Below are positions 1 to 64,000 of a stretch of 64,000 nt of DNA, piece after piece. Source of the stretch: Mesobacillus persicus (GTDB lineage: Bacteria > Bacillota > Bacilli > Bacillales > Cytobacillaceae). The notes below the pieces were generated by a model that made no database searches, was not told the origin of the DNA, and worked only from the letters and a program-made list of their open reading frames with translations. The translations under genes and the position numbers were made by a program. Within the stretch, counting starts at the first letter, position 1; each line of letters begins with the position of its first letter. The DNA lies in assembly GCF_900109925.1 (NCBI RefSeq), contig NZ_FOBW01000004.1, positions 124,001 to 188,000 of the forward strand. The letters are read 5' to 3'.

Positions 1-806
1 ACGTGGGGAACGACAATTCCAATGAATCCAATTGGGCCTGCTATGGCTACCGCTCCACCTGAAAGAAAAATGACGATTATACCGGCCCCGAGTTTGACAA
101 GCCCTGTATTGAGACCAAGTCCCTTTGCTACATCTTCCCCCATCGATAAAACATTCATTTTAGGTGAAAGAATCATCGCTGCTACCCAACCAGCTAATAG
201 ATAGGGAAAAACACTTGCCAAGTTTTCAAGTTTTCTCCCCTGTACCGAACCTGCTAGCCAAAAAAGCACCTGTTCTAGAGCGGCTTCATTAAGAACGAGC
301 AACCCTTGTGTAAAAGATGAAAACATCGCTGCAATAGCTGCCCCAGCAAGAGTAAGCTTCATTGGCGTAAGCCCTTCCCGACCAGTAGAACCAATGACAT
401 AAACACTGATTGCTGCAACAGCCGCACCAAGGAACGCAATCCATGTATAGGCTTGTAAACTTCCAACCGAAAAAAGAGAAACCGCTACCACAACCGCAAA
501 GCCTGCACCGGCATTGACACCGAAAATCCCCGGTGAAGCAAGAGGGTTTTTCGTTAACGTCTGCATCAATACCCCGGCCATTGCTAAGCTTGCACCCACG
601 GTTGCTGCGATTAATGCCCTTGGAAGTCGAACAGATTCGATAATAATATGTTCATTTGTACCATTAAAATCAGTAAATGCCTGATAAGCCATCTTCCAGC
701 TTGTTTCTGTATATCCATAAACAATACTTGCACATGCTAAAAATATCATTGCGACCATGGAGATTACCAGGCCAACCCATCGTTGACCAGAAGTTTTCAG
801 TAGCAT
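1..806 (-). CDS. FecCD-family iron-siderophore ABC transporter permease (3' end outside window)
   Basis: Membrane permease of an iron(III)-siderophore or iron-citrate importer of the BtuC/FecCD family. The reverse strand reads from an ATG at 806 (GAAGGG ribosome site upstream) and stays open to the window edge, about 268 residues. It begins MLLKTSGQRW and is strongly hydrophobic. The family signature RLPRALIAATVGASLAMAG is followed by an NPLASPGIFGVNAGA segment, both typical of FecCD permeases, and by GPIGFIGIVVPH near the edge. It is divergent from the substrate-binding lipoprotein at 1048, and a Fur-like site lies by its promoter. A second permease and an ATPase are expected beyond the window. 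The substrate is inferred from family only. Confidence 0.9.
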   Translation of the reverse strand, partial: MLLKTSGQRWVGLVISMVAMIFLACASIVYGYTETSWKMAYQAFTDFNGTNEHIIIESVRLPRALIAATVGASLAMAGVLMQTLTKNPLASPGIFGVNAGAGFAVVVAVSLFSVGSLQAYTWIAFLGAAVAAISVYVIGSTGREGLTPMKLTLAGAAIAAMFSSFTQGLLVLNEAALEQVLFWLAGSVQGRKLENLASVFPYLLAGWVAAMILSPKMNVLSMGEDVAKGLGLNTGLVKLGAGIIVIFLSGGAVAIAGPIGFIGIVVPH

Positions 807-861
807 AATAATTTACCCTTCCAATTAGCATAATAATTTCATCATTTTTTCAAATACCTTT

Positions 862-891
862 AGTCTATTGCACCTAGACAAGGGGTGTCAA
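862..891 (-). promoter_or_regulatory. Candidate promoter of the FecCD permease
   Basis: On the minus strand TTGACA (886-891) is followed after 18 bp by TAGACT (862-867). The -35 is perfect and the -10 matches 4 of 6. A Fur-like sequence lies immediately upstream (898-912). Confidence 0.45.
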
Positions 892-897
892 TGAGTA

Positions 898-912
898 TGA
901 GAATCGTTTTCA
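898..912. promoter_or_regulatory. Fur-like box (permease side)
   Basis: TGAGAATCGTTTTCA has the 7-1-7 layout of Bacillus Fur/PerR boxes (TGATAATNATTATCA) with three mismatches. It abuts the -35 of the permease promoter. It is weaker than the box at 1003-1017. Confidence 0.45.
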
Positions 913-959
913 CTTTGTTCATTATTTTGTAATGAATAATAATTTTTTGATAAATACTG

Positions 960-988
960 TTGACACTATATATAAAGAATTTTATCAT
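960..988 (+). promoter_or_regulatory. Sigma-A promoter of the siderophore-binding lipoprotein gene
   Basis: TTGACA at 960-965, a 17-bp spacer, then TATCAT at 983-988. Transcription would start near 995, just before the Fur box at 1003-1017, so Fur binding would block the promoter. Confidence 0.7.
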
Positions 989-1002
989 AAAGATGCACTA
1001 AA

Positions 1003-1017
1003 TGAAAATGATTATCA
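1003..1017. promoter_or_regulatory. Fur box
   Basis: TGAAAATGATTATCA matches the Bacillus Fur 7-1-7 consensus TGATAATNATTATCA with one mismatch. It sits between the promoter and start codon of the binding-protein gene, as expected for iron-dependent repression. Confidence 0.8.
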
Positions 1018-1047
1018 TTCACAGTTAAAAGTAGGAGGAAACCAAAA

Positions 1048-2022
1048 ATGAAACAATCAAAACTGTTCTTATTGACGATCTTATCGTTAGTAGCCATGTT
1101 CATGCTAACAGCATGTGGTGGAAATAACGATGAAGCAGAGGAAACAAAGGAACCTAATACAACTGAAGAAGAAAGTACAAGTTATACCGTTGAAAATGCT
1201 ATGGAAACAGTAACCCTTGATAAAACACCTGAAAGAGTCGTTATTTTAACAAATGAAGGTACAGAAGCATTACTAGCTTTAGGTGTAAAACCTGTGGGGG
1301 CAGTTCAATCCTGGACAGGCGATCCATGGTATGATCATATTGCTTCCGAAATGGAAGGCGTTGAGGTTGTTGGATTGGAAAGCCAGGTGAACGTTGAGGC
1401 GATTGCTGCTTTACAACCTGATTTAATCATCGGGAACAAAATGCGCCAAGAAGACATTTATGAACAGCTTAAGGCAATCGCTCCAACCGTCTTTGCCGAA
1501 ACACTTCGTGGTAACTGGAAAGAAAACTTCGAACTTTATGCAAAAGCAGTTAATAAAGAAGAAGAAGGCAACCAAGTACTTGCCGATTATGATAACCGTA
1601 TTAAAGAAATTCAGACTGAGCTTGGTGATGATGTAAATAAAGAGGTCTCCATGGTTCGCTTTATGGCTGGCGACGTTCGAATTTATCACAAAGATAGTTT
1701 CTCCGGAGTAATTTTAGAACAGATTGGCTTTGCCCGCCCTGAGAGTCAAGATGTTGATGATTTTGCGGAGATGAATGCAACAAAAGAACGAATTCCTGCA
1801 ATGGATGGAGACATTCTCTTTTATTTCACATATGAATCGGGGGATGGCGAAGCGACGAATCTGGAAAAAGAATGGATTGAAGATCCATTATTTAAAAATC
1901 TAGAAGTAGCTAAAACTGGCGAGGTTCACAAAGTAGAAGATGCCGTTTGGAATACAGCTGGTGGTGTCATTGCAGCAAACTTAATGCTTGATGATATTGA
2001 GAAGCATTTTTTAAGTGAATAA
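1048..2022 (+). CDS. Iron-siderophore ABC transporter substrate-binding lipoprotein
   Basis: Extracellular lipoprotein that captures an iron(III) complex and hands it to the FecCD permease encoded divergently. The 324-residue protein has a lipoprotein signal peptide with lipobox LTAC (Cys23), then an acidic, Thr/Glu-rich linker. Its cluster A-II/FepB-type fold is indicated by the segments TPERVVILTNEGTEALLALG and LQPDLIIG, which are typical of the TroA-like helical-backbone family. It resembles B. subtilis YfmC (iron-citrate). The substrate is not proven. The start has AGGAGG eight bases upstream. A Fur box precedes the gene and a strong terminator follows it. Confidence 0.9.
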   Translation: MKQSKLFLLTILSLVAMFMLTACGGNNDEAEETKEPNTTEEESTSYTVENAMETVTLDKTPERVVILTNEGTEALLALGVKPVGAVQSWTGDPWYDHIASEMEGVEVVGLESQVNVEAIAALQPDLIIGNKMRQEDIYEQLKAIAPTVFAETLRGNWKENFELYAKAVNKEEEGNQVLADYDNRIKEIQTELGDDVNKEVSMVRFMAGDVRIYHKDSFSGVILEQIGFARPESQDVDDFAEMNATKERIPAMDGDILFYFTYESGDGEATNLEKEWIEDPLFKNLEVAKTGEVHKVEDAVWNTAGGVIAANLMLDDIEKHFLSE

Positions 2023-2030
2023 CTAGGACA

Positions 2031-2063
2031 AAGCCCAACCTAGGGCACTAGGTTGGGCTTTTT
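2031..2063 (+). terminator. Rho-independent terminator of the siderophore-binding gene
   Basis: Perfect 13-bp stem AAGCCCAACCTAG / CTAGGTTGGGCTT with a 4-base loop, followed by TTT. Confidence 0.9.
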
Positions 2064-2065
2064 CT

Positions 2066-2182
2066 ATGGTGACCGTTTTTTTCGATTGATACTTATTTTG
2101 GGCTTCATGAAGCTTTCATGGTGACCGTTTTTTTCCGATTGATACTAATTTAGGGCCTCATGAAGCTTTCATGGTGACCGTA
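2066..2182. repeat. Tandem repeat array A (52/53-bp unit)
   Basis: Two full units and a partial third start at 2066, 2118 and 2171 (spacings 52 and 53). Each begins ATGGTGACCG, runs through a T-tract and ends around a palindrome close to GCTTCATGAAGC. It lies between convergent genes. The CATGAA-N5-CAT core is shared with array B and GGTGACC with arrays C and D. Confidence 0.85.
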
Positions 2183-2193
2183 CTAGCTAATGT

Positions 2194-2226
2194 AAAAAAG
2201 GAACCATTGCGTAAACAATGGTCCCT
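2194..2226 (-). terminator. Terminator of the rodA-like gene
   Basis: Reverse strand: a 10-bp stem with one mismatch (GGGACCATTG / CAATGGTTCC) followed by TTTTTT, just after the stop codon at 2231. Confidence 0.8.
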
Positions 2227-2230
2227 CTTA

Positions 2231-3403
2231 TTAATCAGAAGTAGAAAACATGTATTTTTTATAGTGATATCGTATCGAGAATATCAAGCTAACCGCCAGC
2301 ATATTCCCCATTAGTGAGCTTCCCCCATAGCTAACGAAGGGAAGTGGAATCCCCGTAATCGGCAAAAGGCCGATGGTCATTCCGATATTTTGAAACACAT
2401 GAAACGTAATCATGCTTATGACACCTACGCAAAGATACGTGTAAAAGTCATTCTTCGTTTCCATCCCCACTTTTGTTATCTGATAAATTAACAAAAAGAA
2501 TAAACTAATTAGGACACTCGCCCCAACGAACCCAAACTCTTCGCCAACTACACTAAAGATAAAGTCGGTATGACTTTCTGGCAGGTATACCTCACGCGTT
2601 CCATACCCTTTTCCTGTTGTTTCTCCAGAACCAATTGCCAGCAGCGATCTGGTTAACTGGAAGCCGGTTGTACTTTGATAATTATAGGGATCCAGCCAGG
2701 AATAAATCCGACCGAATTGATACTCTCGAACACCTAAATACTTTTCAAGAATTTCTGGTTTCCATAAAACCAAATAAAAGATGGCCCCAATTAGGGATAC
2801 TCCAACGCTAAAAATAGGCAGAAGAATTTTCCATGTAATACCTGATATAAATACCATTCCGAGCATGATAGCAATAAAAACCAACGATGTCCCAAGGTCC
2901 TGCTTGATAACAAGGATAAGCGGAAGCAAGGTAATGAGTCCGATTTTTATCAATAGCCAAAAATCAGTTCCTATCGTCTTTATCGTGTTTTTTTGATGAT
3001 GATCAAAAATAGCTCTTGCAAGGGCAAGTATGATAAATACCTTAACGAATTCAGATGGCTGTATGGAACCTACCCCTGGGAAGACAAACCAGTTTTTTGC
3101 ACCATTGATGACAGGGGCAATACTTGATGGTGCAACGATTAAGAAACCTAAAGCGGCTATCCCTAAGCCATAGGCATACCAAGTCAATTTTTTCAGTTGG
3201 TCAGAATCCAGTCTTATCACTATAGCAATAATAACTACCCCTACTGCATACCAAACAATCTGTTTGGCTAGGAAGTTTTCACTGTACTGTCCGGTTGCTT
3301 GCGCACTATAAATAGATACACAACTTGCTAAAAATAGGAGCATTAATACTAAAACAAGGCCAAAATCGAGCCTAGAGTTATTTTTTTGATTGGAAGTCAT
3401 CAT
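2231..3403 (-). CDS. rodA: RodA/FtsW/SpoVE-family peptidoglycan glycosyltransferase
   Basis: SEDS-family polymerase that builds glycan strands from lipid II with a partner class B penicillin-binding protein. It has 390 residues and about ten hydrophobic segments. Family motifs read NGAKNWFVFPG, QPSEFVKV, QDLGT, YLPESHTDFIFSVVGEEFG and the C-terminal LPFVSYGGSS. The Asp in ESHTDF corresponds to the catalytic position of RodA/FtsW proteins. The length and the GREVYLPESHTDF-like loop fit RodA better than FtsW; SpoVE-like use cannot be excluded. The start is the first of two ATGs behind AAGGGG. It is monocistronic with its own terminator and is flanked on both sides by repeat arrays. Confidence 0.88.
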   Translation of the reverse strand: MMTSNQKNNSRLDFGLVLVLMLLFLASCVSIYSAQATGQYSENFLAKQIVWYAVGVVIIAIVIRLDSDQLKKLTWYAYGLGIAALGFLIVAPSSIAPVINGAKNWFVFPGVGSIQPSEFVKVFIILALARAIFDHHQKNTIKTIGTDFWLLIKIGLITLLPLILVIKQDLGTSLVFIAIMLGMVFISGITWKILLPIFSVGVSLIGAIFYLVLWKPEILEKYLGVREYQFGRIYSWLDPYNYQSTTGFQLTRSLLAIGSGETTGKGYGTREVYLPESHTDFIFSVVGEEFGFVGASVLISLFFLLIYQITKVGMETKNDFYTYLCVGVISMITFHVFQNIGMTIGLLPITGIPLPFVSYGGSSLMGNMLAVSLIFSIRYHYKKYMFSTSD

Positions 3404-3981
3404 CTTTTCCCCTTTAATGAAGAACTGTACAATACTTCATTATATTTTTTTCGACAAGAAATAACAACATCCAAGTGAAGATTGGGTAAGTTTTACATAA
3501 ACAAACTGAATTAATAACTGTTTTTTGAGGGAGTTAGGCATACCAAAAGTATTCGTAATGTAATTTAGCTTCATGTGAACCTCATGACGGATACACTGAG
3601 GGTCTTGCCTTCGTTTCGTGCTGCATGAACGCCTCATAGAGCACAAATTCTGGTCCTTCCCTGTGTTTTCGTGCTCCATGAACGCCTCATAGAGCACAAA
3701 TTCTGATCCTTCCCTTGTTTTCGTGCTCCATGAACGCTTCATAGAGCACAAACTCTGGTCCTTCCCCTGTTTTCGTGCTCCATGAACCCTTCATGGCTCA
3801 TTCTGGTTTTCGTGGTGCGAGTTTATGTATAAAAAAGAAGTTTTGCAGTTAAAATTTGTCTAATTTGTGAACGACTCCAAACAAAACTTAACAAAACTTG
3901 ACGATTTATGAAAATTGTCACACTCTTTTAACCGATTTTCGTTTATTTTAGTAATAGTTCGTTAAAGGTGGTGAAATTAAA
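3404..3981. other. 578-bp intergenic region between divergent rodA and tungstate operon
   Basis: The middle is filled by repeat array B (3563-3822). A 103-codon reverse reading frame here is simply the repeat read in frame and has no ribosome site, so it is not called. The right end is AT-rich (3840-3980) and must hold the tungstate-operon promoter, but no good -35/-10 pair was found. Confidence 0.7.
3563..3822. repeat. Tandem repeat array B (52/53-bp unit)
   Basis: Four clear units start at 3616, 3669, 3721 and 3773 (spacings 53, 52, 52). A degenerate unit lies 52 bp further left. Each unit has the inverted repeat GTGCTC...GAGCAC around CATGAACGCCTCAT, then a pyrimidine-rich half with TCCTTCCCTG. 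It lies between divergent genes. Confidence 0.9.
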
Positions 3982-4896
3982 ATGCAAGATAGCACATATA
4001 CGCCGGATGAGATTGCCGCTATGTTTAAGATTTCAAAGCATACTGTTTATGAGCTGATCAAACGAGGTGAATTGAACGCGTTTAAAGTTGGAAATAAAAT
4101 GCGGATTGAACAAGCAGAGTTGGACCGTTATAAACAGACGAAAGCCTCTAACGTAAAGGTTCATTCAGCATCTACATCAAATCAGGCATATACTTTAAAA
4201 CTTGCGGGTAGCCATGATTTTCTTGTTGAGTATCTAGTTAGGTATGCGGCGAATGAATCAGCTGGGCTTGCTATTCAACCCAGTTATATTGGTAGTCTTG
4301 AAGGATTGATGATGTTGTATCGTGGCAGCGCTGACATGGCAGCCATCCATCTTCTGGATCCTACTTCTCAAGAATATAATCTACCTTTTATTCGCCAATT
4401 ATTTGTTCATGAGCCAATCACTGTTATCCGATTAGCGTCGAGAGAACAAGGACTGATTGTCGCAAAGGGAAATCCCAAAAACATCACAACCGTAGAGGAC
4501 TTAGCTCGGAAGGATGTAACGATTGTAAATCGGCAAAAAGGGGCAGGTACTCGCTTCCTTCTCGACTCTTTTCTAGCGGACAAGGACATTAATCCTAACT
4601 CGATAAAGGGTTATGAAAATGAGGAATGGAACCACCTTGGTGCCGCATCCCATATCAGCCGTGGATCCGCTGATGTAGCATTCGGTATCAAATATGCAGC
4701 AAGTCAACTTGGACTCGATTTTATTCCTGTGACGAGTGAAAAATTTGACCTAGTATTTCGATGGACCGAAGAAAATAAGGCGGCACTAGAACATCTGCTA
4801 GACCTGATTCACTTCACTACTTTTAAGGATAGCATCTTACAGCTCGAGGGCTATGATGCAAGTGAACTTGGAAAAATTATTTTCGAACACAAATAA
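3982..4896 (+). CDS. HTH-PBP transcriptional regulator of the tungstate transport operon
   Basis: Predicted oxyanion-sensing regulator of 304 residues. Residues 6-42 (YTPDEIAAMFKISKHTVYEL onward) form an excisionase/MerR-like helix-turn-helix. The rest resembles the periplasmic-binding-protein-like domain (PBP_like) often fused to ModE-type or excisionase-type HTH in molybdate/tungstate regulators, with segments such as GSHDFLVEYL, NRQKGAGTRFLLD and GSADVAFGIKYAA. It is first in the tupABC operon, only 16 bases before tupA. Sensing of tungstate or molybdate by the PBP-like part is inferred from domain architecture and position. Confidence 0.85.
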   Translation: MQDSTYTPDEIAAMFKISKHTVYELIKRGELNAFKVGNKMRIEQAELDRYKQTKASNVKVHSASTSNQAYTLKLAGSHDFLVEYLVRYAANESAGLAIQPSYIGSLEGLMMLYRGSADMAAIHLLDPTSQEYNLPFIRQLFVHEPITVIRLASREQGLIVAKGNPKNITTVEDLARKDVTIVNRQKGAGTRFLLDSFLADKDINPNSIKGYENEEWNHLGAASHISRGSADVAFGIKYAASQLGLDFIPVTSEKFDLVFRWTEENKAALEHLLDLIHFTTFKDSILQLEGYDASELGKIIFEHK

Positions 4897-4912
4897 TGGA
4901 GGAAAAACAAAT

Positions 4913-5785
4913 ATGAAAAACAAATTACTATCCCTATCTTTTGTTTTATTTTTAGCTTTAATGACAGCTTGCTCCAGCTCTGACACGAACAATGCAGAAG
5001 AACCAGAAACAACAAATGAGCCAGAAACAACTGAAGTTGAGACGACTGATTTGATTCTTGCTACAACAACAAGTACCCAAGATAGCGGTTTACTAGATGT
5101 TTTAATTCCAATGTTTGAAGAAGAAAACCCCTATAATGTTAAGACAATCGCTGTTGGAACGGGACAGGCCCTTGAAATGGGTGTGAACGGTGAGGCAGAT
5201 ACCCTCCTTACCCATGCACCAGTTGCTGAAAAAGAACTTGTTGACAATGGAGATGTCCTAAACTATCAACAAGTGATGTACAATGACTTTGTTGTCGTCG
5301 GACCTTCTTCTGACCCTGCAGGCATTAAAGGATTATCTACAAATGAAGCTTTCACCAAGATCTTCGAGGCTGAATCTGTATTTGTTTCCCGAGGCGATGA
5401 CTCTGGTACCCATAAAAAGGAACTGTCATTATGGACAGCTGCTGACCTTGATCCCGCCGGAAACAGCGCTTATTTGGAAACAGGACAAGGAATGGGGAAT
5501 AGCTTACAAGTTGCCGCAGAGAAGCAAGGCTATATTTTAACTGACCGTGCTACTTATCTTGCGCAAAAAGACAATTTAGGAGAATTTGAGGTTCTTGTCG
5601 AGGGAGACGAAAATCTACTAAATATTTATCATGTTATGGAAGTAAATCCTGATAAAAATGATAAGATTAATGCTGAAGGTGCAAAAGCCTTTGTTGAGTT
5701 TATGGTTAGTGAGGAAGCATTCAAAACAATTTCCGAATTCGGAATGGAAGACTACGGTCAGCCACTATTCTTCTTATTTGAATAA
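4913..5785 (+). CDS. tupA: Tungstate ABC transporter substrate-binding lipoprotein TupA
   Basis: Binds tungstate outside the membrane for import by TupBC. An upstream in-frame ATG at 4853 lies inside the previous gene; the ATG at 4913 follows GGAGG and opens a lipoprotein signal with lipobox MTAC (Cys20), giving 290 residues. The mature part begins with the TupA-type oxyanion-binding segment ILATTTSTQDSGLLDVL. Later SRGDDSGTHKKEL and GQGMGNSLQVA match the family. TupA rather than ModA/WtpA is favoured by this TTTSTQDSGLLD signature and the TupB-like permease. Specificity for tungstate over molybdate is a family inference. Confidence 0.9.
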   Translation: MKNKLLSLSFVLFLALMTACSSSDTNNAEEPETTNEPETTEVETTDLILATTTSTQDSGLLDVLIPMFEEENPYNVKTIAVGTGQALEMGVNGEADTLLTHAPVAEKELVDNGDVLNYQQVMYNDFVVVGPSSDPAGIKGLSTNEAFTKIFEAESVFVSRGDDSGTHKKELSLWTAADLDPAGNSAYLETGQGMGNSLQVAAEKQGYILTDRATYLAQKDNLGEFEVLVEGDENLLNIYHVMEVNPDKNDKINAEGAKAFVEFMVSEEAFKTISEFGMEDYGQPLFFLFE

Positions 5786-5821
5786 TCGTAATATAAATTT
5801 TTAAAAGAGAGCTTGATTCAG

Positions 5822-6523
5822 ATGGATTTATTACTAGAAGGACTCAAAAAAGCAATAGAAATGGTACTAGCAGCCGACCCTATTATCGTTGAAATCACGT
5901 TGAGAACGCTAAAGGTTTCAATGACAGCAATCATAATTAGTACATTAATCGGGATTCCTTTAGGGATGTTTCTCGGCTTGGTGAAGTTTCCAGGTCGCAA
6001 GCTTATTCTTGTCATCATTAATATTGGCATGGGATTACCGCCTGTTGTTGCTGGCCTGTGGATTACCCTACTTTTATGGAGATCTGGGCCACTTGGCGAT
6101 TATTCACTTCTTTATACAGAGACAGCGATAATTATTGCCCAAACGCTCGTTTCGCTACCGATTGTTACAGCCTTAACAGCAACTGCGTTCCAGCAAATTA
6201 ATGAAAAAATGATCCTTCAGGTAAAAGCACTCGGGGCAACACGCCTGCAGTTGGTGTGGATTCTGATGAAAGAAAGCAAACTTGCCCTCCTTGCAGCGAT
6301 TATCGCAGGGTTTGGACGAGTTATTGCTGAGGTTGGTGCAGCGATGATGGTTGGCGGGAATATTAGCGGTGACACAAGAATTCTTACGACCTCGATTGTG
6401 ATGGAAGTGTCAAAGGGGAATTTTGATATTGCGTTGGCCTTGAGTTTTATTTTAATGACTCTCGCATTTCTCATTACCTTCCTCCTAACTTTTTTACAGC
6501 AAAGGAAGCGATCCCATGAATAG
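5822..6523 (+). CDS. tupB: Tungstate ABC transporter permease TupB
   Basis: Membrane channel of the tungstate importer, about 233 residues with five to six hydrophobic helices. The coupling (EAA-type) loop that contacts the ATPase reads KALGATRLQLVWILMKESK, with the RVIAEVGAAMMVGGNI segment after it. A TTG at 5813 would also open the frame, but the AGAGAG ribosome site at 5805-5810 is too close to it and well spaced for the ATG at 5822. The end overlaps tupC by eight bases, indicating translational coupling. Confidence 0.9.
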   Translation: MDLLLEGLKKAIEMVLAADPIIVEITLRTLKVSMTAIIISTLIGIPLGMFLGLVKFPGRKLILVIINIGMGLPPVVAGLWITLLLWRSGPLGDYSLLYTETAIIIAQTLVSLPIVTALTATAFQQINEKMILQVKALGATRLQLVWILMKESKLALLAAIIAGFGRVIAEVGAAMMVGGNISGDTRILTTSIVMEVSKGNFDIALALSFILMTLAFLITFLLTFLQQRKRSHE

Positions 6524-7250
6524 CCCTTTAATTACTCTGGAGAACATTGATATAAAAGCGAGGGAGCGAAGCATCTTATCCATTCCCTCTTTCGAACTCC
6601 AAAAAGGAGAGATTCTTGGGGTGATGGGACCAAATGGTGCTGGCAAAAGTACGCTACTGAAGACTCTAGCCTTGCTGGACCCACCTCAATCTGGGTCTAT
6701 TAAATTCCAAGGGCAAACCGTCTCTGACAGCTCGGCACTTGTTGTGCGGCGAAAGATTGCTGTTGCTCTCCAGCAATCCTTGCTGCTAGATACGAGTGTC
6801 TATCAAAATGTGGCCGTCGGACTAAAGATACGTAACAGACCTAAAAGAGAAATTAAAGAACAAGTCGCCTATTGGCTTGATGTTTTTAAAATAAGTCACT
6901 TAGCCAAAAAGCATGCGCATCATCTTTCAGGTGGTGAGGCACAGCGAGTAAATCTTGCGCGGGCAATGATTTTAGAACCTGAAGTGCTCTTCCTTGACGA
7001 ACCATTTTCTGCACTCGATTTTCCAACAAAAGTTCAGCTTTTGAAGGATATTAAACAGGTTGTTGAGGAGACAAACACTACAACGGTTTTCATCAGCCAT
7101 GACCTGATGGAGATTAAATACTTTACGAACCGCCTCGCGATTTTAATTGGCGGTGAAATAAAACAACATGGTCCCACAGAAGAAGTGCTAGCTTTCCCAA
7201 ATAGCGCTTCCGCCACCTTCATTGGTGAATGGAACCACCTCTTATCCTAG
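6516..7250 (+). CDS. tupC: Tungstate ABC transporter ATP-binding protein TupC
   Basis: ATPase subunit that powers TupAB. The 244-residue protein has Walker A GPNGAGKST (residues 38-46), Q-loop ALQQS, the signature LSGGEAQR (137-144), Walker B VLFLDEP (157-163) and H-loop ISHDL. There is no C-terminal TOBE-type regulatory domain, which fits TupC rather than ModC. It is the last gene of the operon, overlaps tupB, and is followed by a terminator at 7261. Confidence 0.92.
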   Translation: MNSPLITLENIDIKARERSILSIPSFELQKGEILGVMGPNGAGKSTLLKTLALLDPPQSGSIKFQGQTVSDSSALVVRRKIAVALQQSLLLDTSVYQNVAVGLKIRNRPKREIKEQVAYWLDVFKISHLAKKHAHHLSGGEAQRVNLARAMILEPEVLFLDEPFSALDFPTKVQLLKDIKQVVEETNTTTVFISHDLMEIKYFTNRLAILIGGEIKQHGPTEEVLAFPNSASATFIGEWNHLLS

Positions 7251-7260
7251 CTTTACCTTT

Positions 7261-7297
7261 GAGTGTCCTGGAACTCTTTCCTGGACACTCCTTTTTT
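7261..7297 (+). terminator. Terminator of the tungstate operon
   Basis: Stem GAGTGTCC / GGACACTC followed by CTTTTTT, directly after tupC. Confidence 0.85.
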
Positions 7298-7439
7298 GCT
7301 TAATTTCGATAATCTTTATTTAGCCAAATACCTTTATGAAGAATACAGTTAGGATTTTCATCTTCATACTTAAAAATATTTTCTTTTCTAGTTCTATTTA
7401 TGGTTCAATGATGATAATAAATGATTGGGAGGGATGGGT

Positions 7440-8195
7440 ATGAAGTATGCAATTGTAACTGGCGCATCAAAAGGGCTCGGTGAAGGGATTGCTAGAAAGT
7501 TGCTAGAGGAACAGGTAAAAGTGATTGCCGTTTCGCGCAGTGACAATGAAGAACTGCACGAAGTGGCTAGAAAAATTGACGGAGATTATCATTATTTTCG
7601 TTGCAACCTTGCCTCAACAGAAGAAACATTAGCCGTCTTCCAAAGGATCTCAGAGACCATTTTTCAACAGACAACCGAGGCCGTTTACTTAATTAATAAT
7701 GCCGGGATTGTCGATCCGATTGAAACAGTCGGGGATCTAAATGACACAGCGATTCTTGATAATGTTCAAATCAACTTAACAGCACCTGTATTAATTAGTA
7801 ACCTAATCATTAAACAGGCAGAGAAAACACAAATTCCCCTTACAATTGCTAATGTCACATCAGGAGCTGCCGAGCGGCCTGTTCATGGATGGAGCATCTA
7901 TTGCAGCACGAAAGCAGCTATTAATATGTTTACCCGGACGACTGGTCTAGAATTAGAAAACAAGGCAAGCTCGACAAAAATGATTGCCTATAGTCCAGGA
8001 ATCATGGATACTGACATGCAAACAACGATCCGTTCATCCACCGAGAAAGCCTTTTATGATGTGGATAAATTTAAGGAATATAAAGAAAAAGGGATGCTTA
8101 GATCCCCTGCTATCGTTGCGAACGCTCTCGTTAAACTTATGTTCGAAGGCAATCTTGAAAATGGGAAAGTGTATTATGTAAACGACTTACTATAA
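7440..8195 (+). CDS. SDR-family reductase, YueD / (S)-benzoin-forming benzil reductase type
   Basis: NAD(P)H-dependent short-chain dehydrogenase, 251 residues. Cofactor motif TGASKGLGEGIA lies at the N-terminus, NNAG near residue 90, and the catalytic Ser...Tyr-X3-Lys as S then YCSTK. The overall pattern, including the PGIMDTDMQ segment, resembles Bacillus YueD, which reduces diketones such as benzil in vitro. The natural substrate is unknown. GGGAGGG at 7427-7433 places the start at ATG 7440 rather than at the upstream TTG or ATG. It stands alone between the tungstate operon and a two-component system. Confidence 0.82.
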   Translation: MKYAIVTGASKGLGEGIARKLLEEQVKVIAVSRSDNEELHEVARKIDGDYHYFRCNLASTEETLAVFQRISETIFQQTTEAVYLINNAGIVDPIETVGDLNDTAILDNVQINLTAPVLISNLIIKQAEKTQIPLTIANVTSGAAERPVHGWSIYCSTKAAINMFTRTTGLELENKASSTKMIAYSPGIMDTDMQTTIRSSTEKAFYDVDKFKEYKEKGMLRSPAIVANALVKLMFEGNLENGKVYYVNDLL

Positions 8196-8206
8196 AGGGC
8201 TAGGAA

Positions 8207-9583
8207 TCAGGCACCAGATACGCGTGGGAATAAAATGGTAAACGCGGTGCCTTTTCCTGGCTGGCTTTCTACATGAATTGTTCCTTTATGCGCTTCCACT
8301 AGGGCCTTAACAATCGATAAACCGATGCCAACTCCACCCGTTTTCCGATCACGTGACTTATCCCCTCTAAAAAACCGTTCAAAAATATGAGGAAGGTCCT
8401 GTTCGGATATCCCAACGCCTTCATCCTCAATTAGAAAACCGACCATATCTTCATAAGCAATATTCGCAAGCCTTACCTTGCCTTCTTTTAGTGTATATTT
8501 CAGTGCATTATTAATCACATTCGTCAAAATTTGTACCAATTTATCTCGGTCTCCATTAAAGATAAGTGGCTGTTCTGAATGATTAACAATTAGTTCGACT
8601 TGCTTTGCTTTAAATACTGGAGTGAACAAATCTTGCATTGAGCCTAACAGCTCCCCTGCATCCAATTTCACATAATCAAGCCTAATCTGGGGGTTTTCTG
8701 CCGCAAGAAGCTTTTCGAGTTCGTTCACAAGTCGAACAAGTCGCATCAACTCATTATGACTTTGCTTCAAGCGTTCCGGAGTTGGCTCCCAAATGCCATC
8801 CTGAAAGGCCTCAATTTGGCTTCGTAATGTCGCCAATGGTGTCCGCAGTTCATGAGCAAGATCTCCCGTAAACTCCTTGCGCAACCTTTCTTCTTTTTCA
8901 AGCGATATCGCTAAATCGTTAAAAGCAATCCCAAGCCTTTTCATCTCTAGTGATAGATTATCGAGTGGGACCCGTACATCCTTTTTATGCTTTGCTAGCC
9001 GCTCAACCGCCATTGATAAACTATTCAACCCTGCCGTTAGCCGTTTAGAAAACAGCATGCTGAAAAACAAGGCCAATACTACAGTGATGACTACGGCGGT
9101 AAGTAAGTATTTTTTTATCGTCTGGAGAAATACATATTCACTATCGATAAACCCTTTTGGATAGTACACCTTCAAAATAGCCAGCGTCTTCCCTTCTAGC
9201 TTAATCGGCTCTGTTGATGTTAACCAGTTATCCTCTTCATAAGGGTTATTGCTCATCCCCATGCCTTCCATGATTCCGCGAATGGAAGTGGAATCCATTA
9301 GTAAGATTTCATTTGGTGTGTATAACTTATAATAAAGACTATCTGTCATCGCATGCTCATAAAATAATTGGGATACTCGTTCACCTGTAAATGCACCGCG
9401 TTCCTTATACTCTAGTTTGAGAGCATTTGTGAGCTGGGTTACCCGCTGCGTTCGGTTCTCATTTATATAATGATTAAAACTTGCCTCAAAGCCCCATTGC
9501 AGGCTAAAGCTTACGACAAGAATTCCAGTTAGGGAAACGAGCAAAAAGTAAAACAAAATTTTAGAGCGAAGCGTTTTTAGCAT
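8207..9583 (-). CDS. Sensor histidine kinase (HAMP, HisKA, HATPase)
   Basis: Membrane histidine kinase of 458 residues, partner of the response regulator encoded just upstream. There is a transmembrane helix near residues 8-28, an extracellular sensor of about 130 residues, a second helix near 159-179, a HAMP linker, the phospho-acceptor His near residue 244 in DLAHELRTPLATL, N-box NVINNALKY, and G-boxes DEGVGIS and GVGIGLSIV. ATG 9583 follows GGAGGAG, so the longer reading frame is rejected. The start overlaps the regulator gene by 23 bases. The signal is unknown; the layout resembles BaeS-type kinases. Confidence 0.92.
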   Translation of the reverse strand: MLKTLRSKILFYFLLVSLTGILVVSFSLQWGFEASFNHYINENRTQRVTQLTNALKLEYKERGAFTGERVSQLFYEHAMTDSLYYKLYTPNEILLMDSTSIRGIMEGMGMSNNPYEEDNWLTSTEPIKLEGKTLAILKVYYPKGFIDSEYVFLQTIKKYLLTAVVITVVLALFFSMLFSKRLTAGLNSLSMAVERLAKHKKDVRVPLDNLSLEMKRLGIAFNDLAISLEKEERLRKEFTGDLAHELRTPLATLRSQIEAFQDGIWEPTPERLKQSHNELMRLVRLVNELEKLLAAENPQIRLDYVKLDAGELLGSMQDLFTPVFKAKQVELIVNHSEQPLIFNGDRDKLVQILTNVINNALKYTLKEGKVRLANIAYEDMVGFLIEDEGVGISEQDLPHIFERFFRGDKSRDRKTGGVGIGLSIVKALVEAHKGTIHVESQPGKGTAFTILFPRVSGA

Positions 9584-10286
9584 CTGGTGCTCCTCCAAAC
9601 TTATAGCCCATCCCAAATACCGTTAAGATATATTTAGGCTCCCTAGCATCTGTCTCAATCTTTTTACGGAGATTCTTAATGTGGGTGTCAATACTGCGTT
9701 CGTAACCTTCGTAGGAAAAGCCATCCTCTTGAATTTTATCAAGAAGATCCATCCGACTATATACTCGCCCAGGGTTCTGCGCCATATTAGAAAGGAGCCT
9801 GTATTCAATTGGCGTTACGTTAATGGTCCCTCCCATCCACGTAATTTCTTTTTTTAGTAGGTCAATGATTAACTCACGATGATTAAAACTGAGTTGTTCA
9901 CCAACTGGAACATGCTCTGTTTTTCTCACTCTACGCAATATAGCTTGGACCCTTACGACAACCTCTCTTGGGCTAAAGGGTTTCGTAACATAATCATCTG
10001 CCCCTAAAACAATGCCATTAATGCGCTCATCCTCACCTGATTTTGCTGTTAACATTAAGATCGGAACATCCGACTCTTTTCGAAGGAGCCTACAGATCTC
10101 TTCCCCTGAAATATCTGGTAGCATTAAATCAAGTACAATTAAATCTGGATTAACACGATCTGCCTTCCTTAAAGCATCAAGGCCATTATCCGATGTAAAA
10201 ACTTCATACCCCTCTTTGCGGAGATAGGCTTCCAACACTTCTGTTATCATATGCTCATCATCCACTAGCAAGATTTTCTGGCACAT
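9561..10286 (-). CDS. OmpR/PhoB-family response regulator
   Basis: Two-component transcription factor of 241 residues. The receiver domain begins KILLVDDE with the phospho-acceptor at Asp53 (LIVLDLMLPD) and the conserved Lys in DDYVTKPF. A winged-helix DNA-binding domain ends with TVFGMGYKF. The ATG at 10286 is correctly spaced behind AAAGGAGAG; earlier ATGs in the frame are too close or lack a site. Its mRNA continues into the histidine kinase gene. Three direct repeats lie 30-57 bp upstream and may be its own binding site. Confidence 0.93.
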   Translation of the reverse strand: MCQKILLVDDEHMITEVLEAYLRKEGYEVFTSDNGLDALRKADRVNPDLIVLDLMLPDISGEEICRLLRKESDVPILMLTAKSGEDERINGIVLGADDYVTKPFSPREVVVRVQAILRRVRKTEHVPVGEQLSFNHRELIIDLLKKEITWMGGTINVTPIEYRLLSNMAQNPGRVYSRMDLLDKIQEDGFSYEGYERSIDTHIKNLRKKIETDAREPKYILTVFGMGYKFGGAPDAKNASL

Positions 10287-10315
10287 GTTCATCTCTCCTT
10301 TAAAACTACTAATCT

Positions 10316-10343
10316 TCATAACTTCCACATAACTTCCTCATAA
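10316..10343 (-). promoter_or_regulatory. Direct hexamer repeats, likely OmpR-type regulator site
   Basis: Reverse strand: TTATGA, TTATGT and TTATGA separated each time by GGAAG, an 11-bp period, which is the spacing used by tandem OmpR/PhoP-type dimers. They lie in front of the response regulator start. A TATAAT sits at 10364-10369 on the same strand, so the sites would be just downstream of that transcription start. Confidence 0.5.
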
Positions 10344-10454
10344 CATCTACATACCTACCTATTATTATAAAGACAAGAAGACAGCAGAGAGTTAACGAAT
10401 ACGAACAATTAGCGACACATCCTTCGTTGCCAAGCTGTTAACAATGTTATCTAA

Positions 10455-10642
10455 TAATCTTGAATATAGGGATCGGAAAAATCCCTATAACTGAAAATCG
10501 ATAAATTTTAAGGACCTCGATTTTCAAAACTTAGTGCTCTTGGCTTTAAATGTTTTACAAACTTCCCTTTTATTTTTATACCTGGTTTTGAAACAGAACT
10601 TCCCTTATTGACAGGCTGGAATTAATCCAGCCTCTTTTTTTT
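10455..10642 (+). ncRNA. Candidate small RNA or leader with C-rich anti-SD loops
   Basis: A hairpin (TAGGGAT / ATCCCTA, 10467-10487), a 10-bp perfect hairpin (TGAAAATCGA / TCGATTTTCA, 10492-10526), two copies of ACTTCCCTT (10561-10569, 10598-10606) in unpaired sequence, then a terminator. The C-rich copies could pair with ribosome sites. A weak promoter (TTGCCA, 17 bp, TCTAAT) lies before it. It could instead be an attenuating leader of the small gene at 10704. Confidence 0.4.
10613..10642 (+). terminator. Rho-independent terminator before the small gene at 10704
   Basis: Stem AGGCTGGA / TCCAGCCT with a 5-base loop, followed by C and eight T. No protein gene ends upstream on this strand, so it terminates an RNA. 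Confidence 0.85.
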
Positions 10643-10703
10643 GGATATTATTGCTTCCGGTAGAGAAACTAAGGAAGAAAATCATGTAAAGGGGAATCTT
10701 ACA

Positions 10704-10853
10704 ATGACAAAGAAAATTAATGAAGGTAGTCAAAATCAAAACTCACCGAGACTTCAACATGAAATGGCTGAGTTTTCCCAAGAGTTGTTAACAAGTGGGG
10801 ATAATAGCAAGGGAAATAAAAGGAATAAGGATCAAAAGGATAAGACGGACTGA
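10704..10853 (+). CDS. Small hydrophilic protein, 49 residues, unknown
   Basis: Starts MTKKINEGSQ at an ATG behind AAGGGG and ends in a highly charged Lys/Asp/Asn tail (GNKRNKDQKDKTD). It has no membrane segment or cysteine and looks intrinsically disordered. Size and composition recall minor spore proteins of Bacilli, but no named Ssp family was recognised. The frame could be opened at 10641, but that would start inside a terminator. It follows a possible attenuating leader. Confidence 0.55.
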   Translation: MTKKINEGSQNQNSPRLQHEMAEFSQELLTSGDNSKGNKRNKDQKDKTD

Positions 10854-10900
10854 GGTTAATTGTTTAATCTTGTCCCTATTAAAGGGGAATTATTGATTTT

Positions 10901-10936
10901 GTTAACCGTTGACTGGAGCGAAAATCAACGGTTAAC
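10901..10936. repeat. Perfect 12-bp inverted repeat
   Basis: GTTAACCGTTGA and TCAACGGTTAAC separated by 12 bases, with no T-run on either strand. It lies between two convergent small genes, next to their shared terminator. Confidence 0.7.
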
Positions 10937-10947
10937 ATATCTAAAAC

Positions 10948-10983
10948 AAAAGGAACCGAGGGAAACCCGGTTCCTTACTTTTT
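10948..10983. terminator. Bidirectional terminator between two small genes
   Basis: AAGGAACCG / CGGTTCCTT stem with A-rich sequence on the left and a T-run on the right. It serves both the plus-strand gene at 10704 and the minus-strand gene ending at 10975. Confidence 0.75.
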
Positions 10984-11169
10984 TGGATTCACATTAATTG
11001 CTGGAGTATTGTTGCCTGCAACATATACTGGTGCATTATTGTTTAATGAGTTATGATCCCCATAAAAGGCATCTTGTAATTTTATATTTGCTTCTGATGC
11101 CTCTATTGCCTGGGCTACATCATTTGATTCTTGTTGATTTTTATCGTGCTTCACTTTTTCATTATCCAC
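10975..11169 (-). CDS. Small Asn-rich protein, 64 residues, unknown
   Basis: A GTG start at 11169 is preceded by AGGAGG with eight-base spacing, strong evidence for translation. The N-terminal half is charged and helical (NEKVKHDKNQQESNDVAQAI); the C-terminal half is rich in Asn, Pro and Val (NNNAPVYVAGNNTPAINVN). There are no cysteines or membrane segments. The product was not recognised. It is a single gene with its own terminator, between the unknown 49-residue gene and the thiF-like gene. Confidence 0.65.
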   Translation of the reverse strand: MDNEKVKHDKNQQESNDVAQAIEASEANIKLQDAFYGDHNSLNNNAPVYVAGNNTPAINVNPKK

Positions 11170-11337
11170 AAAAACATCCCTCCTGTTGTTTACAGTATCC
11201 TCTAAGCTCCAATTTTCATTCTTGCTGCTTTTCGAGGTTACTGTTTGAATCAGTTTTCCCGTTTATCGTTGTGAATAATGTGAATAATATGTTAATAACT
11301 TCTGGATATCCCTGTAAAATTGTGGATAACTATCTAT

Positions 11338-12372
11338 TTAGCTCCCTAAATACCTTGAATAATACATTTTTGCCTCAGTAATATCTTCCACTCCGTGGAT
11401 AAGTACCCGACCATCTTTAAAAAAGACCATAGATACCTTATCATCAGGTGAAAACCGCAACAAAAAGGGATTCACTTTGACCTTCTCTAGCCCACTTAGC
11501 TTCAATTTTTTAGCAAGCTCCGTTAAGTCAAATTGCTTCACATTCCTCGGATTGATTTGGACTGTATCTCGTCCGCATAGGACCGCATAGGCGATTTGCT
11601 GATTGGAGGAGAGATCTAAAAATTCAAACTGATGTTGTCCACAGGTCGGACACTGAGGATTTCGCCCCTCTGAGATATCCATTTGCAAAGAAGATTGATA
11701 CCAAATGTCCAGCTGTTCTAGATTCGGATTGTGTTCCGCACCAACCAATAGCTTTACTGCCTCAATTGCTTCAAATGACCCAATGATATCAGTTAACGGC
11801 GAAAGAACGCCGATGGTATCACAAGTTTCTCCAAGGCCAGCGGGAACTTCTGGAAAAAGACAACGATAGCAAGGTGTTTTCCCTGGAATGATGACGGCAT
11901 ACATCCCTCTAGATGATACAGCGCCACCATATACCCAAGGAATGTCCAATTTTACGGAAACATCATTAATCAGATAGCGGGTGGAAAAATTGTCGGTTCC
12001 ATCAACAATGACATCAAACCCAGCCAAGAGTTCTTCGGCATTGTCTAAATTAAGGTCGGCGATGATTGAGTCAATTTTTACCGTTGAATTGATTTTCTTT
12101 AGCTTCTTTTCAGCGGCAATCACCTTAGGAAGCTGATTGGACGCATCGTCTTCATCATAAAGCGACTGGCGTTGGAGATTCGATAATTCAACCAAATCCC
12201 GGTCAATCATTCGAACATGTCCAACACCGGAGCGGACTAAATGGTTAGCGATCACGGTTCCAAGTGCCCCCATCCCAACAATAACCGCTCGGCTTTTTAA
12301 TAGCTTGCGCTGCCCTTCCTCCCCTATTGGCTTAAAAAGAATTTGTCGTGAATAACGATCTAGTTCGGTCAT
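11338..12372 (-). CDS. ThiF/MoeB/HesA-family E1-like adenylyltransferase
   Basis: Adenylates the C-terminal Gly-Gly of a ubiquitin-like sulfur carrier (MoaD or ThiS type) using ATP. The 344-residue protein has the nucleotide motif VGMGALGT, acidic loop DRDLVELSNLQRQ, DGTDNFSTRYLINDV, and zinc cysteine pairs in CYRCLFPE and CPTCG. A C-terminal extension of about 85 residues beyond the catalytic core has a ubiquitin-like feel (DTVQINPRNVKQFDLTELA). ATG 12372 follows GAGGG; the ATG at 12396 has no ribosome site. It is divergent from the tungsten AOR gene and near two GG-tailed small proteins, so tungstopterin synthesis is likelier than thiazole synthesis. Confidence 0.85.
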   Translation of the reverse strand: MTELDRYSRQILFKPIGEEGQRKLLKSRAVIVGMGALGTVIANHLVRSGVGHVRMIDRDLVELSNLQRQSLYDEDDASNQLPKVIAAEKKLKKINSTVKIDSIIADLNLDNAEELLAGFDVIVDGTDNFSTRYLINDVSVKLDIPWVYGGAVSSRGMYAVIIPGKTPCYRCLFPEVPAGLGETCDTIGVLSPLTDIIGSFEAIEAVKLLVGAEHNPNLEQLDIWYQSSLQMDISEGRNPQCPTCGQHQFEFLDLSSNQQIAYAVLCGRDTVQINPRNVKQFDLTELAKKLKLSGLEKVKVNPFLLRFSPDDKVSMVFFKDGRVLIHGVEDITEAKMYYSRYLGS

Positions 12373-12507
12373 TTTATCCCTCTTTTCCCTATCCATTATA
12401 AAAAAGATTTGGATTATTTAAAATAAGGAAGAAATTTTCTTTTATTCCATATATAATTATATATAGTTGTAGTTTTTTAAATAAATAGAAAGAGGTGGCA
12501 ATACACG

Positions 12508-14349
12508 ATGAATCTTGGCGGTTTTATGAACAAGGAAGTTGTAGTGGATTTAACAAGTGGGAAAGTCGATTATCGGGAACTCAACGAGGACTATGCGAGG
12601 AAATATATTGGGGCAAGAGGCCTTGGTGTAAAATACCTCCTAGATAACGGACCAGAAGTGGAACCGTTTTCAGAAGAAAATCTTTTGTGCTTTATGACCG
12701 GTCCCGTAACTGGATCACGGACTTCAATGAGTGGTCGTATGGCGGTTGTAACGAAATCACCGCTAACAGGCACCGTAACCGATTCCCATATTGGTGGGTG
12801 GACTGCAGCAAGAATTAAATGGGCTGGCGTTGATAACATTATTGTCAAAGGAAAAAGCGATAAGCCTGTCTATTTGTACATAGAAGATGGCCAGGCCGAA
12901 TTACGTGATGCCTCCGAGCTTTGGGGAACAAGCACAAGAGCAACCATTAAAGCGATGCAAGCAAAATATGGTGAAAAAGATTTGAGTGTATTGGCAATTG
13001 GTCAAGGAGGCGAAAACAAAGTTCGCTTTGCAGCCTTTATCAATGAGCATGATCGTTCAGCTGGTCGTGGTGGCACCGCTGCCGTTTCCGGTTATAAGAT
13101 GTTAAAGGCAATCGTTATTAAGGCCGCGCAAAAGGGCAATATGCCTGTACCTAAACAAAAAGATGCGAACAACGTAGCTAACAAAAAAGCCGTAAAAGCC
13201 TTGCTTGAAGGCGGATTAACTGCGCCGAAAAAGGGTGGCTTATCTGTATACGGTACAAACGTCCTTACAAACTTAATCAATGAAGTCGGAGCCCTTCCTA
13301 CAAAAAACTCCCAATTCACTCATTGGGATGAAGCGGAAAAGCATAGTGGTGAGTATGTTAACAAGCATTTACTTGTTGCAAATAACGCCTGTCATGCCTG
13401 TCCCGTGGCCTGTAAGATCGAAGTCGAAGTAAAAGATGGAAAATATAAAACTCGTGTAGAAAGCTTTGAGTTTGAGTCCTCTTGGTCTCTTGGCTCGAAC
13501 TGTCTTGTCAGCGATGCTGAAGCAATCGCTTATATGATTGACCAGTGTAATGAATATGGCCTTGATACAATTGAACTTGGTCATGCATTCTCTGTTACAA
13601 TGGAGGCTTATGAAAAAGGCCTAATCTCCGAACCTCTTAAATGGGGCGACAAGGATGCCATGATTGAATTAACGAAGAAAATTGCTTACCGTGAAGGCTT
13701 TGGTGGAGTCCTTGCCGAAGGTCCAGCTCGTGCAACAGCGGAGTGGGGCGCGCCTGAACTTTCCATGTCTGTTAAAGGACAGTCTATTCCTGCTTACGAT
13801 CCACGTGGGATTCAAGGTATCGGCCTCGGATATGCAACAAGTAACCGTGGTGCTTGTCACTTACGCGGATATACGGTTGCAAGTGAAATTGCTGGTATTC
13901 CAGAGCCAACCGATCGCCTAAAAGCAGAAGGCAAAGGGGAATTGTTAAAAACATTCCAGGATATGCTTGCCTTTGGAGATTCTATGGATATTTGTAAGTT
14001 CTCCTCGTTCTCTGAAAATGCCGAGCACTACGCTGAGCAATACAGCACAATGACAGGCGTTGAAATGACAGCTGAGGATGTTATGTTAGCTGGTGAACGT
14101 ATTTACAATATTGAGCGTTATTACAATAACTTAGCTGGTTTAGATAAGCGTGAGGATGATTTCCTTCCAAAGCGTTTCACAGATGAGCCAGCAAGTGGAA
14201 ATAGCGCAGGTTCTGTTAGCCGTATGGATATCATGCTTGAAGAATACTACCAAGTACGCGGATGGAAAGACGGGATTGTTCCCGCTGAAAAGCTTCGTGA
14301 GCTAGGTATTATTGCTGAAGACAGCTCTGCTACAACCGAACAAAAATAA
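12508..14349 (+). CDS. aor: Tungsten-dependent aldehyde:ferredoxin oxidoreductase
   Basis: Oxidises aldehydes to carboxylic acids with ferredoxin, using a bis-pterin tungsten cofactor and one 4Fe-4S cluster. The 613-residue protein carries the cluster ligands Cys295, Cys298, Cys302 (CHACPVAC) and Cys496 (MDICKF), the same spacing as known for archaeal AOR. The N-terminal pterin-binding region reads YIGARGLGVKYLL and GRMAVVTKSPLTG; DPRGIQGIGLGYATSNRGAC is also typical. AGGTGG precedes the ATG. It lies 5 kb from a tungstate importer and is divergent from the E1-like gene. Electron acceptor and aldehyde range are family knowledge, not seen here. Confidence 0.95.
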   Translation: MNLGGFMNKEVVVDLTSGKVDYRELNEDYARKYIGARGLGVKYLLDNGPEVEPFSEENLLCFMTGPVTGSRTSMSGRMAVVTKSPLTGTVTDSHIGGWTAARIKWAGVDNIIVKGKSDKPVYLYIEDGQAELRDASELWGTSTRATIKAMQAKYGEKDLSVLAIGQGGENKVRFAAFINEHDRSAGRGGTAAVSGYKMLKAIVIKAAQKGNMPVPKQKDANNVANKKAVKALLEGGLTAPKKGGLSVYGTNVLTNLINEVGALPTKNSQFTHWDEAEKHSGEYVNKHLLVANNACHACPVACKIEVEVKDGKYKTRVESFEFESSWSLGSNCLVSDAEAIAYMIDQCNEYGLDTIELGHAFSVTMEAYEKGLISEPLKWGDKDAMIELTKKIAYREGFGGVLAEGPARATAEWGAPELSMSVKGQSIPAYDPRGIQGIGLGYATSNRGACHLRGYTVASEIAGIPEPTDRLKAEGKGELLKTFQDMLAFGDSMDICKFSSFSENAEHYAEQYSTMTGVEMTAEDVMLAGERIYNIERYYNNLAGLDKREDDFLPKRFTDEPASGNSAGSVSRMDIMLEEYYQVRGWKDGIVPAEKLRELGIIAEDSSATTEQK

Positions 14350-14358
14350 AATAAAAAT

Positions 14359-14398
14359 GAGGGTGCTCCCAGTATTTTTGGGGACACCCTCGTTTTTA
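14359..14398. terminator. Bidirectional terminator between AOR and the GG-tailed protein genes
   Basis: Stem GAGGGTGCTCCC / GGGGACACCCTC (one mismatch) with A-rich left and T-rich right flanks. Confidence 0.88.
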
Positions 14399-14409
14399 TT
14401 TTATACCGC

Positions 14410-14682
14410 TTAGCCACCAACTCTTGTTGTTTTATAGCGGTATTGTTTAATTAGATCTTCCAGCCCTGACTCTGTCTCAGCTGTAAAGCGGATATGAACA
14501 GCATTTACTTTAAAAGTCTTCGTAAAGGTAAGTTTATCTTCACTAAGGATTTCCCCTGTCCATCCATTACCCTTATATACAAAAGGAAAAGCATCTGTCA
14601 GCAATTCTCCACCAAGCTCTTCAAAATACATCCCAAGATGATTTCGGTTAATGCCACGGAACTCTAGTTCACGACTTGCCAT
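14410..14682 (-). CDS. Unknown 90-residue protein ending in Gly-Gly, coupled to the MoaD-like gene
   Basis: No family was recognised. It starts MASRELEFRG at the ATG behind AGGTGG, one base after the stop of the MoaD-like gene (TGA-T-ATG), so it is translationally coupled. It ends KTTRVGG, a free diglycine tail like that of ubiquitin-like sulfur carriers. It is predicted to be soluble with alternating beta strands (TFTKTFKVNAVHIRFTAET) and no cysteine. Position between AOR and a sulfur-carrier gene suggests a role in tungstopterin assembly or AOR maturation; a second carrier or a small MoaE-like partner are possibilities, neither proven. Confidence 0.8.
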   Translation of the reverse strand: MASRELEFRGINRNHLGMYFEELGGELLTDAFPFVYKGNGWTGEILSEDKLTFTKTFKVNAVHIRFTAETESGLEDLIKQYRYKTTRVGG

Positions 14683-14683
14683 A

Positions 14684-14956
14684 TCAACCACCTGCTACCG
14701 GAGGAAATAGGGCAAACTGATCGCTTTGTTCTACCTTTGTCTGAAGGTCATCCAAATGGATAATGTTTTTCCCATTTATGTATACATGGACAAATGGCTT
14801 GAGCTTCTTTTCTTCTGTGAAAATTTCTTCATCAATCTCTGGAAACATTTCAACCATTTTATCAAGGATATCGATGACTCGATCGCCATCTGACTTTACT
14901 TCCACCTGAACTCCGCCACAAATATCTCGGAGATTGGCAAATACCTTTACTTGCAT
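14684..14956 (-). CDS. MoaD/ThiS-family ubiquitin-like sulfur carrier
   Basis: Small carrier of 90 residues that would receive AMP and then sulfur on its terminal Gly-Gly and donate sulfur to the pterin cofactor. It starts MQVKVFANLRDICGG, a beta-grasp opening seen in MoaD proteins, contains PFVHVYINGKNI, and ends FPPVAGG. It is larger than usual MoaD (about 80 residues), like archaeal and tungsten-associated MoaD proteins. It lies next to the tungsten AOR and near an E1-like enzyme. A role in tungstopterin rather than thiamine is inferred from context. Confidence 0.85.
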   Translation of the reverse strand: MQVKVFANLRDICGGVQVEVKSDGDRVIDILDKMVEMFPEIDEEIFTEEKKLKPFVHVYINGKNIIHLDDLQTKVEQSDQFALFPPVAGG

Positions 14957-15094
14957 GGGCCAGCCCCTCCCTCTATGTCTTTATTCAATCTTAAGATGAA
15001 ATAGCAGCTTTGTCACTATCCAGGAATGAAAAAGGCTTCCTTTTCACAACCTAAAATGGAATTACCGTATGTTTTTTATTATAGGAGGTTTATC

Positions 15095-16234
15095 ATGAAG
15101 GCTGTCACTTTTCAAGGTGCAAAAGATATACAAGTTAAAAAAGTAGCAGATCCTGTCATCGAAAAGAGCGATGATGTCATTGTCCGAATTACCTCAACAG
15201 CCATTTGTGGTTCTGACCTCCATATTTACCTAGGCGGAATGCCAACTCGTCCTGGGTTTATTATCGGGCATGAGCCGATGGGCATTGTTGAGGAAGTAGG
15301 ACCTGATGTAAAAAAGGTGAAAAAAGGCGATCGTGTGATTCTCCCGTTTACTGTATCTTGTGGGCATTGCTTCTACTGTCAGCATGAAATGGAAAGTCAG
15401 TGTGAGAACTCTAATTCGAATCCTGATATTGATTCTGGAGCTTATTTTGGCTATACCGAGCGTTATGGCAATTACCCTGGTGGTCAAGCTGAGTTTTTAC
15501 GAGTGCCCTATGGAAACTTTATGCCGTTTAAAATTCCAGAGTCATGCGAACTAGAGGATGAGGCTTTGTTGTTTATATCCGATGTCCTCCCAACAGCCTA
15601 TTGGAGCGTAGAGCATGCTGGTGTAAAGCCAAACGATACCGTCGTTGTACTCGGCTGTGGTCCTGTCGGATTGATGGTCCAAAAGTTTGCCTGGATGAAA
15701 GGGGCTAAACGGGTGATAGCCATTGATAACGTCCCCTATCGCCTGAGACATGCGAAGTTAAAAAATAACGTCGAAGTGTTTAATTTTGAGGACTTTGAAG
15801 ATACAGGAGCTTATATTAGGGAAATCACTAAGGGCGGAGCAGATGTAGTAATTGATTGTGTTGGGATGGATGGAAAAAAATCCGTTGTCGAAAAGGTTGA
15901 ACAGAAATTAAAAATACAAGGTGGAACGTTGAGTGCCATTCAAATAGCGAAAAATTCCGTGCGAAAATTTGGCACCATTCAGCTTACCGGCGTTTACGGG
16001 TCTATGTATAATATGTTTCCACTTGGCAATATTTTCGAAAGAAATGTGACCCTAAAAACGGGACAAGCGCCGGTTATCCACTATATGCCGAAGCTTTATG
16101 AAATGATTGTAAATGGTGATATTGACCCTACCGAAATTATAACCCACAAAATCCCCCTCGATCAGGCGAGTGACGCTTATCGAATGTTTAGCGAGCATGA
16201 GGATGAAGTGATTAAAGTCATTTTAAAACCATGA
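15095..16234 (+). CDS. Zinc-dependent alcohol dehydrogenase (MDR superfamily)
   Basis: NAD(P)-dependent medium-chain dehydrogenase, 379 residues, starting at ATG 15095 behind AGGAGG. Catalytic zinc ligands are Cys38 (AICGSD) and His59-Glu60 (GHEPMG). Structural zinc cysteines are at 89, 92, 95 and 103. The Rossmann motif reads GCGPVGLM. The length and insert resemble formaldehyde dehydrogenase/threonine-dehydrogenase-like proteins rather than classic ethanol dehydrogenase. It follows the AOR locus and could interconvert alcohols and the aldehydes AOR uses, but that link rests only on proximity. Confidence 0.88.
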   Translation: MKAVTFQGAKDIQVKKVADPVIEKSDDVIVRITSTAICGSDLHIYLGGMPTRPGFIIGHEPMGIVEEVGPDVKKVKKGDRVILPFTVSCGHCFYCQHEMESQCENSNSNPDIDSGAYFGYTERYGNYPGGQAEFLRVPYGNFMPFKIPESCELEDEALLFISDVLPTAYWSVEHAGVKPNDTVVVLGCGPVGLMVQKFAWMKGAKRVIAIDNVPYRLRHAKLKNNVEVFNFEDFEDTGAYIREITKGGADVVIDCVGMDGKKSVVEKVEQKLKIQGGTLSAIQIAKNSVRKFGTIQLTGVYGSMYNMFPLGNIFERNVTLKTGQAPVIHYMPKLYEMIVNGDIDPTEIITHKIPLDQASDAYRMFSEHEDEVIKVILKP

Positions 16235-16241
16235 GGAAAAC

Positions 16242-16272
16242 CTCCCCACTTGACTGGGGAGATTCTCTTTTA
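16242..16272 (+). terminator. Terminator of the alcohol dehydrogenase gene
   Basis: Stem CTCCCCA / TGGGGAG followed by a T-rich stretch; it also lies at the end of the convergent Gfo/Idh gene. Confidence 0.7.
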
Positions 16273-16275
16273 TTC

Positions 16276-17262
16276 TCATTTCTTGTCGGCTGGGAAAACT
16301 ACCCCGATTTGCTTACGGCACTCATCGAGGATTTCCATGACTATTAACGAATGGTCATGCGAGTTCACCTTAGATTCTAATTGTCCTTGATTAACCAACG
16401 TAATGAATTCCTCAACTTCATAATACATCGATTGACTCTTTTGCGGGACTGTCAGGTCCTCTATTTCGCCACTTCGGTAACGAATTTCCACCTTTTCAGG
16501 AACATTGATTTTGTCAAAAACAAGATTTCCTTTTTCTCCTTGAATTTCTGAAGGGACAGCAGAGTCAGTAATTTTTGAGAACATAACAACCGCATCCATA
16601 TCCGGATAGTTTAGGACAATACTTCCTGAACCATCTACTCCGGTTTCTAGCAGAATACCCGTTGCCTTCACCTCATTAGGTTTTCCAAATAAGACAACTA
16701 GAGGATATATACAATAAATCCCGATGTCCATCAGCGCCCCATTTGAAAACTCCGGTTTGAAGGCATTTAGGATATTTCCCTCCTTATAGGCATCATAGCG
16801 TGAGGAATACTGACAATAGCTTGCAAAGTAGCGGCGAACCTTCCCGATTTTAAGGACATTTTTACTTATCTCCTGAAAGTTTGGCACCAAGGTCGACTTC
16901 AATGCTTCCATCAATACCACATTATGCTTTTTAGCCGCCTCTATCATTGCTCTTAATTCAACCGAATTAGAAGCAATCGGCTTTTCACAAAGCACATGCT
17001 TCCCTTGTTCGAGGAAAATCATGGCCTGCTTGGCATGAAGAGAAGTTGGACTAGCAATGTAAACCGCGTCAATTTCATTACTAGAGGCCATCGTATGTAA
17101 ATCAGTGAAAATGGACTTGACCTGGTACCTAGTAGCGAATTCACGCGCCCTCTCCTCAGTCCGGGAATAAACTGCCGCTAATTTAAACTCAGGATGCTCG
17201 TTTGCTCCTTCAATAAATGCTTCTGTTATCCAGTTTGTTCCGATTACTCCAAAACGAATCAT
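16276..17262 (-). CDS. Gfo/Idh/MocA-family oxidoreductase
   Basis: NAD(P)-dependent dehydrogenase acting on a sugar, inositol or similar substrate. The 328-residue protein has an N-terminal Rossmann fold (GVIGTNWITEAFIEGA) and the hallmark EKP motif in LCEKPIASN, followed by the (beta-alpha) substrate domain with the GALMDIGIYCIYPL segment that carries the catalytic His-equivalent region of the family. A good GGGAGG site precedes ATG 17262. It stands alone, with nothing nearby to reveal the substrate. Confidence 0.88.
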   Translation of the reverse strand: MIRFGVIGTNWITEAFIEGANEHPEFKLAAVYSRTEERAREFATRYQVKSIFTDLHTMASSNEIDAVYIASPTSLHAKQAMIFLEQGKHVLCEKPIASNSVELRAMIEAAKKHNVVLMEALKSTLVPNFQEISKNVLKIGKVRRYFASYCQYSSRYDAYKEGNILNAFKPEFSNGALMDIGIYCIYPLVVLFGKPNEVKATGILLETGVDGSGSIVLNYPDMDAVVMFSKITDSAVPSEIQGEKGNLVFDKINVPEKVEIRYRSGEIEDLTVPQKSQSMYYEVEEFITLVNQGQLESKVNSHDHSLIVMEILDECRKQIGVVFPADKK

Positions 17263-17439
17263 AGGTATCCTCCCTTGAATAGATCTTACTGTTAACTTAT
17301 CCTTTAAAACATGATTCTACAAATATTCTACCTGACTCCCTTCCAGGACAATCGTCTTAGCCCCATCGGCGCACTCTGATTGGGAAAGAAGTTGGATCAC
17401 AAATTTACCATTTGTTGGTGGCAGAATACCTAGATTACT

Positions 17440-17476
17440 CAAAAAAGAGCAGACCGGAGTCATGCTCTTTTAGAGA
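17440..17476 (-). terminator. Terminator of the YeeE/YedE gene
   Basis: Reverse strand: AAAAGAGCA ... TGCTCTTTTTT hairpin about 70 bases after the transporter stop codon. Confidence 0.65.
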
Positions 17477-17544
17477 AAATGGCATTTGAATTGATCACTT
17501 TAGACTATCGTTCATTCATAGAGAGAAGCTTACAGTTCCCCCAA

Positions 17545-18789
17545 TTAACAAATCGAATCATTGGGTTTCGGATTCTTTAACCCAAATAATGGACGGATAA
17601 ATAATGCTAGGTACGTTCCGAGCATGGCCATCACACCCCAAACCCAGCCATGAGCACTAAAGGAAGCAATTCCACTAAAATAGGCACCGATATTACAACC
17701 GAAAGCTAAACGTGCACCGTAGCCCATCATGAGACCGCCAACTACCGCTGCCCCAGCTACACCTGGCTTAATTTTACCTGGCTTAAATGTACCTTGTGCA
17801 GCAGCTGATAGGAAAGCACCGATTAGGATACCAAAGTTCATCACGCTAGTTCCGTCCATTAACACTGAATTAGTCAGCTTGTCAGATCCAGCGAAGTAAC
17901 CCCATGTTGATACGTCAACACCCATAGCCATCATTGCTTTTCCACCCCAGAGAGTAAATCCTGAAGTGATTCCCCATGGGCTTCCCTTCACCATTAACGT
18001 TAAGGCATTTAGAAGGGCTAGCACAATCGCGGCACCAAATAACGGCCAAGCTCCACGAACCACCTTCTTCCACCCTTGCGTTGTAGCTAAAGGTTTCATC
18101 ATTGGTGGATTTTTCTTCTTCGCAAAAAGAACACAAAGCCAATAGATTAAGCCTAAAACGATAAGTTGCACGATTAAAGCCCCGAAGTACCCTAACCCAG
18201 TTGACTCAGCTAAAGAAAATGCTGGAAGCGCAGGTGTTTCTTCCATCCAGAAAGTAAAATGATATGCACCAAGAACCGACCCAGCAATGAAGGCAATTAA
18301 CGTTAGAATCATCGAGGATGATCCGCCGCCAACATTATAAAGGGTTCCGGAAGCACAGCCATTTCCCAACTGCATTCCCACTCCAAAAATGAACGCTCCA
18401 ACGATAACACTTACCCCAACAGGGTTCACATTTCCTGAGGGTGTATCACCAGTAAAACTAAAACCTGTACCTAAAATGATTGCAAACAAAATAGAAGCAA
18501 CCGCTAGCATGACCATATGTGCTTGTAAGCCTTGGACATTTCCGACTGAAACAAGTCGTCTAAAAGCGGATGTAAACCCGAAGCGGGCATACAATAAAGC
18601 AGCTCCAAGTGCAAGGCCGATGATATATAATGTTCCCTGTGTCCAGCCAGCAACTGTCACAATACTAATGTATAAAATAATTGCGGCAATGGTCCCTAAT
18701 GCTACATATGGCTTTTGCATCGGGCTTAACTCTGTTACAACTGTAGTTGATCTACCATCCCAATTTGTTGCGAATGATGTTTGTGCCAC
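17545..18789 (-). CDS. YeeE/YedE (TsuA-like) sulfur-compound transporter
   Basis: Polytopic membrane protein of 414 residues with about ten helices, of the family that takes up thiosulfate through relayed cysteine contacts. The hallmark cysteine segments GNGCASGTLYNVGGG in the first half and FGCNIGAYFSG in the second show the internal duplication. The start is taken as GTG 18789, well spaced behind GAGGTG; a GTG nine bases earlier lies inside that ribosome site. No TusA gene is adjacent. The promoter (18838-18866) is overlapped by an inverted repeat, so repression by a sulfur- or persulfide-responsive factor is plausible but unproven. Confidence 0.88.
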   Translation of the reverse strand: MAQTSFATNWDGRSTTVVTELSPMQKPYVALGTIAAIILYISIVTVAGWTQGTLYIIGLALGAALLYARFGFTSAFRRLVSVGNVQGLQAHMVMLAVASILFAIILGTGFSFTGDTPSGNVNPVGVSVIVGAFIFGVGMQLGNGCASGTLYNVGGGSSSMILTLIAFIAGSVLGAYHFTFWMEETPALPAFSLAESTGLGYFGALIVQLIVLGLIYWLCVLFAKKKNPPMMKPLATTQGWKKVVRGAWPLFGAAIVLALLNALTLMVKGSPWGITSGFTLWGGKAMMAMGVDVSTWGYFAGSDKLTNSVLMDGTSVMNFGILIGAFLSAAAQGTFKPGKIKPGVAGAAVVGGLMMGYGARLAFGCNIGAYFSGIASFSAHGWVWGVMAMLGTYLALFIRPLFGLKNPKPNDSIC

Positions 18790-18817
18790 TTTATTCACCT
18801 CATATTCTCATAAGTTT

Positions 18818-18866
18818 AGTTGGAATAAACTTTCCTTATATTATCCTAATTAATCCAACTTGTAAA
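18818..18866 (-). promoter_or_regulatory. YeeE promoter with operator-like inverted repeat
   Basis: Reverse strand: TTTACA (18861-18866), 17 bp, TAATAT (18838-18843). AGTTGGAATAA (18818-18828) and TTAATCCAACT (18850-18860) form an 11-bp inverted repeat with one mismatch that brackets the -10. This is a typical repressor layout. Confidence 0.55.
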
Positions 18867-18922
18867 CTATGAAAATAGGAAAAACGGATAATCACTTTTA
18901 TACTGATGTTAAAAAGTGGCAC

Positions 18923-18951
18923 TTGTTTTTGTAACGGTAGGATGGTATATT
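18923..18951 (+). promoter_or_regulatory. Candidate promoter of the orphan small RNA
   Basis: TTGTTT (18923-18928), exactly 17 bp, TATATT (18946-18951). Transcription would start near 18958. Confidence 0.45.
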
Positions 18952-18957
18952 AATTAA

Positions 18958-19067
18958 GCGATGAGCTGAGTTGGATAAGTCGGCAGACACTCCTTTTAGG
19001 AAATGCACGATGTGGCGTGCAGTCTGTCGCCCCAATACGCAAAGACGCCTGCTTGCAGGCGTCTTTT
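18958..19067 (+). ncRNA. Candidate structured small RNA of about 110 nt
   Basis: Nested helices are visible: outer GCG/CGC and TTGG/CCAA, then GGC-AGAC pairing with GTCT-GTC-GCC enclosing two hairpins, TCCT-TTT-AGGA and TGCACG-ATGTGG-CGTGCA. This three-way junction is followed directly by a strong terminator. A promoter with 17-bp spacing lies upstream and there is no reading frame of note. No Rfam family was recognised. Confidence 0.5.
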
Positions 19068-19070
19068 TTA
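19041..19070. terminator. Strong terminator shared by the small RNA and the DUF418 gene
   Basis: Perfect stem AAAGACGCCTGC / GCAGGCGTCTTT with a T-run on the plus strand. The minus-strand DUF418 gene ends at 19068, so it may serve that side too. Confidence 0.85.
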
Positions 19071-20081
19071 TTTATCCTCCTGTTTATGTAACATAAGAGG
19101 AGGAATTTCTAAGTAGGTCACCATTCTCCAAACCCATTCTAGTGGACCAAATCGGAAGAAATGCAACCACAAAATGCTAAAGATTAGTTGGCTGGCAAGT
19201 ATTGCTAGGCAAATAAACAATGATTGCAGATAACTGACTTTCCCAAGTAAGTCGAGCCCATAGCCAGCAAAAAGAATTAACACCGTTTGTAGGACATAGT
19301 TGGTTAAGGCCATCCGACCATAGTATTTTAAGGGTGAAAGTAGTTTTTGAATGATTGGAATTTGTATTATAAGAATAAACAAACCTACATAAAAGGCCGA
19401 TACGATTGGCCCCACCATGATTCCGATATGATAAAACCAATACATTTCCAAGGTCCCTTCCGCACTAAGTGAAGGGGCCTGTTTGTTATGATAAAAAACG
19501 ACCATAAGCGATAACAGGAAAAGAATGCCCGTACACCACCAAAATTTTCTCCTCTTTGCTACCAAATCCTCAAATAAACGATATTGACCTGCTGTGAGTC
19601 CTAGTAAAATAAGAGCAACCGGAAGTAAGGGCTTGATGGCAAGCAGACCGAACAGTAGAAGGAGCAGCAAGCCAATCGTAAGGTTGATCTCTTTTTTTAG
19701 CTTATAAAAAGGAAGAACAAGTAATCCACTAACCGCATATACAGTCAGTGCCTCACCAGGGTGAAAGCTGTAATGGACCAATCCAAACAGAAACATGACC
19801 AAAATCCTTCGCAGAAATAGAATCGTTCCATTCTTCCCTTTTGCATTAACTCGCGAGATAAACAGGTAGAAACCAATTCCAAACAAAAAGGAAAAGATGG
19901 TGTAAAATCGTCCTTCTACAAATAAATATAAGAACTTCCAATAAGCTGCATCTAGCGTATCTGGACTTGGTATTTGTGCAGATAATAGAAAAACGATGTT
20001 AATGAGAATGATCCCTAACAGCGCAAATCCCCTTAAATAGTCTAGTGTGTCAATGCGGTCCTTTGTCTCTATTGAGTTCAT
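19068..20081 (-). CDS. DUF418 (YeiB-like) membrane protein
   Basis: Integral membrane protein of 337 residues with about eight to ten hydrophobic helices. The N-terminus, RIDTLDYLRGFALLGIILIN, is the signature opening of the DUF418/YeiB family, and the C-terminal part with YYGRMALTNYVLQT is its conserved core. The family is related to acyltransferase-3-like heparan-type acetyltransferases; its substrate is unknown. The start follows AAGGGGGG. It is a single gene convergent with the candidate small RNA. Confidence 0.88.
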   Translation of the reverse strand: MNSIETKDRIDTLDYLRGFALLGIILINIVFLLSAQIPSPDTLDAAYWKFLYLFVEGRFYTIFSFLFGIGFYLFISRVNAKGKNGTILFLRRILVMFLFGLVHYSFHPGEALTVYAVSGLLVLPFYKLKKEINLTIGLLLLLLFGLLAIKPLLPVALILLGLTAGQYRLFEDLVAKRRKFWWCTGILFLLSLMVVFYHNKQAPSLSAEGTLEMYWFYHIGIMVGPIVSAFYVGLFILIIQIPIIQKLLSPLKYYGRMALTNYVLQTVLILFAGYGLDLLGKVSYLQSLFICLAILASQLIFSILWLHFFRFGPLEWVWRMVTYLEIPPLMLHKQEDK

Positions 20082-20258
20082 GGGAACCCCCCCTTCCCTT
20101 TCGTTCTAGTAAAAAGAAACACTCCTTATCAAAGGAGCGCTCTAATTTTATCTTATTTAAATATAACCACACTTCTATTGAATAGGCAAAATGCTTGGTT
20201 AGGCTTTCCTAACGCAGCACCCATTTACCCTAATATTCTTGATAGGCAACCGTTTAAA

Positions 20259-20528
20259 TTATGCCTTTTGTCGTTGTTTTAACTTATCTAGTAATTCGGG
20301 CACATCGTTGGCATCGATGAATTCCCCGTTCACGATTGCATAAGGGGACAGTTTGCACTCTTCACACTTACTTTGGCACTGATATTCCTTATAAGTGACG
20401 TTCTTTTGGTTAAGAAATGCTTCATAATCTGTGAAATGCTCCTCTTTTAAAAAGCGATCAAGGTTTTTCTCACAAAAATCTATTTGTAATTTCTTATCTT
20501 TTGTAAAAAGCTTTGCTAGAAAACTCAC
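20259..20528 (-). CDS. DUF1450 family protein
   Basis: Small soluble protein of 89 residues with a GTG start (GGGGG upstream). Cysteines occur at FCEKN and in the cluster CQSKCEECKLSPYAIVNGEFI, a pattern of the DUF1450/YuzB-like family, which has a thioredoxin-like or ferredoxin-like outline. The function is unknown; a metal or redox role is only suggested by the CxxxCxxC cluster. It is monocistronic. Confidence 0.8.
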   Translation of the reverse strand: MSFLAKLFTKDKKLQIDFCEKNLDRFLKEEHFTDYEAFLNQKNVTYKEYQCQSKCEECKLSPYAIVNGEFIDANDVPELLDKLKQRQKA

Positions 20529-20654
20529 GCACCAAGGCCCCCTTTCTGAAGGTTTGTCCGCTTAGTTGCGAACCATTGGTCATCCACTTTACATACTACT
20601 ATCTTAATACGTATTTACAATAACGCAAGTAAAGAGCAACAGGGAGTTTTTAGA

Positions 20655-20691
20655 AAGAAAAAAGAACCTTGCGATTTTAACAAGGTTCTTT
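20655..20691 (-). terminator. Terminator of the mhqO-like gene
   Basis: Reverse strand: perfect 11-bp stem AAAGAACCTTG / CAAGGTTCTTT followed by more T. Confidence 0.88.
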
Positions 20692-20695
20692 ACGA

Positions 20696-21673
20696 TTATT
20701 CTTTAGTAAAATCGATTGTGCTTCTCACCGTATCAATAGGACGAACCATCTTTTCGATTTGTTCACGCTTCGACTCTAAGAATGGAGGCAAGGACAATTT
20801 CTCACCAAGAGTCTCATAGGGTTCGTCGCCCATAAAACCAGGACCATCGGTTGCAAACTCAAATAAAATTTGCGGGGCCACTCTCGAATAGAGCGAACCA
20901 AAAAAGAAGCGATCTACAAATCCTGATGTTTGGAAACCGAAGCTACGCAGATGCTGATCCCAGTCTTCCAACACCGAGCGATCATCGACACGGAAAGCAG
21001 CATGGTGTACCGTTCCAAACCCTTGTTGAGCCTGTGGAAGAATCGTATTATGCTCAGCAATCACTTGTGCCCCGTTTCCACCTTCACCGACCTCAAATAA
21101 ATGAAAAGAGCCTTCTTGGGCAATTACTTTAAACTGTAGGACCTTCTCCATCATTTCCTTAAAATAATCAAACTGAGCAATCCGAACGAAAAGTGGTCCT
21201 AGACCAGTAATCGCATATTCGAGCGGGACCGGACCCTTTTCCCACGGAGTCCCAGCCGCAACGCCTTCATTGTTTTCATCTGAAATCAACTGGTATTGCT
21301 GATCATCAAAATCAACAAACGAGATGGTCTTTTTCCCAAATTGCTCCTTAATCCCTGTATGCTTGACCTTTAAACGATCAAAACGTTTTTCCCAATAATC
21401 TAGTGCAGCATCACTTGGTACACGGAAAGAGGTTTTCGAAATCTCATTCGTCCCATGCTGTCCTTTAGGAATACCAGGAAAATCAAAAAAGGTCATATCT
21501 GTCCCTGGGCTACCAGTATCATCAGCAAAAAACAAATGGTACGTTTGGATATCATCTTGGTTGACAGTTTTCTTTACTAAGCGCATTCCAAGAATATATG
21601 TGAAAAATTCATAGTTTTTTTCGGCACTGCTCGTGATAGCGGTTACGTGGTGGATTCCTTTTAGGCCCTTCAT
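20696..21673 (-). CDS. mhqO: Ring-cleaving dioxygenase, MhqO/glyoxalase type
   Basis: Vicinal-oxygen-chelate protein of 325 residues with tandem glyoxalase-like domains. The N-terminal half begins GIHHVTAITSS, with the metal-ligand His; the second half has GTVHHAAFRVDD and the glutamate-side RVAPQILFEFATDGPGF. In B. subtilis the MhqO protein takes part in resistance to methylhydroquinone and other quinones. That regulation is supported here by a MhqR-like operator at 21738-21755. The start codon follows GGAGG. It has a strong terminator and no cotranscribed partner. Confidence 0.85.
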   Translation of the reverse strand: MKGLKGIHHVTAITSSAEKNYEFFTYILGMRLVKKTVNQDDIQTYHLFFADDTGSPGTDMTFFDFPGIPKGQHGTNEISKTSFRVPSDAALDYWEKRFDRLKVKHTGIKEQFGKKTISFVDFDDQQYQLISDENNEGVAAGTPWEKGPVPLEYAITGLGPLFVRIAQFDYFKEMMEKVLQFKVIAQEGSFHLFEVGEGGNGAQVIAEHNTILPQAQQGFGTVHHAAFRVDDRSVLEDWDQHLRSFGFQTSGFVDRFFFGSLYSRVAPQILFEFATDGPGFMGDEPYETLGEKLSLPPFLESKREQIEKMVRPIDTVRSTIDFTKE

Positions 21674-21737
21674 TTTTTCCCCTCCATAAATTCATGCTTA
21701 TATTATATTAACCACTTTAGGATATCTTTAGATTTAA

Positions 21738-21755
21738 TATCTTTAATTCGAGATA
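21738..21755. promoter_or_regulatory. MhqR-like operator
   Basis: TATCTTTAATTCGAGATA is an imperfect palindrome close to the B. subtilis MhqR box as I remember it (TATCTCGAATTCGAGATA). It lies 65 bp upstream of the mhqO-like start, with a second half-like copy (ATATCTTTAGAT) beside it. Confidence 0.65.
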
Positions 21756-21812
21756 AATATAACATGGAGCTTATGGTCTGTCAAACTAAAACAGGGAATC
21801 TGCTGTCCCCCG

Positions 21813-22004
21813 CTAGATTCCCTTTTGTTCACAATACCGATCAATAAGCTGTTCAATTTGATTCATCTCAGGATACTTACCAGAAAAATCAAATTTGATT
21901 TCTTCAATAAATTCACCTTGATGATAAACATGTATAGCTCCATTTTGTTCGATAACACTAAACTCTGGTTCGAAGCGAAATCCGTTGCGGTCTACTGCAC
22001 CCAA
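21813..22004 (-). CDS. Small YbxH-like (DUF5370) protein, 63 residues
   Basis: Starts at a TTG codon well spaced behind GGAGGG and reads MGAVDRNGFRFEPEFSVIEQ. It is acidic, without cysteine or signal. The pattern EPEFSV...GAIHVYHQGEFIEEIKFDFSG resembles the small Bacillus protein YbxH (DUF5370) as I recall it. The function is unknown. It is followed at once by repeat array C and the tmRNA terminator. Confidence 0.6.
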   Translation of the reverse strand: MGAVDRNGFRFEPEFSVIEQNGAIHVYHQGEFIEEIKFDFSGKYPEMNQIEQLIDRYCEQKGI

Positions 22005-22099
22005 TTGTTAACCCTCCTTATTTAAGGTCATTTGCAGTTATTATACCTAGAATGATTTCGAAATATTAAACTTTATGTGACCGACCCAACTTGAGGGCT

Positions 22100-22302
22100 A
22101 TTGGTGACCTTTCTCCCTTGACTTTGCTTCACTTAGGTCACCAATAACGCCTATTGGTGACCTTTCTCCCTTGGCTTTGCTTCATTTAGGTCACCAATAC
22201 CGCTTATTGGTGACCTTTCCCCTTGGTTTTGCTTCACTTAGGTCACCAATACCGCTTATTGGTGACCTTTCTCCTTGGTTTTGCTTCACTTAGGTCACCA
22301 AT
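22100..22302. repeat. Tandem repeat array C (52/53-bp hairpin unit)
   Basis: Four units begin ATTGGTGACC at 22100, 22153, 22206 and 22258 (spacings 53, 53, 52). Each unit is a hairpin: ATTGGTGACC pairs with GGTCACCAAT after a pyrimidine-rich loop of about 26 bases. It lies between the 63-residue gene and ssrA. Confidence 0.93.
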
Positions 22303-22330
22303 ACTAGCGCAACTGCTAGCTTTTTCACAT

Positions 22331-22359
22331 ATAAAAAAGACCAGCGAATCGCTGGTCTT
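22331..22359 (-). terminator. tmRNA terminator
   Basis: Reverse strand: AAGACCAGCGA / TCGCTGGTCTT followed by TTTTAT, 20 bases after the mature 3' end. Confidence 0.88.
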
Positions 22360-22379
22360 GTTGTTATCCACCTTATGTA

Positions 22380-23021
22380 TGGTGGAGACGGTGGGACGTG
22401 CACTTCCATGCTTTCGTCATGGCACTGACTATATCTTGAACCTGTTGTTCTCAGGTCCTCCGGCGTCTTATGCGAATCATATTTTTTACCTAATTTACCT
22501 AATAGGTAGAAATTCGCATCTTAGTACTACCATGAAGGCAGCCTATAAGTCGATACACGGCTGTTGGATTGCTCCACATACCGCTCGGCATTGCCTTATC
22601 ACTTCAATGAGCGACTTAGGTTTCACCGATAAAGCCGGATTTTCACTTGTATGTTGCCATACAAGGCGACTATTACTAATCGAACCCACGTCCAAAAGCA
22701 TCGGCACTTAAGCTTCTACGAGTGTAGTCGACATATTCGCATTTCGCTGAGCCTTTTGCCTGTCGACAGGCGGCCGGTCAGCTAGTCTGGTTATTCTCTT
22801 CCTTCTCCCTCAGACGGTGAGATCCGGCGTAGCCTACTAAGAGTGAGTCCGCTACCCTACCACATAGGCGATGGAGGGGCGAACAGCTATGCAGTTATTA
22901 CGCTGCGAAAGCTAAGTTGTTGTTAGTTTTGCCAGTTATAGGCGTTGACGTTTTAACGAGGCCGATCCCCTCGACTCGCAACCTAAGCTCGAACTACCCC
23001 TGTCGAATCCGTAGCGTCCCC
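22380..23021 (-). ncRNA. ssrA: tmRNA (ssrA) interrupted by a group I intron
   Basis: Transfer-messenger RNA that rescues stalled ribosomes with SmpB, whose gene is just upstream. Exon 1 is 23021 down to 22679 (343 nt); exon 2 is 22396 down to 22380 (17 nt) and ends in an encoded CCA. The acceptor stem GGGGACG pairs with CGTCTCC and the T stem GTGGG with CCCAC. The tag frame (22933 to 22901) reads GKTNNNLAFAA followed by TAA TAA. The exons joined give 360 nt, the usual length. Between them is a 282-nt group I intron within the T-loop. A TATATT box lies six bases before the 5' end. Confidence 0.95.
22397..22678 (-). mobile_element. Group I self-splicing intron in the tmRNA T-loop, no ORF
   Basis: The 5' exon ends in U and the intron ends in G, as required. 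P1 is clear: exon CGAU plus intron UA, a GUAA tetraloop, then UA-GUCG, with the U.G wobble exactly at the splice site. P2 is a perfect 8-bp stem CTTGTATG-GCAA-CATACAAG (22646-22665). Q-like AATCCAACAGCC, R-like CGACTTATAGG (22542-22552) and S AAGATATAGTC (22427-22437) are present, and R and S form P7. A peripheral stem ATGCGAAT / ATTCGCAT is seen. At 282 nt it is too short for a homing endonuclease. Confidence 0.93.
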
Positions 23022-23174
23022 ATATATAATATAGAACAGACGTTAGGATACTCGGTGTTGTTCCGAGCAAAAAGCTGTTTGCCACTCGTGGTGACAAGAC
23101 TTATTATAGCACACTGACGAAATGTTTCAACTGGAAATGATTATCCATTTCTACCAATCGCTCTTAATGATTAA

Positions 23175-23642
23175 TTACATCTTCTGACGATCCCGGAAAG
23201 CACGCTCAATCTCACGCTTTGCTTCCTTCTTCTTCAGGTCTTCACGCTTATCGTATTTCTTTTTACCCCTAGCGAGCCCGAGTAAAACCTTTGCATAGCC
23301 ATTTTTCAAATAAACCTTTAACGGCACAAGCGCATAACCTGTTTCCTTCGTCTCGCCAATCAGTTTATTGATCTCTCGACGATGAAGTAAAAGCTTACGT
23401 TCCCGGAGTGGATCATGATTATAGCGGTTCCCCTGTTCATATGGACTCACATGCATCCCATATAAAAACACTTCGCCATTTTGCACTCGTGCATACGAAT
23501 CTTTAAGATTCACACGACCAGCACGAATCGACTTGATTTCAGTCCCTTGAAGAACGATTCCCGTTTCAAAGGTCTCTTCAACAAAATAATCATGGTAGGC
23601 TTTTTTATTCTGCGCTACCGTTTTGCCAGCACCTTTAGGCAT
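23175..23642 (-). CDS. smpB: SsrA-binding protein SmpB
   Basis: Binds the tRNA-like domain of tmRNA and delivers it to stalled ribosomes. It has 155 residues, the usual length. The N-terminus [20 protein letters not shown] and the segments [18 protein letters not shown] and [20 protein letters not shown] are characteristic, and the C-terminal tail is basic. It lies directly upstream of ssrA and downstream of rnr, the standard Bacillus order. Confidence 0.97.
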
Positions 23643-23766
23643 GTTGTCTCCCCCTTCTATCTCTCTCTCTATATTAACATAAAGTTAAGCTGGGGAAAAA
23701 GCGGGCCCGACCCAATAAAGAGCCAGGCACCTTTGTCCTCTTTAAATTGCCGGAGCAGTCGCCGAT

Positions 23767-26103
23767 TTAGCGTCTCTTCGGCTTCCGTTTCGCTTTTGGT
23801 GCGTTTTCAAAGAACTTCTTATTTTTCTTCCCCTTTTTCCTTGAGCCACCTTCACCAGAACTTTTGCCCTTAGGAGTGTCTCCAGCTTTCCCGTTTCGTG
23901 GCTTCCTTTCACTACTTCCCGTTTTAAATACTTTTGGCGTCTCTGTGCGCTCGCGGCGTGTCCCTTTCATGCCGACGATTTCAAAGTCAATAGAACGCTC
24001 ATCTTTGTTAACTTTGACGACACGGACAGTTATTTCGTCACCAATGCGGAAGACATTACCTGTACGTTCCCCAATCATCGCGAATTGACGGTCATCAAAA
24101 CGGTAGTAATCATCCGTCATATAGCTAACATGAACGAGGCCTTCAATCGTGTTAGGAAGTTCTACGAACATTCCAAAGTTCGTAACCGAACTGATAATTC
24201 CATCGTACTCGACACCAATTTTATCTTCCATATATTCCGCTTTTTTGAGTTCATCTGTTTCACGTTCCGCTTCCACTGAACGTCGTTCCATATCAGACGA
24301 GTGCTTAGCGATTTCCGGTAACTGAGATCCCCACTTTGCTCTTGTTGACTGGTCAAGTTTCCCTTCAATTAGATAGGTTCTAATTAATCGGTGTACAACC
24401 GTGTCAGGGTAGCGGCGGATTGGTGAAGTGAAGTGGGTATAAAACTCTGTTGATAAGCCATAATGTCCTAGGCTTTCCTCAAAATACTTCGCCTTCTGCA
24501 TCGAACGGAGCATCACAGTGGACACAACCATTTCCTCTGGCTTTCCTTGAACCTCTTCGATAATCTCCTGTAATGCACGCGGGTGAACAGAGTTTGCCGT
24601 CCCTTTTACAATGTAGCCAAAGTTTGTAATAAACTCAAAGAATTTGCGAAGCTTGTCTTCCTTCGGATCCTCGTGGATACGGTAAATAAACGGAACTTCC
24701 ATCCAATGGAAATGCTCTGCAACAGTTTCGTTGGCAGCAAGCATAAATTCCTCAATTAATTTCTCAGCTACCGAACGCTCACGCAAAACAACATCAGATG
24801 GATGGCCATCTTCATCGACTAGCACTTTTGACTCCTTAAAATCAAAATCAATTGCTCCTCGATCCATCCGTTTCTTGCGAAGGATAGCCGCCAAATCTTC
24901 CATCATCTCAAACATCGGAACAAGTGGTTCATAGCGTTTTCTTACTTCTTCATCTTTATCAACTAAAATTAAATTCACATCGTGGTAGGTCATTCGTTCT
25001 GTCGTTTTGATAACACTTTGGAAAATCTCATGGTCCACTACTTCACCATCAGGAGAAATTTCCATCGTACAGCTTAGCGTAAGACGGTTCACCTTTGGAT
25101 TTAACGAACAAATCCCATTGGACAATCGATGTGGGATCATCGGAATCACTCGGTCCACTAGGTAAATACTTGTTGCCCGTTCTTCTGCTTCAAGGTCAAT
25201 TGGTGAACCTTCTTTAACATAATAACTAACGTCTGCGATATGAACGCCAAGTTTATAATTCCCGTTCTCAAGCTTTGTTACGGTGACCGCATCATCTAAA
25301 TCCTTTGCATCTGCTCCATCAATCGTTACAATGACCTCATCTCGTAAGTCACGGCGATTGGCAATTTCACTTTCATCGATTTCATCAGGAGTTTCATTTG
25401 CTTGCTGAATGACTTCTTCAGGAAACTCCATTGGTAATCCATGCTTATGAATAACAGACAAAATATCTACGCCAGGGTCATTTTTATGACCTAGGACAGA
25501 AATAACTGCACCTTCAGCGGATTTACGGCCGTCTGGATAACTCGTTAAAGTTACAACAACTTTGTGCCCTTCTACGGCACCAAGGCTGGCTTCCTTCGGA
25601 ATAAAAATATCACTAGTGAATTTTTTATCATCAGGTACAACAAAGCCAAAATGCTTGCTCTCAGTATATGTACCGACAATCTGCTGAACTCCTCGTTCAA
25701 CAATGCGGACAACCGTTCCCTCGCGACGCTGCCCGGAACTCTCTGTCGAAACACGAGCAAGAACAATATCGCCATGCATCGCGTTGTTCGTTTCATTTGG
25801 TGGGATAAAAATATCATCCATTCCTGGCTCTTCAGGAATTACAAAGGCAAATCCTTTTGCATGACCTGTCAGCTTACCACGGACAAGGTTCATTTTTTCC
25901 GGTAAACCGTAACGATTGCTGCGGGTCCGGACAACAAGTCCTTTTTCTTCCATGACAACAAGCGCTTTAACAAATTCCTTAAAGGTTGCCGAATCTTGAA
26001 TTCCAAAAGCTTCTTCTAGCTCTTGGACGGTTAGAGGTTTATAAGCCTCATCCTTCATATAATGAAGCAATCGATCAATATGGTCCTGTATGCTTTCTTC
26101 CAT
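23767..26103 (-). CDS. rnr: Ribonuclease R
   Basis: Processive 3'-5' exoribonuclease that degrades structured RNA and, with SmpB/tmRNA, non-stop mRNA. The 778-residue protein has an N-terminal helix-turn-helix/cold-shock region, the RNB catalytic domain with the acidic cluster [14 protein letters not shown], an S1 domain ([20 protein letters not shown]) and a very basic Lys/Arg tail. ATG 26103 follows AGGAGGG; the frame extends further upstream without a ribosome site. It is followed by smpB and ssrA. Confidence 0.97.
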
Positions 26104-26166
26104 ATGTAAATCCCTCCTTTTATTAATGGTTCGCATATATGTTAGTTGTCTCAACTCTACATATAT

Positions 26167-26913
26167 TTATTCTTTCCAATTTAAACTTTCGAGAAACGCA
26201 TAAACATCCTCATGGAGCTGGTCTCGCTCTTTATCAAAGGTGATGACATGACCTGATTCTTCGTACCATTTTAATTCTTTTTGAATCGATTCGACCTCAT
26301 TGTAGATAATGTTTGCACTATCTGTATTAATCATATGATCATGTCTGCCTTGAACCACAAAGGTTGGCGCATAAACCATATCGACATTCTCTCGCACATC
26401 TGAGATTAATTCTTGCAGGGCCTTTAAAGTGTTCATTGGAGTTTTTTCAAACTCTATCATTTCAGTTTCGATTTGATCCGCTGTTTTTCCTTCAAGCCGC
26501 TTATATTCTTTTGCATAGGCAAGAATACCTTTGTACATGATTTCTTCGCTTTTGATATACATCGGCGCACACATCGGAACGATTCCCTTTACAGGTACTG
26601 TATACCCGAGTTTTAAAGAGAATACTCCTCCAAGAGAAAGGCCGACAACAGCGATCTCTTTATATCCTTCGTTTTGTAAAAACTCATACGCCTTAGTTAC
26701 GTCCTGCCACCAGTCTTCAGGACCTGTATGTACTAACTCCTCAGGCGGAACGCCATGTCCCTTATAAATGGGTGCATGACAAGTATAGCCCTTTTCCTGT
26801 AGGAATCGCCCCATCATGCGAACATCTGCTGAATTGCCGGTAAATCCATGCAGCATTAAGACCGCTCGCTCTCCAGCTTTAAAAGTAAATGGCTTTGGTA
26901 CTAACTTCTTCAT
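26167..26913 (-). CDS. est: Carboxylesterase (Est30/YvaK-type alpha/beta hydrolase)
   Basis: Soluble esterase of 248 residues that hydrolyses short to medium acyl esters. Oxyanion-hole segment MLHGFTGN (from residue 20), nucleophile Ser93 in GLSLGG, Asp in QGRHDHMI and His in ESGHVITFD form the catalytic triad in the order seen in Geobacillus Est30. It sits between secG and rnr as in other Bacilli and probably shares their transcript. Confidence 0.92.
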
Positions 26914-27084
26914 TCTATGGCTCCCTTTTTCATTGTTGGTATTATATCTTATTAATCAAACGTTTGATCAATAAAATGCTAACAATTAAAAATGTGTGAT
27001 TTTATTCCTACTTAGTTTTAACAAACCTACCGACAACAATCCAGAGATACGCTTTATCCATAGACATAAAGCTAAGTTATCATG

Positions 27085-27121
27085 TAAAAAACCCAGCCTC
27101 CATCGAGACTGGGTTGATTTT
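27085..27121 (-). terminator. Terminator after secG
   Basis: Reverse strand: AACCCAGTCTC / GAGGCTGGGTT-type stem followed by TTTTTT. The left flank is also A-rich. Confidence 0.85.
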
Positions 27122-27354
27122 TAGATATCGAAGTAAGTAACAAGAATCGTTAGCACAAAGAATAAAACGGACAATACAATTGTGGCACGGTGAAGGACTA
27201 AATCAATGCCTCTAGCCTTTTGCTTACCAAACAATGTTTCCGCTCCACCTGAAATGGCACCAGAAAGACCTGCACTTTTACTAGATTGAAGCAGGACAAC
27301 TACAATAAGACTTATACAGACAATAACCAATAAAACCATTAACAATGTATGCAT
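27121..27354 (-). CDS. secG: Protein translocase subunit SecG
   Basis: Small accessory subunit of the SecYEG channel. It has 77 residues from ATG 27354, seven bases behind AGGAGG; the longer frame upstream has no site. Two hydrophobic helices ([20 protein letters not shown] and a C-terminal one ending VTYFDI) flank the conserved [19 protein letters not shown] loop. It is the start of the secG-est-rnr-smpB-ssrA order. Confidence 0.95.
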
Positions 27355-27462
27355 GAAGCTACCTCCTGAAAAACCTACATATAACAATATTTTAAATTTA
27401 TCATATTTTCGGGTTTGAAACAATACTTGTCTTGGCGAAGTGGTGAAACTTTGTACTAAAGA

Positions 27463-27492
27463 AAAAACGCTGACACGTCTGCCAGCGCTTTT
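27463..27492 (-). terminator. Terminator of the glycolytic operon after eno
   Basis: Reverse strand: AGCGCTGGCAGACGTGTCAGCGT hairpin followed by TTTTTTC; A-rich on the other side. Confidence 0.8.
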
Positions 27493-27505
27493 TCTTTTTA
27501 TAAAA

Positions 27506-28804
<1,299 letters not shown>

Positions 28805-28917
28805 CTAAATCTCTCCTTAAAATGTATTGCCGATTACTACCGGCCAATTTCAAACGTAACATTAATAATACTACTTAACTCAAGCATTTGCGCGAACTAA
28901 AAGCACTTCTGTTAGCT

Positions 28918-31223
<2,306 letters not shown>

Positions 31224-31349
31224 TCAACATTCGTTTATAGTCTACTTCCGAACTGTTCGAAGGGCTTCGATTGTTTCAAAGCCCTGTTCCGAACTAGTCA
31301 GTGAAGATTTCTAGCTGTCGTAAATTGAATCATAGTGATTCAACTTTCT

Positions 31350-32534
31350 TTACTTATCATTCAAAGCAACAACGCCTGGAAGAGCTTTGCCTTCCATGAA
31401 CTCGAGGGATGCTCCGCCACCTGTTGAAATATGACTCATTTTATCTGCTAAATTAAACTTTTCAACTGCTGCTGCAGAGTCGCCTCCGCCAATCACCGAA
31501 TATGTATCCGTTGCATCAGCTAATGCTTGGGCAACTGCCTTTGTCCCATTAGCAAACTTTTCAAGTTCAAATACACCCATTGGTCCATTCCATATTACAA
31601 GTTTAGACTTTTGGATCACGTCTTGATAAATTTCGCTAGTTTTAGGACCGATATCCAACGCTTCCCAGTCAGCTGGAATTTCGTCAATCGCAACCACTTT
31701 TGTATTAGCATGTTCGCCGAAATCATCTGCAACAATCACATCAACCGGCATATAGAAATTGACACCCTTTTCTTTCGCTTTTTCAATAAAGGAGTTTGCA
31801 AGGTCAATTTTATCTGCCTCAAGAAGTGACTTTCCAACTTCATGGCCTTGAGCTTTTACAAATGTATAAGCTAAGCCGCCACCAATAATAAGATTATCTA
31901 CTTTTTCAAGGAGGTTCTCAATCACACCAATTTTGTCTTTTACTTTTGCGCCACCAATGATTGCGGTAAAAGGACGTTCTGGGTTAGAAAGGGCTTTTCC
32001 TAATACATCGAGCTCCTTTTCCATTAGGAGACCAGAAACAGCTGGGAGATGATGAGCGATTCCTTCTGTTGAAGCATGAGCACGATGAGCTGCACCAAAA
32101 GCATCATTAACATAAACATCAGCTAGTTCTGCAAATGCTTTAGCAAGCTCAGGATCATTTTTTTCTTCTCCAGGATAAAAACGGACATTTTCAAGCAATA
32201 AAACGTCTCCGTCTGTCATCGTACCGATTTCTGCTTGGACAGAATCACCATACGCCTCATCCGTTTTTTTCACTTCTTTGCCAAGAAGCTCGGACAAACG
32301 CTTAGCAACAGGGGTAAGGCGCAACTCATCCACCGCTTGGCCTTTTGGACGACCTAAGTGGCTAGCAAGAATGACTTTGGCTCCTTGTTCAGTTAAATAC
32401 TGGATTGTTGGCAAAGCCGCACGAATTCTCGTTTCATCCGTTACTTGACCATCCTTCATCGGAACATTGAAATCAACGCGACAAAATACTCGTTTTCCTT
32501 TTACATCAATATCTTTTACAGATTTTTTGTTCAA
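31350..32534 (-). CDS. pgk: Phosphoglycerate kinase
   Basis: Makes ATP from 1,3-bisphosphoglycerate. It has 394 residues: [13 protein letters not shown] near the start, the basic-patch [21 protein letters not shown] and the C-terminal nucleotide region [13 protein letters not shown] with [17 protein letters not shown] lies before the start. It is separated from gapA by a terminator-like hairpin that may lower its transcription relative to gapA. Confidence 0.98.
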
Positions 32535-32644
32535 GGCTGAAACCTCCTAATTGGTTTTAAAGCTATAAGCGAATGCTTGCAAATGAGGTTAGAAGCACCC
32601 TATTTAGGCCCTAATGATCTTTAACAGAGCCCTATAACAGATAA

Positions 32645-32678
32645 AAGGGAGAGGGGATTGGTCCCCACTCCCCTTTCA
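32645..32678 (-). terminator. Terminator/attenuator between gapA and pgk
   Basis: Reverse strand: AAAGGGGAGTGGGGA-CCAA-TCCCCTCTCCCTTTT, a near-perfect stem with a T-rich 3' side. It would partly uncouple cggR-gapA from the rest of the operon. Confidence 0.75.
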
Positions 32679-32736
32679 TCCCATTAAAATTATAGGTGCT
32701 AATGGATAGTTTATCCATAACCTTAATTTTTAAAAA

Positions 32737-33780
<1,044 letters not shown>

Positions 33781-33843
33781 TTATATATTAAAGGCATTGC
33801 CCTGTTACCAAAATTCTTAAACATGATAGTGGACAAAGCTTCT

Positions 33844-34866
33844 TTACCCTCGAATCAAAATACGTGCGGCACCCTCATCTGTAACAAGAATCGTTGATTC
33901 TGGAGCCTGTTTCATATAAGCTCTTATTGCTTTGGCCTTAGAAGCGCCACCTGCGACAGCAATAACAAAATCAGCTTCATTTAGGTCTGTAAGCTGGATG
34001 CCAATGGTTTGTACCTTATGGACAATCTCCCCGTCTTCATTAAAATAATAGCCAAATGCCTCTCCAACTGCATTTCCCTTAATGATTTTATCCATCACTT
34101 CAGGCGAAGTACTTCGGCGTTCCGCCATTGTAATAGCATCTCCAATTCCATGCAAAACAATGTCAGCCGATTTTATTAATGAGAGCATCTCGATAACCAT
34201 TGGTTCTTTAATAAAGGACTCATAAATCTCACTACTTACCTGATCTGGTACATAAAAGACTTGATGTTGGGAATTCGTTTTGCTAGCCATGATTGCACTA
34301 ATTGTACTTGCTTGGTTATTCACATCATGTCCAAGGCCACCTCGAGCCGGTACAAATAGTAGTTTTTTTTCTCCCAATTCTGGAGGTAGCATTTCTGCCA
34401 CTGCGGCAATCGTTGATCCACCTGTCACAGCAATGATATTTTCCGCTTTTAAACGGTTTTTCATACAAACTGCACAAGCTTTTCCAAGTTCTCTTTTAAT
34501 CCAGGGGGACTGATCACTGTCTCCAGGAACAATAATTGCTTTAGTAATCCCTAGTTTGTTTTGAAGTTGTTGCTCTAATTTGCTTAATCCCGTAATATCA
34601 CTCATCACGCCTTCAAGACTTTCCAGTATATCTTTTCCTTCTTTTGTCAGACTCATTCCCTGAGCAGACATTTGAATTAGGTCCTGTTCTTTTAAAAACT
34701 CAACCTCACCGCGTAAAACTCGTTCGGTAAAACCAAGACTAACGGCCAGATTGCGACGGCCAACAGGTTGCATCGTATGTATGTACTGTAAAATCAGATA
34801 GCGTTTTTGCATAATTTCCACGAGATCAGGCAATATTCTTTTTTGTATGTCTAGCAAAAAGTCCAT
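33844..34866 (-). CDS. cggR: Central glycolytic genes regulator CggR
   Basis: SorC/DeoR-type repressor of the gapA operon, released by fructose 1,6-bisphosphate. It has 340 residues: an N-terminal HTH (GRRNLAVSLGFTERVLRGEV) and the sugar-phosphate-binding SorC domain with VTGGSTIAAVAEMLP, VPARGGLGHDV and GIGDAITMAERR. Its own operator lies immediately upstream at 34895-34930, so it is autoregulated. Confidence 0.97.
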   Translation of the reverse strand: MDFLLDIQKRILPDLVEIMQKRYLILQYIHTMQPVGRRNLAVSLGFTERVLRGEVEFLKEQDLIQMSAQGMSLTKEGKDILESLEGVMSDITGLSKLEQQLQNKLGITKAIIVPGDSDQSPWIKRELGKACAVCMKNRLKAENIIAVTGGSTIAAVAEMLPPELGEKKLLFVPARGGLGHDVNNQASTISAIMASKTNSQHQVFYVPDQVSSEIYESFIKEPMVIEMLSLIKSADIVLHGIGDAITMAERRSTSPEVMDKIIKGNAVGEAFGYYFNEDGEIVHKVQTIGIQLTDLNEADFVIAVAGGASKAKAIRAYMKQAPESTILVTDEGAARILIRG

Positions 34867-34894
34867 GACGATTTTTCCCCTTTAACACAGAATG

Positions 34895-34930
34895 GTCATT
34901 TCATGTCCCGTAGTGACATATTATGTCCCA
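34895..34930. promoter_or_regulatory. CggR operator (two direct repeats)
   Basis: Reverse strand: TGGGAC-N6-TGTC, then four bases, then CGGGAC-N6-TGAC. This is the known CggR operator layout (CGGGAC-N6-TGTC twice with N4 between), with one mismatch in each half. It sits 29 bp before cggR. Confidence 0.9.
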
Positions 34931-34939
34931 CTCACTCCA

Positions 34940-34984
34940 AAAAAAATCACCCCTGATTTCTTTTTCATTCTAACAGGAGTGAAA
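34940..34984 (-). terminator. Terminator of the glutaredoxin-like gene
   Basis: Reverse strand: CACTCCTG / CAGGGGTG stem followed by eight T, right before the CggR operator. Confidence 0.8.
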
Positions 34985-34991
34985 AGCTAGT

Positions 34992-35261
34992 TCAACTAAT
35001 ATATTCGACATTTTTTTCTGTAAACGCTTCAATTAGGTCTTTTTTGTGAATGATCCCTGCCTGTACTTCTTCCCCATTAAGTTCAATGACGGGAATTGTA
35101 ATTCCGTACAACTCTGTTAGATGGTCATCTTCATCGATATCCACTTGCTTTATGTCGAATTTCCAATCAGCTTGAAGCTCTTCTAGTAAAATATACGCTT
35201 CTTCACATAGATGGCAGCGTTGCCTCATATACAACTTAACAATACTCTTCAAATTTCTCAT
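34992..35261 (-). CDS. Glutaredoxin-like thioredoxin-fold protein (DUF836 type)
   Basis: Small redox protein of 89 residues. The N-terminal active-site-like pair is Cys16 and Cys19 in RCHLCEEA, after a beta strand (VKLYM). The cis-Pro loop reads ITIPVIELNG. The pattern matches the glutaredoxin/DUF836 family found between sigL and cggR in several Bacilli. Its redox partner is unknown. It has a good terminator and is monocistronic. Confidence 0.85.
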   Translation of the reverse strand: MRNLKSIVKLYMRQRCHLCEEAYILLEELQADWKFDIKQVDIDEDDHLTELYGITIPVIELNGEEVQAGIIHKKDLIEAFTEKNVEYIS

Positions 35262-35298
35262 CCTTTTCTAGCTAAACCTAGTCAGCTTTTTTCGAAAG

Positions 35299-35348
35299 CC
35301 TGTTTTAAATGTATTGTTGATACAAAATTAGATGCGCTTTAAAACAGG
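35299..35348. repeat. Nested inverted repeat downstream of sigL
   Basis: CCTGTTTTAAA and TTTAAAACAGG (11 bp, perfect) enclose a smaller hairpin around TGTAT...ATACA. There is no clean T-run, so it is not a standard terminator. It lies between sigL and the glutaredoxin-like gene. Confidence 0.6.
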
Positions 35349-35367
35349 TATACGAAAAGAGTTTACA

Positions 35368-36741
35368 TTATTCAAACCGTTTTCGCTTTGTTGAGGAAGG
35401 AATCCCTAATTGTTCGCGATACTTGGCGACTGTTCGTCTGGAGATCACGATTCCGGAGCGATTTTCTAACATATGGACGATGTCTTGGTCTGACAGGGGT
35501 TTTTGCTTATTTTCATTTTGTATTAGTAGTTCGATCGCTGCTTTGGCATGGTTAGAAGACGTTTGGTCATCTTCCGTCGTTTGTACCGAACTTGAAAATA
35601 ATGACCTCATCTCATACGTGCCATTGGGTGTTTGGATATACTTTTCACGGACAGCCCTACTGACGGTCGATTCATGAATGTCTAGTTCTTCGGAAACTTC
35701 CCTCATCGTCATCGGTCGCAAAAAAGATTGACCATGATAGAAAAAGTCATTTTGTTTTTCAACAATCTTTAAGGCTACCTTCATCAAAGTCTCGCGACGT
35801 TGTTCTAAACTTTTAAGAATCCATTGGTAATCATTTTGTTTATCTTGTAGGAATCGACCTACTTCAGAATCCTTATATGAGGCTAACTCCTGAAAATATT
35901 GCTCATTAAACGTTACTTTCGGTATTGTATCATCAAATAAACTGACTGTTAAATGGCCGTCTTCAAGCTTTACAATGACATCTGGAACAACATACGCTGC
36001 TTTTTCCTTTTGAAAGATGCTTCCAGGTCTTGGATTTAGTGTTTGCACATAGTCAAATGCCTTTTGGATTTCTTTTAAATCCATTTTTATCATCTTAGCT
36101 ATAGATTTCCATTTCTTTTCCGCAAACAAAATGAAGTGGTCACTGAGAATGGTTTTAAGGAGTTGTTGTGGAGGACGCCCATCCTCACTACTGTTTTCAT
36201 CTGTTAGTGATAACTCTTTCTCTACTTGTAAAAGTAGACACTCTTGTAAATTTCTTGCGCCTACGCCAACAGGGTCGAACCCCTGTAAAATCTTCAAACA
36301 ACTTTCAGCCATCTGATCTGTAATTTTAAATTTTGCACAGGCTTCCTCTATACCAAATCCTAAGTAACCGTTTTCATCAATGGTCTCAATATAGAATCGG
36401 ACTACATTTTGCTCAGTGGTTGTTATCGGTACTAGGTTTAATTGAAACAATAAGTAATCCTGTAGTGTATCATCAGTTTTTTCTGCAATCTGTTCAATCC
36501 AGTTCTGATCCCGTTCACTAGAGCCAGAAGGACGATTACTTTTTCGAGACCTCGTCATTCTCTCAATGGAACGGACATTTTTGTGTTCCACCTTTAATAG
36601 AGGATTTTCAATTGCCTTTTCTTCTAAAAAAGTAGAAAGCTCTTGGGCGGAATACTGTAATAAAGCAATAGCCTGAGTTAGCTCTTGAGTCATCGCTAGC
36701 TTCAAGGTTTGCTTTTGCCACAACCCAGCTTTTAAATCCAT
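35368..36741 (-). CDS. sigL: RNA polymerase sigma-54 factor
   Basis: Sigma-54 (SigL/RpoN), which needs enhancer-binding activators and in Bacilli controls amino-acid and acetoin catabolism. It has 457 residues. The N-terminal activator region is Gln/Leu-rich (QELTQAIALLQYSAQELSTF), the core-binding region holds GFDPVGVGARNLQECLL, and the C-terminal RpoN box for the -24 element reads SRRTVAKYRE. No sigma-54 activator gene is in the window. Confidence 0.97.
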   Translation of the reverse strand: MDLKAGLWQKQTLKLAMTQELTQAIALLQYSAQELSTFLEEKAIENPLLKVEHKNVRSIERMTRSRKSNRPSGSSERDQNWIEQIAEKTDDTLQDYLLFQLNLVPITTTEQNVVRFYIETIDENGYLGFGIEEACAKFKITDQMAESCLKILQGFDPVGVGARNLQECLLLQVEKELSLTDENSSEDGRPPQQLLKTILSDHFILFAEKKWKSIAKMIKMDLKEIQKAFDYVQTLNPRPGSIFQKEKAAYVVPDVIVKLEDGHLTVSLFDDTIPKVTFNEQYFQELASYKDSEVGRFLQDKQNDYQWILKSLEQRRETLMKVALKIVEKQNDFFYHGQSFLRPMTMREVSEELDIHESTVSRAVREKYIQTPNGTYEMRSLFSSSVQTTEDDQTSSNHAKAAIELLIQNENKQKPLSDQDIVHMLENRSGIVISRRTVAKYREQLGIPSSTKRKRFE

Positions 36742-36807
36742 CCAATCCCCTCCCCTCTCTCATTTTACCTGATAATGAGCCGATACGGAATGGAGGATTT
36801 TGACTCA

Positions 36808-36848
36808 AAATAAAAACTCCTGCTCTATAATTAGAACAGGAGTTTTTA
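36808..36848 (-). terminator. Terminator of the tRNA-Arg gene
   Basis: Reverse strand: AAAACTCCTGTTCTAAT / ATAGAGCAGGAGTTTT-type stem followed by TTATTTTG, four bases beyond the tRNA. Confidence 0.85.
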
Positions 36849-36851
36849 TAG

Positions 36852-36923
36852 CGCCCTCGGAGGGAATCGAACCCCCATTTTAAGAACCGGAATCTTACGT
36901 GCTATCCGTTGCACCACGAGGGC
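36852..36923 (-). tRNA. tRNA-Arg (anticodon CCG)
   Basis: 72 nt folds as a full cloverleaf: acceptor GCCCTCG / CGAGGGC, D stem GTGC / GCAC, anticodon stem TAAGA / TCTTA with loop TTCCGGT (anticodon CCG), T stem GGGGG / CCCTC with loop TTCGATT. The CCA end is not encoded. B. subtilis also has a tRNA-Arg beside clpP. Confidence 0.95.
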
Positions 36924-37049
36924 ATATGAATAAATTTGTGCTACTATAAGATTAGCAGTACGAATACTTATTATAAGGTAAATTTCTTTAAAGTGCAAGC
37001 AGGTTATTGTTTTTTTGGCTGTGTATGAATACGAACTTTGGAAGAGACC

Positions 37050-37180
37050 GGTTGATTGGAGCGGAAGGTGCGAGACTCCTGCGGGAGCAGCGGGACAGGT
37101 GAGACCCCACAGCGAGGAACGAGCGAGGAGGCTCACCGCACGCCCCGCGGAAAGCGAGCATCCTGGAGCGGAAATCAACC
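37050..37180 (+). repeat. GC-rich Bacillaceae interspersed repeat, 131 bp
   Basis: Ends are inverted repeats GGTTGATT and AATCAACC, each beside GGAGCGGAA. The middle is GC-rich and self-complementary (GCGGG/CCCGC, GTGAG/CTCAC). A run of eight T follows, so the transcript may terminate here. I recognise this sequence type from intergenic regions of many Bacillus genomes. A half copy is at 42489-42519. Confidence 0.85.
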
Positions 37181-37325
37181 CTTTTTTTTATCAAAACAAC
37201 AATTTTCACGAATATTAACTTGTTTTAAAATCCAAAAGAGCGGGTATGATGGAAGTAGTGGAAAAAATAGGAATGGTACATTTAAAAATTGTCGAATAAT
37301 TCATTAAGAGGACATGAGTGATTCG

Positions 37326-37365
37326 TTTGACCTTAATTGACCATTCGTGTATCATAAAATATACA
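37326..37365 (+). promoter_or_regulatory. clpP promoter overlapped by CtsR operator
   Basis: TTTGACC-TTA-ATTGACC (37326-37342) is the CtsR heptad repeat read on the other strand (A/GGTCAAA-NAN-A/GGTCAAA) with one mismatch. The second heptad contains the -35 TTGACC (37337-37342), followed after 17 bp by TATACA (37360-37365). Confidence 0.85.
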
Positions 37366-37438
37366 TAGACCTCATCGTTCAGAACTATTTTACCTAGTCC
37401 TGTCTTTGAGAAAACCTTGTGTTAAAGGAGGAACAAAA

Positions 37439-38035
37439 ATGAACTTAATTCCTACAGTTATTGAACAAACCAACCGCGGGGAACGTGCTTATGACATTTA
37501 TTCCCGCCTTTTAAAAGACCGCATTATCATGCTAGGAAGTGCAATTGATGATAATGTTGCCAACTCCATTGTTGCCCAGCTTCTTTTCCTAGAAGCCGAA
37601 AACCCAGAGAAAGACATTTCCATCTACATTAACAGTCCTGGCGGCAGCATCACTGCTGGAATGGCCATTTATGACACTATGCAATTTATCAAACCAGAGG
37701 TTCAAACCATCTGCATCGGGATGGCAGCCTCAATGGGTGCATTCTTACTGGCAGCTGGAACAAAAGGAAAGCGTTATGCTCTTCCTAATGCTGAGGTTAT
37801 GATTCACCAACCACTTGGTGGAGCACAAGGTCAGGCAACCGAGATTGAAATTGCCGCCAAACGCATTTTGTTCCTACGTGATAAGCTAAATGGTATTCTA
37901 TCTGAACGCACAGGGCAGCCATTAGAAGTGATTGCACGTGATACAGAGCGTGATAACTTCATGACCGCAGAACGTGCGAAAGAATATGGATTAGTTGATA
38001 ACATTGTGACTCGCAACCCGAACGATAAGAAATAA
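37439..38035 (+). CDS. clpP: ATP-dependent Clp protease proteolytic subunit ClpP
   Basis: Tetradecameric serine protease that degrades proteins unfolded by ClpC, ClpX or ClpE, including SsrA-tagged ones. It has 198 residues from ATG 37439 (AAAGGAGG upstream). The catalytic triad is Ser98 (GMAASMGA), His123 (VMIHQPLGG) and an Asp in [10 protein letters not shown]. The frame extends upstream without a ribosome site. A CtsR operator over the promoter indicates heat-shock control. Confidence 0.98.
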
Positions 38036-38045
38036 TATAAAAAGG

Positions 38046-38080
38046 TGGAAGCATCCGGTTTCGGATGCTTCCATTTTGTT
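38046..38080 (+). terminator. Terminator of clpP
   Basis: TGGAAGCATCC / GGATGCTTCCA perfect stem followed by TTTTGTT. Confidence 0.88.
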
Positions 38081-38122
38081 AAGGGAGTATTTCGAAGAGA
38101 CGTGCTTTGTCCCTGGCTCAAC

Positions 38123-38156
38123 GAAAAAACTCGCTCCTTTATCGGAGCGAGTTTTA
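38123..38156 (-). terminator. Terminator downstream of crh
   Basis: Reverse strand: AACTCGCTCC / GGAGCGAGTT stem followed by TTTTCG; convergent with the clpP terminator. Confidence 0.85.
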
Positions 38157-38414
38157 TTATGCTTCATTCTGAATATATTCGCTAAGCATCGATAATGCTT
38201 CTTCTTCATCTTTCCCATCTGCAATTAAATTAACTGTGGTACCAACCCCAACCGCTAAACTCATTAAGCCCATAATGCTTTTCGCATTAACCTTTTTACC
38301 GTCCTTTTCAAGGAAAATATCAGCCGTAAACCGATTTGCCTCCTGAACAAACAACGCCGCTGGTCGTGCCTGCAAACCAGTTTTTAATTTAACTGTTACC
38401 TTTTTTTCTACCAT
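38157..38414 (-). CDS. crh: HPr-like protein Crh
   Basis: Catabolite-repression HPr paralogue. It is phosphorylated by HprK at Ser46 (NAKSIMGLMSL) and then acts as a corepressor of CcpA. The sugar-phosphotransfer histidine of HPr is replaced by Gln15 (TGLQARPA), which identifies Crh rather than HPr. 85 residues, normal size. It is the last gene of the nudix-rapZ-yvcK-whiA-crh group; its kinase HprK is encoded 20 kb away in this window. Confidence 0.96.
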   Translation of the reverse strand: MVEKKVTVKLKTGLQARPAALFVQEANRFTADIFLEKDGKKVNAKSIMGLMSLAVGVGTTVNLIADGKDEEEALSMLSEYIQNEA

Positions 38415-38440
38415 TCTTTTTCCCTCTCCCTTATTTACCG

Positions 38441-39391
38441 CTATTTTTGTTCTATTCTTTCTCCTGCACGGAGCTTATCTGCAATCTCATCTATTTTTCT
38501 TAATCGATGGTTGATTCCCGATTTACTAATCGTTCCACCGGACACCATCTCACCTAATTCCTTTAAGGTTACATCTTGGTAGGCAACTCGAAGTTCAGCT
38601 ATCTCTCTTAACTTACCAGGGAGAATTTGTAATCCAACTGTATTTTCAATAAATCGGATGTTTTCAACCTGTCTTAAAGCTGCCCCAATTGTCTTATTTA
38701 AGTTTGCAGTTTCACAATTCACAAGACGATTGACCGAGTTCCGCATATCGCGGACAATTCGGATGTCTTCGAACCGAAGAAGTGCATTATGAGCACCGAC
38801 AATCGTTAAAAACTCGGTGATTTTTTCAGCTTCTTTTAAATAAGTAATAAATCCCTTTTTTCGCTCTAGTGTTTTACTATTTAGACCAAATTTATTCATT
38901 AGTTCACATAAAGATTGATTATGTTCTTGGTATTGTGACGCAATTTCAAGATGGTAGGAAGAAGTTTCCGGGTTATTAACTGATCCACCAGCTAGGAACG
39001 CCCCTCTCAAATAAGAACGCTTACAACAATTCTTTTTGATGAGGTCACCGGATATATCATGAATAAGCGCGAAACCTTCACCAACAATTTTTAAATCCTC
39101 AAGGATGGTTCTAGCCGATTCCTTTAATCGAACGATATAAACATTATTTTTCTTAAGTCGCATCTTTTTCCGGACAAGAAGTTCTACCTGTACTTGGTAA
39201 TTCATTTTAATCAAGGTATAAATCCGTCGCGCAATCGCTGCGTTTTCAGTTTGAATGTCTACAATTAGCTGGCGGTTGGAGAATGAAAGAGAACCGTTCA
39301 TCCGGATTAAGGCCGATAACTCTGCCTTACTACAGCAGCCATTAGCCTCTAAATTCGTCAATTCCTTCTTTGTAACCGAAGCAAAAGACAT
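38441..39391 (-). CDS. whiA: DNA-binding protein WhiA
   Basis: LAGLIDADG-like N-terminal domains fused to a C-terminal helix-turn-helix; in Bacilli it affects cell division and chromosome segregation. It has 316 residues. The start [14 protein letters not shown], the [21 protein letters not shown]-like segment and the HTH region [21 protein letters not shown] are typical. The nuclease residues of homing enzymes are not kept in this family. It is in the conserved rapZ-yvcK-whiA cluster. Confidence 0.96.
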
Positions 39392-39690
39392 CCCCTCACC
39401 TCCTAGTATAACGCGAAAGTGCTAGAGGCACTTCCGCTGACAGCATCTATTTGCGCAAAAATATATGCTTTTTTATTTCCGAAAGACTCTTTTCTCAGAC
39501 TTCGTTATTTTGGGTATTATTTTAAGCTGAATTAAGCCTCGTTATAGTCCAATGTGTTATTGAATTATTAGAAAAGAGCTTGCAAACATACTATAAACGT
39601 AAAAAATAGCTTATCTTGCGCTTTAGTATTTTAACAATATCTTACGACAACAGCCTTGCGGAAAAAAGCTTATCATTATTACGCGGTAGA
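39392..39690. other. 299-bp spacer between yvcK and whiA
   Basis: In other Bacilli these genes are adjacent or nearly so. The spacer is AT-rich and stops occur in all frames. No repeat, hairpin terminator or clear promoter was found. Confidence 0.5.
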
Positions 39691-40662
39691 TTACCTTTTG
39701 GTTTCATTTAAAATCAAAGAATATAAAATTTCTGCAACCTTCCGTGTATCGTGACGAATGACGTCCCCTTCAAGATTGGCTATTTTCTCTGAAATGACCT
39801 CAAGCCCCAATTCTTCAAGAAGATCAAAGTCAAATTGAACAGGCCTTGCACGCTCTTCCTTATACTTTAGCTCAATATCTTCCGGAATATCATCATTATT
39901 TATTAAAATCATGTCTAAGAATGCACAATTCATATGGTCATAAATCGCTTTTATATGATCACTTGCCGTGAAATTGAGAGTTTCTCCAGCTTGTGTCATC
40001 AGGTTACATATATATACCTTTTTCGCTTTTGCCTTGCTAACCTCTTTCCCAAGTTCCTCCACGAGGAGGTTTGGCAAGATACTTGTATAAAGACTTCCAG
40101 GGCCAATCACGATTAAATCAGCTTGTCTAATCTCCTGAATGGTCTCAGGTAGTGGCTGAACATTTTTAGGATCAAGGTAAACCCGCTTTATTCGCTTACC
40201 TGAATAAGGAATTTTAGACTCTCCGCTTACAATTGAACCATCGTCCATCTCCGCATTTAAAATGACACTGCGGTTAGCGGCTGGAAGCACTTTTCCCCGT
40301 ACATTTAACACGCGGCTCATTTCTTGAATGGCATGTGAGAAATTTCCGGTGATAGAAGTCATCGCAGCTAAAATCAAATTCCCTAGCGAATGGCCTGAGA
40401 GCTCATTCGCAGTCTTGAACCTGTGCTGAAACATCTCTTCGACCAAGGGCTCAACATCAGATAACGCAGCAAGCACATTGCGAATATCTCCTGGAGGCGG
40501 AATCTGCATTTCATTCCGCAATCGCCCTGAACTACCACCATCATCGGCAACCGTTACAATTGCCGTGATATCAAGATCATATTTTTTCAAGCCACGAAGT
40601 AAAACCGGCAGACCAGTTCCACCACCAATGATGACGATTCTCGGCTGAGTTTCCATGGTCAT
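39691..40662 (-). CDS. yvcK: YvcK/CofD-like gluconeogenesis factor
   Basis: UDP-sugar-binding protein needed for growth on gluconeogenic carbon sources and for correct cell wall synthesis. It has 323 residues: the opening [19 protein letters not shown], then [14 protein letters not shown] and [12 protein letters not shown] match the CofD-like fold. It overlaps rapZ by four bases and lies before whiA, the usual cluster. Confidence 0.95.
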
Positions 40663-41552
40663 GTCGACTGTTCCTTCCTCTTTTCGATATCACGGTGGGT
40701 AACGCGAGTAAGGTAGTCTTTTTCAAAATGCCTCGATATTTGCTCTGCCAAGGCAACTGACCGATGCTGCCCACCTGTACACCCGATTGCAATAATTAAT
40801 TGCGCCTTCCCTTCCCGCTTGTAATGCGGAAGCATAAACGTCAATAAATCGAGTACTTTTTCAAGAAATTTATGGGTTTCATTCCATTTCAGAACATAGG
40901 TGGACACATCTTCATCAAGTCCAGTCTTTGGTCGCATATGTTCAATATAATGAGGGTTCGGCAAAAAGCGGACATCAAATACTAAGTCAGCATCAATTGG
41001 TATCCCGTGCTTAAAGCCAAACGACATCACATTCACTGTAAAAGTTGATTTCTTTACCGTCGAAAATTCTTCATGAATTTTCTCGCGTAACTCCTTAGGC
41101 TTTAGGGTCGATGTGTTATAAATGACTTGAGCTCTACCTTTTAACTCCTCAAGTAACTCACGCTCAAGTTTAATGCCATCAAGGGGACGACCTTTCTTTG
41201 CTAATGGGTGAAAACGCCTTGTCTCCTTATAACGCCTAACAAGAGTTTCATCATTTGCATCAAGAAATAATATTTGTGGAGCAACCCAAGCCTTTTCCGC
41301 AAGATCATCAAGTGCCTTAAAAAGAGAATCAAAGAACTCTCGACCACGCAAATCCATTCCTAGTGCCACTTTATTCATCTTATTTCCTGATTCCTTCATT
41401 AATTCAAGAAATTTAGGTAGTAAGGTTGGCGGGAGGTTGTCAACACAGAAGAAACCTAAGTCTTCGAAGCTTTGAATAGCGACTGTTTTCCCCGCACCTG
41501 ACATGCCAGTAATAATGACCATTTGGGTATCATTTGTTGAACCGATGCTCAT
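40659..41552 (-). CDS. rapZ: RNase adapter / nucleotide-binding protein RapZ (YvcJ)
   Basis: P-loop protein; the E. coli homologue steers sRNA decay by RNase E, and the Bacillus protein YvcJ hydrolyses GTP and affects competence. It has 297 residues: Walker A GMSGAGKT (residues 16-23), a Walker-B-like FLDAND, and the conserved C-terminal block [17 protein letters not shown]. It overlaps yvcK (ATGA). Confidence 0.95.
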
Positions 41553-41614
41553 TTTTCCAATTCCTCCCGAAAATCTTTATTTTGATCAATGTGAATTGAG
41601 ATAATTGTTTTACC

Positions 41615-42082
41615 TTAGTTGGGATCAAGGCGATAATGAATGAGTTCCATTTCCGGAGTATACGTGAATGTTCCATATATAATCCCCTGGCCATGAACCA
41701 TGTAATCAAGGATATGATAGTCTCCAGCTGCCATGGGAAGATTTTTAATCTCCTCGGTATCATGCCAAGCCAGTTCCCCTTCTTCAGATCTTTCTAGGTG
41801 AACACCAGTGGATTCTGTCGCATTAAAGGTAAACATCATCCATTCGTTCACAACCTGATCTCCATCTTTTATGACAAACGTAAAAATGCCTTTAATTTTC
41901 GGATCTAATAAATAAATTCCAGTCTCCTCACGAAATTCTCGGATGCATGATTCCTTCGCCGTCTCTCCTGGCTCCATTTTACCACCAGGGGCAACCCACC
42001 ATCCGCGTCGAGGCTTCTGAAGTAATAGCACTCTATTCCCCTTTAGCAATAAACAATTCGCTACGCGTTGCAATATATTCAC
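41615..42082 (-). CDS. NUDIX hydrolase (YvcI-like, 8-oxo-dGTP-diphosphatase type)
   Basis: Hydrolyses a nucleoside diphosphate linked to another group. It has 155 residues with a complete Nudix box, from GGKMEPGETAKES to REFREETGI, which supplies the metal-binding Glu residues. It is the first gene of the rapZ-yvcK-whiA-crh cluster, behind a promoter at 42157-42185. The substrate cannot be told from sequence. Confidence 0.9.
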   Translation of the reverse strand: MNILQRVANCLLLKGNRVLLLQKPRRGWWVAPGGKMEPGETAKESCIREFREETGIYLLDPKIKGIFTFVIKDGDQVVNEWMMFTFNATESTGVHLERSEEGELAWHDTEEIKNLPMAAGDYHILDYMVHGQGIIYGTFTYTPEMELIHYRLDPN

Positions 42083-42156
42083 CTTCTTTTCGGATTAAAG
42101 AATGTCCGGTTTTAACTATTACTTATTGACAGGACTCCGAACTTTTCGTTGTTCTC

Positions 42157-42185
42157 ATTATACTATTTTTAGAAACCTCTCACAA
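42157..42185 (-). promoter_or_regulatory. Promoter of the nudix-rapZ-yvcK-whiA-crh cluster
   Basis: Reverse strand: TTGTGA (42180-42185), 17 bp, TATAAT (42157-42162); about 75 bp before the nudix start. Confidence 0.65.
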
Positions 42186-42292
42186 CGAATCGAAAATTGA
42201 TAATTTTGTAAATATCTTAACCGCAATATCAAGCGGTTTTCACGGGTGTTATAGTGACGTCATACAAGCTGTATCATATGTATAGACAAAAA

Positions 42293-42316
42293 AAGAGCAC
42301 AGGCAGAACCTGTGCA
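42293..42316 (-). terminator. Minus-strand terminator 300 nt downstream of trxB
   Basis: Reverse strand: GCACAGG-TTCT-GCCTGTGC followed by TCTTTTTTT. Either trxB has a long 3' untranslated region or a short RNA ends here. Confidence 0.75.
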
Positions 42317-42488
42317 CCAAGTAATATTTTAAAAGGGGGTCAATTTATAAACTTATTGTACCCTATAAATATTTCACTACTGTTACAGCAGAGTTAATTA
42401 ATAATTACGTTTTTGTTTTTTATTCCACTCACTATGGATAATGGGTAAAGTCATTTTTAAAAATTATAAGGCTGCGCTAAACTCGGCT

Positions 42489-42519
42489 GTTGATTTCCGC
42501 TCCAGGCACTTCGCTTTCC
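42489..42519 (-). repeat. Half copy of the GC-rich Bacillaceae repeat
   Basis: GTTGATTTCCGCTCCAGG followed by CACTTCGCTTTCC is the reverse of the right end of the 37050-37180 element. The rest of the element is missing. Confidence 0.75.
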
Positions 42520-42612
42520 AAACAAAAGTTTCTAAAATCACCAATATACTTAAAAACAGGCAATAAAAAGTTTCATAAAAACTCGTTGTATAAAACCTGC
42601 TGTAAAGCTTAC

Positions 42613-43581
<969 letters not shown>

Positions 43582-43690
43582 CTATTACAGTATATCCTTA
43601 AAAAACCAATTCGATATTGATTAGTATTCACTTCCTATCCCTATCCTATAAAACAAACATCAAAGAGTCCAAATTTTTGCTCGGCAAGCA

Positions 43691-43741
43691 AAAAAAGTGC
43701 CAGGCACCATCCATTTTCTGGATGGTGCCTGGCACTTTTTA
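43691..43741 (-). terminator. Long terminator after the TPR gene, GTGCCAGGCACC type
   Basis: A stem of about 21 bp: AAAGTGCCAGGCACCATCCA and its exact complement around a 6-base loop, followed by TTTTTTT on the minus strand. The core GTGCCAGGCACC is itself a palindrome and recurs in part at 23712-23722. Confidence 0.9.
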
Positions 43742-43744
43742 TCG

Positions 43745-45244
43745 TTAATCTAGGCATTCTGTTACTTGGTTGATGTACTTTGTTAGGGTGGATACGGATA
43801 GTCCGTATTTTTTGGCGATGGCCATTTTTGTAATGTTGCCATTGCGAAGCTTTTCCCAAACAAATTCCACAGCTGCTGCCCAAGCTTTTTTATTTTTAAA
43901 ATTAAACCCTTCCTTAACAGCCTCTTCGAAGACTGCAAACCAAACTAAATAAATGCCAGCTTCGCCTTGGTCAATTGGCTGATGGAAGTCGTAAAGCACA
44001 AGAGCAGTCTCATGCGCGCCGATCACAGACTCGAGTCCAGGGTTAACCTTTCCAGACTTAACATAGGATAAATACTTTTCCTCAAGAGCTGTCAGGTTTT
44101 CGGTGATTTTTTTAGTCGAAAGAATTTCTTCTTTCTGATTAGAAACAGATGTTAAAAACAAGGCGAAAAGGCGCTCTTCAGGATGCTCGCTTTGAAGCCT
44201 TTTGATAATTGTAGAAACTTGTGTGTCCATGCTGTCCATGCTGGTTGCACCTGTTCCCCATGGTTCATGGCCTTCTTTTTCTGGGCTAAACTCTAGCACC
44301 TTTTTCCAGTAATGCTTAGCCGCCTGTTCACGTCCTGTATGGAATGAGGAGTAGGCAAGCCAATAATAAAACGGGCCATCCCCTTCATGACCAAATTTCC
44401 GTAAGCGATTCAGCCATTTATAACCTAACTCGTATTCGCCAATCAACGAGAAGGTAGCTCCCAACTTAAACTGTTGCTCCATCAGGAGCGGCTGAATTTT
44501 CCCTAGTGAAGCCGTTAATTCTTGAACCTCGTCCGTCCGTTTTTGATAAAAAGCAAACACAAGCTTATTACAAAGCGCGTGAAGATTCCCCGGGCTCTGG
44601 TTTAGGACTTGGTTTAGGATATCATTAGCCTTAACTGGCTGACCTAGGTAAAAATAAGCCAACGCAAGGTTATTATAAGCTGACCAATATTCAGGATATT
44701 CCTCAATTAACTCCTCGAAGATTTCAATCGCCTTTTGAAAGTCACCGGCCTCAAGACGAGTACGAGCCTCATCCTGCTTGACAATCAAACTGTCTTCTTC
44801 TAAAAGAGCTTCTTCGAGATCATCTGCTTCTAGCAAAATCAAATCGAGCAGTTCTTCAGCGTCATCATTAAACTCACCATCGCGAGTCAATTCTAAATAT
44901 AGATTCGCATGATGATAGGAATCTTTAAATAAGCCCATATGAGCATAGTTATTTGCTAAGAAATAATGGCATTCTACCATTTCTTCATCCAATTCTTCGA
45001 GGATCATTTTCAACAAGCGGATTGACTGTTGGTAATCACCCAGCTCAGTGGAAACAATCGCGAGCTGACAGACAATCATCGGTTCCCCCGGCTCTAGTTG
45101 CATTGCTCGATCAAAATATTTATGAGCTCGCTGCAAATCCCGGCGATGATACGCTTTGACCCCCTTGGTGAAATAGTACTCACCTGTCGGGACAAATGAC
45201 AGTAGTTGCCCATTTTGTTTTCTTACTTTAGAGTCTTCTCCCAT
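43745..45244 (-). CDS. Tetratricopeptide-repeat protein (YvcD-like)
   Basis: Predicted cytosolic scaffold of 499 residues made mostly of TPR helices, e.g. AYHRRDLQRAHKYFDRAMQL near the N-terminus and YWSAYNNLALAYFYLGQPVK further on. A very acidic stretch (LLEADDLEEALLEEDS) lies between repeats. The C-terminus KMAIAKKYGLSVSTLTKYIN looks like a helix-turn-helix. ATG 45244 follows GGAGG; the longer frame is rejected. It matches the position of B. subtilis yvcD beside trxB; its function is unknown. Confidence 0.88.
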   Translation of the reverse strand: MGEDSKVRKQNGQLLSFVPTGEYYFTKGVKAYHRRDLQRAHKYFDRAMQLEPGEPMIVCQLAIVSTELGDYQQSIRLLKMILEELDEEMVECHYFLANNYAHMGLFKDSYHHANLYLELTRDGEFNDDAEELLDLILLEADDLEEALLEEDSLIVKQDEARTRLEAGDFQKAIEIFEELIEEYPEYWSAYNNLALAYFYLGQPVKANDILNQVLNQSPGNLHALCNKLVFAFYQKRTDEVQELTASLGKIQPLLMEQQFKLGATFSLIGEYELGYKWLNRLRKFGHEGDGPFYYWLAYSSFHTGREQAAKHYWKKVLEFSPEKEGHEPWGTGATSMDSMDTQVSTIIKRLQSEHPEERLFALFLTSVSNQKEEILSTKKITENLTALEEKYLSYVKSGKVNPGLESVIGAHETALVLYDFHQPIDQGEAGIYLVWFAVFEEAVKEGFNFKNKKAWAAAVEFVWEKLRNGNITKMAIAKKYGLSVSTLTKYINQVTECLD

Positions 45245-45778
45245 TTTGTCCTCCGGTAAAGGTTTTTTAACCAAATTAGTATAACATAGGTTGGTGGTTT
45301 GGGTGAAGGGGGTGGGTGGTGCAAATTTTGTATTGAGAGGATGAGGTAGTGTTGGACGAGTATTGTGGTGATGGTTGATTTTACTTTTAATTTCCTTTTA
45401 GCAAATGTATCGGGGGAAATTGGTGAGTAAACAGATGGATACGGTGAGTAAACCTCCAAAGCACGCAATCCCTAAAGAATACAAAGACTCATGAGAGTAA
45501 CCAGCGATAAAAATAAGGGGAGATTTTACCGTTAAATCCAGATTAGAGCTTGTTTTTGGGTAAATAGCGGGAGTTATTCCCCCTATTTATATTAAAATTA
45601 CCTACTTTTACTTATTTCGAGTCAAATAAGGGGAAATTCTCCCTCTATTTAGGCTATTTTCAGTGCCATTTACTAAATAAGGGGAATTTTTCCCTCTATT
45701 AATCAATGTACCTACCCTTAATCTCCCCTAATAAACAATAGTGAATACCAGCTTGACACTAGCCAAGCTGGTTCTAAT
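45245..45778. other. 534-bp region between the TPR gene and hisI
   Basis: Holds repeat array F (45511-45712) and a hairpin ACCAGCTTG / CAAGCTGGT (about 45747-45773) that may end the his transcript, although it lacks a T-run. The part 45280-45480 shows G-rich, low-information sequence and no gene. Confidence 0.6.
45511..45712. repeat. Repeat array F (51-bp unit, one 62-bp interval)
   Basis: Units begin AAATA(A)GGGGA at 45511, 45562, 45624 and 45675 (spacings 51, 62, 51). The better units are hairpins in which AATAAGGGGAA faces TTCCCTCTATT. Less regular than arrays B-D. Confidence 0.7.
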
Positions 45779-46414
45779 TTATTTCTTATCCAAGTGGCGC
45801 TCATTCAACACGCCCAATATGTCTTTAAACGGTAGTCCCTGTTCACGGAGCAAGACGAGCAAGTGGTAAAGCAAGTCTGCTGACTCCCACTTCAATTCTT
45901 CTTGGTCTCGGTTTTTGGCGGCGATGATCACTTCAGATGCTTCTTCGCCGACTTTTTTCAGGATTTTATCGACACCTTTTTCGAACAAGTAAGTGGTGTA
46001 AGCACCTTCTGGTCGCTCACGCTCACGGTCAGAGATGATTTGCTCTAAATCTTTTAAAATTTTATAGTCAGCTAGGTTCGGTCCCTCGGTAGACTCACCT
46101 AATAAGCTTTCTGAGAAACAACTAACCGAACCGGTATGACAGGCTGGACCTGCAGGCTGAACGAGGACCACAAGAGCATCTGCATCACAGTCAAACTTGA
46201 TATCGACGATTTTCTGTGTGTTGCCACTTGTTTCCCCTTTATGCCAAAGCTCTTGGCGAGAGCGGCTATAAAACCAGGTTTCACGCGTCTCAAGTGACTT
46301 CCCTAGGGATTCCCGGTTCATATAAGCCACAGTTAACACTTCAAACGTCGAAGCATCTTGCACTACCGCAGTTAATAATCCGTTGTCATCAAACTTTAAC
46401 TCTTCTATATTCAT
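45779..46414 (-). CDS. hisI: Bifunctional phosphoribosyl-AMP cyclohydrolase / phosphoribosyl-ATP pyrophosphatase
   Basis: Steps 2 and 3 of histidine synthesis in one protein of 211 residues. The N-terminal HisI domain has the zinc and active-site segment [20 protein letters not shown] and HTGSVSCF. The C-terminal HisE domain has [14 protein letters not shown] and [13 protein letters not shown]. It overlaps hisF by four bases and is the last his gene. Confidence 0.97.
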
Positions 46415-47169
46415 CGAACTTCCACTCCTTTTTCACGGAGGTAGGATTTCACTTCTGCCACCGATGTCTCTTTGTAATGGAAAATGGAAGCGGCTAATGC
46501 GGCATCTGCTTTTCCTTCTATAAAAGAATCAACAAAATGCTGGGCATTCCCTGCTCCTCCTGAAGCAATGACCGGAACCGAAACAGCTTCGCTAACAGCC
46601 TTAGTCAGTTTAAGATCAAAGCCCTTCTTCTCCCCATCACTATCCATGCTCGTAAGTAAAATTTCTCCGGCACCAAGACGTACAGCCTCTCGAGCCCACT
46701 CAATCACTTCCCGGTCGGTTGCTTGTCGCCCACCATGGGTATAAACACGCCATGAACCAAGCTCCGCATCATATTTCGCGTCAATGGCGACAACGATGCA
46801 TTGGGTTCCAAAGAAGTCTGCGCCCTCGGTAATTAAGCTCGGGTTTAACACGGCTGCTGTGTTGAGACTTACCTTATCTGCTCCAGAGCGCAAGATTCGT
46901 TTCATGTCTTCTAACGAGTTAATTCCACCGCCAACCGTAAATGGAATCGCAAGCTCTGAAGCGACGGCCTTAACGACTTCCACCATAGTTTTTCGACCTT
47001 CATTGGATGCCGAAATATCAAGAAACACCAATTCATCGGCTCCTTGTTCGTCGTAAAAACGGGCCAATTCAACAGGATCTCCAGCATCCCGCAACTGAAC
47101 AAACTGGATTCCTTTGACCACCCGTCCTTCTTTTACATCAAGACAAGGAATAATCCGTTTCGTTAACAT
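46411..47169 (-). CDS. hisF: Imidazole glycerol phosphate synthase subunit HisF
   Basis: Cyclase barrel that joins ammonia from HisH to the ribulosyl intermediate, forming imidazole glycerol phosphate and AICAR. It has 252 residues: [19 protein letters not shown] carries the catalytic Asp11, and the second catalytic Asp lies in [10 protein letters not shown]. Phosphate loops are VGGGINS and ASGGAG. The start shares a base with the hisA stop. Confidence 0.98.
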
Positions 47170-47900
47170 TACTGACTCACCGCTTTCAACGCTTCTTTAA
47201 CTGTAAAGCGCCCCTCATAAAGTGCCTTTCCGACGATTGCTCCACCAACACCCGCATTCTGGAACTTCTGCAATGCCAGTAAGTCATCCAATTGGCTGAC
47301 CCCACCAGAAGCAATCACATTTTTACCGGTCTCTTCTGCCATGATTCGAACAGCCTCTAAATTTGGTCCTGAGAGCATCCCATCTGTGGCGATATCGGTA
47401 AAAATAAACGTTTCCGCTCCAGCATCGGCGAAACGTTTTCCTAAGTCAACCGCCTTCACCTCTGAAGTCGAAATCCAGCCGTGTGTGGCTACATAACCAT
47501 CTTTCGCATCGATTCCAATTGCAATCTGACCAGGGTACTTCCGAACCATTTCTTCAGCAAATTCTGGGTTGGAAACAGCGATGCTGCCAATGATTACCCT
47601 TGAGACACCATTCTCTAGGTAATGAGCAATGTCAGCCTCACTTCTGATTCCTCCACCTATCTGAACCCGGGCATTTAGCTCTTTCGCTGCCTGCAACACA
47701 TATGTATCGTTGACTCGTTTTCCATCTCGAGCGCCATCAAGATCGACCATATGAATCCACTCAGCCCCTGACTCGGCAAAGGATGATGCCATGTCAAATG
47801 GGGAATCTCCGTATACCGTTTCTTTCCCGTAATCTCCTTGTAAAAGCCGGACACATTTGCCGCCTCTCATATCAATTGCCGGATAGATAATAAAACTCAT
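47169..47900 (-). CDS. hisA: ProFAR isomerase HisA
   Basis: Isomerises the aminoaldose ProFAR to the ketose in histidine synthesis. It has 243 residues from ATG 47900 behind AAAGGGGG. The (beta/alpha)8 barrel starts [15 protein letters not shown] with the catalytic Asp; the second Asp region is [16 protein letters not shown]. Phosphate loops IGGGIRS and ASGGVS. It is evolutionarily paired with HisF next door. Confidence 0.98.
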
Positions 47901-47955
47901 CTTGGTCCCCCTTTCCGTTTTAACCATTAGTTTTCTATAGGAATAGCTTATCGCA

Positions 47956-48576
47956 CTATTGAGCTAAACGAGTAAAATTTCTTAATAATTCCATTCCAAG
48001 CCTACTGCTTTTTTCAGGATGAAACTGCATTCCAAATACATTGTTTCGACCGACAACAGCAGGAACTTCGACATCGTAATCACTTACTGCAATGAGGACA
48101 TCCTTGTCATCTGTTTTTACATAATAGGAGTGAACAAAATAGACATGCCCTGATTCGACGTTATCAGTTAACGCTGAACCATTCTCAAACCGAAGCAAGT
48201 TCCAGCCCATATGCGGCACTTTGTAAGCCTCACCAGTCAACGAAATTCCAGGGAAACGTTCCACTGTACCAGGCAGTAGCCCGAGCCCTTTGGTCACACG
48301 GTTTTCCTTGCTTTCTTCAAACAATAATTGCATCCCTAAACAGATGCCAAGAACCGGCTTCCCGGTGTTCGCAAACTCACGAATCATCTCAGCAATTCCA
48401 AGTTCGTTCAGACGTTCCATTGCATCTGGAAATGCCCCTACTCCTGGGACCAACAAGGCATCTGCACTCTGCAATTCCTCGCTTTTTTCCGAGATAAAAT
48501 AAGCGGCATCTAAACGTTCGAGCGCTTTACTCACGCTAAACAAATTCCCCATTCCATAGTCAACAATTCCAATCAT
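47956..48576 (-). CDS. hisH: Imidazole glycerol phosphate synthase subunit HisH
   Basis: Glutaminase that feeds ammonia to HisF. It has 206 residues and is a class I amidotransferase: nucleophile Cys in [15 protein letters not shown] and the His-X-Glu pair in [10 protein letters not shown]. The opening [19 protein letters not shown] is typical. Its ATG directly follows the hisB stop codon. Confidence 0.98.
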
Positions 48577-49164
48577 CTACAGCATTCCTTTCGAGGATGG
48601 AATTCCTTTTACACGTGGGTCAATCGTTGTAGCTTCATCGAGCGCACGCGCTAATGCCTTGAACACAGCTTCAATCATGTGGTGTGTGTTTTGCCCATAA
48701 TGAACAATAACGTGTAAGTTCATCCGTGCCTCAATCGCCAATTTCCATAAAAACTCATGGACAAGTTCGGTATCAAAGCTACCGACTTTTTGTGAAGGAA
48801 ATTCACCGCGAAGCTCTAGATGCGGACGATTGCTCAAGTCAACAACGACCTGTGCCAACGCCTCGTCCATTGGCACAAATGCATTGCCATAACGCTTGAT
48901 GCCGCGCTTATCACCAAGTGCTTCCCGAAGGGCTTGCCCCAGGCAAATCCCAATATCCTCCGTTGTATGGTGGTCATCTACTTCAATATCCCCTTTGGCA
49001 TTGACCGTTAAGTCAAACTGACCATGCTTAGCAAAAAGGTCTAGCATATGGCTTAGAAAAGGGACTCCTGTCTCTAGCTCAGAAAATCCTTCACCATCAA
49101 TCCCTAAGCTTAATTGAATATTTGTTTCGTTTGTTTTGCGATCAACCGATGCCACTCGTTCCAT
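48577..49164 (-). CDS. hisB: Imidazoleglycerol-phosphate dehydratase
   Basis: Manganese-dependent dehydration of imidazole glycerol phosphate. It has 195 residues, the monofunctional Gram-positive form. Metal-binding motifs DDHHTTEDIGICLG and HMIEAVFKALARAL are both present. GGAGGAAT precedes the ATG. Confidence 0.98.
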   Translation of the reverse strand: MERVASVDRKTNETNIQLSLGIDGEGFSELETGVPFLSHMLDLFAKHGQFDLTVNAKGDIEVDDHHTTEDIGICLGQALREALGDKRGIKRYGNAFVPMDEALAQVVVDLSNRPHLELRGEFPSQKVGSFDTELVHEFLWKLAIEARMNLHVIVHYGQNTHHMIEAVFKALARALDEATTIDPRVKGIPSSKGML

Positions 49165-49277
49165 GTTTATTCCTCCATCCTGGTGGGTCTATTTTTATGC
49201 TCTGTTAAACAAGTACGTTGATATCCCATCCAATCTACGGCTTAAAATCAATACTGTTTTTTAACAAAGCGTTTGGT

Positions 49278-50549
49278 TTAAAATTTCTTCAATCTTGTTT
49301 CAACTGCCCGTGCATGGGCTTCTAGCCCCTCAAGACGGGCAAATTCGGCAATTTTCGCACCATGTTCACGAATAGCCTCTTCACTATAGACAATAATACT
49401 AGATTTTTTTTGAAAGTCCTCAACACTTAACGGACTTGAAAATCGTGCCGTCCCGTTCGTTGGCAAAACATGATTCGGGCCTGCAAAATAATCGCCTACC
49501 GGTTCGGAGCTGTAACGACCGATAAAAATCGCTCCCGCGTGACGAATTTTCCCGAGAAGCCCCATCGCATTTCCAGTCACAATCTCCAAATGTTCCGGCG
49601 CCAATTGGTTCACGACTTCAACGGCCTCGTCGAGATCCTTTGCCAAATAAATCGCACCGAAATCTTCAATCGAGCGTCCAGCAATTTCCTTGCGAGGAAG
49701 GACGGATAACTGCGCGGCCACTTCACTTTGAACCGCTTCAGCTAATGTCGGTGAAGTTGTCACAAGGACACTGCTTGCTCGCACATCATGCTCTGCTTGT
49801 GACAAGAGATCTGCGGCCACTTCATCCGCTTTTGCTGTTTCGTCGGCCAAAACAGCAATCTCACTTGGCCCTGCAATCATGTCAATATCGACGTCACCGA
49901 ATACTTCCCGTTTGGCTAAGGCCACATATATATTCCCTGGGCCGGTGATTTTATCAACAGATTGAATCGATTCTGTCCCATAGGCTAAGGCAGCGACCGC
50001 TTGGGCACCACCAATTTTGTAAATTTCCTCTACTCCAGCAATATCGGCAGCAACGAGGACTCCAGCTGGTAGCTTCCCATCTGAACTTGGTGGTGAAACC
50101 ATCACGATACGCTTTACGCCTGCAACCTTTGCGGGAATCACGTTCATAAGTACAGAAGAAGGGTAGGCGGCCGTCCCACCAGGGACATACACCCCAGCCG
50201 AATCAAGTGGAGTTACCTTTTGGCCAAGGATGGTTCCGTTATCCTCAGTGGTCATCCATGACGGGCGCTGTTGCTTTTCATGATAACTCCAAATGTTTTC
50301 CGCTGCCTCACGAATGACTTCGACCATTTGATCTGAGACTTGTTTATAAGCTTCATCGACTTCGGAGCGCTCTACTTGAAAGGATGAAAGCAATACTCGA
50401 TCAAATTTTTCCGTATAGGCTTTGACCGCAGCATCCCCAGAAGCGCGAACATCGGCAATAATCTTTTGAACGGCTGCCCGCTGATCTGCCGTTCCACTAT
50501 CGACCGACCTTTTTATCGAAACATCCCCGCTAACTTTAACAATCTTCAA
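49278..50549 (-). CDS. hisD: Histidinol dehydrogenase
   Basis: Final enzyme of histidine synthesis, oxidising histidinol twice with NAD. It has about 423 residues; [20 protein letters not shown] with [12 protein letters not shown] are signature blocks, and [14 protein letters not shown] holds active-site residues. The start is uncertain: the frame opens at 50573, but the AAAGG site at 50559-50563 fits best a TTG at 50549, giving MKIVKVSG as in B. subtilis. ATGs at 50558 and 50555 are nearer to the site than usual. Confidence 0.95.
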
Positions 50550-50579
50550 CTTCATCATCCTTTCAAACTTCAATTGAGC

Positions 50580-51203
50580 TTAAATTACTTCACTTAAAGC
50601 ATTGACAATCTCCGAAATCCGCTCGTCCTTTATTCGATAACTAACAGGGTTCACAATCAATCTAGAAGTAATCGGAGTGATTGTTTCATACTCAACGAGT
50701 CCATTCTCTTTTAATGTCCGTCCTGTTGAAACGATATCGACAATCCGGTCAGAAAGGCCGATTAAAGGAGCCAATTCAATTGAGCCATTTAACTTAATAA
50801 TCTCGACCTGTTCTCCCTGTTCTCTAAAAAAAGCAGCCGCCACGTTCGGATACTTTGTAGCTATTTTGGGCGCCACATCATTCATTTTTGTTCCTGGCAA
50901 CCCCGCAACAGCTAAATAACAAGCACTGATTTTCAGATCAAGTAGCTCATAAACATCACGTTCCTCTTCTAAAAGAACGTCTTTCCCAGCAATGCCAAGG
51001 TCAGCTACGCCATGCTCGACATAGGTAGCAACATCTGTCGGTTTCGATAAAATAAACCGGAAGTTCTCTTCCTCTACATCTATGATCAATTTTCGTGAAT
51101 CGTCAAATTCAGGCGGCAAACGGTAGCCGGCTTTTCGCAGTAAATCGGAAGCTTCCTCAAAAATTCGCCCTTTTGGCATCGCAATCGTTAATACTTCGCT
51201 CAT
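50580..51203 (-). CDS. hisG: ATP phosphoribosyltransferase, short form
   Basis: First committed step of histidine synthesis. At 207 residues it is the short form, which lacks the regulatory C-terminal domain and works in a complex with HisZ, encoded just upstream and overlapping by four bases. [20 protein letters not shown] and the PRPP loop [13 protein letters not shown] are visible. Confidence 0.98.
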
Positions 51204-52384
51204 TCCACCGGCTCCTTTCCTGTTTTTCCAACTAAAAACGTGACATCTGAATATTTATTTGTACAAGCATCAATATCTTTCACGCCACTAATATCCTGAA
51301 GGACCACTCGCTTGCCTTCTAGACGTTTTGCCTTAGCTAGTTCATAGGCTTCCTTTCGACGCTCTGAACTAAATAAAATGCAATTAACTGGTACTGTTTC
51401 ATCTAGTTCACCTATCGCTTCAAGCAGTCGGTCTAAACGAATTGCAAATCCTGTCGCCCCTGTAGATTTGCCAAACTTCTGAAGCAAGCCATCATAACGC
51501 CCACCATTACCGATTGGAAAGCCAACATTTCCAGCATAAACCTCGAACAGGATGCCCGTATAGTAACTCATGTGGCTGACAAGTGTTAGGTCAAATTTGA
51601 TATGGCCAGCTATGTCATAATCACGAATGATGTTCCAGAGCTCCTTGAGCTCAAGAATTGCCTCTTTTCCTTTTTCATTTTCAATCAAATCAAGTGTGCG
51701 CCCGATAACTTCTACGCCTCCTCTAAGGTCAAGGAAGGCCAATAGTCGCTGACTATCAATCGATGAAAGTGGCAAAGATTTTACATGCTCTCGATATCCT
51801 ACATAATTTTTTTCATATAAAAATTTTGTTAATTCCCTCGCGCGCTCTTCTGTACCAAGAATTTGGATAAAGAGCTCTTTTACAAATCCTGCATGGCCGA
51901 TCGATAATTGGAAGTTCTTCAGACCTGCTTCTTTTAGAGAGGCTACTGCAAGGGCAATCATTTCTCCGTCTGCACTAACCGTTTCATCCCCAATGCATTC
52001 AACGCCCACCTGTTCAAATTCTGCTGGACGTCCACCTTCACGTTGCTGTGCGCGAAATACGTTCGCAGAATACGCTAGCCGAAAGGGAAGGTTATCTTTC
52101 AACAGCTTAGAAGCTGCAACTCTTGCAATCGGTGCCGTCATATCAGGACGGAGAACGAGGGTATTTCCCTCCTGATCAAGAAGCTTAAATAACTGTTGGT
52201 CCAGAATCGCTGAGGCCGTACCAACCGTCTCGTAATATTCAAGTGCTGGAGTGCCAATGAATTGATATCCCCAGCATTTCATTTCTGCTTCAAGTGAGGA
52301 ACGAACATGCTCCTTTGTCTCATATAAATTTGGAAGAGTATCCCTCATTCCAAGTGGTTTCTCGAACATGAATAATCGACTCAT
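51200..52384 (-). CDS. hisZ: ATP phosphoribosyltransferase regulatory subunit HisZ
   Basis: Histidyl-tRNA-synthetase paralogue without aminoacylation activity that gives HisG its allosteric histidine feedback. It has 394 residues. Synthetase-like motif 2 appears as [17 protein letters not shown] and motif 3 as [17 protein letters not shown]; the anticodon-binding domain of true HisRS is largely missing. First gene of the his operon. Confidence 0.97.
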
Positions 52385-53024
52385 TATTTTTCACCCTTTA
52401 TCTTTAAGCTGACGTTCCATTTTTTACCCGTTCATTGTTTAGCGGTCTTAAAACTAAAGTGCTTTAGTTCGCTAATATGGTAATGAAATAAAGTTATATG
52501 TAGTTTACCGTTTCTAAAAACTTACGTCAATAGAAATGACTGTATATTTAGAATTAGCTTTTTTTCGCGAAAATCCTTTAAAATTCGTCATTTGTCTCGA
52601 AAAAATCCCGAATCCTCCCGTTTTGAGAGGTTTTCTCCCAATTCCCTTAGTTGTATAAGCAACAAATAGTTTGCTAATATAATTTTAGAAGGGAGGCTTA
52701 TCCTCAAAGTAAGAATCAGGTCATTAGGCAAAACAATGAATTATTTTTCCTACTTTCACAATTAGTCTTCTTTGCTAAAAAGAAGGGGAACTTCTTAAGC
52801 AAAGAGAGTATTGGGTCCCAAACGGTTTTCGCACCTGAGTATGGCTCCATGTAAAGAAGACGGTTACATTGCGATTTTAGGAAAACGAATTCTCGCCATT
52901 TAAATACTACTTTTGACACCTCTAGCACTTCTTGTAAGTATGGTTTTCTAAAGTGGTATCCCCCTTCGTTCTTACTTTTTTCATCATACATTGCGGAAAA
53001 AAGGATCCTAGAAAGGGAGAGTTG
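52385..53024. other. 640-bp region between divergent his operon and BCCT gene
   Basis: Contains the his promoter (52502-52530). A 91-codon minus-strand frame at 52716-52991 has no ribosome site and no recognisable similarity, so it is not called. No T-box or other riboswitch was seen before hisZ. Confidence 0.6.
52502..52530 (-). promoter_or_regulatory. Candidate promoter of the his operon
   Basis: Reverse strand: TTGACG (52525-52530), 17 bp, TAAACT (52502-52507); leaves an untranslated leader of about 110 nt before hisZ. Confidence 0.55.
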
Positions 53025-54557
53025 ATGTTTACCAACAATAAATTTAATAGTGTCTTTTGGGTATCGGCGATTACGTTAGGAGTATTTGTTCTGGCCGGTG
53101 CTTTATTTCCATCTACATTTGCTAACGGAGCAAATGCCGCTTTATCTTTTACCACCTCTTCATTTGGCTGGTTGTACTTATTAGCTATCTTTATTTTTAC
53201 TGCTTTTCTTGTTTACCTCATTTTTAGTAAGTATGGAAACATTCGTCTAGGTAGTCAGGATGAAAAGCCTGCCTATCCGTTATTCACATGGATTGGCATG
53301 CTCTTTTCGGCTGGGTTCGGTATTGCCCTTGTCTTCTATGGTGTCGGCGAACCAATGACGCACTTTAATAACGTACCGGTCAGTGGCGTTGAACCATTAT
53401 CAGAACAGGCCGCTCGAGTGGCCATGGGTTATTCATTCTTCCACTATGGTGTCAGTCAGTGGACGGTGTTTGCAATCGTCGGACTGATTATGGCTTATTT
53501 CCAATTTAAGAAAAAACAGAATGGGTTGGTTTCTACCTCTTTAACTCCACTGATTGGTGAGCGCAAGAAACTAAAAAACGGGATTGATATCCTCGCTGTT
53601 GTTGCTACAGTAATGGGCGTAGCGACTTCTTTAGGAATGGGGATTATGCAGATTAACGGAGGATTAAATTCTGTCTGGGGAGTCCCTACTGGAATCTGGC
53701 CACAGCTAGGAATTGTCGCGGTCATGACTGCATTATTCTTAATCTCTTCTTCTACTGGGTTAGATAAAGGAATTAAATGGTTGAGTAATATTAACCTAGG
53801 TGCAGCCCTTGTCTTGATGACGTTTGTATTTATAACCGGACCCACTGTTTTTATCCTCGATACGCTAATCGTTGGAATCGGTGATTATTTAACCAATTTC
53901 ATTAACTATAGCTTCCGTCTAAATCCTTATACAGAGAACCCATGGTCTCGTGAGTGGACAGTGTTTTATTGGGCATGGGCCATTGCTTGGTCACCATTTG
54001 TTGGTGCCTTTGTGGCAAGGGTTTCGCGTGGACGGACAATTCGCGAGTTTATTCTTGGAGTCATGGTTGCTCCGCCAGTTGTTGCATTAGTATGGATTGC
54101 TGTTTTCGGTGGTACAGCACTCCACATGGACTTATTTGGAGGAACAAATATTGCAGCTGCTGTAAACAATGACATTACAAGTGCGTTATTTACTCTATTT
54201 GATCAGTTACCTTTGTCCTTTCTCATCTCGATTTTGACGATGATGTTGATTCTTACTTTCTTAGTGACATCGGCCGATTCAGCTGTGTTTATTTTAAGTA
54301 GTATGACGACTGGGGGAAGCTTGAATCCACCAATTCGTGTAAGAATCATCTGGGGCGTTCTGATGAGTTCGATTGCAACAGTCCTTCTGATATCTAGTGG
54401 ACTTTCTGGACTCCAAACGGCATCCATTGTAGCGGCTTTGCCGTTTACGTTTATTCTCTTGGCGATGACCTTTACGCTTCACAAAGTATTGAAGCAAGAT
54501 TTCAAGGAAGGGCAGTTGTCTCAACCAACAGTTAAGAAGAAGAAACAAACAGCATAA
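53025..54557 (+). CDS. BCCT-family transporter (glycine betaine/choline type, OpuD-like)
   Basis: Sodium-coupled importer of a quaternary ammonium osmoprotectant. It has 510 residues and twelve hydrophobic helices, from ATG 53025 behind GAAAGGGAGA. Signature blocks are GFGIALVFYGVGEPMTHF, SFFHYGVSQWTVFAIVGLIM and the Trp-rich REWTVFYWAWAIAWSPFVG. The length and short tails resemble B. subtilis OpuD. The substrate is inferred from family. It is monocistronic with its own terminator. Confidence 0.93.
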   Translation: MFTNNKFNSVFWVSAITLGVFVLAGALFPSTFANGANAALSFTTSSFGWLYLLAIFIFTAFLVYLIFSKYGNIRLGSQDEKPAYPLFTWIGMLFSAGFGIALVFYGVGEPMTHFNNVPVSGVEPLSEQAARVAMGYSFFHYGVSQWTVFAIVGLIMAYFQFKKKQNGLVSTSLTPLIGERKKLKNGIDILAVVATVMGVATSLGMGIMQINGGLNSVWGVPTGIWPQLGIVAVMTALFLISSSTGLDKGIKWLSNINLGAALVLMTFVFITGPTVFILDTLIVGIGDYLTNFINYSFRLNPYTENPWSREWTVFYWAWAIAWSPFVGAFVARVSRGRTIREFILGVMVAPPVVALVWIAVFGGTALHMDLFGGTNIAAAVNNDITSALFTLFDQLPLSFLISILTMMLILTFLVTSADSAVFILSSMTTGGSLNPPIRVRIIWGVLMSSIATVLLISSGLSGLQTASIVAALPFTFILLAMTFTLHKVLKQDFKEGQLSQPTVKKKKQTA

Positions 54558-54567
54558 TTAGGGGAAA

Positions 54568-54597
54568 GGCAGCGAATTCAGTTCGCTGTCTTTTTTT
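54568..54597 (+). terminator. Terminator of the BCCT gene
   Basis: GGCAGCGAA / TTCGCTGTC stem followed by seven T. Confidence 0.88.
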
Positions 54598-54639
54598 ATT
54601 TTTTACTATGTTACAGCAACACTGGATTTTTGCCTGTTG

Positions 54640-54707
54640 CGGGCACATAGAGCCCCTCTATCTTACCGGTCGTATGGATTTTCACTCACCACGGGCACAT
54701 ACAGCCT
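54640..54707. repeat. Two-copy repeat E (52-bp spacing)
   Basis: CGGGCACATA occurs at 54640 and 54692, 52 bp apart, followed by similar AGAGCC / ACAGCC. The spacer GGATTTTCACTCACCA resembles the C-array spacer GGTTTTGCTTCACTTA. It lies between convergent genes. Confidence 0.6.
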
Positions 54708-54759
54708 TCTTTGTTGCAAGCACCTATAATCTAGAATGGTACGTCACGACAATAAAACA

Positions 54760-54796
54760 AAAACAACCCTACAGCTATTGAGCTGCAGGGTTATCT
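54760..54796 (-). terminator. Terminator of the hprK-lgt-yvoD-ppaX-yvoF operon
   Basis: Reverse strand: AACCCTGCAGCT / AGCTGTAGGGTT stem followed by GTTTTTGTTTT. Confidence 0.85.
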
Positions 54797-55320
54797 TTAC
54801 CATAGATCGGGTCATCGGCCCACCGTTCGGCTAATTCTTCTTTTGTATAAACAACCCGCATCGGATTTCCACCGACAAAGGCTCCCGCAGGTACGTCTTT
54901 ATGAACAACTGTACCAGCAGAGACAAAAGCACCATCGCCAATCTTGACTCCTGGAAGAATGGTTGAATTCGCGCCAATCATGACTTCATCGCCAATGATG
55001 ACTTCGCCCAGTCGATATTCTTTGATTAAGTACTCATGAGCAAGAATGGTAGTATTATAGCCAATCACCGTATTTCGACCAACGCTAATTTTCTCCGGGA
55101 ACATGACATCCAACATGACCATCAGGGCAAAGGATGTCTCGTTTCCGACCTTCATTTTAAGAAACGTCCGATACAGCCAATTCTTCATTGCTAAAAAGGG
55201 TGTGTACCTGGCCATTTGGATAACAATAAAATTTTTAACTACCTTCCAAAAAGGAACCGTTTTATAGACATGCCAAAGGGAATTCGCCCCTTCTACCGGG
55301 TATCTAACCGTATTCCTCAT
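54775..55320 (-). CDS. yvoF: Hexapeptide-repeat acyltransferase (YvoF-like)
   Basis: Left-handed beta-helix O-acetyltransferase of 181 residues. Hexapeptide repeats run through VIGDEVMIGANSTILPGVK and IGDGAFVSAGTVV, and the C-terminus GGNPMRVVYTKEE is typical of the CysE/LacA/NodL family. It is the last gene of the hprK-lgt operon; its start is at the ppaX stop. The acceptor is unknown. Confidence 0.9.
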   Translation of the reverse strand: MRNTVRYPVEGANSLWHVYKTVPFWKVVKNFIVIQMARYTPFLAMKNWLYRTFLKMKVGNETSFALMVMLDVMFPEKISVGRNTVIGYNTTILAHEYLIKEYRLGEVIIGDEVMIGANSTILPGVKIGDGAFVSAGTVVHKDVPAGAFVGGNPMRVVYTKEELAERWADDPIYGKDNPAAQ

Positions 55321-55967
55321 TACTTCACCCCGAGAATTGGCAAGAGATCTGTCATCTCATCGAGCATATAATCTGGCTCAAAAGTAGCAAGATGTTCTTT
55401 TCCTTTTAATGACCAAGCAACTCCAGCCGTCTTCGTCCCTGCATTTTTACCAGCTAAAACATCATGGTGGTTATCGCCAACCATCATCGCTGACTCCGGC
55501 TGTGAGCCTAGAAGGTCCAATGCTTTATAGATTGGTTCAGGATCCGGTTTTGCATTCTTTACATCATCAAGGGCAATCATGATATTGAAATATCGGTCCA
55601 ATCCAGTTAGCCTCAAGCCCATCATTGCCACATCTGCAATCTTTGTCGTTACAATGGCCAATTTAAAACCACTGTCATGTAGGGCCTTAATCGTTTCGGT
55701 CACACCTTCAAACTCAGTTACAAAAGAATCGTGATTAGAAATATTGTATTTACGATACGTCCGAATCATTTCATCGACTTTCGTAGAATCTAGGTTCCCA
55801 AAAACTTCATGCAAAGAAGGACCCATAAACGGAAGGACATCCTCTCTTTGGAAGCGGCCAGGGAAATAATGTTCAAGTGTATGAAGGTATGAGGATACGA
55901 TAAGTTCGTTTGTATCAATTAAAGTTCCATCAAGATCAAATAAGACCGTGTCAATATTATTGTTCAT
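55320..55967 (-). CDS. ppaX: Pyrophosphatase PpaX
   Basis: HAD-family enzyme that hydrolyses the pyrophosphate released when HprK dephosphorylates Ser-P-HPr. It has 215 residues from ATG 55967 with a GGAAG site; the longer frame overlaps yvoD without a site. Motif I is [15 protein letters not shown], motif II TTK, and motif [18 protein letters not shown]. The close linkage to hprK supports the PpaX assignment over a generic phosphoglycolate phosphatase. Confidence 0.94.
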
Positions 55968-56901
55968 AAACAGCTTCCTTTCCTCTGGCAACCTCTGCTC
56001 GATTCCAGATATATGCAACAGTGATGGTCAGTAGGATGGCCACACTAATGCGAATCAACAGTAATGGGAGCACAGGGATTCCCAGCGGGATAAAAATTAA
56101 CGTATCCTCAATAACCGCATGACAGGCCACAAGGAAAATAAATGCAATCGTCGCGTCTTTTTTAGATACCCCATCTTCCTTTACTGCTTGAATCATTACA
56201 CCTGCCCCCATCGCTAGACCAATGACTAGTCCTGCCGCAAGGGTCATCGAGGTATTTTCTTTCATCCCAAGCATTCTTGTAAACGGTGCTAACCAACGAG
56301 AGAACACATCAAGCCATTTGAGGTCCTTCATTATTTGAATCACAATCATAAGTGGAATGACAATGACCGCAATCTGGAAAATCCCCATTCCTGCCTTTTC
56401 GATTCCTTGTAAAATAATCGCCGCCCACCCTGAAGGCTGTTCCTGCTGAGTGGGAACCATTCCGTATTTAGCGATTTCAGAGCCTCCGTGCCAAACGAGG
56501 TTAATTACCACGCCTGATACTAGTGCTAATCCAAGCCGCACAACAAGGATGACCCAAAGCTTCACACCAACCTTTAGTGCCACACCTGTTTCAATCAACA
56601 AGTTATGCGAAAATGATAGCATTACTGCAATGATGAAAACCTCTTTTACGGTCAATTCAAGCGTTAAAATAGCCCCAATCGCCGCATATAAGTTAAGAAA
56701 ATTCCCTATAACTAGTGGGATGGCTGCATCCCCAGACAACCCAATCAGTGCCATCAATGGTGTTACAGCTTCGATTATCCATGGTAAAACCGGTGTAAAC
56801 TGGAGAATGGACACAATCAGTGTAACTGGAAAAATGATTTTCCCCAATGTCCACACTGTCTGCAGGCCAACCATCGTTCCCTTCTTTAAGGATGAAACCA
56901 T
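55957..56901 (-). CDS. yvoD: Nucleoside-recognition (Gate) domain membrane protein YvoD
   Basis: Integral membrane protein of 314 residues with two Gate-type domains, e.g. [20 protein letters not shown] and [19 protein letters not shown]. Related to the spore maturation proteins SpmA/SpmB and to nucleoside permeases. Its function is unknown. GAGGTG precedes the start. It overlaps ppaX and lies behind lgt as in B. subtilis. Confidence 0.9.
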
Positions 56902-56932
56902 TGAAGCACCTCCCCCCTATTTTGTTCTCTCT

Positions 56933-57784
56933 TTATTTTTTCCCTTTAGATTTTTTCTTTTTCGGTTGTTCTTCTACATCCAAATAACGAATGTTCGCAT
57001 AGCCCTGCTTCCTACGATAAATCCATAATGCAACCGCAAGGACGATCAGAGCAATCGAAATCACTTGAGCAATTCTCAGCATATCCGTCAGCATTAAACT
57101 ATCGGTACGAAGACCTTCGACAAAGAAACGACCGATGCTATACCAAATGACGTAACTAAGGAAGAGTTCTCCCCTGCGAAGATTTACTCTTCTCAAGTAC
57201 ATTAGTAAAGCAAAGCCAAGTAGATTCCAAATAGATTCATAAAGGAAAGTTGGGTGGTAATAAGTACCGTTAATATACATTTGATTAATGATAAATTCAG
57301 GGAGCATCAAGTTTTCCAGGAATGCTCGAGTGACTTCACCACCATGCGCCTCTTGATTAATAAAGTTTCCCCAGCGTCCAATCGCCTGACCAAGAATAAT
57401 ACTTGGAGCAGCAATATCAGCGACTTTCCAAAAGGACACATTCTTTTTCTTGGTAAAAATATAGGCAGTCACTACGGCCCCAATTAGCGCCCCATGGATG
57501 GCAATCCCACCGTTCCATATCGCCAAGATTTCCGAAGGATGTTGTGAATAATATTCCCACTGGAAAATGACGTAATAGAGTCTTGCCGACAAAATAGAAA
57601 TCGGGATTGCCCAAAGCATCAAATCTGCAAAAAGGTCGTTGTCTAATCCGCGTTTTTCTCCCTCGCGTATGGCTAACCACAGAGCAAGTGCAATTCCTAA
57701 ACCGATGATCACGCCATACCAATGCACTGATATCGGCCCTAACGAAAAGGCAACCGGATCAATCGGTGAAAAGTTCTCTTCCAT
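56933..57784 (-). CDS. lgt: Prolipoprotein diacylglyceryl transferase
   Basis: Membrane enzyme that adds diacylglycerol to the lipobox cysteine of lipoproteins such as the two binding proteins in this window. It has 283 residues and seven helices. The Lgt signature [14 protein letters not shown] and the segment [11 protein letters not shown] are present. It is second in the hprK operon. The C-terminal tail is very Lys-rich. Confidence 0.97.
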
Positions 57785-57854
57785 AATTAAGCTCCTTTTC
57801 TCTATCTAATCTTTCAAGCCTTATTAGTCGTGGCTAAATTAACACATCCATCAC

Positions 57855-58790
57855 CTAAATATCCTCATGCTCTCCATCTTCAATCACATCTGCAAGTCGA
57901 TTAGAGAACTGTTCGGCGGCATTTACCCCCATCCTTTTAAGACGGAAATTCATAGCAGCAACCTCAATAATAACAGCGAGGTTTCGCCCTGGACGTACTG
58001 GGACTGTTAACTTAGTAATATCGGTATCAATAATTTTCAACTTATCTTCTTCCAAGCCCAGGCGATCGTACGTTTTGTTTTTATCCCATAATTCTAAGTC
58101 AATGTTTAATGAAATTCGTTTATGCGTACGGACGGCCCCTGCTCCGAAGAGCGTCATAACATTGATAATGCCTAGACCACGGATTTCAAGCAAGTGTTCA
58201 ATCAATTCTGGCGATGTCCCAACGAGCGTATCTTGGTCTTCTTGGCGAATTTCAACACAATCATCCGCGACCAACCGGTGCCCACGTTTCACAAGTTCCA
58301 GTGCGGTTTCACTTTTACCAACCCCACTTTTCCCGGTAATGAGAACCCCAATTCCATAAATATCAACAAGCACTCCATGAATAGCCGTCGTCGGAGCTAA
58401 CTTACTCTCTAGGTAGTTCGTCAAATGACTTGCAAGCCTTGTTGTTTTTTGACCGGACCTCATAATAGGAACTGATTCTCGCTCTGATGCTTCAATTAAT
58501 CCTTCAGGAATTTCCATGTCACGAGTGACGATAATCGCCGGTGTAAGATCAGTACAAAGCTGATCTAGTCGAAATTCCTTGTCCTTTGGGCTTAACTTTT
58601 CAATAAAAGTTAGCTCGGTTTTCCCTAACAATTGGACTCGTTCTGCCGGGTAATATTCGAAGTATCCAGCCATCTCAAGTGCTGGCCGTGATAAATCACT
58701 CGTTGTAATTGGGCGGTTAATCCCTTCTTCCCCACTGATAAGTTCAAGGTTGAATTTTTCTATGATATCTTTTGTCCGGACTTTAGGCAA
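57855..58790 (-). CDS. hprK: HPr kinase/phosphorylase
   Basis: Phosphorylates Ser46 of HPr and Crh and removes the phosphate again, controlling carbon catabolite repression. It has 311 residues. Walker A is [10 protein letters not shown], and the HprK signature [20 protein letters not shown] follows. An ATG at 58811 opens the frame, but AAGGAGG lies inside that extension and is spaced eight bases from TTG 58790, which gives MPKVRTKDI, matching the usual HprK start. It heads the lgt-yvoD-ppaX-yvoF operon; the target Crh is encoded at 38157. Confidence 0.97.
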
Positions 58791-59275
58791 AGAGGAATCC
58801 TCCTTCAACATTTTAATTTTAAAAAATCAATACTATATATTTTAGCATTATTTCGAACAGAACAAAACGAAGGATACTCTAAATTAAGACTGGGAGGCAT
58901 AAAAAAGCTGATTGGTACTTACTTGGAATGAAAAAAGGCGGACCAAGAACAGTTATTAGTGACCTTTCTTCTTCCTACCCCACCCAGAAAGGGAACCAAG
59001 AACACCTATTGGTGACCTTTTCCCTTCCTTTCCCACCCAGATAGGGCACCAAGAACACCTATTGGTGACCTTTTCCCTTCCTTTCCCACCTAGATAGGGC
59101 ACCAAGAACACCTATTGGTGACCTTTTTCTTTCCTTTTCCACCTAGATAGGGCACCAAGACCATCCATCTACCCGTGAAAGCAAAGGGAGCGGAACGAAA
59201 TCTACAACCACGATTAACATCGGCCCGTCAAAAAAGGATATAATGAACGAAAAACAAAAAAAGGTGGCTATCTAA
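58791..59275. other. 485-bp region between divergent hprK and DUF2164 gene
   Basis: Mostly occupied by repeat array D (58942-59163). No additional gene was found. Confidence 0.75.
58942..59163. repeat. Tandem repeat array D (exact 53-bp unit)
   Basis: Units begin ACCAAGA at 58942, 58995, 59048, 59101 and 59154, always 53 bp apart. Each has GGCACCAAGAACACC followed by TATTGGTGACC (imperfect inverted repeat), then a pyrimidine-rich half TTTTCCCTTCCTTTCCCACC. Confidence 0.95.
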
Positions 59276-59509
59276 ATGAGTGTTAAGAAATTTGAGTTTC
59301 CTAAAAGTGTTAAGGATGAAATGACAGGGGAAATTAAAAGGTATTTTCATGAGGAGCGTGGGGAGGAACTAGGTGACTTGGCTGCCTTATTAATTCTTGA
59401 GTTTATAAGCGATAAGCTCGGTGCCCATTTTTATAATCTCGGTGTACAAGATGCATCCCGTTTTATGTCTCAAAAGCTAGAAGATATCTTTGAACTAGAA
59501 AAAAAATAA
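59276..59509 (+). CDS. DUF2164 family protein
   Basis: Small acidic helical protein of 77 residues, starting behind AAAAGGTGG. The sequence VKDEMTGEIKRYFHEERGEE followed by LGDLAALLILEFISDKLGAHFYNLGVQDA matches DUF2164. Its function is unknown. It lies between hprK and the amidase gene, in a place where B. subtilis has none, and is separated from hprK by repeat array D. Confidence 0.85.
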   Translation: MSVKKFEFPKSVKDEMTGEIKRYFHEERGEELGDLAALLILEFISDKLGAHFYNLGVQDASRFMSQKLEDIFELEKK

Positions 59510-59562
59510 TCTCAACTTGTCCAAATTAATACATATGTCGATGTCCTTTTCTTTTTGGTATT

Positions 59563-59571
59563 CATATTATA
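59563..59571 (+). promoter_or_regulatory. Sigma-K-like -10 element before the amidase gene
   Basis: CATATTATA fits the sigma-K -10 consensus CATANNNTA. No convincing -35 AC was seen at the right distance. Confidence 0.35.
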
Positions 59572-59604
59572 CAAGTGAATCCAAAAAAGAGGGGAGGGAT
59601 AATG

Positions 59605-60402
59605 ATGAGAATAATGCTCGATGCAGGTCACGGATATAATAGTCCGGGAAAGCGGAGTCCTGACGGTATGAGGGAGTATGAGTTTAATAGGGCCGTAGCG
59701 AATTATGCTCGGAGCTTCCTACAAAACTACGAAAATGTCACGGTCTACTTTGCTCATTCAGACGACAGAGACGTCCCTCTACAAGAGAGGACCGACAAGG
59801 CGAATCGCCTGAATGTCGATGCCTACGTTGCAATCCATGCAAATGCATTTGGAAGTGGTGGATGGACTAGTCCAAGTGGAATTGAGACGTATGTGTACAC
59901 TTCAAGGCCACCCATTGCGACTCAGCTTGCCCAGAGGATCCAAAGGAACCTTATTGCTGAAACCGGTCTACCCGATCGCGGGGTCAAAACCGCCAACTTC
60001 CATGTTTTAAGGGAAACAAGAATGGATGCTGTCTTAGTTGAATGTGGTTTTATGACCAATAGAGAGGATATTAAATTGCTTCGGTCAGAAACGTATCGAA
60101 AAACGGTAGCTGAAGCGATTGTAAATGCTGTTGCTAGTCAATTTAGTCTAAAAAAAAACAGCAATCCTAACCCACCATCAACAAACGGGCTGTATAAAGT
60201 TCAAGCAGGGGCATTTCAAGATAAAAAAAATGCAGATGAACTAGTAGAAAAATTAAAGCAGGATGGATATGAGCCTTATCTTTTTCAAGAGGACGGCTTA
60301 TATAAAGTCCAAACTGGTGCATTTGAAAGGAAGCAAAATGCCGATGCACTTGTCTCCAGAATGAGAAGTGACGGATATGAAACATTCATTCACTTAGATT
60401 AG
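59605..60402 (+). CDS. N-acetylmuramoyl-L-alanine amidase with two SPOR repeats (CwlC-like)
   Basis: Zinc amidase (Amidase_3) that cuts the lactyl-peptide bond of peptidoglycan. It has 265 residues: the zinc His in MLDAGHGYNSPG, the Glu in MREYEFNRAV, the second His in AYVAIHANAFG, and the catalytic Glu in LVECGFMTN. Two tandem SPOR repeats follow (GLYKVQAGAFQDKKNADELV and GLYKVQTGAFERKQNADALV). There is no signal peptide, as in CwlC, which lyses the mother cell in B. subtilis. A sigma-K-like -10 lies upstream. Of two adjacent ATGs, 59605 is better spaced from GGGGAGGG. Confidence 0.9.
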   Translation: MRIMLDAGHGYNSPGKRSPDGMREYEFNRAVANYARSFLQNYENVTVYFAHSDDRDVPLQERTDKANRLNVDAYVAIHANAFGSGGWTSPSGIETYVYTSRPPIATQLAQRIQRNLIAETGLPDRGVKTANFHVLRETRMDAVLVECGFMTNREDIKLLRSETYRKTVAEAIVNAVASQFSLKKNSNPNPPSTNGLYKVQAGAFQDKKNADELVEKLKQDGYEPYLFQEDGLYKVQTGAFERKQNADALVSRMRSDGYETFIHLD

Positions 60403-60416
60403 ATCATAAAAAAGAG

Positions 60417-60447
60417 TGCCGGTTCCAGTGAAACCGGTGTTTTTTTA
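60417..60447 (+). terminator. Terminator of the amidase gene
   Basis: GTGCCGGTT / AACCGGTGT-type stem followed by seven T. Confidence 0.8.
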
Positions 60448-60471
60448 TCAAAATGTATGGATAACAACAAA

Positions 60472-60503
60472 AAGGCCGTTCTCCCATACGGAGTCGGCCT
60501 ATT
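60472..60503 (-). terminator. Terminator downstream of the yvlB-yvlD operon
   Basis: Reverse strand: AGGCCGACTCCG / GGAGAACGGCCT-type stem followed by TTTTTG. Confidence 0.8.
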
Positions 60504-60505
60504 TT

Positions 60506-60856
60506 TCAATCCTTCTTTTTTAAAATTGTATTTTGTAAAATAAGATTTGCAAATGACATGATTAATGTCGTTAAGATCGCCATTCCAAACCCGCCTATAT
60601 CAAACGAGCTACCCATAAGGTTATCAGTTAGCATTAGTGTGATGGCATTAATCACAAAAAGGAACAAGCCTAAAGTAACTAAAGTCACAGGCAGAGTGAA
60701 GATGATAAGGATTGGCCGGACAAACACGTTCAGAATCGAGAGTAGGAAACTTGCGCCTAATGCTGCACCAAAACTTGAAACATAAAAGGACTCGAAGTAC
60801 CCTGCAATCGCAATGAATAATACAGCATTAATGACAATTCCGATCAACCATTTCAT
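60506..60856 (-). CDS. yvlD: YvlD-like four-helix membrane protein (phage holin superfamily IV)
   Basis: 116 residues, nearly all membrane: four hydrophobic helices, with NVFVRPILIIFTLPVTLVTLG between the second and third, the family hallmark. Despite the family name there is no phage context. In B. subtilis it is part of the cell-envelope stress operon yvlABCD. It overlaps the yvlB-like gene by four bases. Confidence 0.9.
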   Translation of the reverse strand: MKWLIGIVINAVLFIAIAGYFESFYVSSFGAALGASFLLSILNVFVRPILIIFTLPVTLVTLGLFLFVINAITLMLTDNLMGSSFDIGGFGMAILTTLIMSFANLILQNTILKKKD

Positions 60857-61971
60857 AAGGTTTTTCTAAGCGAGATGGAACCTGTCTTGGATTCAGCATA
60901 AACCCTTAATGGAGTTATACCTTCTTCCTTCGTCTTAAAACGTAGCGACTTTTGAACCATTTCACTCTTCTCTTCCATAATTTCTATATCCTCAAGCTCC
61001 AGCTTAAAATTGCCCAAGTTGGATTTCAGCTCACCTCTTGCCGGAGTTCCCACTGGAATCGAAACCTCAACGGCACCTGTAGCAGTTGTAGCCTCAATAT
61101 GCTCACAAGTTTGGTTTCTTACAGTGCAGGACACACTACCACTGAAGGATTGCAAATCCGCATGATGAAACGAACCATCCGCTTTAATCGCACCATTCAA
61201 TGTTTCGGCTTCGAGTTCATAAATCTGACTATCCATCACAGAAATTTGTCCATTGGCCGTTTCGGTTTCGAGTTTTTTACAGATCAGGTTTTCAAAGGTT
61301 ACTTTTCCATTAGCTGTTTTAGCTTTAAGGTCATTTACTTTAAGATTTTCACCGGCAATGGCACCATTGAAAAGCCGGATTCTAACTTTCTCGTATTCTA
61401 TCCGAGGGATATAGATAGTCGCATCGACTTTCATCCACTTTTGTTGATTAGAGAAAATCAATTTTTGTCCTTCCATTGAAAACAGTACTTCATCTAAAAG
61501 CTTCTTCCTTGCTTGCTCTTGGTTTTCAACACGGTATACTTTTGCCGCGCATTCCACCCGAACATCTTCTTGATCCCATGGAATGACATGAACAGATCCA
61601 TTCGCAAGGTCGATATCAACCTGTGTTAGATTTAAACCACCTTGCTGAAAGATATGGGTGATGTCAATCGACTGACCAAAGTTTAGGTCTAAATCAATAT
61701 CCTTAATCTTCTTAAAAGCAGAATCGACAAAGTCGACAATTTTATCAACAGTCGATTGAAACTTATGCCCGGTCGATTCCTCTTTCTGAGATTCTCCCCC
61801 ATAAGAATCATCATTCTTCACTGTTGTCGAAAGCTCTGTTATCAGTTCTGCTTTCTTGTCTTCCATCGTTTTTTCCTTTTTCTCAAGCTCTTCAATTAGG
61901 AATAAGGCCTCTTCAACTGTCAGCCTACCTTCCTCTACCATCTTTAAGATCTTTTTACGTTCTTCCTTCAT
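60853..61971 (-). CDS. yvlB: YvlB-like DUF4097 beta-solenoid protein
   Basis: 372 residues from ATG 61971 behind GGGGAGG. The N-terminal 35 residues (MKEERKKILKMVEEGRLTVE) form a SHOCT-like bihelical motif, followed by a charged linker, and the C-terminal half is a DUF4097 putative adhesin of short repeated beta strands with turns such as TANGKVTF, TANGQISV, TLNGAIKA and TATGAVEVS. It is coupled to yvlD. The PspC-type yvlC that lies between them in B. subtilis is absent. Confidence 0.9.
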   Translation of the reverse strand: MKEERKKILKMVEEGRLTVEEALFLIEELEKKEKTMEDKKAELITELSTTVKNDDSYGGESQKEESTGHKFQSTVDKIVDFVDSAFKKIKDIDLDLNFGQSIDITHIFQQGGLNLTQVDIDLANGSVHVIPWDQEDVRVECAAKVYRVENQEQARKKLLDEVLFSMEGQKLIFSNQQKWMKVDATIYIPRIEYEKVRIRLFNGAIAGENLKVNDLKAKTANGKVTFENLICKKLETETANGQISVMDSQIYELEAETLNGAIKADGSFHHADLQSFSGSVSCTVRNQTCEHIEATTATGAVEVSIPVGTPARGELKSNLGNFKLELEDIEIMEEKSEMVQKSLRFKTKEEGITPLRVYAESKTGSISLRKTL

Positions 61972-62178
61972 ATAAATACCTCCCCGCACTTTCAGTTTAT
62001 TCTTATTTTCATATTCTAAAACCTGTATGCAGTGAACATCTGAAGTCTCCATAATAAATATTACGATTGAACATCAGAAGAAGTTTCATCTGTCATAGTA
62101 ATTCGAGACCTTATGGGGAAAACTTTCTTCTTTAAGGCAGCGAAAAAGAATATTTTGTGAATGATTAGGGTGAAGAAA

Positions 62179-62215
62179 AGCGCCTTCGAGTTTGATGCTC
62201 AAGGGCGCTTTATAA
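62179..62215 (-). terminator. Terminator of uvrA
   Basis: Reverse strand: AAGCGCCCTTGAG / CTCGAAGGCGCTT stem followed by TTCTTC, a short distance after the uvrA stop. Confidence 0.75.
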
Positions 62216-62224
62216 AATCAAAAA

Positions 62225-64000
62225 TCAAGTACTTGTAATGCTTTCTTTTTCTTCAACCTGTTGTTTCATTCGCAGACGATCTCTTTCAAGGATTGGTTTT
62301 AGATACTTTCCAGTGTAGGACTCTTTAACCTCAGCAACCTGTTCTGGGGTTCCTGAAGCGATGATTGTCCCTCCACCGTCTCCACCTTCTGGTCCGAGAT
62401 CGGTTATATAATCGGCCGCCTTAATAACATCAAGATTATGTTCGATGACTAATACAGTATCCCCATTCTCAACAAGACGCTGAAGGACGACTAACAGACG
62501 CGAGATATCATCCACATGCAAGCCGGTGGTCGGTTCGTCAAGGATATAAAGAGAACGACCTTGTGAGCGGCGATGCAACTCGGATGCAAGCTTAACACGC
62601 TGGGCTTCGCCTCCAGACAAAGTCGTTGCTGGTTGCCCTAACTTCACATAGCCTAAACCGACATCAAAAATCGTCTGTAGCTTACGTTTGATTTTCGGGA
62701 TATTACTGAAGAACTCAACCGCATGTTCCACTGTCATCTCAAGGATATCTGAAATATTCTTTCCTTTATACTGAACTTCTAATGTTTCGCGATTATATCG
62801 TTTCCCGTGGCATACCTCACATGGAACATACACATCGGGAAGGAAATGCATTTCAATTTTGATGATTCCATCTCCACGGCATGCCTCACAGCGGCCACCT
62901 TTGACATTAAAGCTAAAACGTCCCTTTTTATAGCCTCGCACCTTTGCTTCATTTGTTGCAGCAAACACATCACGGATATCGTCAAACACACCGGTGTATG
63001 TAGCTGGATTCGATCTTGGGGTCCGACCAATAGGGGCCTGGTCAATATCAATCACCTTTTCCAGATGCTCAATCCCTTTAATTTCACGATATTCCCCAGG
63101 TCTACTTTTGGCATGGTGAAGCTTCATAGCAAGTGATTTATGAAGTATTTCATTGATCAATGTACTTTTACCAGATCCCGAGACACCTGTTACGGCGATA
63201 AAGGTTCCAAGCGGGAACTTAACATTTACGTTCTTTAAGTTATTTTCTTTTGCTCCTTTAATTTCAATATAGCGACCATCTGGCTTGCGTCGTTCTAGTG
63301 GTAGAGGAATAAACCTTTTACCAGACAAATACTGCCCTGTGAGTGAATCTGGATCATTCATGACCTCCTCAGGTTTACCTGCTGAGACAATCTCCCCACC
63401 ATGGACTCCTGCACCAGGGCCAATATCGATTAAATAATCGGCTGCTAACATGGTATCTTCATCATGTTCCACTACAATAAGCGTGTTCCCAATGTCTCGC
63501 ATATTTTTAAGTGTGCCGATGAGACGGTCATTATCTCGCTGATGAAGACCAATTGACGGTTCATCAAGAATATAAAGAACACCTGTAAGACTTGAGCCAA
63601 TTTGCGTTGCAAGCCTAATCCGTTGGGCTTCCCCGCCCGATAAGGTTCCAGCCGATCGGTTTAAGGTCAGATAATCGAGACCGACATTTTTTAAAAAACC
63701 AAGTCTTTCCTTGATTTCCCTTAGAATCAGTTTTGCAATTTTCATTTCTGTCTCTGTTAGTTGAAGATGATCGAAGAACTGATGAGCTTCTTCAACGGAT
63801 TGAGAGGTTACCACCCCGATATGTACACCATCGATAAGTACAGCTAGGCTCTCTGGTTTAAGCCTATTCCCTTTGCAGGATGGACATGGATTTTCAGCCA
63901 TATATTTTTCCATTTGCTCACGAATAAAATCAGAACTAGTCTCCATATAGCGCCGTCCAACGTTTCGTAGGACGCCTTCAAATTCAATATAATTTTCTCT
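62225..64000 (-). CDS. uvrA: UvrABC system protein A (5' part outside window)
   Basis: Damage-recognition ATPase of nucleotide excision repair. The visible 591 residues are the C-terminal two thirds; the frame stays open to the window edge. Seen are a zinc site [12 protein letters not shown] signature [20 protein letters not shown], Walker [16 protein letters not shown], the second Walker [12 protein letters not shown], a second zinc finger [20 protein letters not shown] with [10 protein letters not shown], and the second signature [17 protein letters not shown]. The end is normal. Confidence 0.98.

Follow-up and report, generated by a model that had tools for sequence, protein, structure and literature searches.

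A predicted TBP-like protein with a conserved Gly-Gly tail is encoded directly behind a MoaD-like gene and is tied to tungsten aldehyde ferredoxin oxidoreductase in Bacillota

The window, the whole stretch of 64,000 nucleotides of Mesobacillus persicus DNA that was analyzed, contains a compact gene cassette around a tungsten aldehyde ferredoxin oxidoreductase (AOR). The genes and features of the cassette were as follows.

11338 to 12396, minus strand: E1-like MoeB/ThiF adenylyltransferase of the PRK12475 type, 352 amino acids, ThiF match; the AOR-dedicated copy
11341 to 11622, minus strand: C-terminal TBP-like domain of this E1, from the predicted structure; shared with the genome's canonical E1
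12508 to 14349, plus strand: AOR/WOR, tungsten aldehyde ferredoxin oxidoreductase, AFOR_N/C match; convergent with U90
14350 to 14409: intergenic stretch between the convergent AOR and U90 genes, with a terminator-like hairpin (stem, 14379-14392)
14410 to 14682, minus strand: U90, 90 amino acids, predicted TBP-like fold, invariant C-terminal RxGG; putative detached homolog of the DUF1952 domain (Thermus MoaD fusion 1v8c)
14680 to 14695, minus strand: moaD2/U90 junction, GCAGGTGGTTGATATG, with a gap of 1 nt
14684 to 14956, minus strand: moaD2, 90 amino acids, SAMP1-type MoaD/ThiS ubiquitin-like protein ending in FPPVAGG

The preliminary description of this DNA had reported two adjoining small proteins, one base apart and both ending in Gly-Gly (GG), and the ORF coordinates and translations confirmed this arrangement. 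The U90 ORF starts with an ATG at 14682 (the listed ORF reaches further, to a GTG at 14691), and its product ends in KTTRVGG. The moaD2 product matched SAMP1 with 108 bits (cut-off, 60) and was also matched by ThiS and MoaD in Pfam/NCBIfam. The other two neighbors that had been described, a tungsten AOR and, about 2 kb from U90 on the far side of AOR, an E1-like enzyme, were likewise supported by the AFOR_N/C and ThiF matches. The spacing between moaD2 and U90 was exactly 1 nt in 85 of 102 loci, and an SD-like AGGTGG for U90 sits within the GG codons of moaD2; because of this gap and this sequence, the two genes are probably cotranslated. For the cassette, there was no riboswitch match in Rfam above the gathering cut-off, and promoter-like and terminator-like sites were no more frequent than in shuffled sequences. 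On a different contig, the same genome carries moaE, a canonical MoaD gene (product ending in PPVSGG), and a second E1 gene; therefore, the AOR cassette holds its own second MoaD and E1.

U90 itself, which the first reading had left unrecognized, had no family above threshold in Pfam or NCBIfam, no match in PHROGs, and none in the PDB when its sequences were searched with the close profile. All seven genomes of the genus had the protein, as did 102 of the 193 genomes of the bacterial family, and the species-level collection contained 45 U90 loci. Profile searches across the order and the phylum Bacillota recovered divergent members with approximately 20 to 35% identity, and every intact one ended in GG. 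The terminal GG was retained in 80 of the 80 loci that were read, the orthologous loci numbering more than 100 in all; orthologs lacking this ending, which would have counted against a role for the tail, were not encountered among the intact ones that were read. In the close set, the invariant positions included R9-G10, Y19, W41, R82, K84, T85, R87, G89, and G90. The two terminal glycines were encoded by more than a dozen synonymous codon combinations, and none of 334 neighborhood ORFs of at least 150 amino acids ended in GG. Conservation of the tail in divergent members, variation of its codons, and its absence from the neighboring ORFs together indicate selection at the protein level.

Co-occurrence with AOR, which had been proposed as a check, was strict within the family: AOR was present in 102 of 102 genomes with U90, and U90 was present in none of the 87 genomes lacking AOR (Fisher p of about 1e-50 over the 193 family genomes, uncorrected for phylogeny). 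Four family genomes had AOR without U90; two of these were contig-end artifacts and two were true losses (G034 and G125). In G125 (locus L133, 4780-8250), moaD2, AOR, and E1 were kept together with the TBP-like domain of the E1, and U90 was lost. In G034 (locus L134, 666-3898), AOR and moaD2 were kept, U90 was missing, and the E1 stopped before its TBP-like C-terminal domain. Since these two family members retain moaD2 and AOR without U90, U90 is dispensable at least sometimes. Loss of U90 together with the C-terminal domain of the E1, as in L134, proved not to be a rule: L133, without U90, keeps the domain, and a clostridial locus (L116) has U90 with a domainless E1. As a separate observation, the E1 of L133 itself ends in KYIGG and that of L138 (G026), where U90 is present, ends in ARYAGG; the usual ending in this group of E1s is YxG followed by S, N, or T.

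Of the 12 genomes with U90 in the phylum sample, 11 had AOR, the exception being a weak match, against an AOR base rate of 204 in 348. The order moaD2-U90-AOR-E1 recurred as a cassette in the Bacillota loci examined. Many clostridial AOR genomes were without a detectable U90, and several clostridial U90 genes adjoined neither moaD nor AOR, some of them lying away from any E1. Such detached clostridial homologs were seen at loci L117 to L127, nearly all in genomes with AOR elsewhere, and some (L118 and L122, for example) lie beside sigma-factor/anti-sigma genes. The clostridial cluster at L116 (7634-14936) comprises a short E1 (230 amino acids, no C-terminal domain), U90, and MobB-like, AOR, MoaD, and MoeA-like genes. 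In one genome, AOR is broken into two pieces by an in-frame TGA (G162, C1, 3036149-3037239), and U90 and moaD2 of the same genome are intact. Thus, the suggestion that a second GG-ending protein is grouped with MoaD, E1, and AOR held: the genes form one cassette, the tail is conserved, and U90 is strictly tied to AOR in the family.

MoaE was present in 193 of 193 family genomes, with or without U90, and U90 had no match to the MoaE domain. A role as a substitute for MoaE was therefore ruled out; with MoaE universal, U90 does not replace it. Because U90 strictly accompanies AOR even though MoaE occurs in every family genome, we infer that its role in pterin cofactor synthesis is confined to the tungsten branch.

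The 90-residue protein had been expected to adopt a beta-grasp fold, and the prediction contradicted this expectation. The AlphaFold2 model of U90 (42 homologs; pLDDT, 87) had the order beta-alpha-beta-beta-beta-alpha, which rules out the beta-beta-alpha-beta-beta topology of the beta-grasp fold, and the ThiS, MoaD, and Urm1 HMMs gave no match to U90. In this model, residues 88 to 90 are of low confidence and emerge from a long C-terminal helix; all structure models were of single chains. The best solved match was residues 86 to 165 of 1v8c, a "MoaD related protein" of Thermus thermophilus HB8 (Foldseek E, 9e-4; VIA Z, 11.7; rmsd, 1.6 A over 80 residues; next matches, about 8). The C-terminal domain of 1v8c was also related to U90 by profile (hhalign probability, 92%; HMM, 13.2 bits versus 6.6 for the best shuffle). 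Further matches, at Z of 7 to 8, were the phosphoglucomutase C-terminal domain, KA1, and Bet v1-like folds, which are grouped as TBP-like in SCOP, and the predicted fold of U90 falls within this TBP-like class.

In 1v8c, the MoaD part reaches PPVAGG at residue 87 and then runs straight into the U90-like domain, so the Thermus protein can be considered a natural MoaD-U90 fusion. This C-terminal domain is Pfam PF09189 (DUF1952), and the chain ends in AASRGGG at residue 168; the PF09189 HMM had no match above the cut-off in the M. persicus genome or in U90 family members. From the sequence, the MoaD GG of the intact fusion would be internal and the GG of the U90 domain the only free one. Model and sequence together thus present U90 as the predicted detached, tail-bearing partner domain of MoaD.

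The C-terminal extension of the window E1, which had been called unusual, turned out to be ordinary. The canonical MoeB-type E1 of the same genome carries one as well, and Makarova and Koonin (2010, PMC2948915) described a TBP-like C-terminal domain in the majority of E1s of this type. Modeled separately, the C-terminal domain of the window E1 (pLDDT, 82) matched the TBP of M. jannaschii with Z of 8.9, and TBP chains headed the list of matches. U90 was rejected as a homolog of this domain: the two share a fold class, and the hhalign probability was only 9%, which is not significant, and the common fold may have arisen by convergence. Taken as a whole, the preliminary reading stands for a conserved second GG-tailed protein in an AOR-tied cassette and falls for the beta-grasp fold and the unusual E1 extension.

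Sampling of phyla outside Bacillota covered plasmids and the PDB. Among plasmids, a search with U90 of the window as the query found no homologs; a haloarchaeal sequence used as the query recovered them. A Salarchaeum plasmid (L129) carries a SAMP1-type gene, an 85-amino-acid U90 homolog ending in KAIRAGG, and AOR, with no E1 seen nearby, and a Natronococcus plasmid carries a homolog ending in AMRAGG. In a Halopiger plasmid (L131, 3771-4244), a homolog spread over two frames ends in RAPG and is apparently decayed, with no AOR annotated nearby. In a Haladaptatus plasmid (L128, 3663-3914), a second MoaD/SAMP1-like protein lacks GG (it ends in PPMVED) and is divergent from the SAMP1-type gene beside AOR.

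E1 enzymes of this type act on the tails of beta-grasp proteins, and since its predicted fold is not of that kind, U90 should be unable to dock on E1 in the standard MoaD way. That a GG handle has stayed unchanged on a different fold in both bacteria and archaea suggests recognition of this handle, on a non-ubiquitin body, by an activating or sulfur-transfer enzyme. We propose that U90 is a tail-dependent partner in tungstopterin thiolation, a reading that we consider somewhat better than evenly supported and about half of which consists of true activation of the tail. U90 would be a free-standing version of the TBP-like domain found fused C-terminally to a MoaD-like protein in Thermus, and it would be made in coupled synthesis with the AOR-dedicated MoaD2, as the 1-base spacing and the SD-like sequence in the moaD2 GG codons imply. 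It most likely binds MoaD2, as the Thermus fusion suggests, and the place that its invariant free GG tail most probably enters is the site where the E1 or a MoaE-type MPT synthase accepts GG ends. At that site, the tail may itself be adenylated or thiocarboxylated, which would make U90 a second, non-beta-grasp sulfur carrier, or it may position and hand over the MoaD2 thiocarboxylate.

The strong form of this proposal, in which U90 is a true second carrier, is put forward tentatively. Here, the E1 would adenylate the C-terminal glycine of U90 for thiocarboxylate formation or protein conjugation, in a ubiquitin-like manner on a TBP-like scaffold. The invariance of the free GG, the dedicated E1 within the same cassette, and the Thermus fusion, whose only free GG belongs to the U90 domain, are consistent with this role, which PMC2948915 proposes for haloarchaeal TBP-like GG proteins. 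However, U90 would have no beta-grasp surface for E1 docking, the standard substrate is already supplied by MoaD2, losses of U90 are tolerated (L133 and L134), and some U90 genes lie away from any E1. A still broader version, which we regard as speculative and doubtful, would have E1s truly activate a GG protein with a TBP-like scaffold in bacteria as well as archaea; alongside the ubiquitin-like carrier, another one of unrelated structure would have evolved for tungsten cofactor thiolation alone, and in Thermus the two would have been fused and the tail of the TBP domain would have taken over as the active tail.

The strict dependence of U90 on AOR, its conserved basic residues R9, R82, K84, and R87, and the clostridial genomes in which U90 is unlinked to moaD and AOR is nonetheless present would also fit an AOR-specific maturation chaperone. 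In that case, the basic residues and the tail would bind the W-bis-pterin or apo-AOR and aid insertion, and adjacency to moaD2 would reflect shared regulation only. We consider this unlikely, since the 1-nt adjacency to moaD2 and the fusion to MoaD in Thermus indicate MoaD rather than AOR as the partner, and a chaperone role alone leaves the invariant GG at the extreme C terminus unexplained. Less probable still is an unmodified tail mimic that regulates E1 or MPT synthase, a pseudosubstrate steering the shared MoaE between the molybdenum and tungsten branches. Branch control could be of use in a genome that keeps a distinct canonical set of moaE, moaD, and E1 genes, and the TBP-like fold also occurs in the E1 C-terminal domain; however, selection for an exact terminal GG should be looser on a competitive mimic. 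Finally, two-residue motifs can appear by chance, but a coincidental GG ending is extremely improbable given its retention with varying codons in more than 100 orthologous loci and its absence from the 334 neighborhood ORFs.

U90 carries a conserved GG tail on a fold of another kind, occurs in strict association with one enzyme, and has one E1 as a neighbor; it is thus a clean candidate, open to testing, for E1 chemistry outside the ubiquitin-like folds. In addition, U90 is a candidate for the missing factor in the synthesis of the tungsten, as opposed to the molybdenum, cofactor in Bacillaceae, and a likely role is offered both for DUF1952, whose structure was solved with no function assigned, and for a haloarchaeal family that has stood as a prediction since 2010. 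Relative to the literature found, the new elements are a U90 family that is widespread in Bacillota, tied to tungsten AOR, and placed one base behind moaD2, and its correspondence, with a conserved GG, to the fused DUF1952 domain of 1v8c.

The AOR-MoaD-E1 gene cluster has already been published, as has the idea of TBP-like GG proteins in haloarchaea (2010, PMC2948915). A cluster of MoaD-like, E1, and AOR genes has been proposed to act in tungstopterin synthesis (Iyer, Burroughs and Aravind 2006, PMC1779556; WorX, PMC13328260), and Thermus is listed among the AOR-MoaD clusters (PMC1779556). Unlike the cassette described here, the AOR-linked MoaD/MoeB clusters and WorX are presented, in the relevant passages of these two papers, with no mention of a second GG-ending, non-beta-grasp gene. 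In Thermococcus, the E1-linked ubiquitin-like protein UblB (TK2118), with the E1 TK2117, has been tied experimentally to the tungsten cofactor; its GG tail is required, a GG-deleted version having been tried in complementation (PMC11323500). UblB is thus an E1-activated MoaD-family carrier for the tungsten cofactor, but it has a beta-grasp fold and is the counterpart of moaD2 rather than of U90.

The 1v8c C-terminal domain resembles U90 in predicted fold, in profile similarity, in its position directly after MoaD, and in its GG end; however, it is fused to MoaD in Thermus, whereas U90 is a separate gene in Bacillota and haloarchaea. The remaining comparison is with arCOG06308, a family of TBP-like fold and GG ending that is encoded beside a MoaD-like ubiquitin-like protein and has been called unique to Halobacteria; such TBP-like GG proteins have been suggested to be functional analogs of ubiquitin-like proteins (Makarova and Koonin 2010, PMC2948915). 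Like U90, it is a small protein that ends in GG and has a MoaD-like neighbor, with a TBP-like fold that is predicted in the case of U90, and the haloarchaeal U90 homologs P0001 and L132 fit the published description. By contrast with U90, arCOG06308 is reported from Halobacteria only, and the relevant section of PMC2948915 does not name AOR among its neighbors. Matched by description, U90 appears to be the bacterial, AOR-coupled counterpart of arCOG06308.

What the first reader, a model, noticed from the sequence alone, without database searches (positions are those of the whole stretch)
22397..22678. Group I intron splits the T-loop of the tmRNA gene
Seen: the tmRNA 5' part (from 23021) and its last 17 nt (22396-22380) are separated by 282 nt. 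P1 pairs exon CGAU with GUCG, with U.G at the cut and a GUAA tetraloop; P2 is 8 bp with a GCAA loop; R (22542-22552) and S (22427-22437) can form P7. Exon 1 ends in U and the intron in G. Joining the exons restores a 7-base T-loop and a 360-nt RNA. Ribosome rescue in this organism would thus depend on splicing of a tRNA-like domain. I recall group I introns being reported in a few bacterial tmRNAs; this instance may be new.
Basis: partly seen in the sequence, partly recalled or inferred. Interest (0 to 1): 0.9.

Follow-up and report, generated by a model that had tools for sequence, protein, structure and literature searches.

The report
Self-splicing intron splits tmRNA gene
The bacterium's main gene for tmRNA, the RNA that frees stuck ribosomes, is interrupted by a small intron that very probably removes itself; this kind is already known from hundreds of bacteria, and here the same genome also keeps a second, uninterrupted tmRNA gene, so ribosome rescue need not depend on splicing.

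Summary
The smpB-linked ssrA gene (minus strand, 23021-22380) is split by a 282-nt intron (22678-22397) after the sixth T-loop nucleotide. Joining the exons restores a 7-base T-loop and a 360-nt tmRNA that ARAGORN recognises; it misses the unspliced gene. Rfam's group I model matches (E 2.7e-6, below its gathering score). In 32 related introns, a named P1-P9 structure with the P7 pseudoknot pairs in 98.7% of cells, and 24 pairs show compensatory changes.

The kind is known: 883 intron-form tmRNAs in 21 phyla, most at this T-loop subsite; the Clostridium botulinum relative self-splices. By score, about half of this bacterial family's surveyed species carry the intron form.

The inference that ribosome rescue must depend on splicing is weakened. 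The genome has a second, intact tmRNA gene (G000:C28:488208-488572, tag GKQQNNFAFAA, 75% identical) between tRNA-Ser and 6S RNA. It belongs to a distinct clade seen in 20 of 193 family genomes. On the same contig lie a second RNase P RNA of a deeply separate clade and a second SRP RNA. This spare set of stable RNAs, unexplained and not found in the papers searched, is the more surprising lead. Expression and splicing were not testable.

The parts
22679..23021 (-). ssrA exon 1 (343 nt): tRNA-like 5' half, mRNA-like region, pseudoknots, T-stem 5' strand and first six T-loop bases (UUCGAU)
   Evidence: Rfam RF00023 155.5 bits; exon join gives an ARAGORN tmRNA
22397..22678 (-). group I intron, 282 nt, no homing endonuclease ORF; begins U, ends in omega-G
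   Evidence: RF00028 E 2.7e-6; 32-sequence covariation
22380..22396 (-). ssrA exon 2 (17 nt): last T-loop base, T-stem 3' strand, acceptor 3' strand, CCA
22895..22933 (-). tag reading frame GKTNNNLAFAA with two stops
   Evidence: ARAGORN on joined exons, tmRNA positions 89-127
22667..22682 (-). P1: exon CGAU plus intron UA with UAGUCG, U.G at the 5' splice site, GUAA loop
   Evidence: five of six pairs invariant, including the U.G; the sixth is paired in 31 of 32
22646..22665 (-). P2, 8 bp with GCAA loop
   Evidence: four pairs with compensatory changes, 100% paired
22634..22639 (-). P3 5' strand (pairs with 22459-22464)
   Evidence: three pairs with compensatory changes, 100% paired
22459..22464 (-). 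P3 3' strand
22557..22629 (-). P4-P5-P5a-P6-P6a domain
   Evidence: 95-100% paired, compensatory changes in P5a, P6 and P6a
22545..22551 (-). P7 5' strand (pairs with 22427-22432; guanosine-site helix, one bulged base)
   Evidence: all six pairs invariant in 32 introns, so present but not tested by covariation
22427..22432 (-). P7 3' strand
22470..22542 (-). P7.1 and P7.2 hairpins between P7 and P3, as in subgroup IA introns
   Evidence: 96.5-100% paired, six compensated pairs
22438..22458 (-). P8
   Evidence: three compensated pairs
22398..22425 (-). P9 and P9.0
   Evidence: 97.5-100% paired
23103..23130 (-). promoter-like site TTGAAA-16-TATAAT with TG before the -10
   Evidence: 11 of 12 matches; consensus scan only
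22337..22359 (-). intrinsic-terminator-like hairpin followed by T run, 20 nt after ssrA
   Evidence: consensus scan
23175..23642 (-). smpB, tmRNA's dedicated protein partner; single copy in the genome
   Evidence: PF01668 E 6.3e-65; genome search finds one
23767..26154 (-). rnr (ribonuclease R), upstream in the usual rnr-smpB-ssrA order
   Evidence: Pfam RNB E 1.1e-116

Best explanation
The smpB-linked ssrA gene carries a small group I ribozyme intron at the standard tmRNA T-loop site (between T-loop nucleotides 6 and 7). The precursor folds so that exon CGAU pairs with the intron's internal guide GUCG (P1). Guanosine bound at P7 attacks after the -1 U, then the freed exon attacks after the terminal G, joining UUCGAU to UCCCAC. 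The T-stem strands can pair in the precursor and may help hold the exons together. The product is a normal 360-nt tmRNA with tag GKTNNNLAFAA that works with the single SmpB. The same genome also has an uninterrupted tmRNA of another lineage in a tRNA-Ser/6S RNA cluster, so rescue is probably not strictly dependent on this splicing. Shown: sequence, structure, covariation, restored tmRNA, second gene. Inferred: catalysis, in-cell splicing, and expression of either gene.
For: RF00028 and RF00023 matches meet at the T-loop. Joined exons give a complete tmRNA, the unjoined do not. 32 homologous introns at the same site: 98.7% of cells paired, 24 compensated pairs, conserved P4/P7 and U.G/omega-G boundaries. 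The site equals T-loop subsite 7, the main one of the 883 known intron-form tmRNAs. The C. botulinum tmRNA intron was previously shown to self-splice and uses the same 5'-CGAU-3' as P1 substrate (PMC2729099). The intron-form score is the only tmRNA match in 85 of 168 single-copy family genomes, which would be hard to explain if such introns did not splice. Second intact tmRNA; single smpB.
Against: The Rfam group I score is below the curated gathering threshold (33.9 against 50), although relatives score similarly (37-42). P7 and P4 pairs are invariant or nearly so and therefore cannot be tested by covariation. No splicing or expression data exist for this organism.
Confidence: 0.94

Rival explanations
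1. The smpB-linked gene is a decayed pseudogene whose intron no longer splices; the intact copy on C28 has taken over tmRNA function.
For: A complete second tmRNA exists.
Against: Exons are 94-96% identical to those of three congeners with the same intron, the tag frame, T-arm and acceptor are intact, and the intron core is unchanged where 32 relatives are unchanged. A promoter-like site and a terminator-like hairpin flank the gene. In the congener G005 an intron form is the only tmRNA found above the E 1e-20 cut.
Confidence: 0.04
2. The intron is a regulatory switch: splicing is conditional, and the two tmRNA genes divide the work between conditions (for example growth and sporulation).
For: Two different tmRNAs with different tags and gene contexts; array-bearing genomes have the intron-form score more often than single-copy ones overall (17 of 20 against 85 of 168, Fisher p 0.004).
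Against: The association disappears within the best-sampled genus (12 of 15 against 31 of 45, p 0.52), so shared ancestry may explain it. No regulatory element was found in the intron.
Confidence: 0.1
3. The insertion is an assembly artefact or a chance insertion that only resembles a group I intron.
For: Draft genome of 40 contigs; sub-threshold Rfam score.
Against: Homologous introns at exactly the same position in many independent assemblies, including complete genomes, with strong covariation.
Confidence: 0.005

Closest known systems
Intron-form tmRNA genes (Williams 2002; PMC11915505)
   Same: Group I intron in the T-loop at subsite 7, -1 U paired to G in P1, omega-G, T-loop rebuilt by splicing, mostly Bacillota
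   Different: Nothing structural. Here a second uninterrupted tmRNA gene coexists; multiple tmRNA genes per genome are not mentioned under the terms searched in that paper
Clostridium botulinum tmRNA group I intron (PMC2729099)
   Same: Similar size (287 against 282 nt), same P1 substrate CGAU; [quoted passage not shown]
   Different: Different class of Bacillota; sequences not aligned here
Rfam RF00028 Intron_gpI
   Same: Full-length model match with P1 to P9
   Different: Score under the gathering threshold, probably because of the 79-nt P7.1/P7.2 insertion
Standard tmRNA of Bacillaceae (RF00023)
   Same: Spliced product has all parts, including the G3.U70 alanine signal and an AA-ending tag
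   Different: T-loop reads UUCGAUU after splicing where most intronless relatives have UUCGACU

Membership tests
Group I intron | P1 with conserved U.G at the 5' splice site | tested here: met
   U.G invariant in 32 sequences
Group I intron | 3'-terminal G of the intron | tested here: met
Group I intron | P3-P8 and P4-P6 domains with P3/P7 pseudoknot | tested here: met
   98.7% of cells paired, 24 compensated pairs; P7 itself invariant
Group I intron | Match to the Rfam Intron_gpI model | tested here: inconclusive
   33.9 bits, E 2.7e-6, below the gathering score of 50
Group I intron | Guanosine-dependent self-splicing | not testable with these tools
   needs RNA
tmRNA-type group I intron (T-loop subsite 7) | Insertion between T-loop nucleotides 6 and 7, restoring a 7-base loop | tested here: met
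   UUCGAU|U in the window and all intron-form relatives examined
Subgroup IA group I intron | P7.1/P7.2 hairpins between P7 and P3 | tested here: met
   both paired with compensatory changes; finer subgrouping not attempted
Mobile intron with homing endonuclease | Endonuclease ORF inside the intron | tested here: not met
   no intron-strand ORF of 60 aa or more; 32 homologous introns are 270-284 nt
tmRNA | tRNA-like domain, tag frame and mature ends | tested here: met
   RF00023, ARAGORN on joined exons
Sole tmRNA of the cell (dependence on splicing) | No other intact ssrA in the genome | tested here: not met
   G000:C28:488208-488572, 184 bits

The most novel reading that the evidence does not exclude
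This genome and many relatives carry a second, separately evolving set of stable housekeeping RNAs: a distinct tmRNA lineage, a deeply diverged second RNase P RNA, a second SRP RNA and an extra 6S RNA, grouped with tRNA-Ser(GCU) and other tRNAs. The set is functional and used under particular conditions or in a particular cell type, while the primary tmRNA is supplied through intron splicing.
Probability: 0.3. Interest if true: 0.7.

Novelty: new member of a known kind. Interest (0 to 1): 0.38.

Why it matters
The intron is one more case of a known kind. The survey adds that in this Bacillaceae-type family the intron-form score is the only tmRNA match in about half of the single-copy species, and the state switches repeatedly between close relatives, which makes the family a good system for studying gain and loss of an intron in a key RNA gene. 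The coexistence of a spliced and an unspliced tmRNA in one cell gives a natural strain in which splicing could be blocked and the consequence for ribosome rescue measured. The second set of stable RNAs, if expressed, would raise the question of why a bacterium keeps two sets.

Tried and rejected
Looked for a phage or plasmid source: the intron has no blastn match in the phage or plasmid collections, and a strict pattern for the second tmRNA is absent from viral contigs. blastn hits of the second tmRNA in phages and plasmids were few and 69-85% identical; the Priestia plasmid hit is an ordinary smpB-ssrA operon. Tested whether intronless ssrA alleles with T-loop U at the splice position are footprints of intron loss: 4 of 9 such alleles have an intron-bearing nearest neighbour against 15 of 50 with C, p 0.45, so not supported. 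Tested whether a second tmRNA goes with the intron: significant overall but not within the main genus. Literature search for a second set of stable RNAs found nothing relevant. Williams 2002 is not held.

Full report
Observation. On the minus strand the order is rnr, smpB, ssrA. Rfam finds tmRNA from 23013 to the T-loop and a group I intron model spanning 22687-22406. Taking exon 1 to 22679 and exon 2 from 22396 gives a 360-nt RNA with acceptor GGGGACG/CGUCUCC (G3.U70), T-arm GUGGG-UUCGAUU-CCCAC and CCA. ARAGORN recognises it as tmRNA with tag GKTNNNLAFAA only after joining.

Structure. The intron folds with z = -5.8. I aligned it with 31 introns from the smpB-linked ssrA of relatives and wrote down a full group I structure (P1, P2, P3, P4, P5/P5a, P6/P6a, P7, P7.1, P7.2, P8, P9, P9.0). 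On 32 distinct sequences 98.7% of cells pair, 24 pairs have changes on both sides and the covariation score is 0.138 against 0.02-0.05 for slid versions. P4 and P7, the catalytic core, are invariant or nearly so. Exon 1's GUGGG can pair with exon 2's CCCAC in the precursor fold; that this helps exon alignment is my inference.

What is known. A 2025 survey lists 883 unique intron-form tmRNAs, all in the T-loop, most at subsite 7, in 21 phyla and predominantly Bacillota (PMC11915505). The window's intron follows UUCGAU and so sits at subsite 7. The C. [quoted passage not shown] The finding is therefore a new member of a known kind.

Distribution. In 193 genomes of the window's family, 191 have tmRNA. 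The best scores of the 168 single-copy genomes fall into two separate groups, 85 intron-form and 83 uninterrupted; this split is by score and was checked directly only on a subset of loci. Within the window's genus, G000, G001, G003 and G005 have the intron; G002, G004 and G006 do not. On a tmRNA tree the intron state changes at least 8 times on well-supported branches and 17 times in all. Introns of the four congeners group together with moderate support (85/87), which fits one acquisition in the genus with later losses but does not prove it.

Second tmRNA. The same genome has another tmRNA at G000:C28:488208-488572: 184 bits, tag GKQQNNFAFAA, T-loop UUCGACU, no intron, 75% identical to the window's. 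It lies between tRNA-Ser(gct) and 6S RNA, followed by tRNA-Ala, -Ser and -Gln. There is only one smpB. Similar copies occur in 20 of the 193 family genomes and the 25 copies placed on the tree form one clade (SH-aLRT 100). A strict pattern finds it in only one of 288 sampled genomes from other families of the order. The acceptor keeps G3.U70 and the tag frame is kept, so it looks functional; expression is untested. This removes the firm basis for 'rescue depends on splicing' in this organism. The statement that 17 of the 20 array-bearing genomes also have an intron-form primary gene was seen in sequence for G000, G001, G003 and G036 and otherwise rests on scores.

A wider pattern. The second tmRNA lies close to extra copies of other stable RNAs: 6S in the window's genus, small SRP RNA in Neobacillus-type genomes, 6S plus large SRP in G209. 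The window's genome has a second RNase P RNA and second large SRP RNA 80 nt apart at C28:449819-450550, 38 kb from the second tmRNA. Second RNase P RNAs of ten genomes form a clade separated from the ten primary ones by about one substitution per site (100/100). Neighbouring genes are ordinary chromosomal ones, and in G036, G140 and G180 the copies are on chromosome-sized contigs. In G006 the tRNA-Ser - tmRNA - 6S - SRP order survives with a truncated tmRNA. I found no report of this set, but most subscription papers are not held. I do not know its function.

Verdict. The intron is real and almost certainly a functional group I intron of the known tmRNA type. The claim of dependence is unsupported for this organism. 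The spare set of stable RNAs deserves a separate look.

Noticed in passing
L009 10209-10573 (-), G000:C28:488208-488572: Second, uninterrupted tmRNA gene (tag GKQQNNFAFAA) between tRNA-Ser(gct) and 6S RNA, not linked to smpB; member of a separate tmRNA clade found in 20 of 193 family genomes, sometimes as two tandem or dispersed copies (L166, L181, L171/L172).
   Followed up: yes
L192 9819-10205 and 10285-10550 (+), G000:C28:449819-450550: Second RNase P RNA and second large SRP RNA 80 nt apart, 38 kb from the second tmRNA. Similar dyads in G001, G002, G003, G004, G005, G035, G141 and G209; the second RNase P RNAs form a deeply separate clade.
   Followed up: partly
L166, L167, L169, L171, L172, L173, L177, L180, L181, L188, L189: Neobacillus-type arrays tRNA-Ser(gct) - tmRNA - tRNA-Asn/Thr/Lys - small (85-nt) SRP RNA, although the same genomes have a normal large SRP RNA elsewhere; a second RNase P RNA lies within about 3 kb in L172, L173, L188 and L189.
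   Followed up: partly
L198 9830-10633 (-): In congener G006 the array survives as tRNA-Ser - truncated tmRNA running into 6S RNA - large SRP RNA: a decaying second tmRNA.
   Followed up: partly
L166-L181 second tmRNAs, and L051, L055, L065, L080, L091, L115 intron-form ssrA: Several tmRNA genes end CCACTA, CCACTT or CCATAT instead of CCACCA, so the CCA end would have to be added after transcription.
   Followed up: no
L066 about 3784-4145 and 4894-5255: Peribacillus huizhouensis has two complete uninterrupted tmRNA genes in tandem beside smpB.
   Followed up: no
L164 5072-5426 and L165 5051-5405 (G062): Two extra 355-nt tmRNAs with shortened tags GKQNQLLAA and GNQKQLLAA, besides a standard one; context not studied.
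   Followed up: no
smpB-linked ssrA loci L040-L119: The T-loop base at the splice position is U in all intron-bearing genes but mostly C in intronless relatives (35 of 42 with C in the checked set); whether U marks past intron loss could not be shown.
   Followed up: partly
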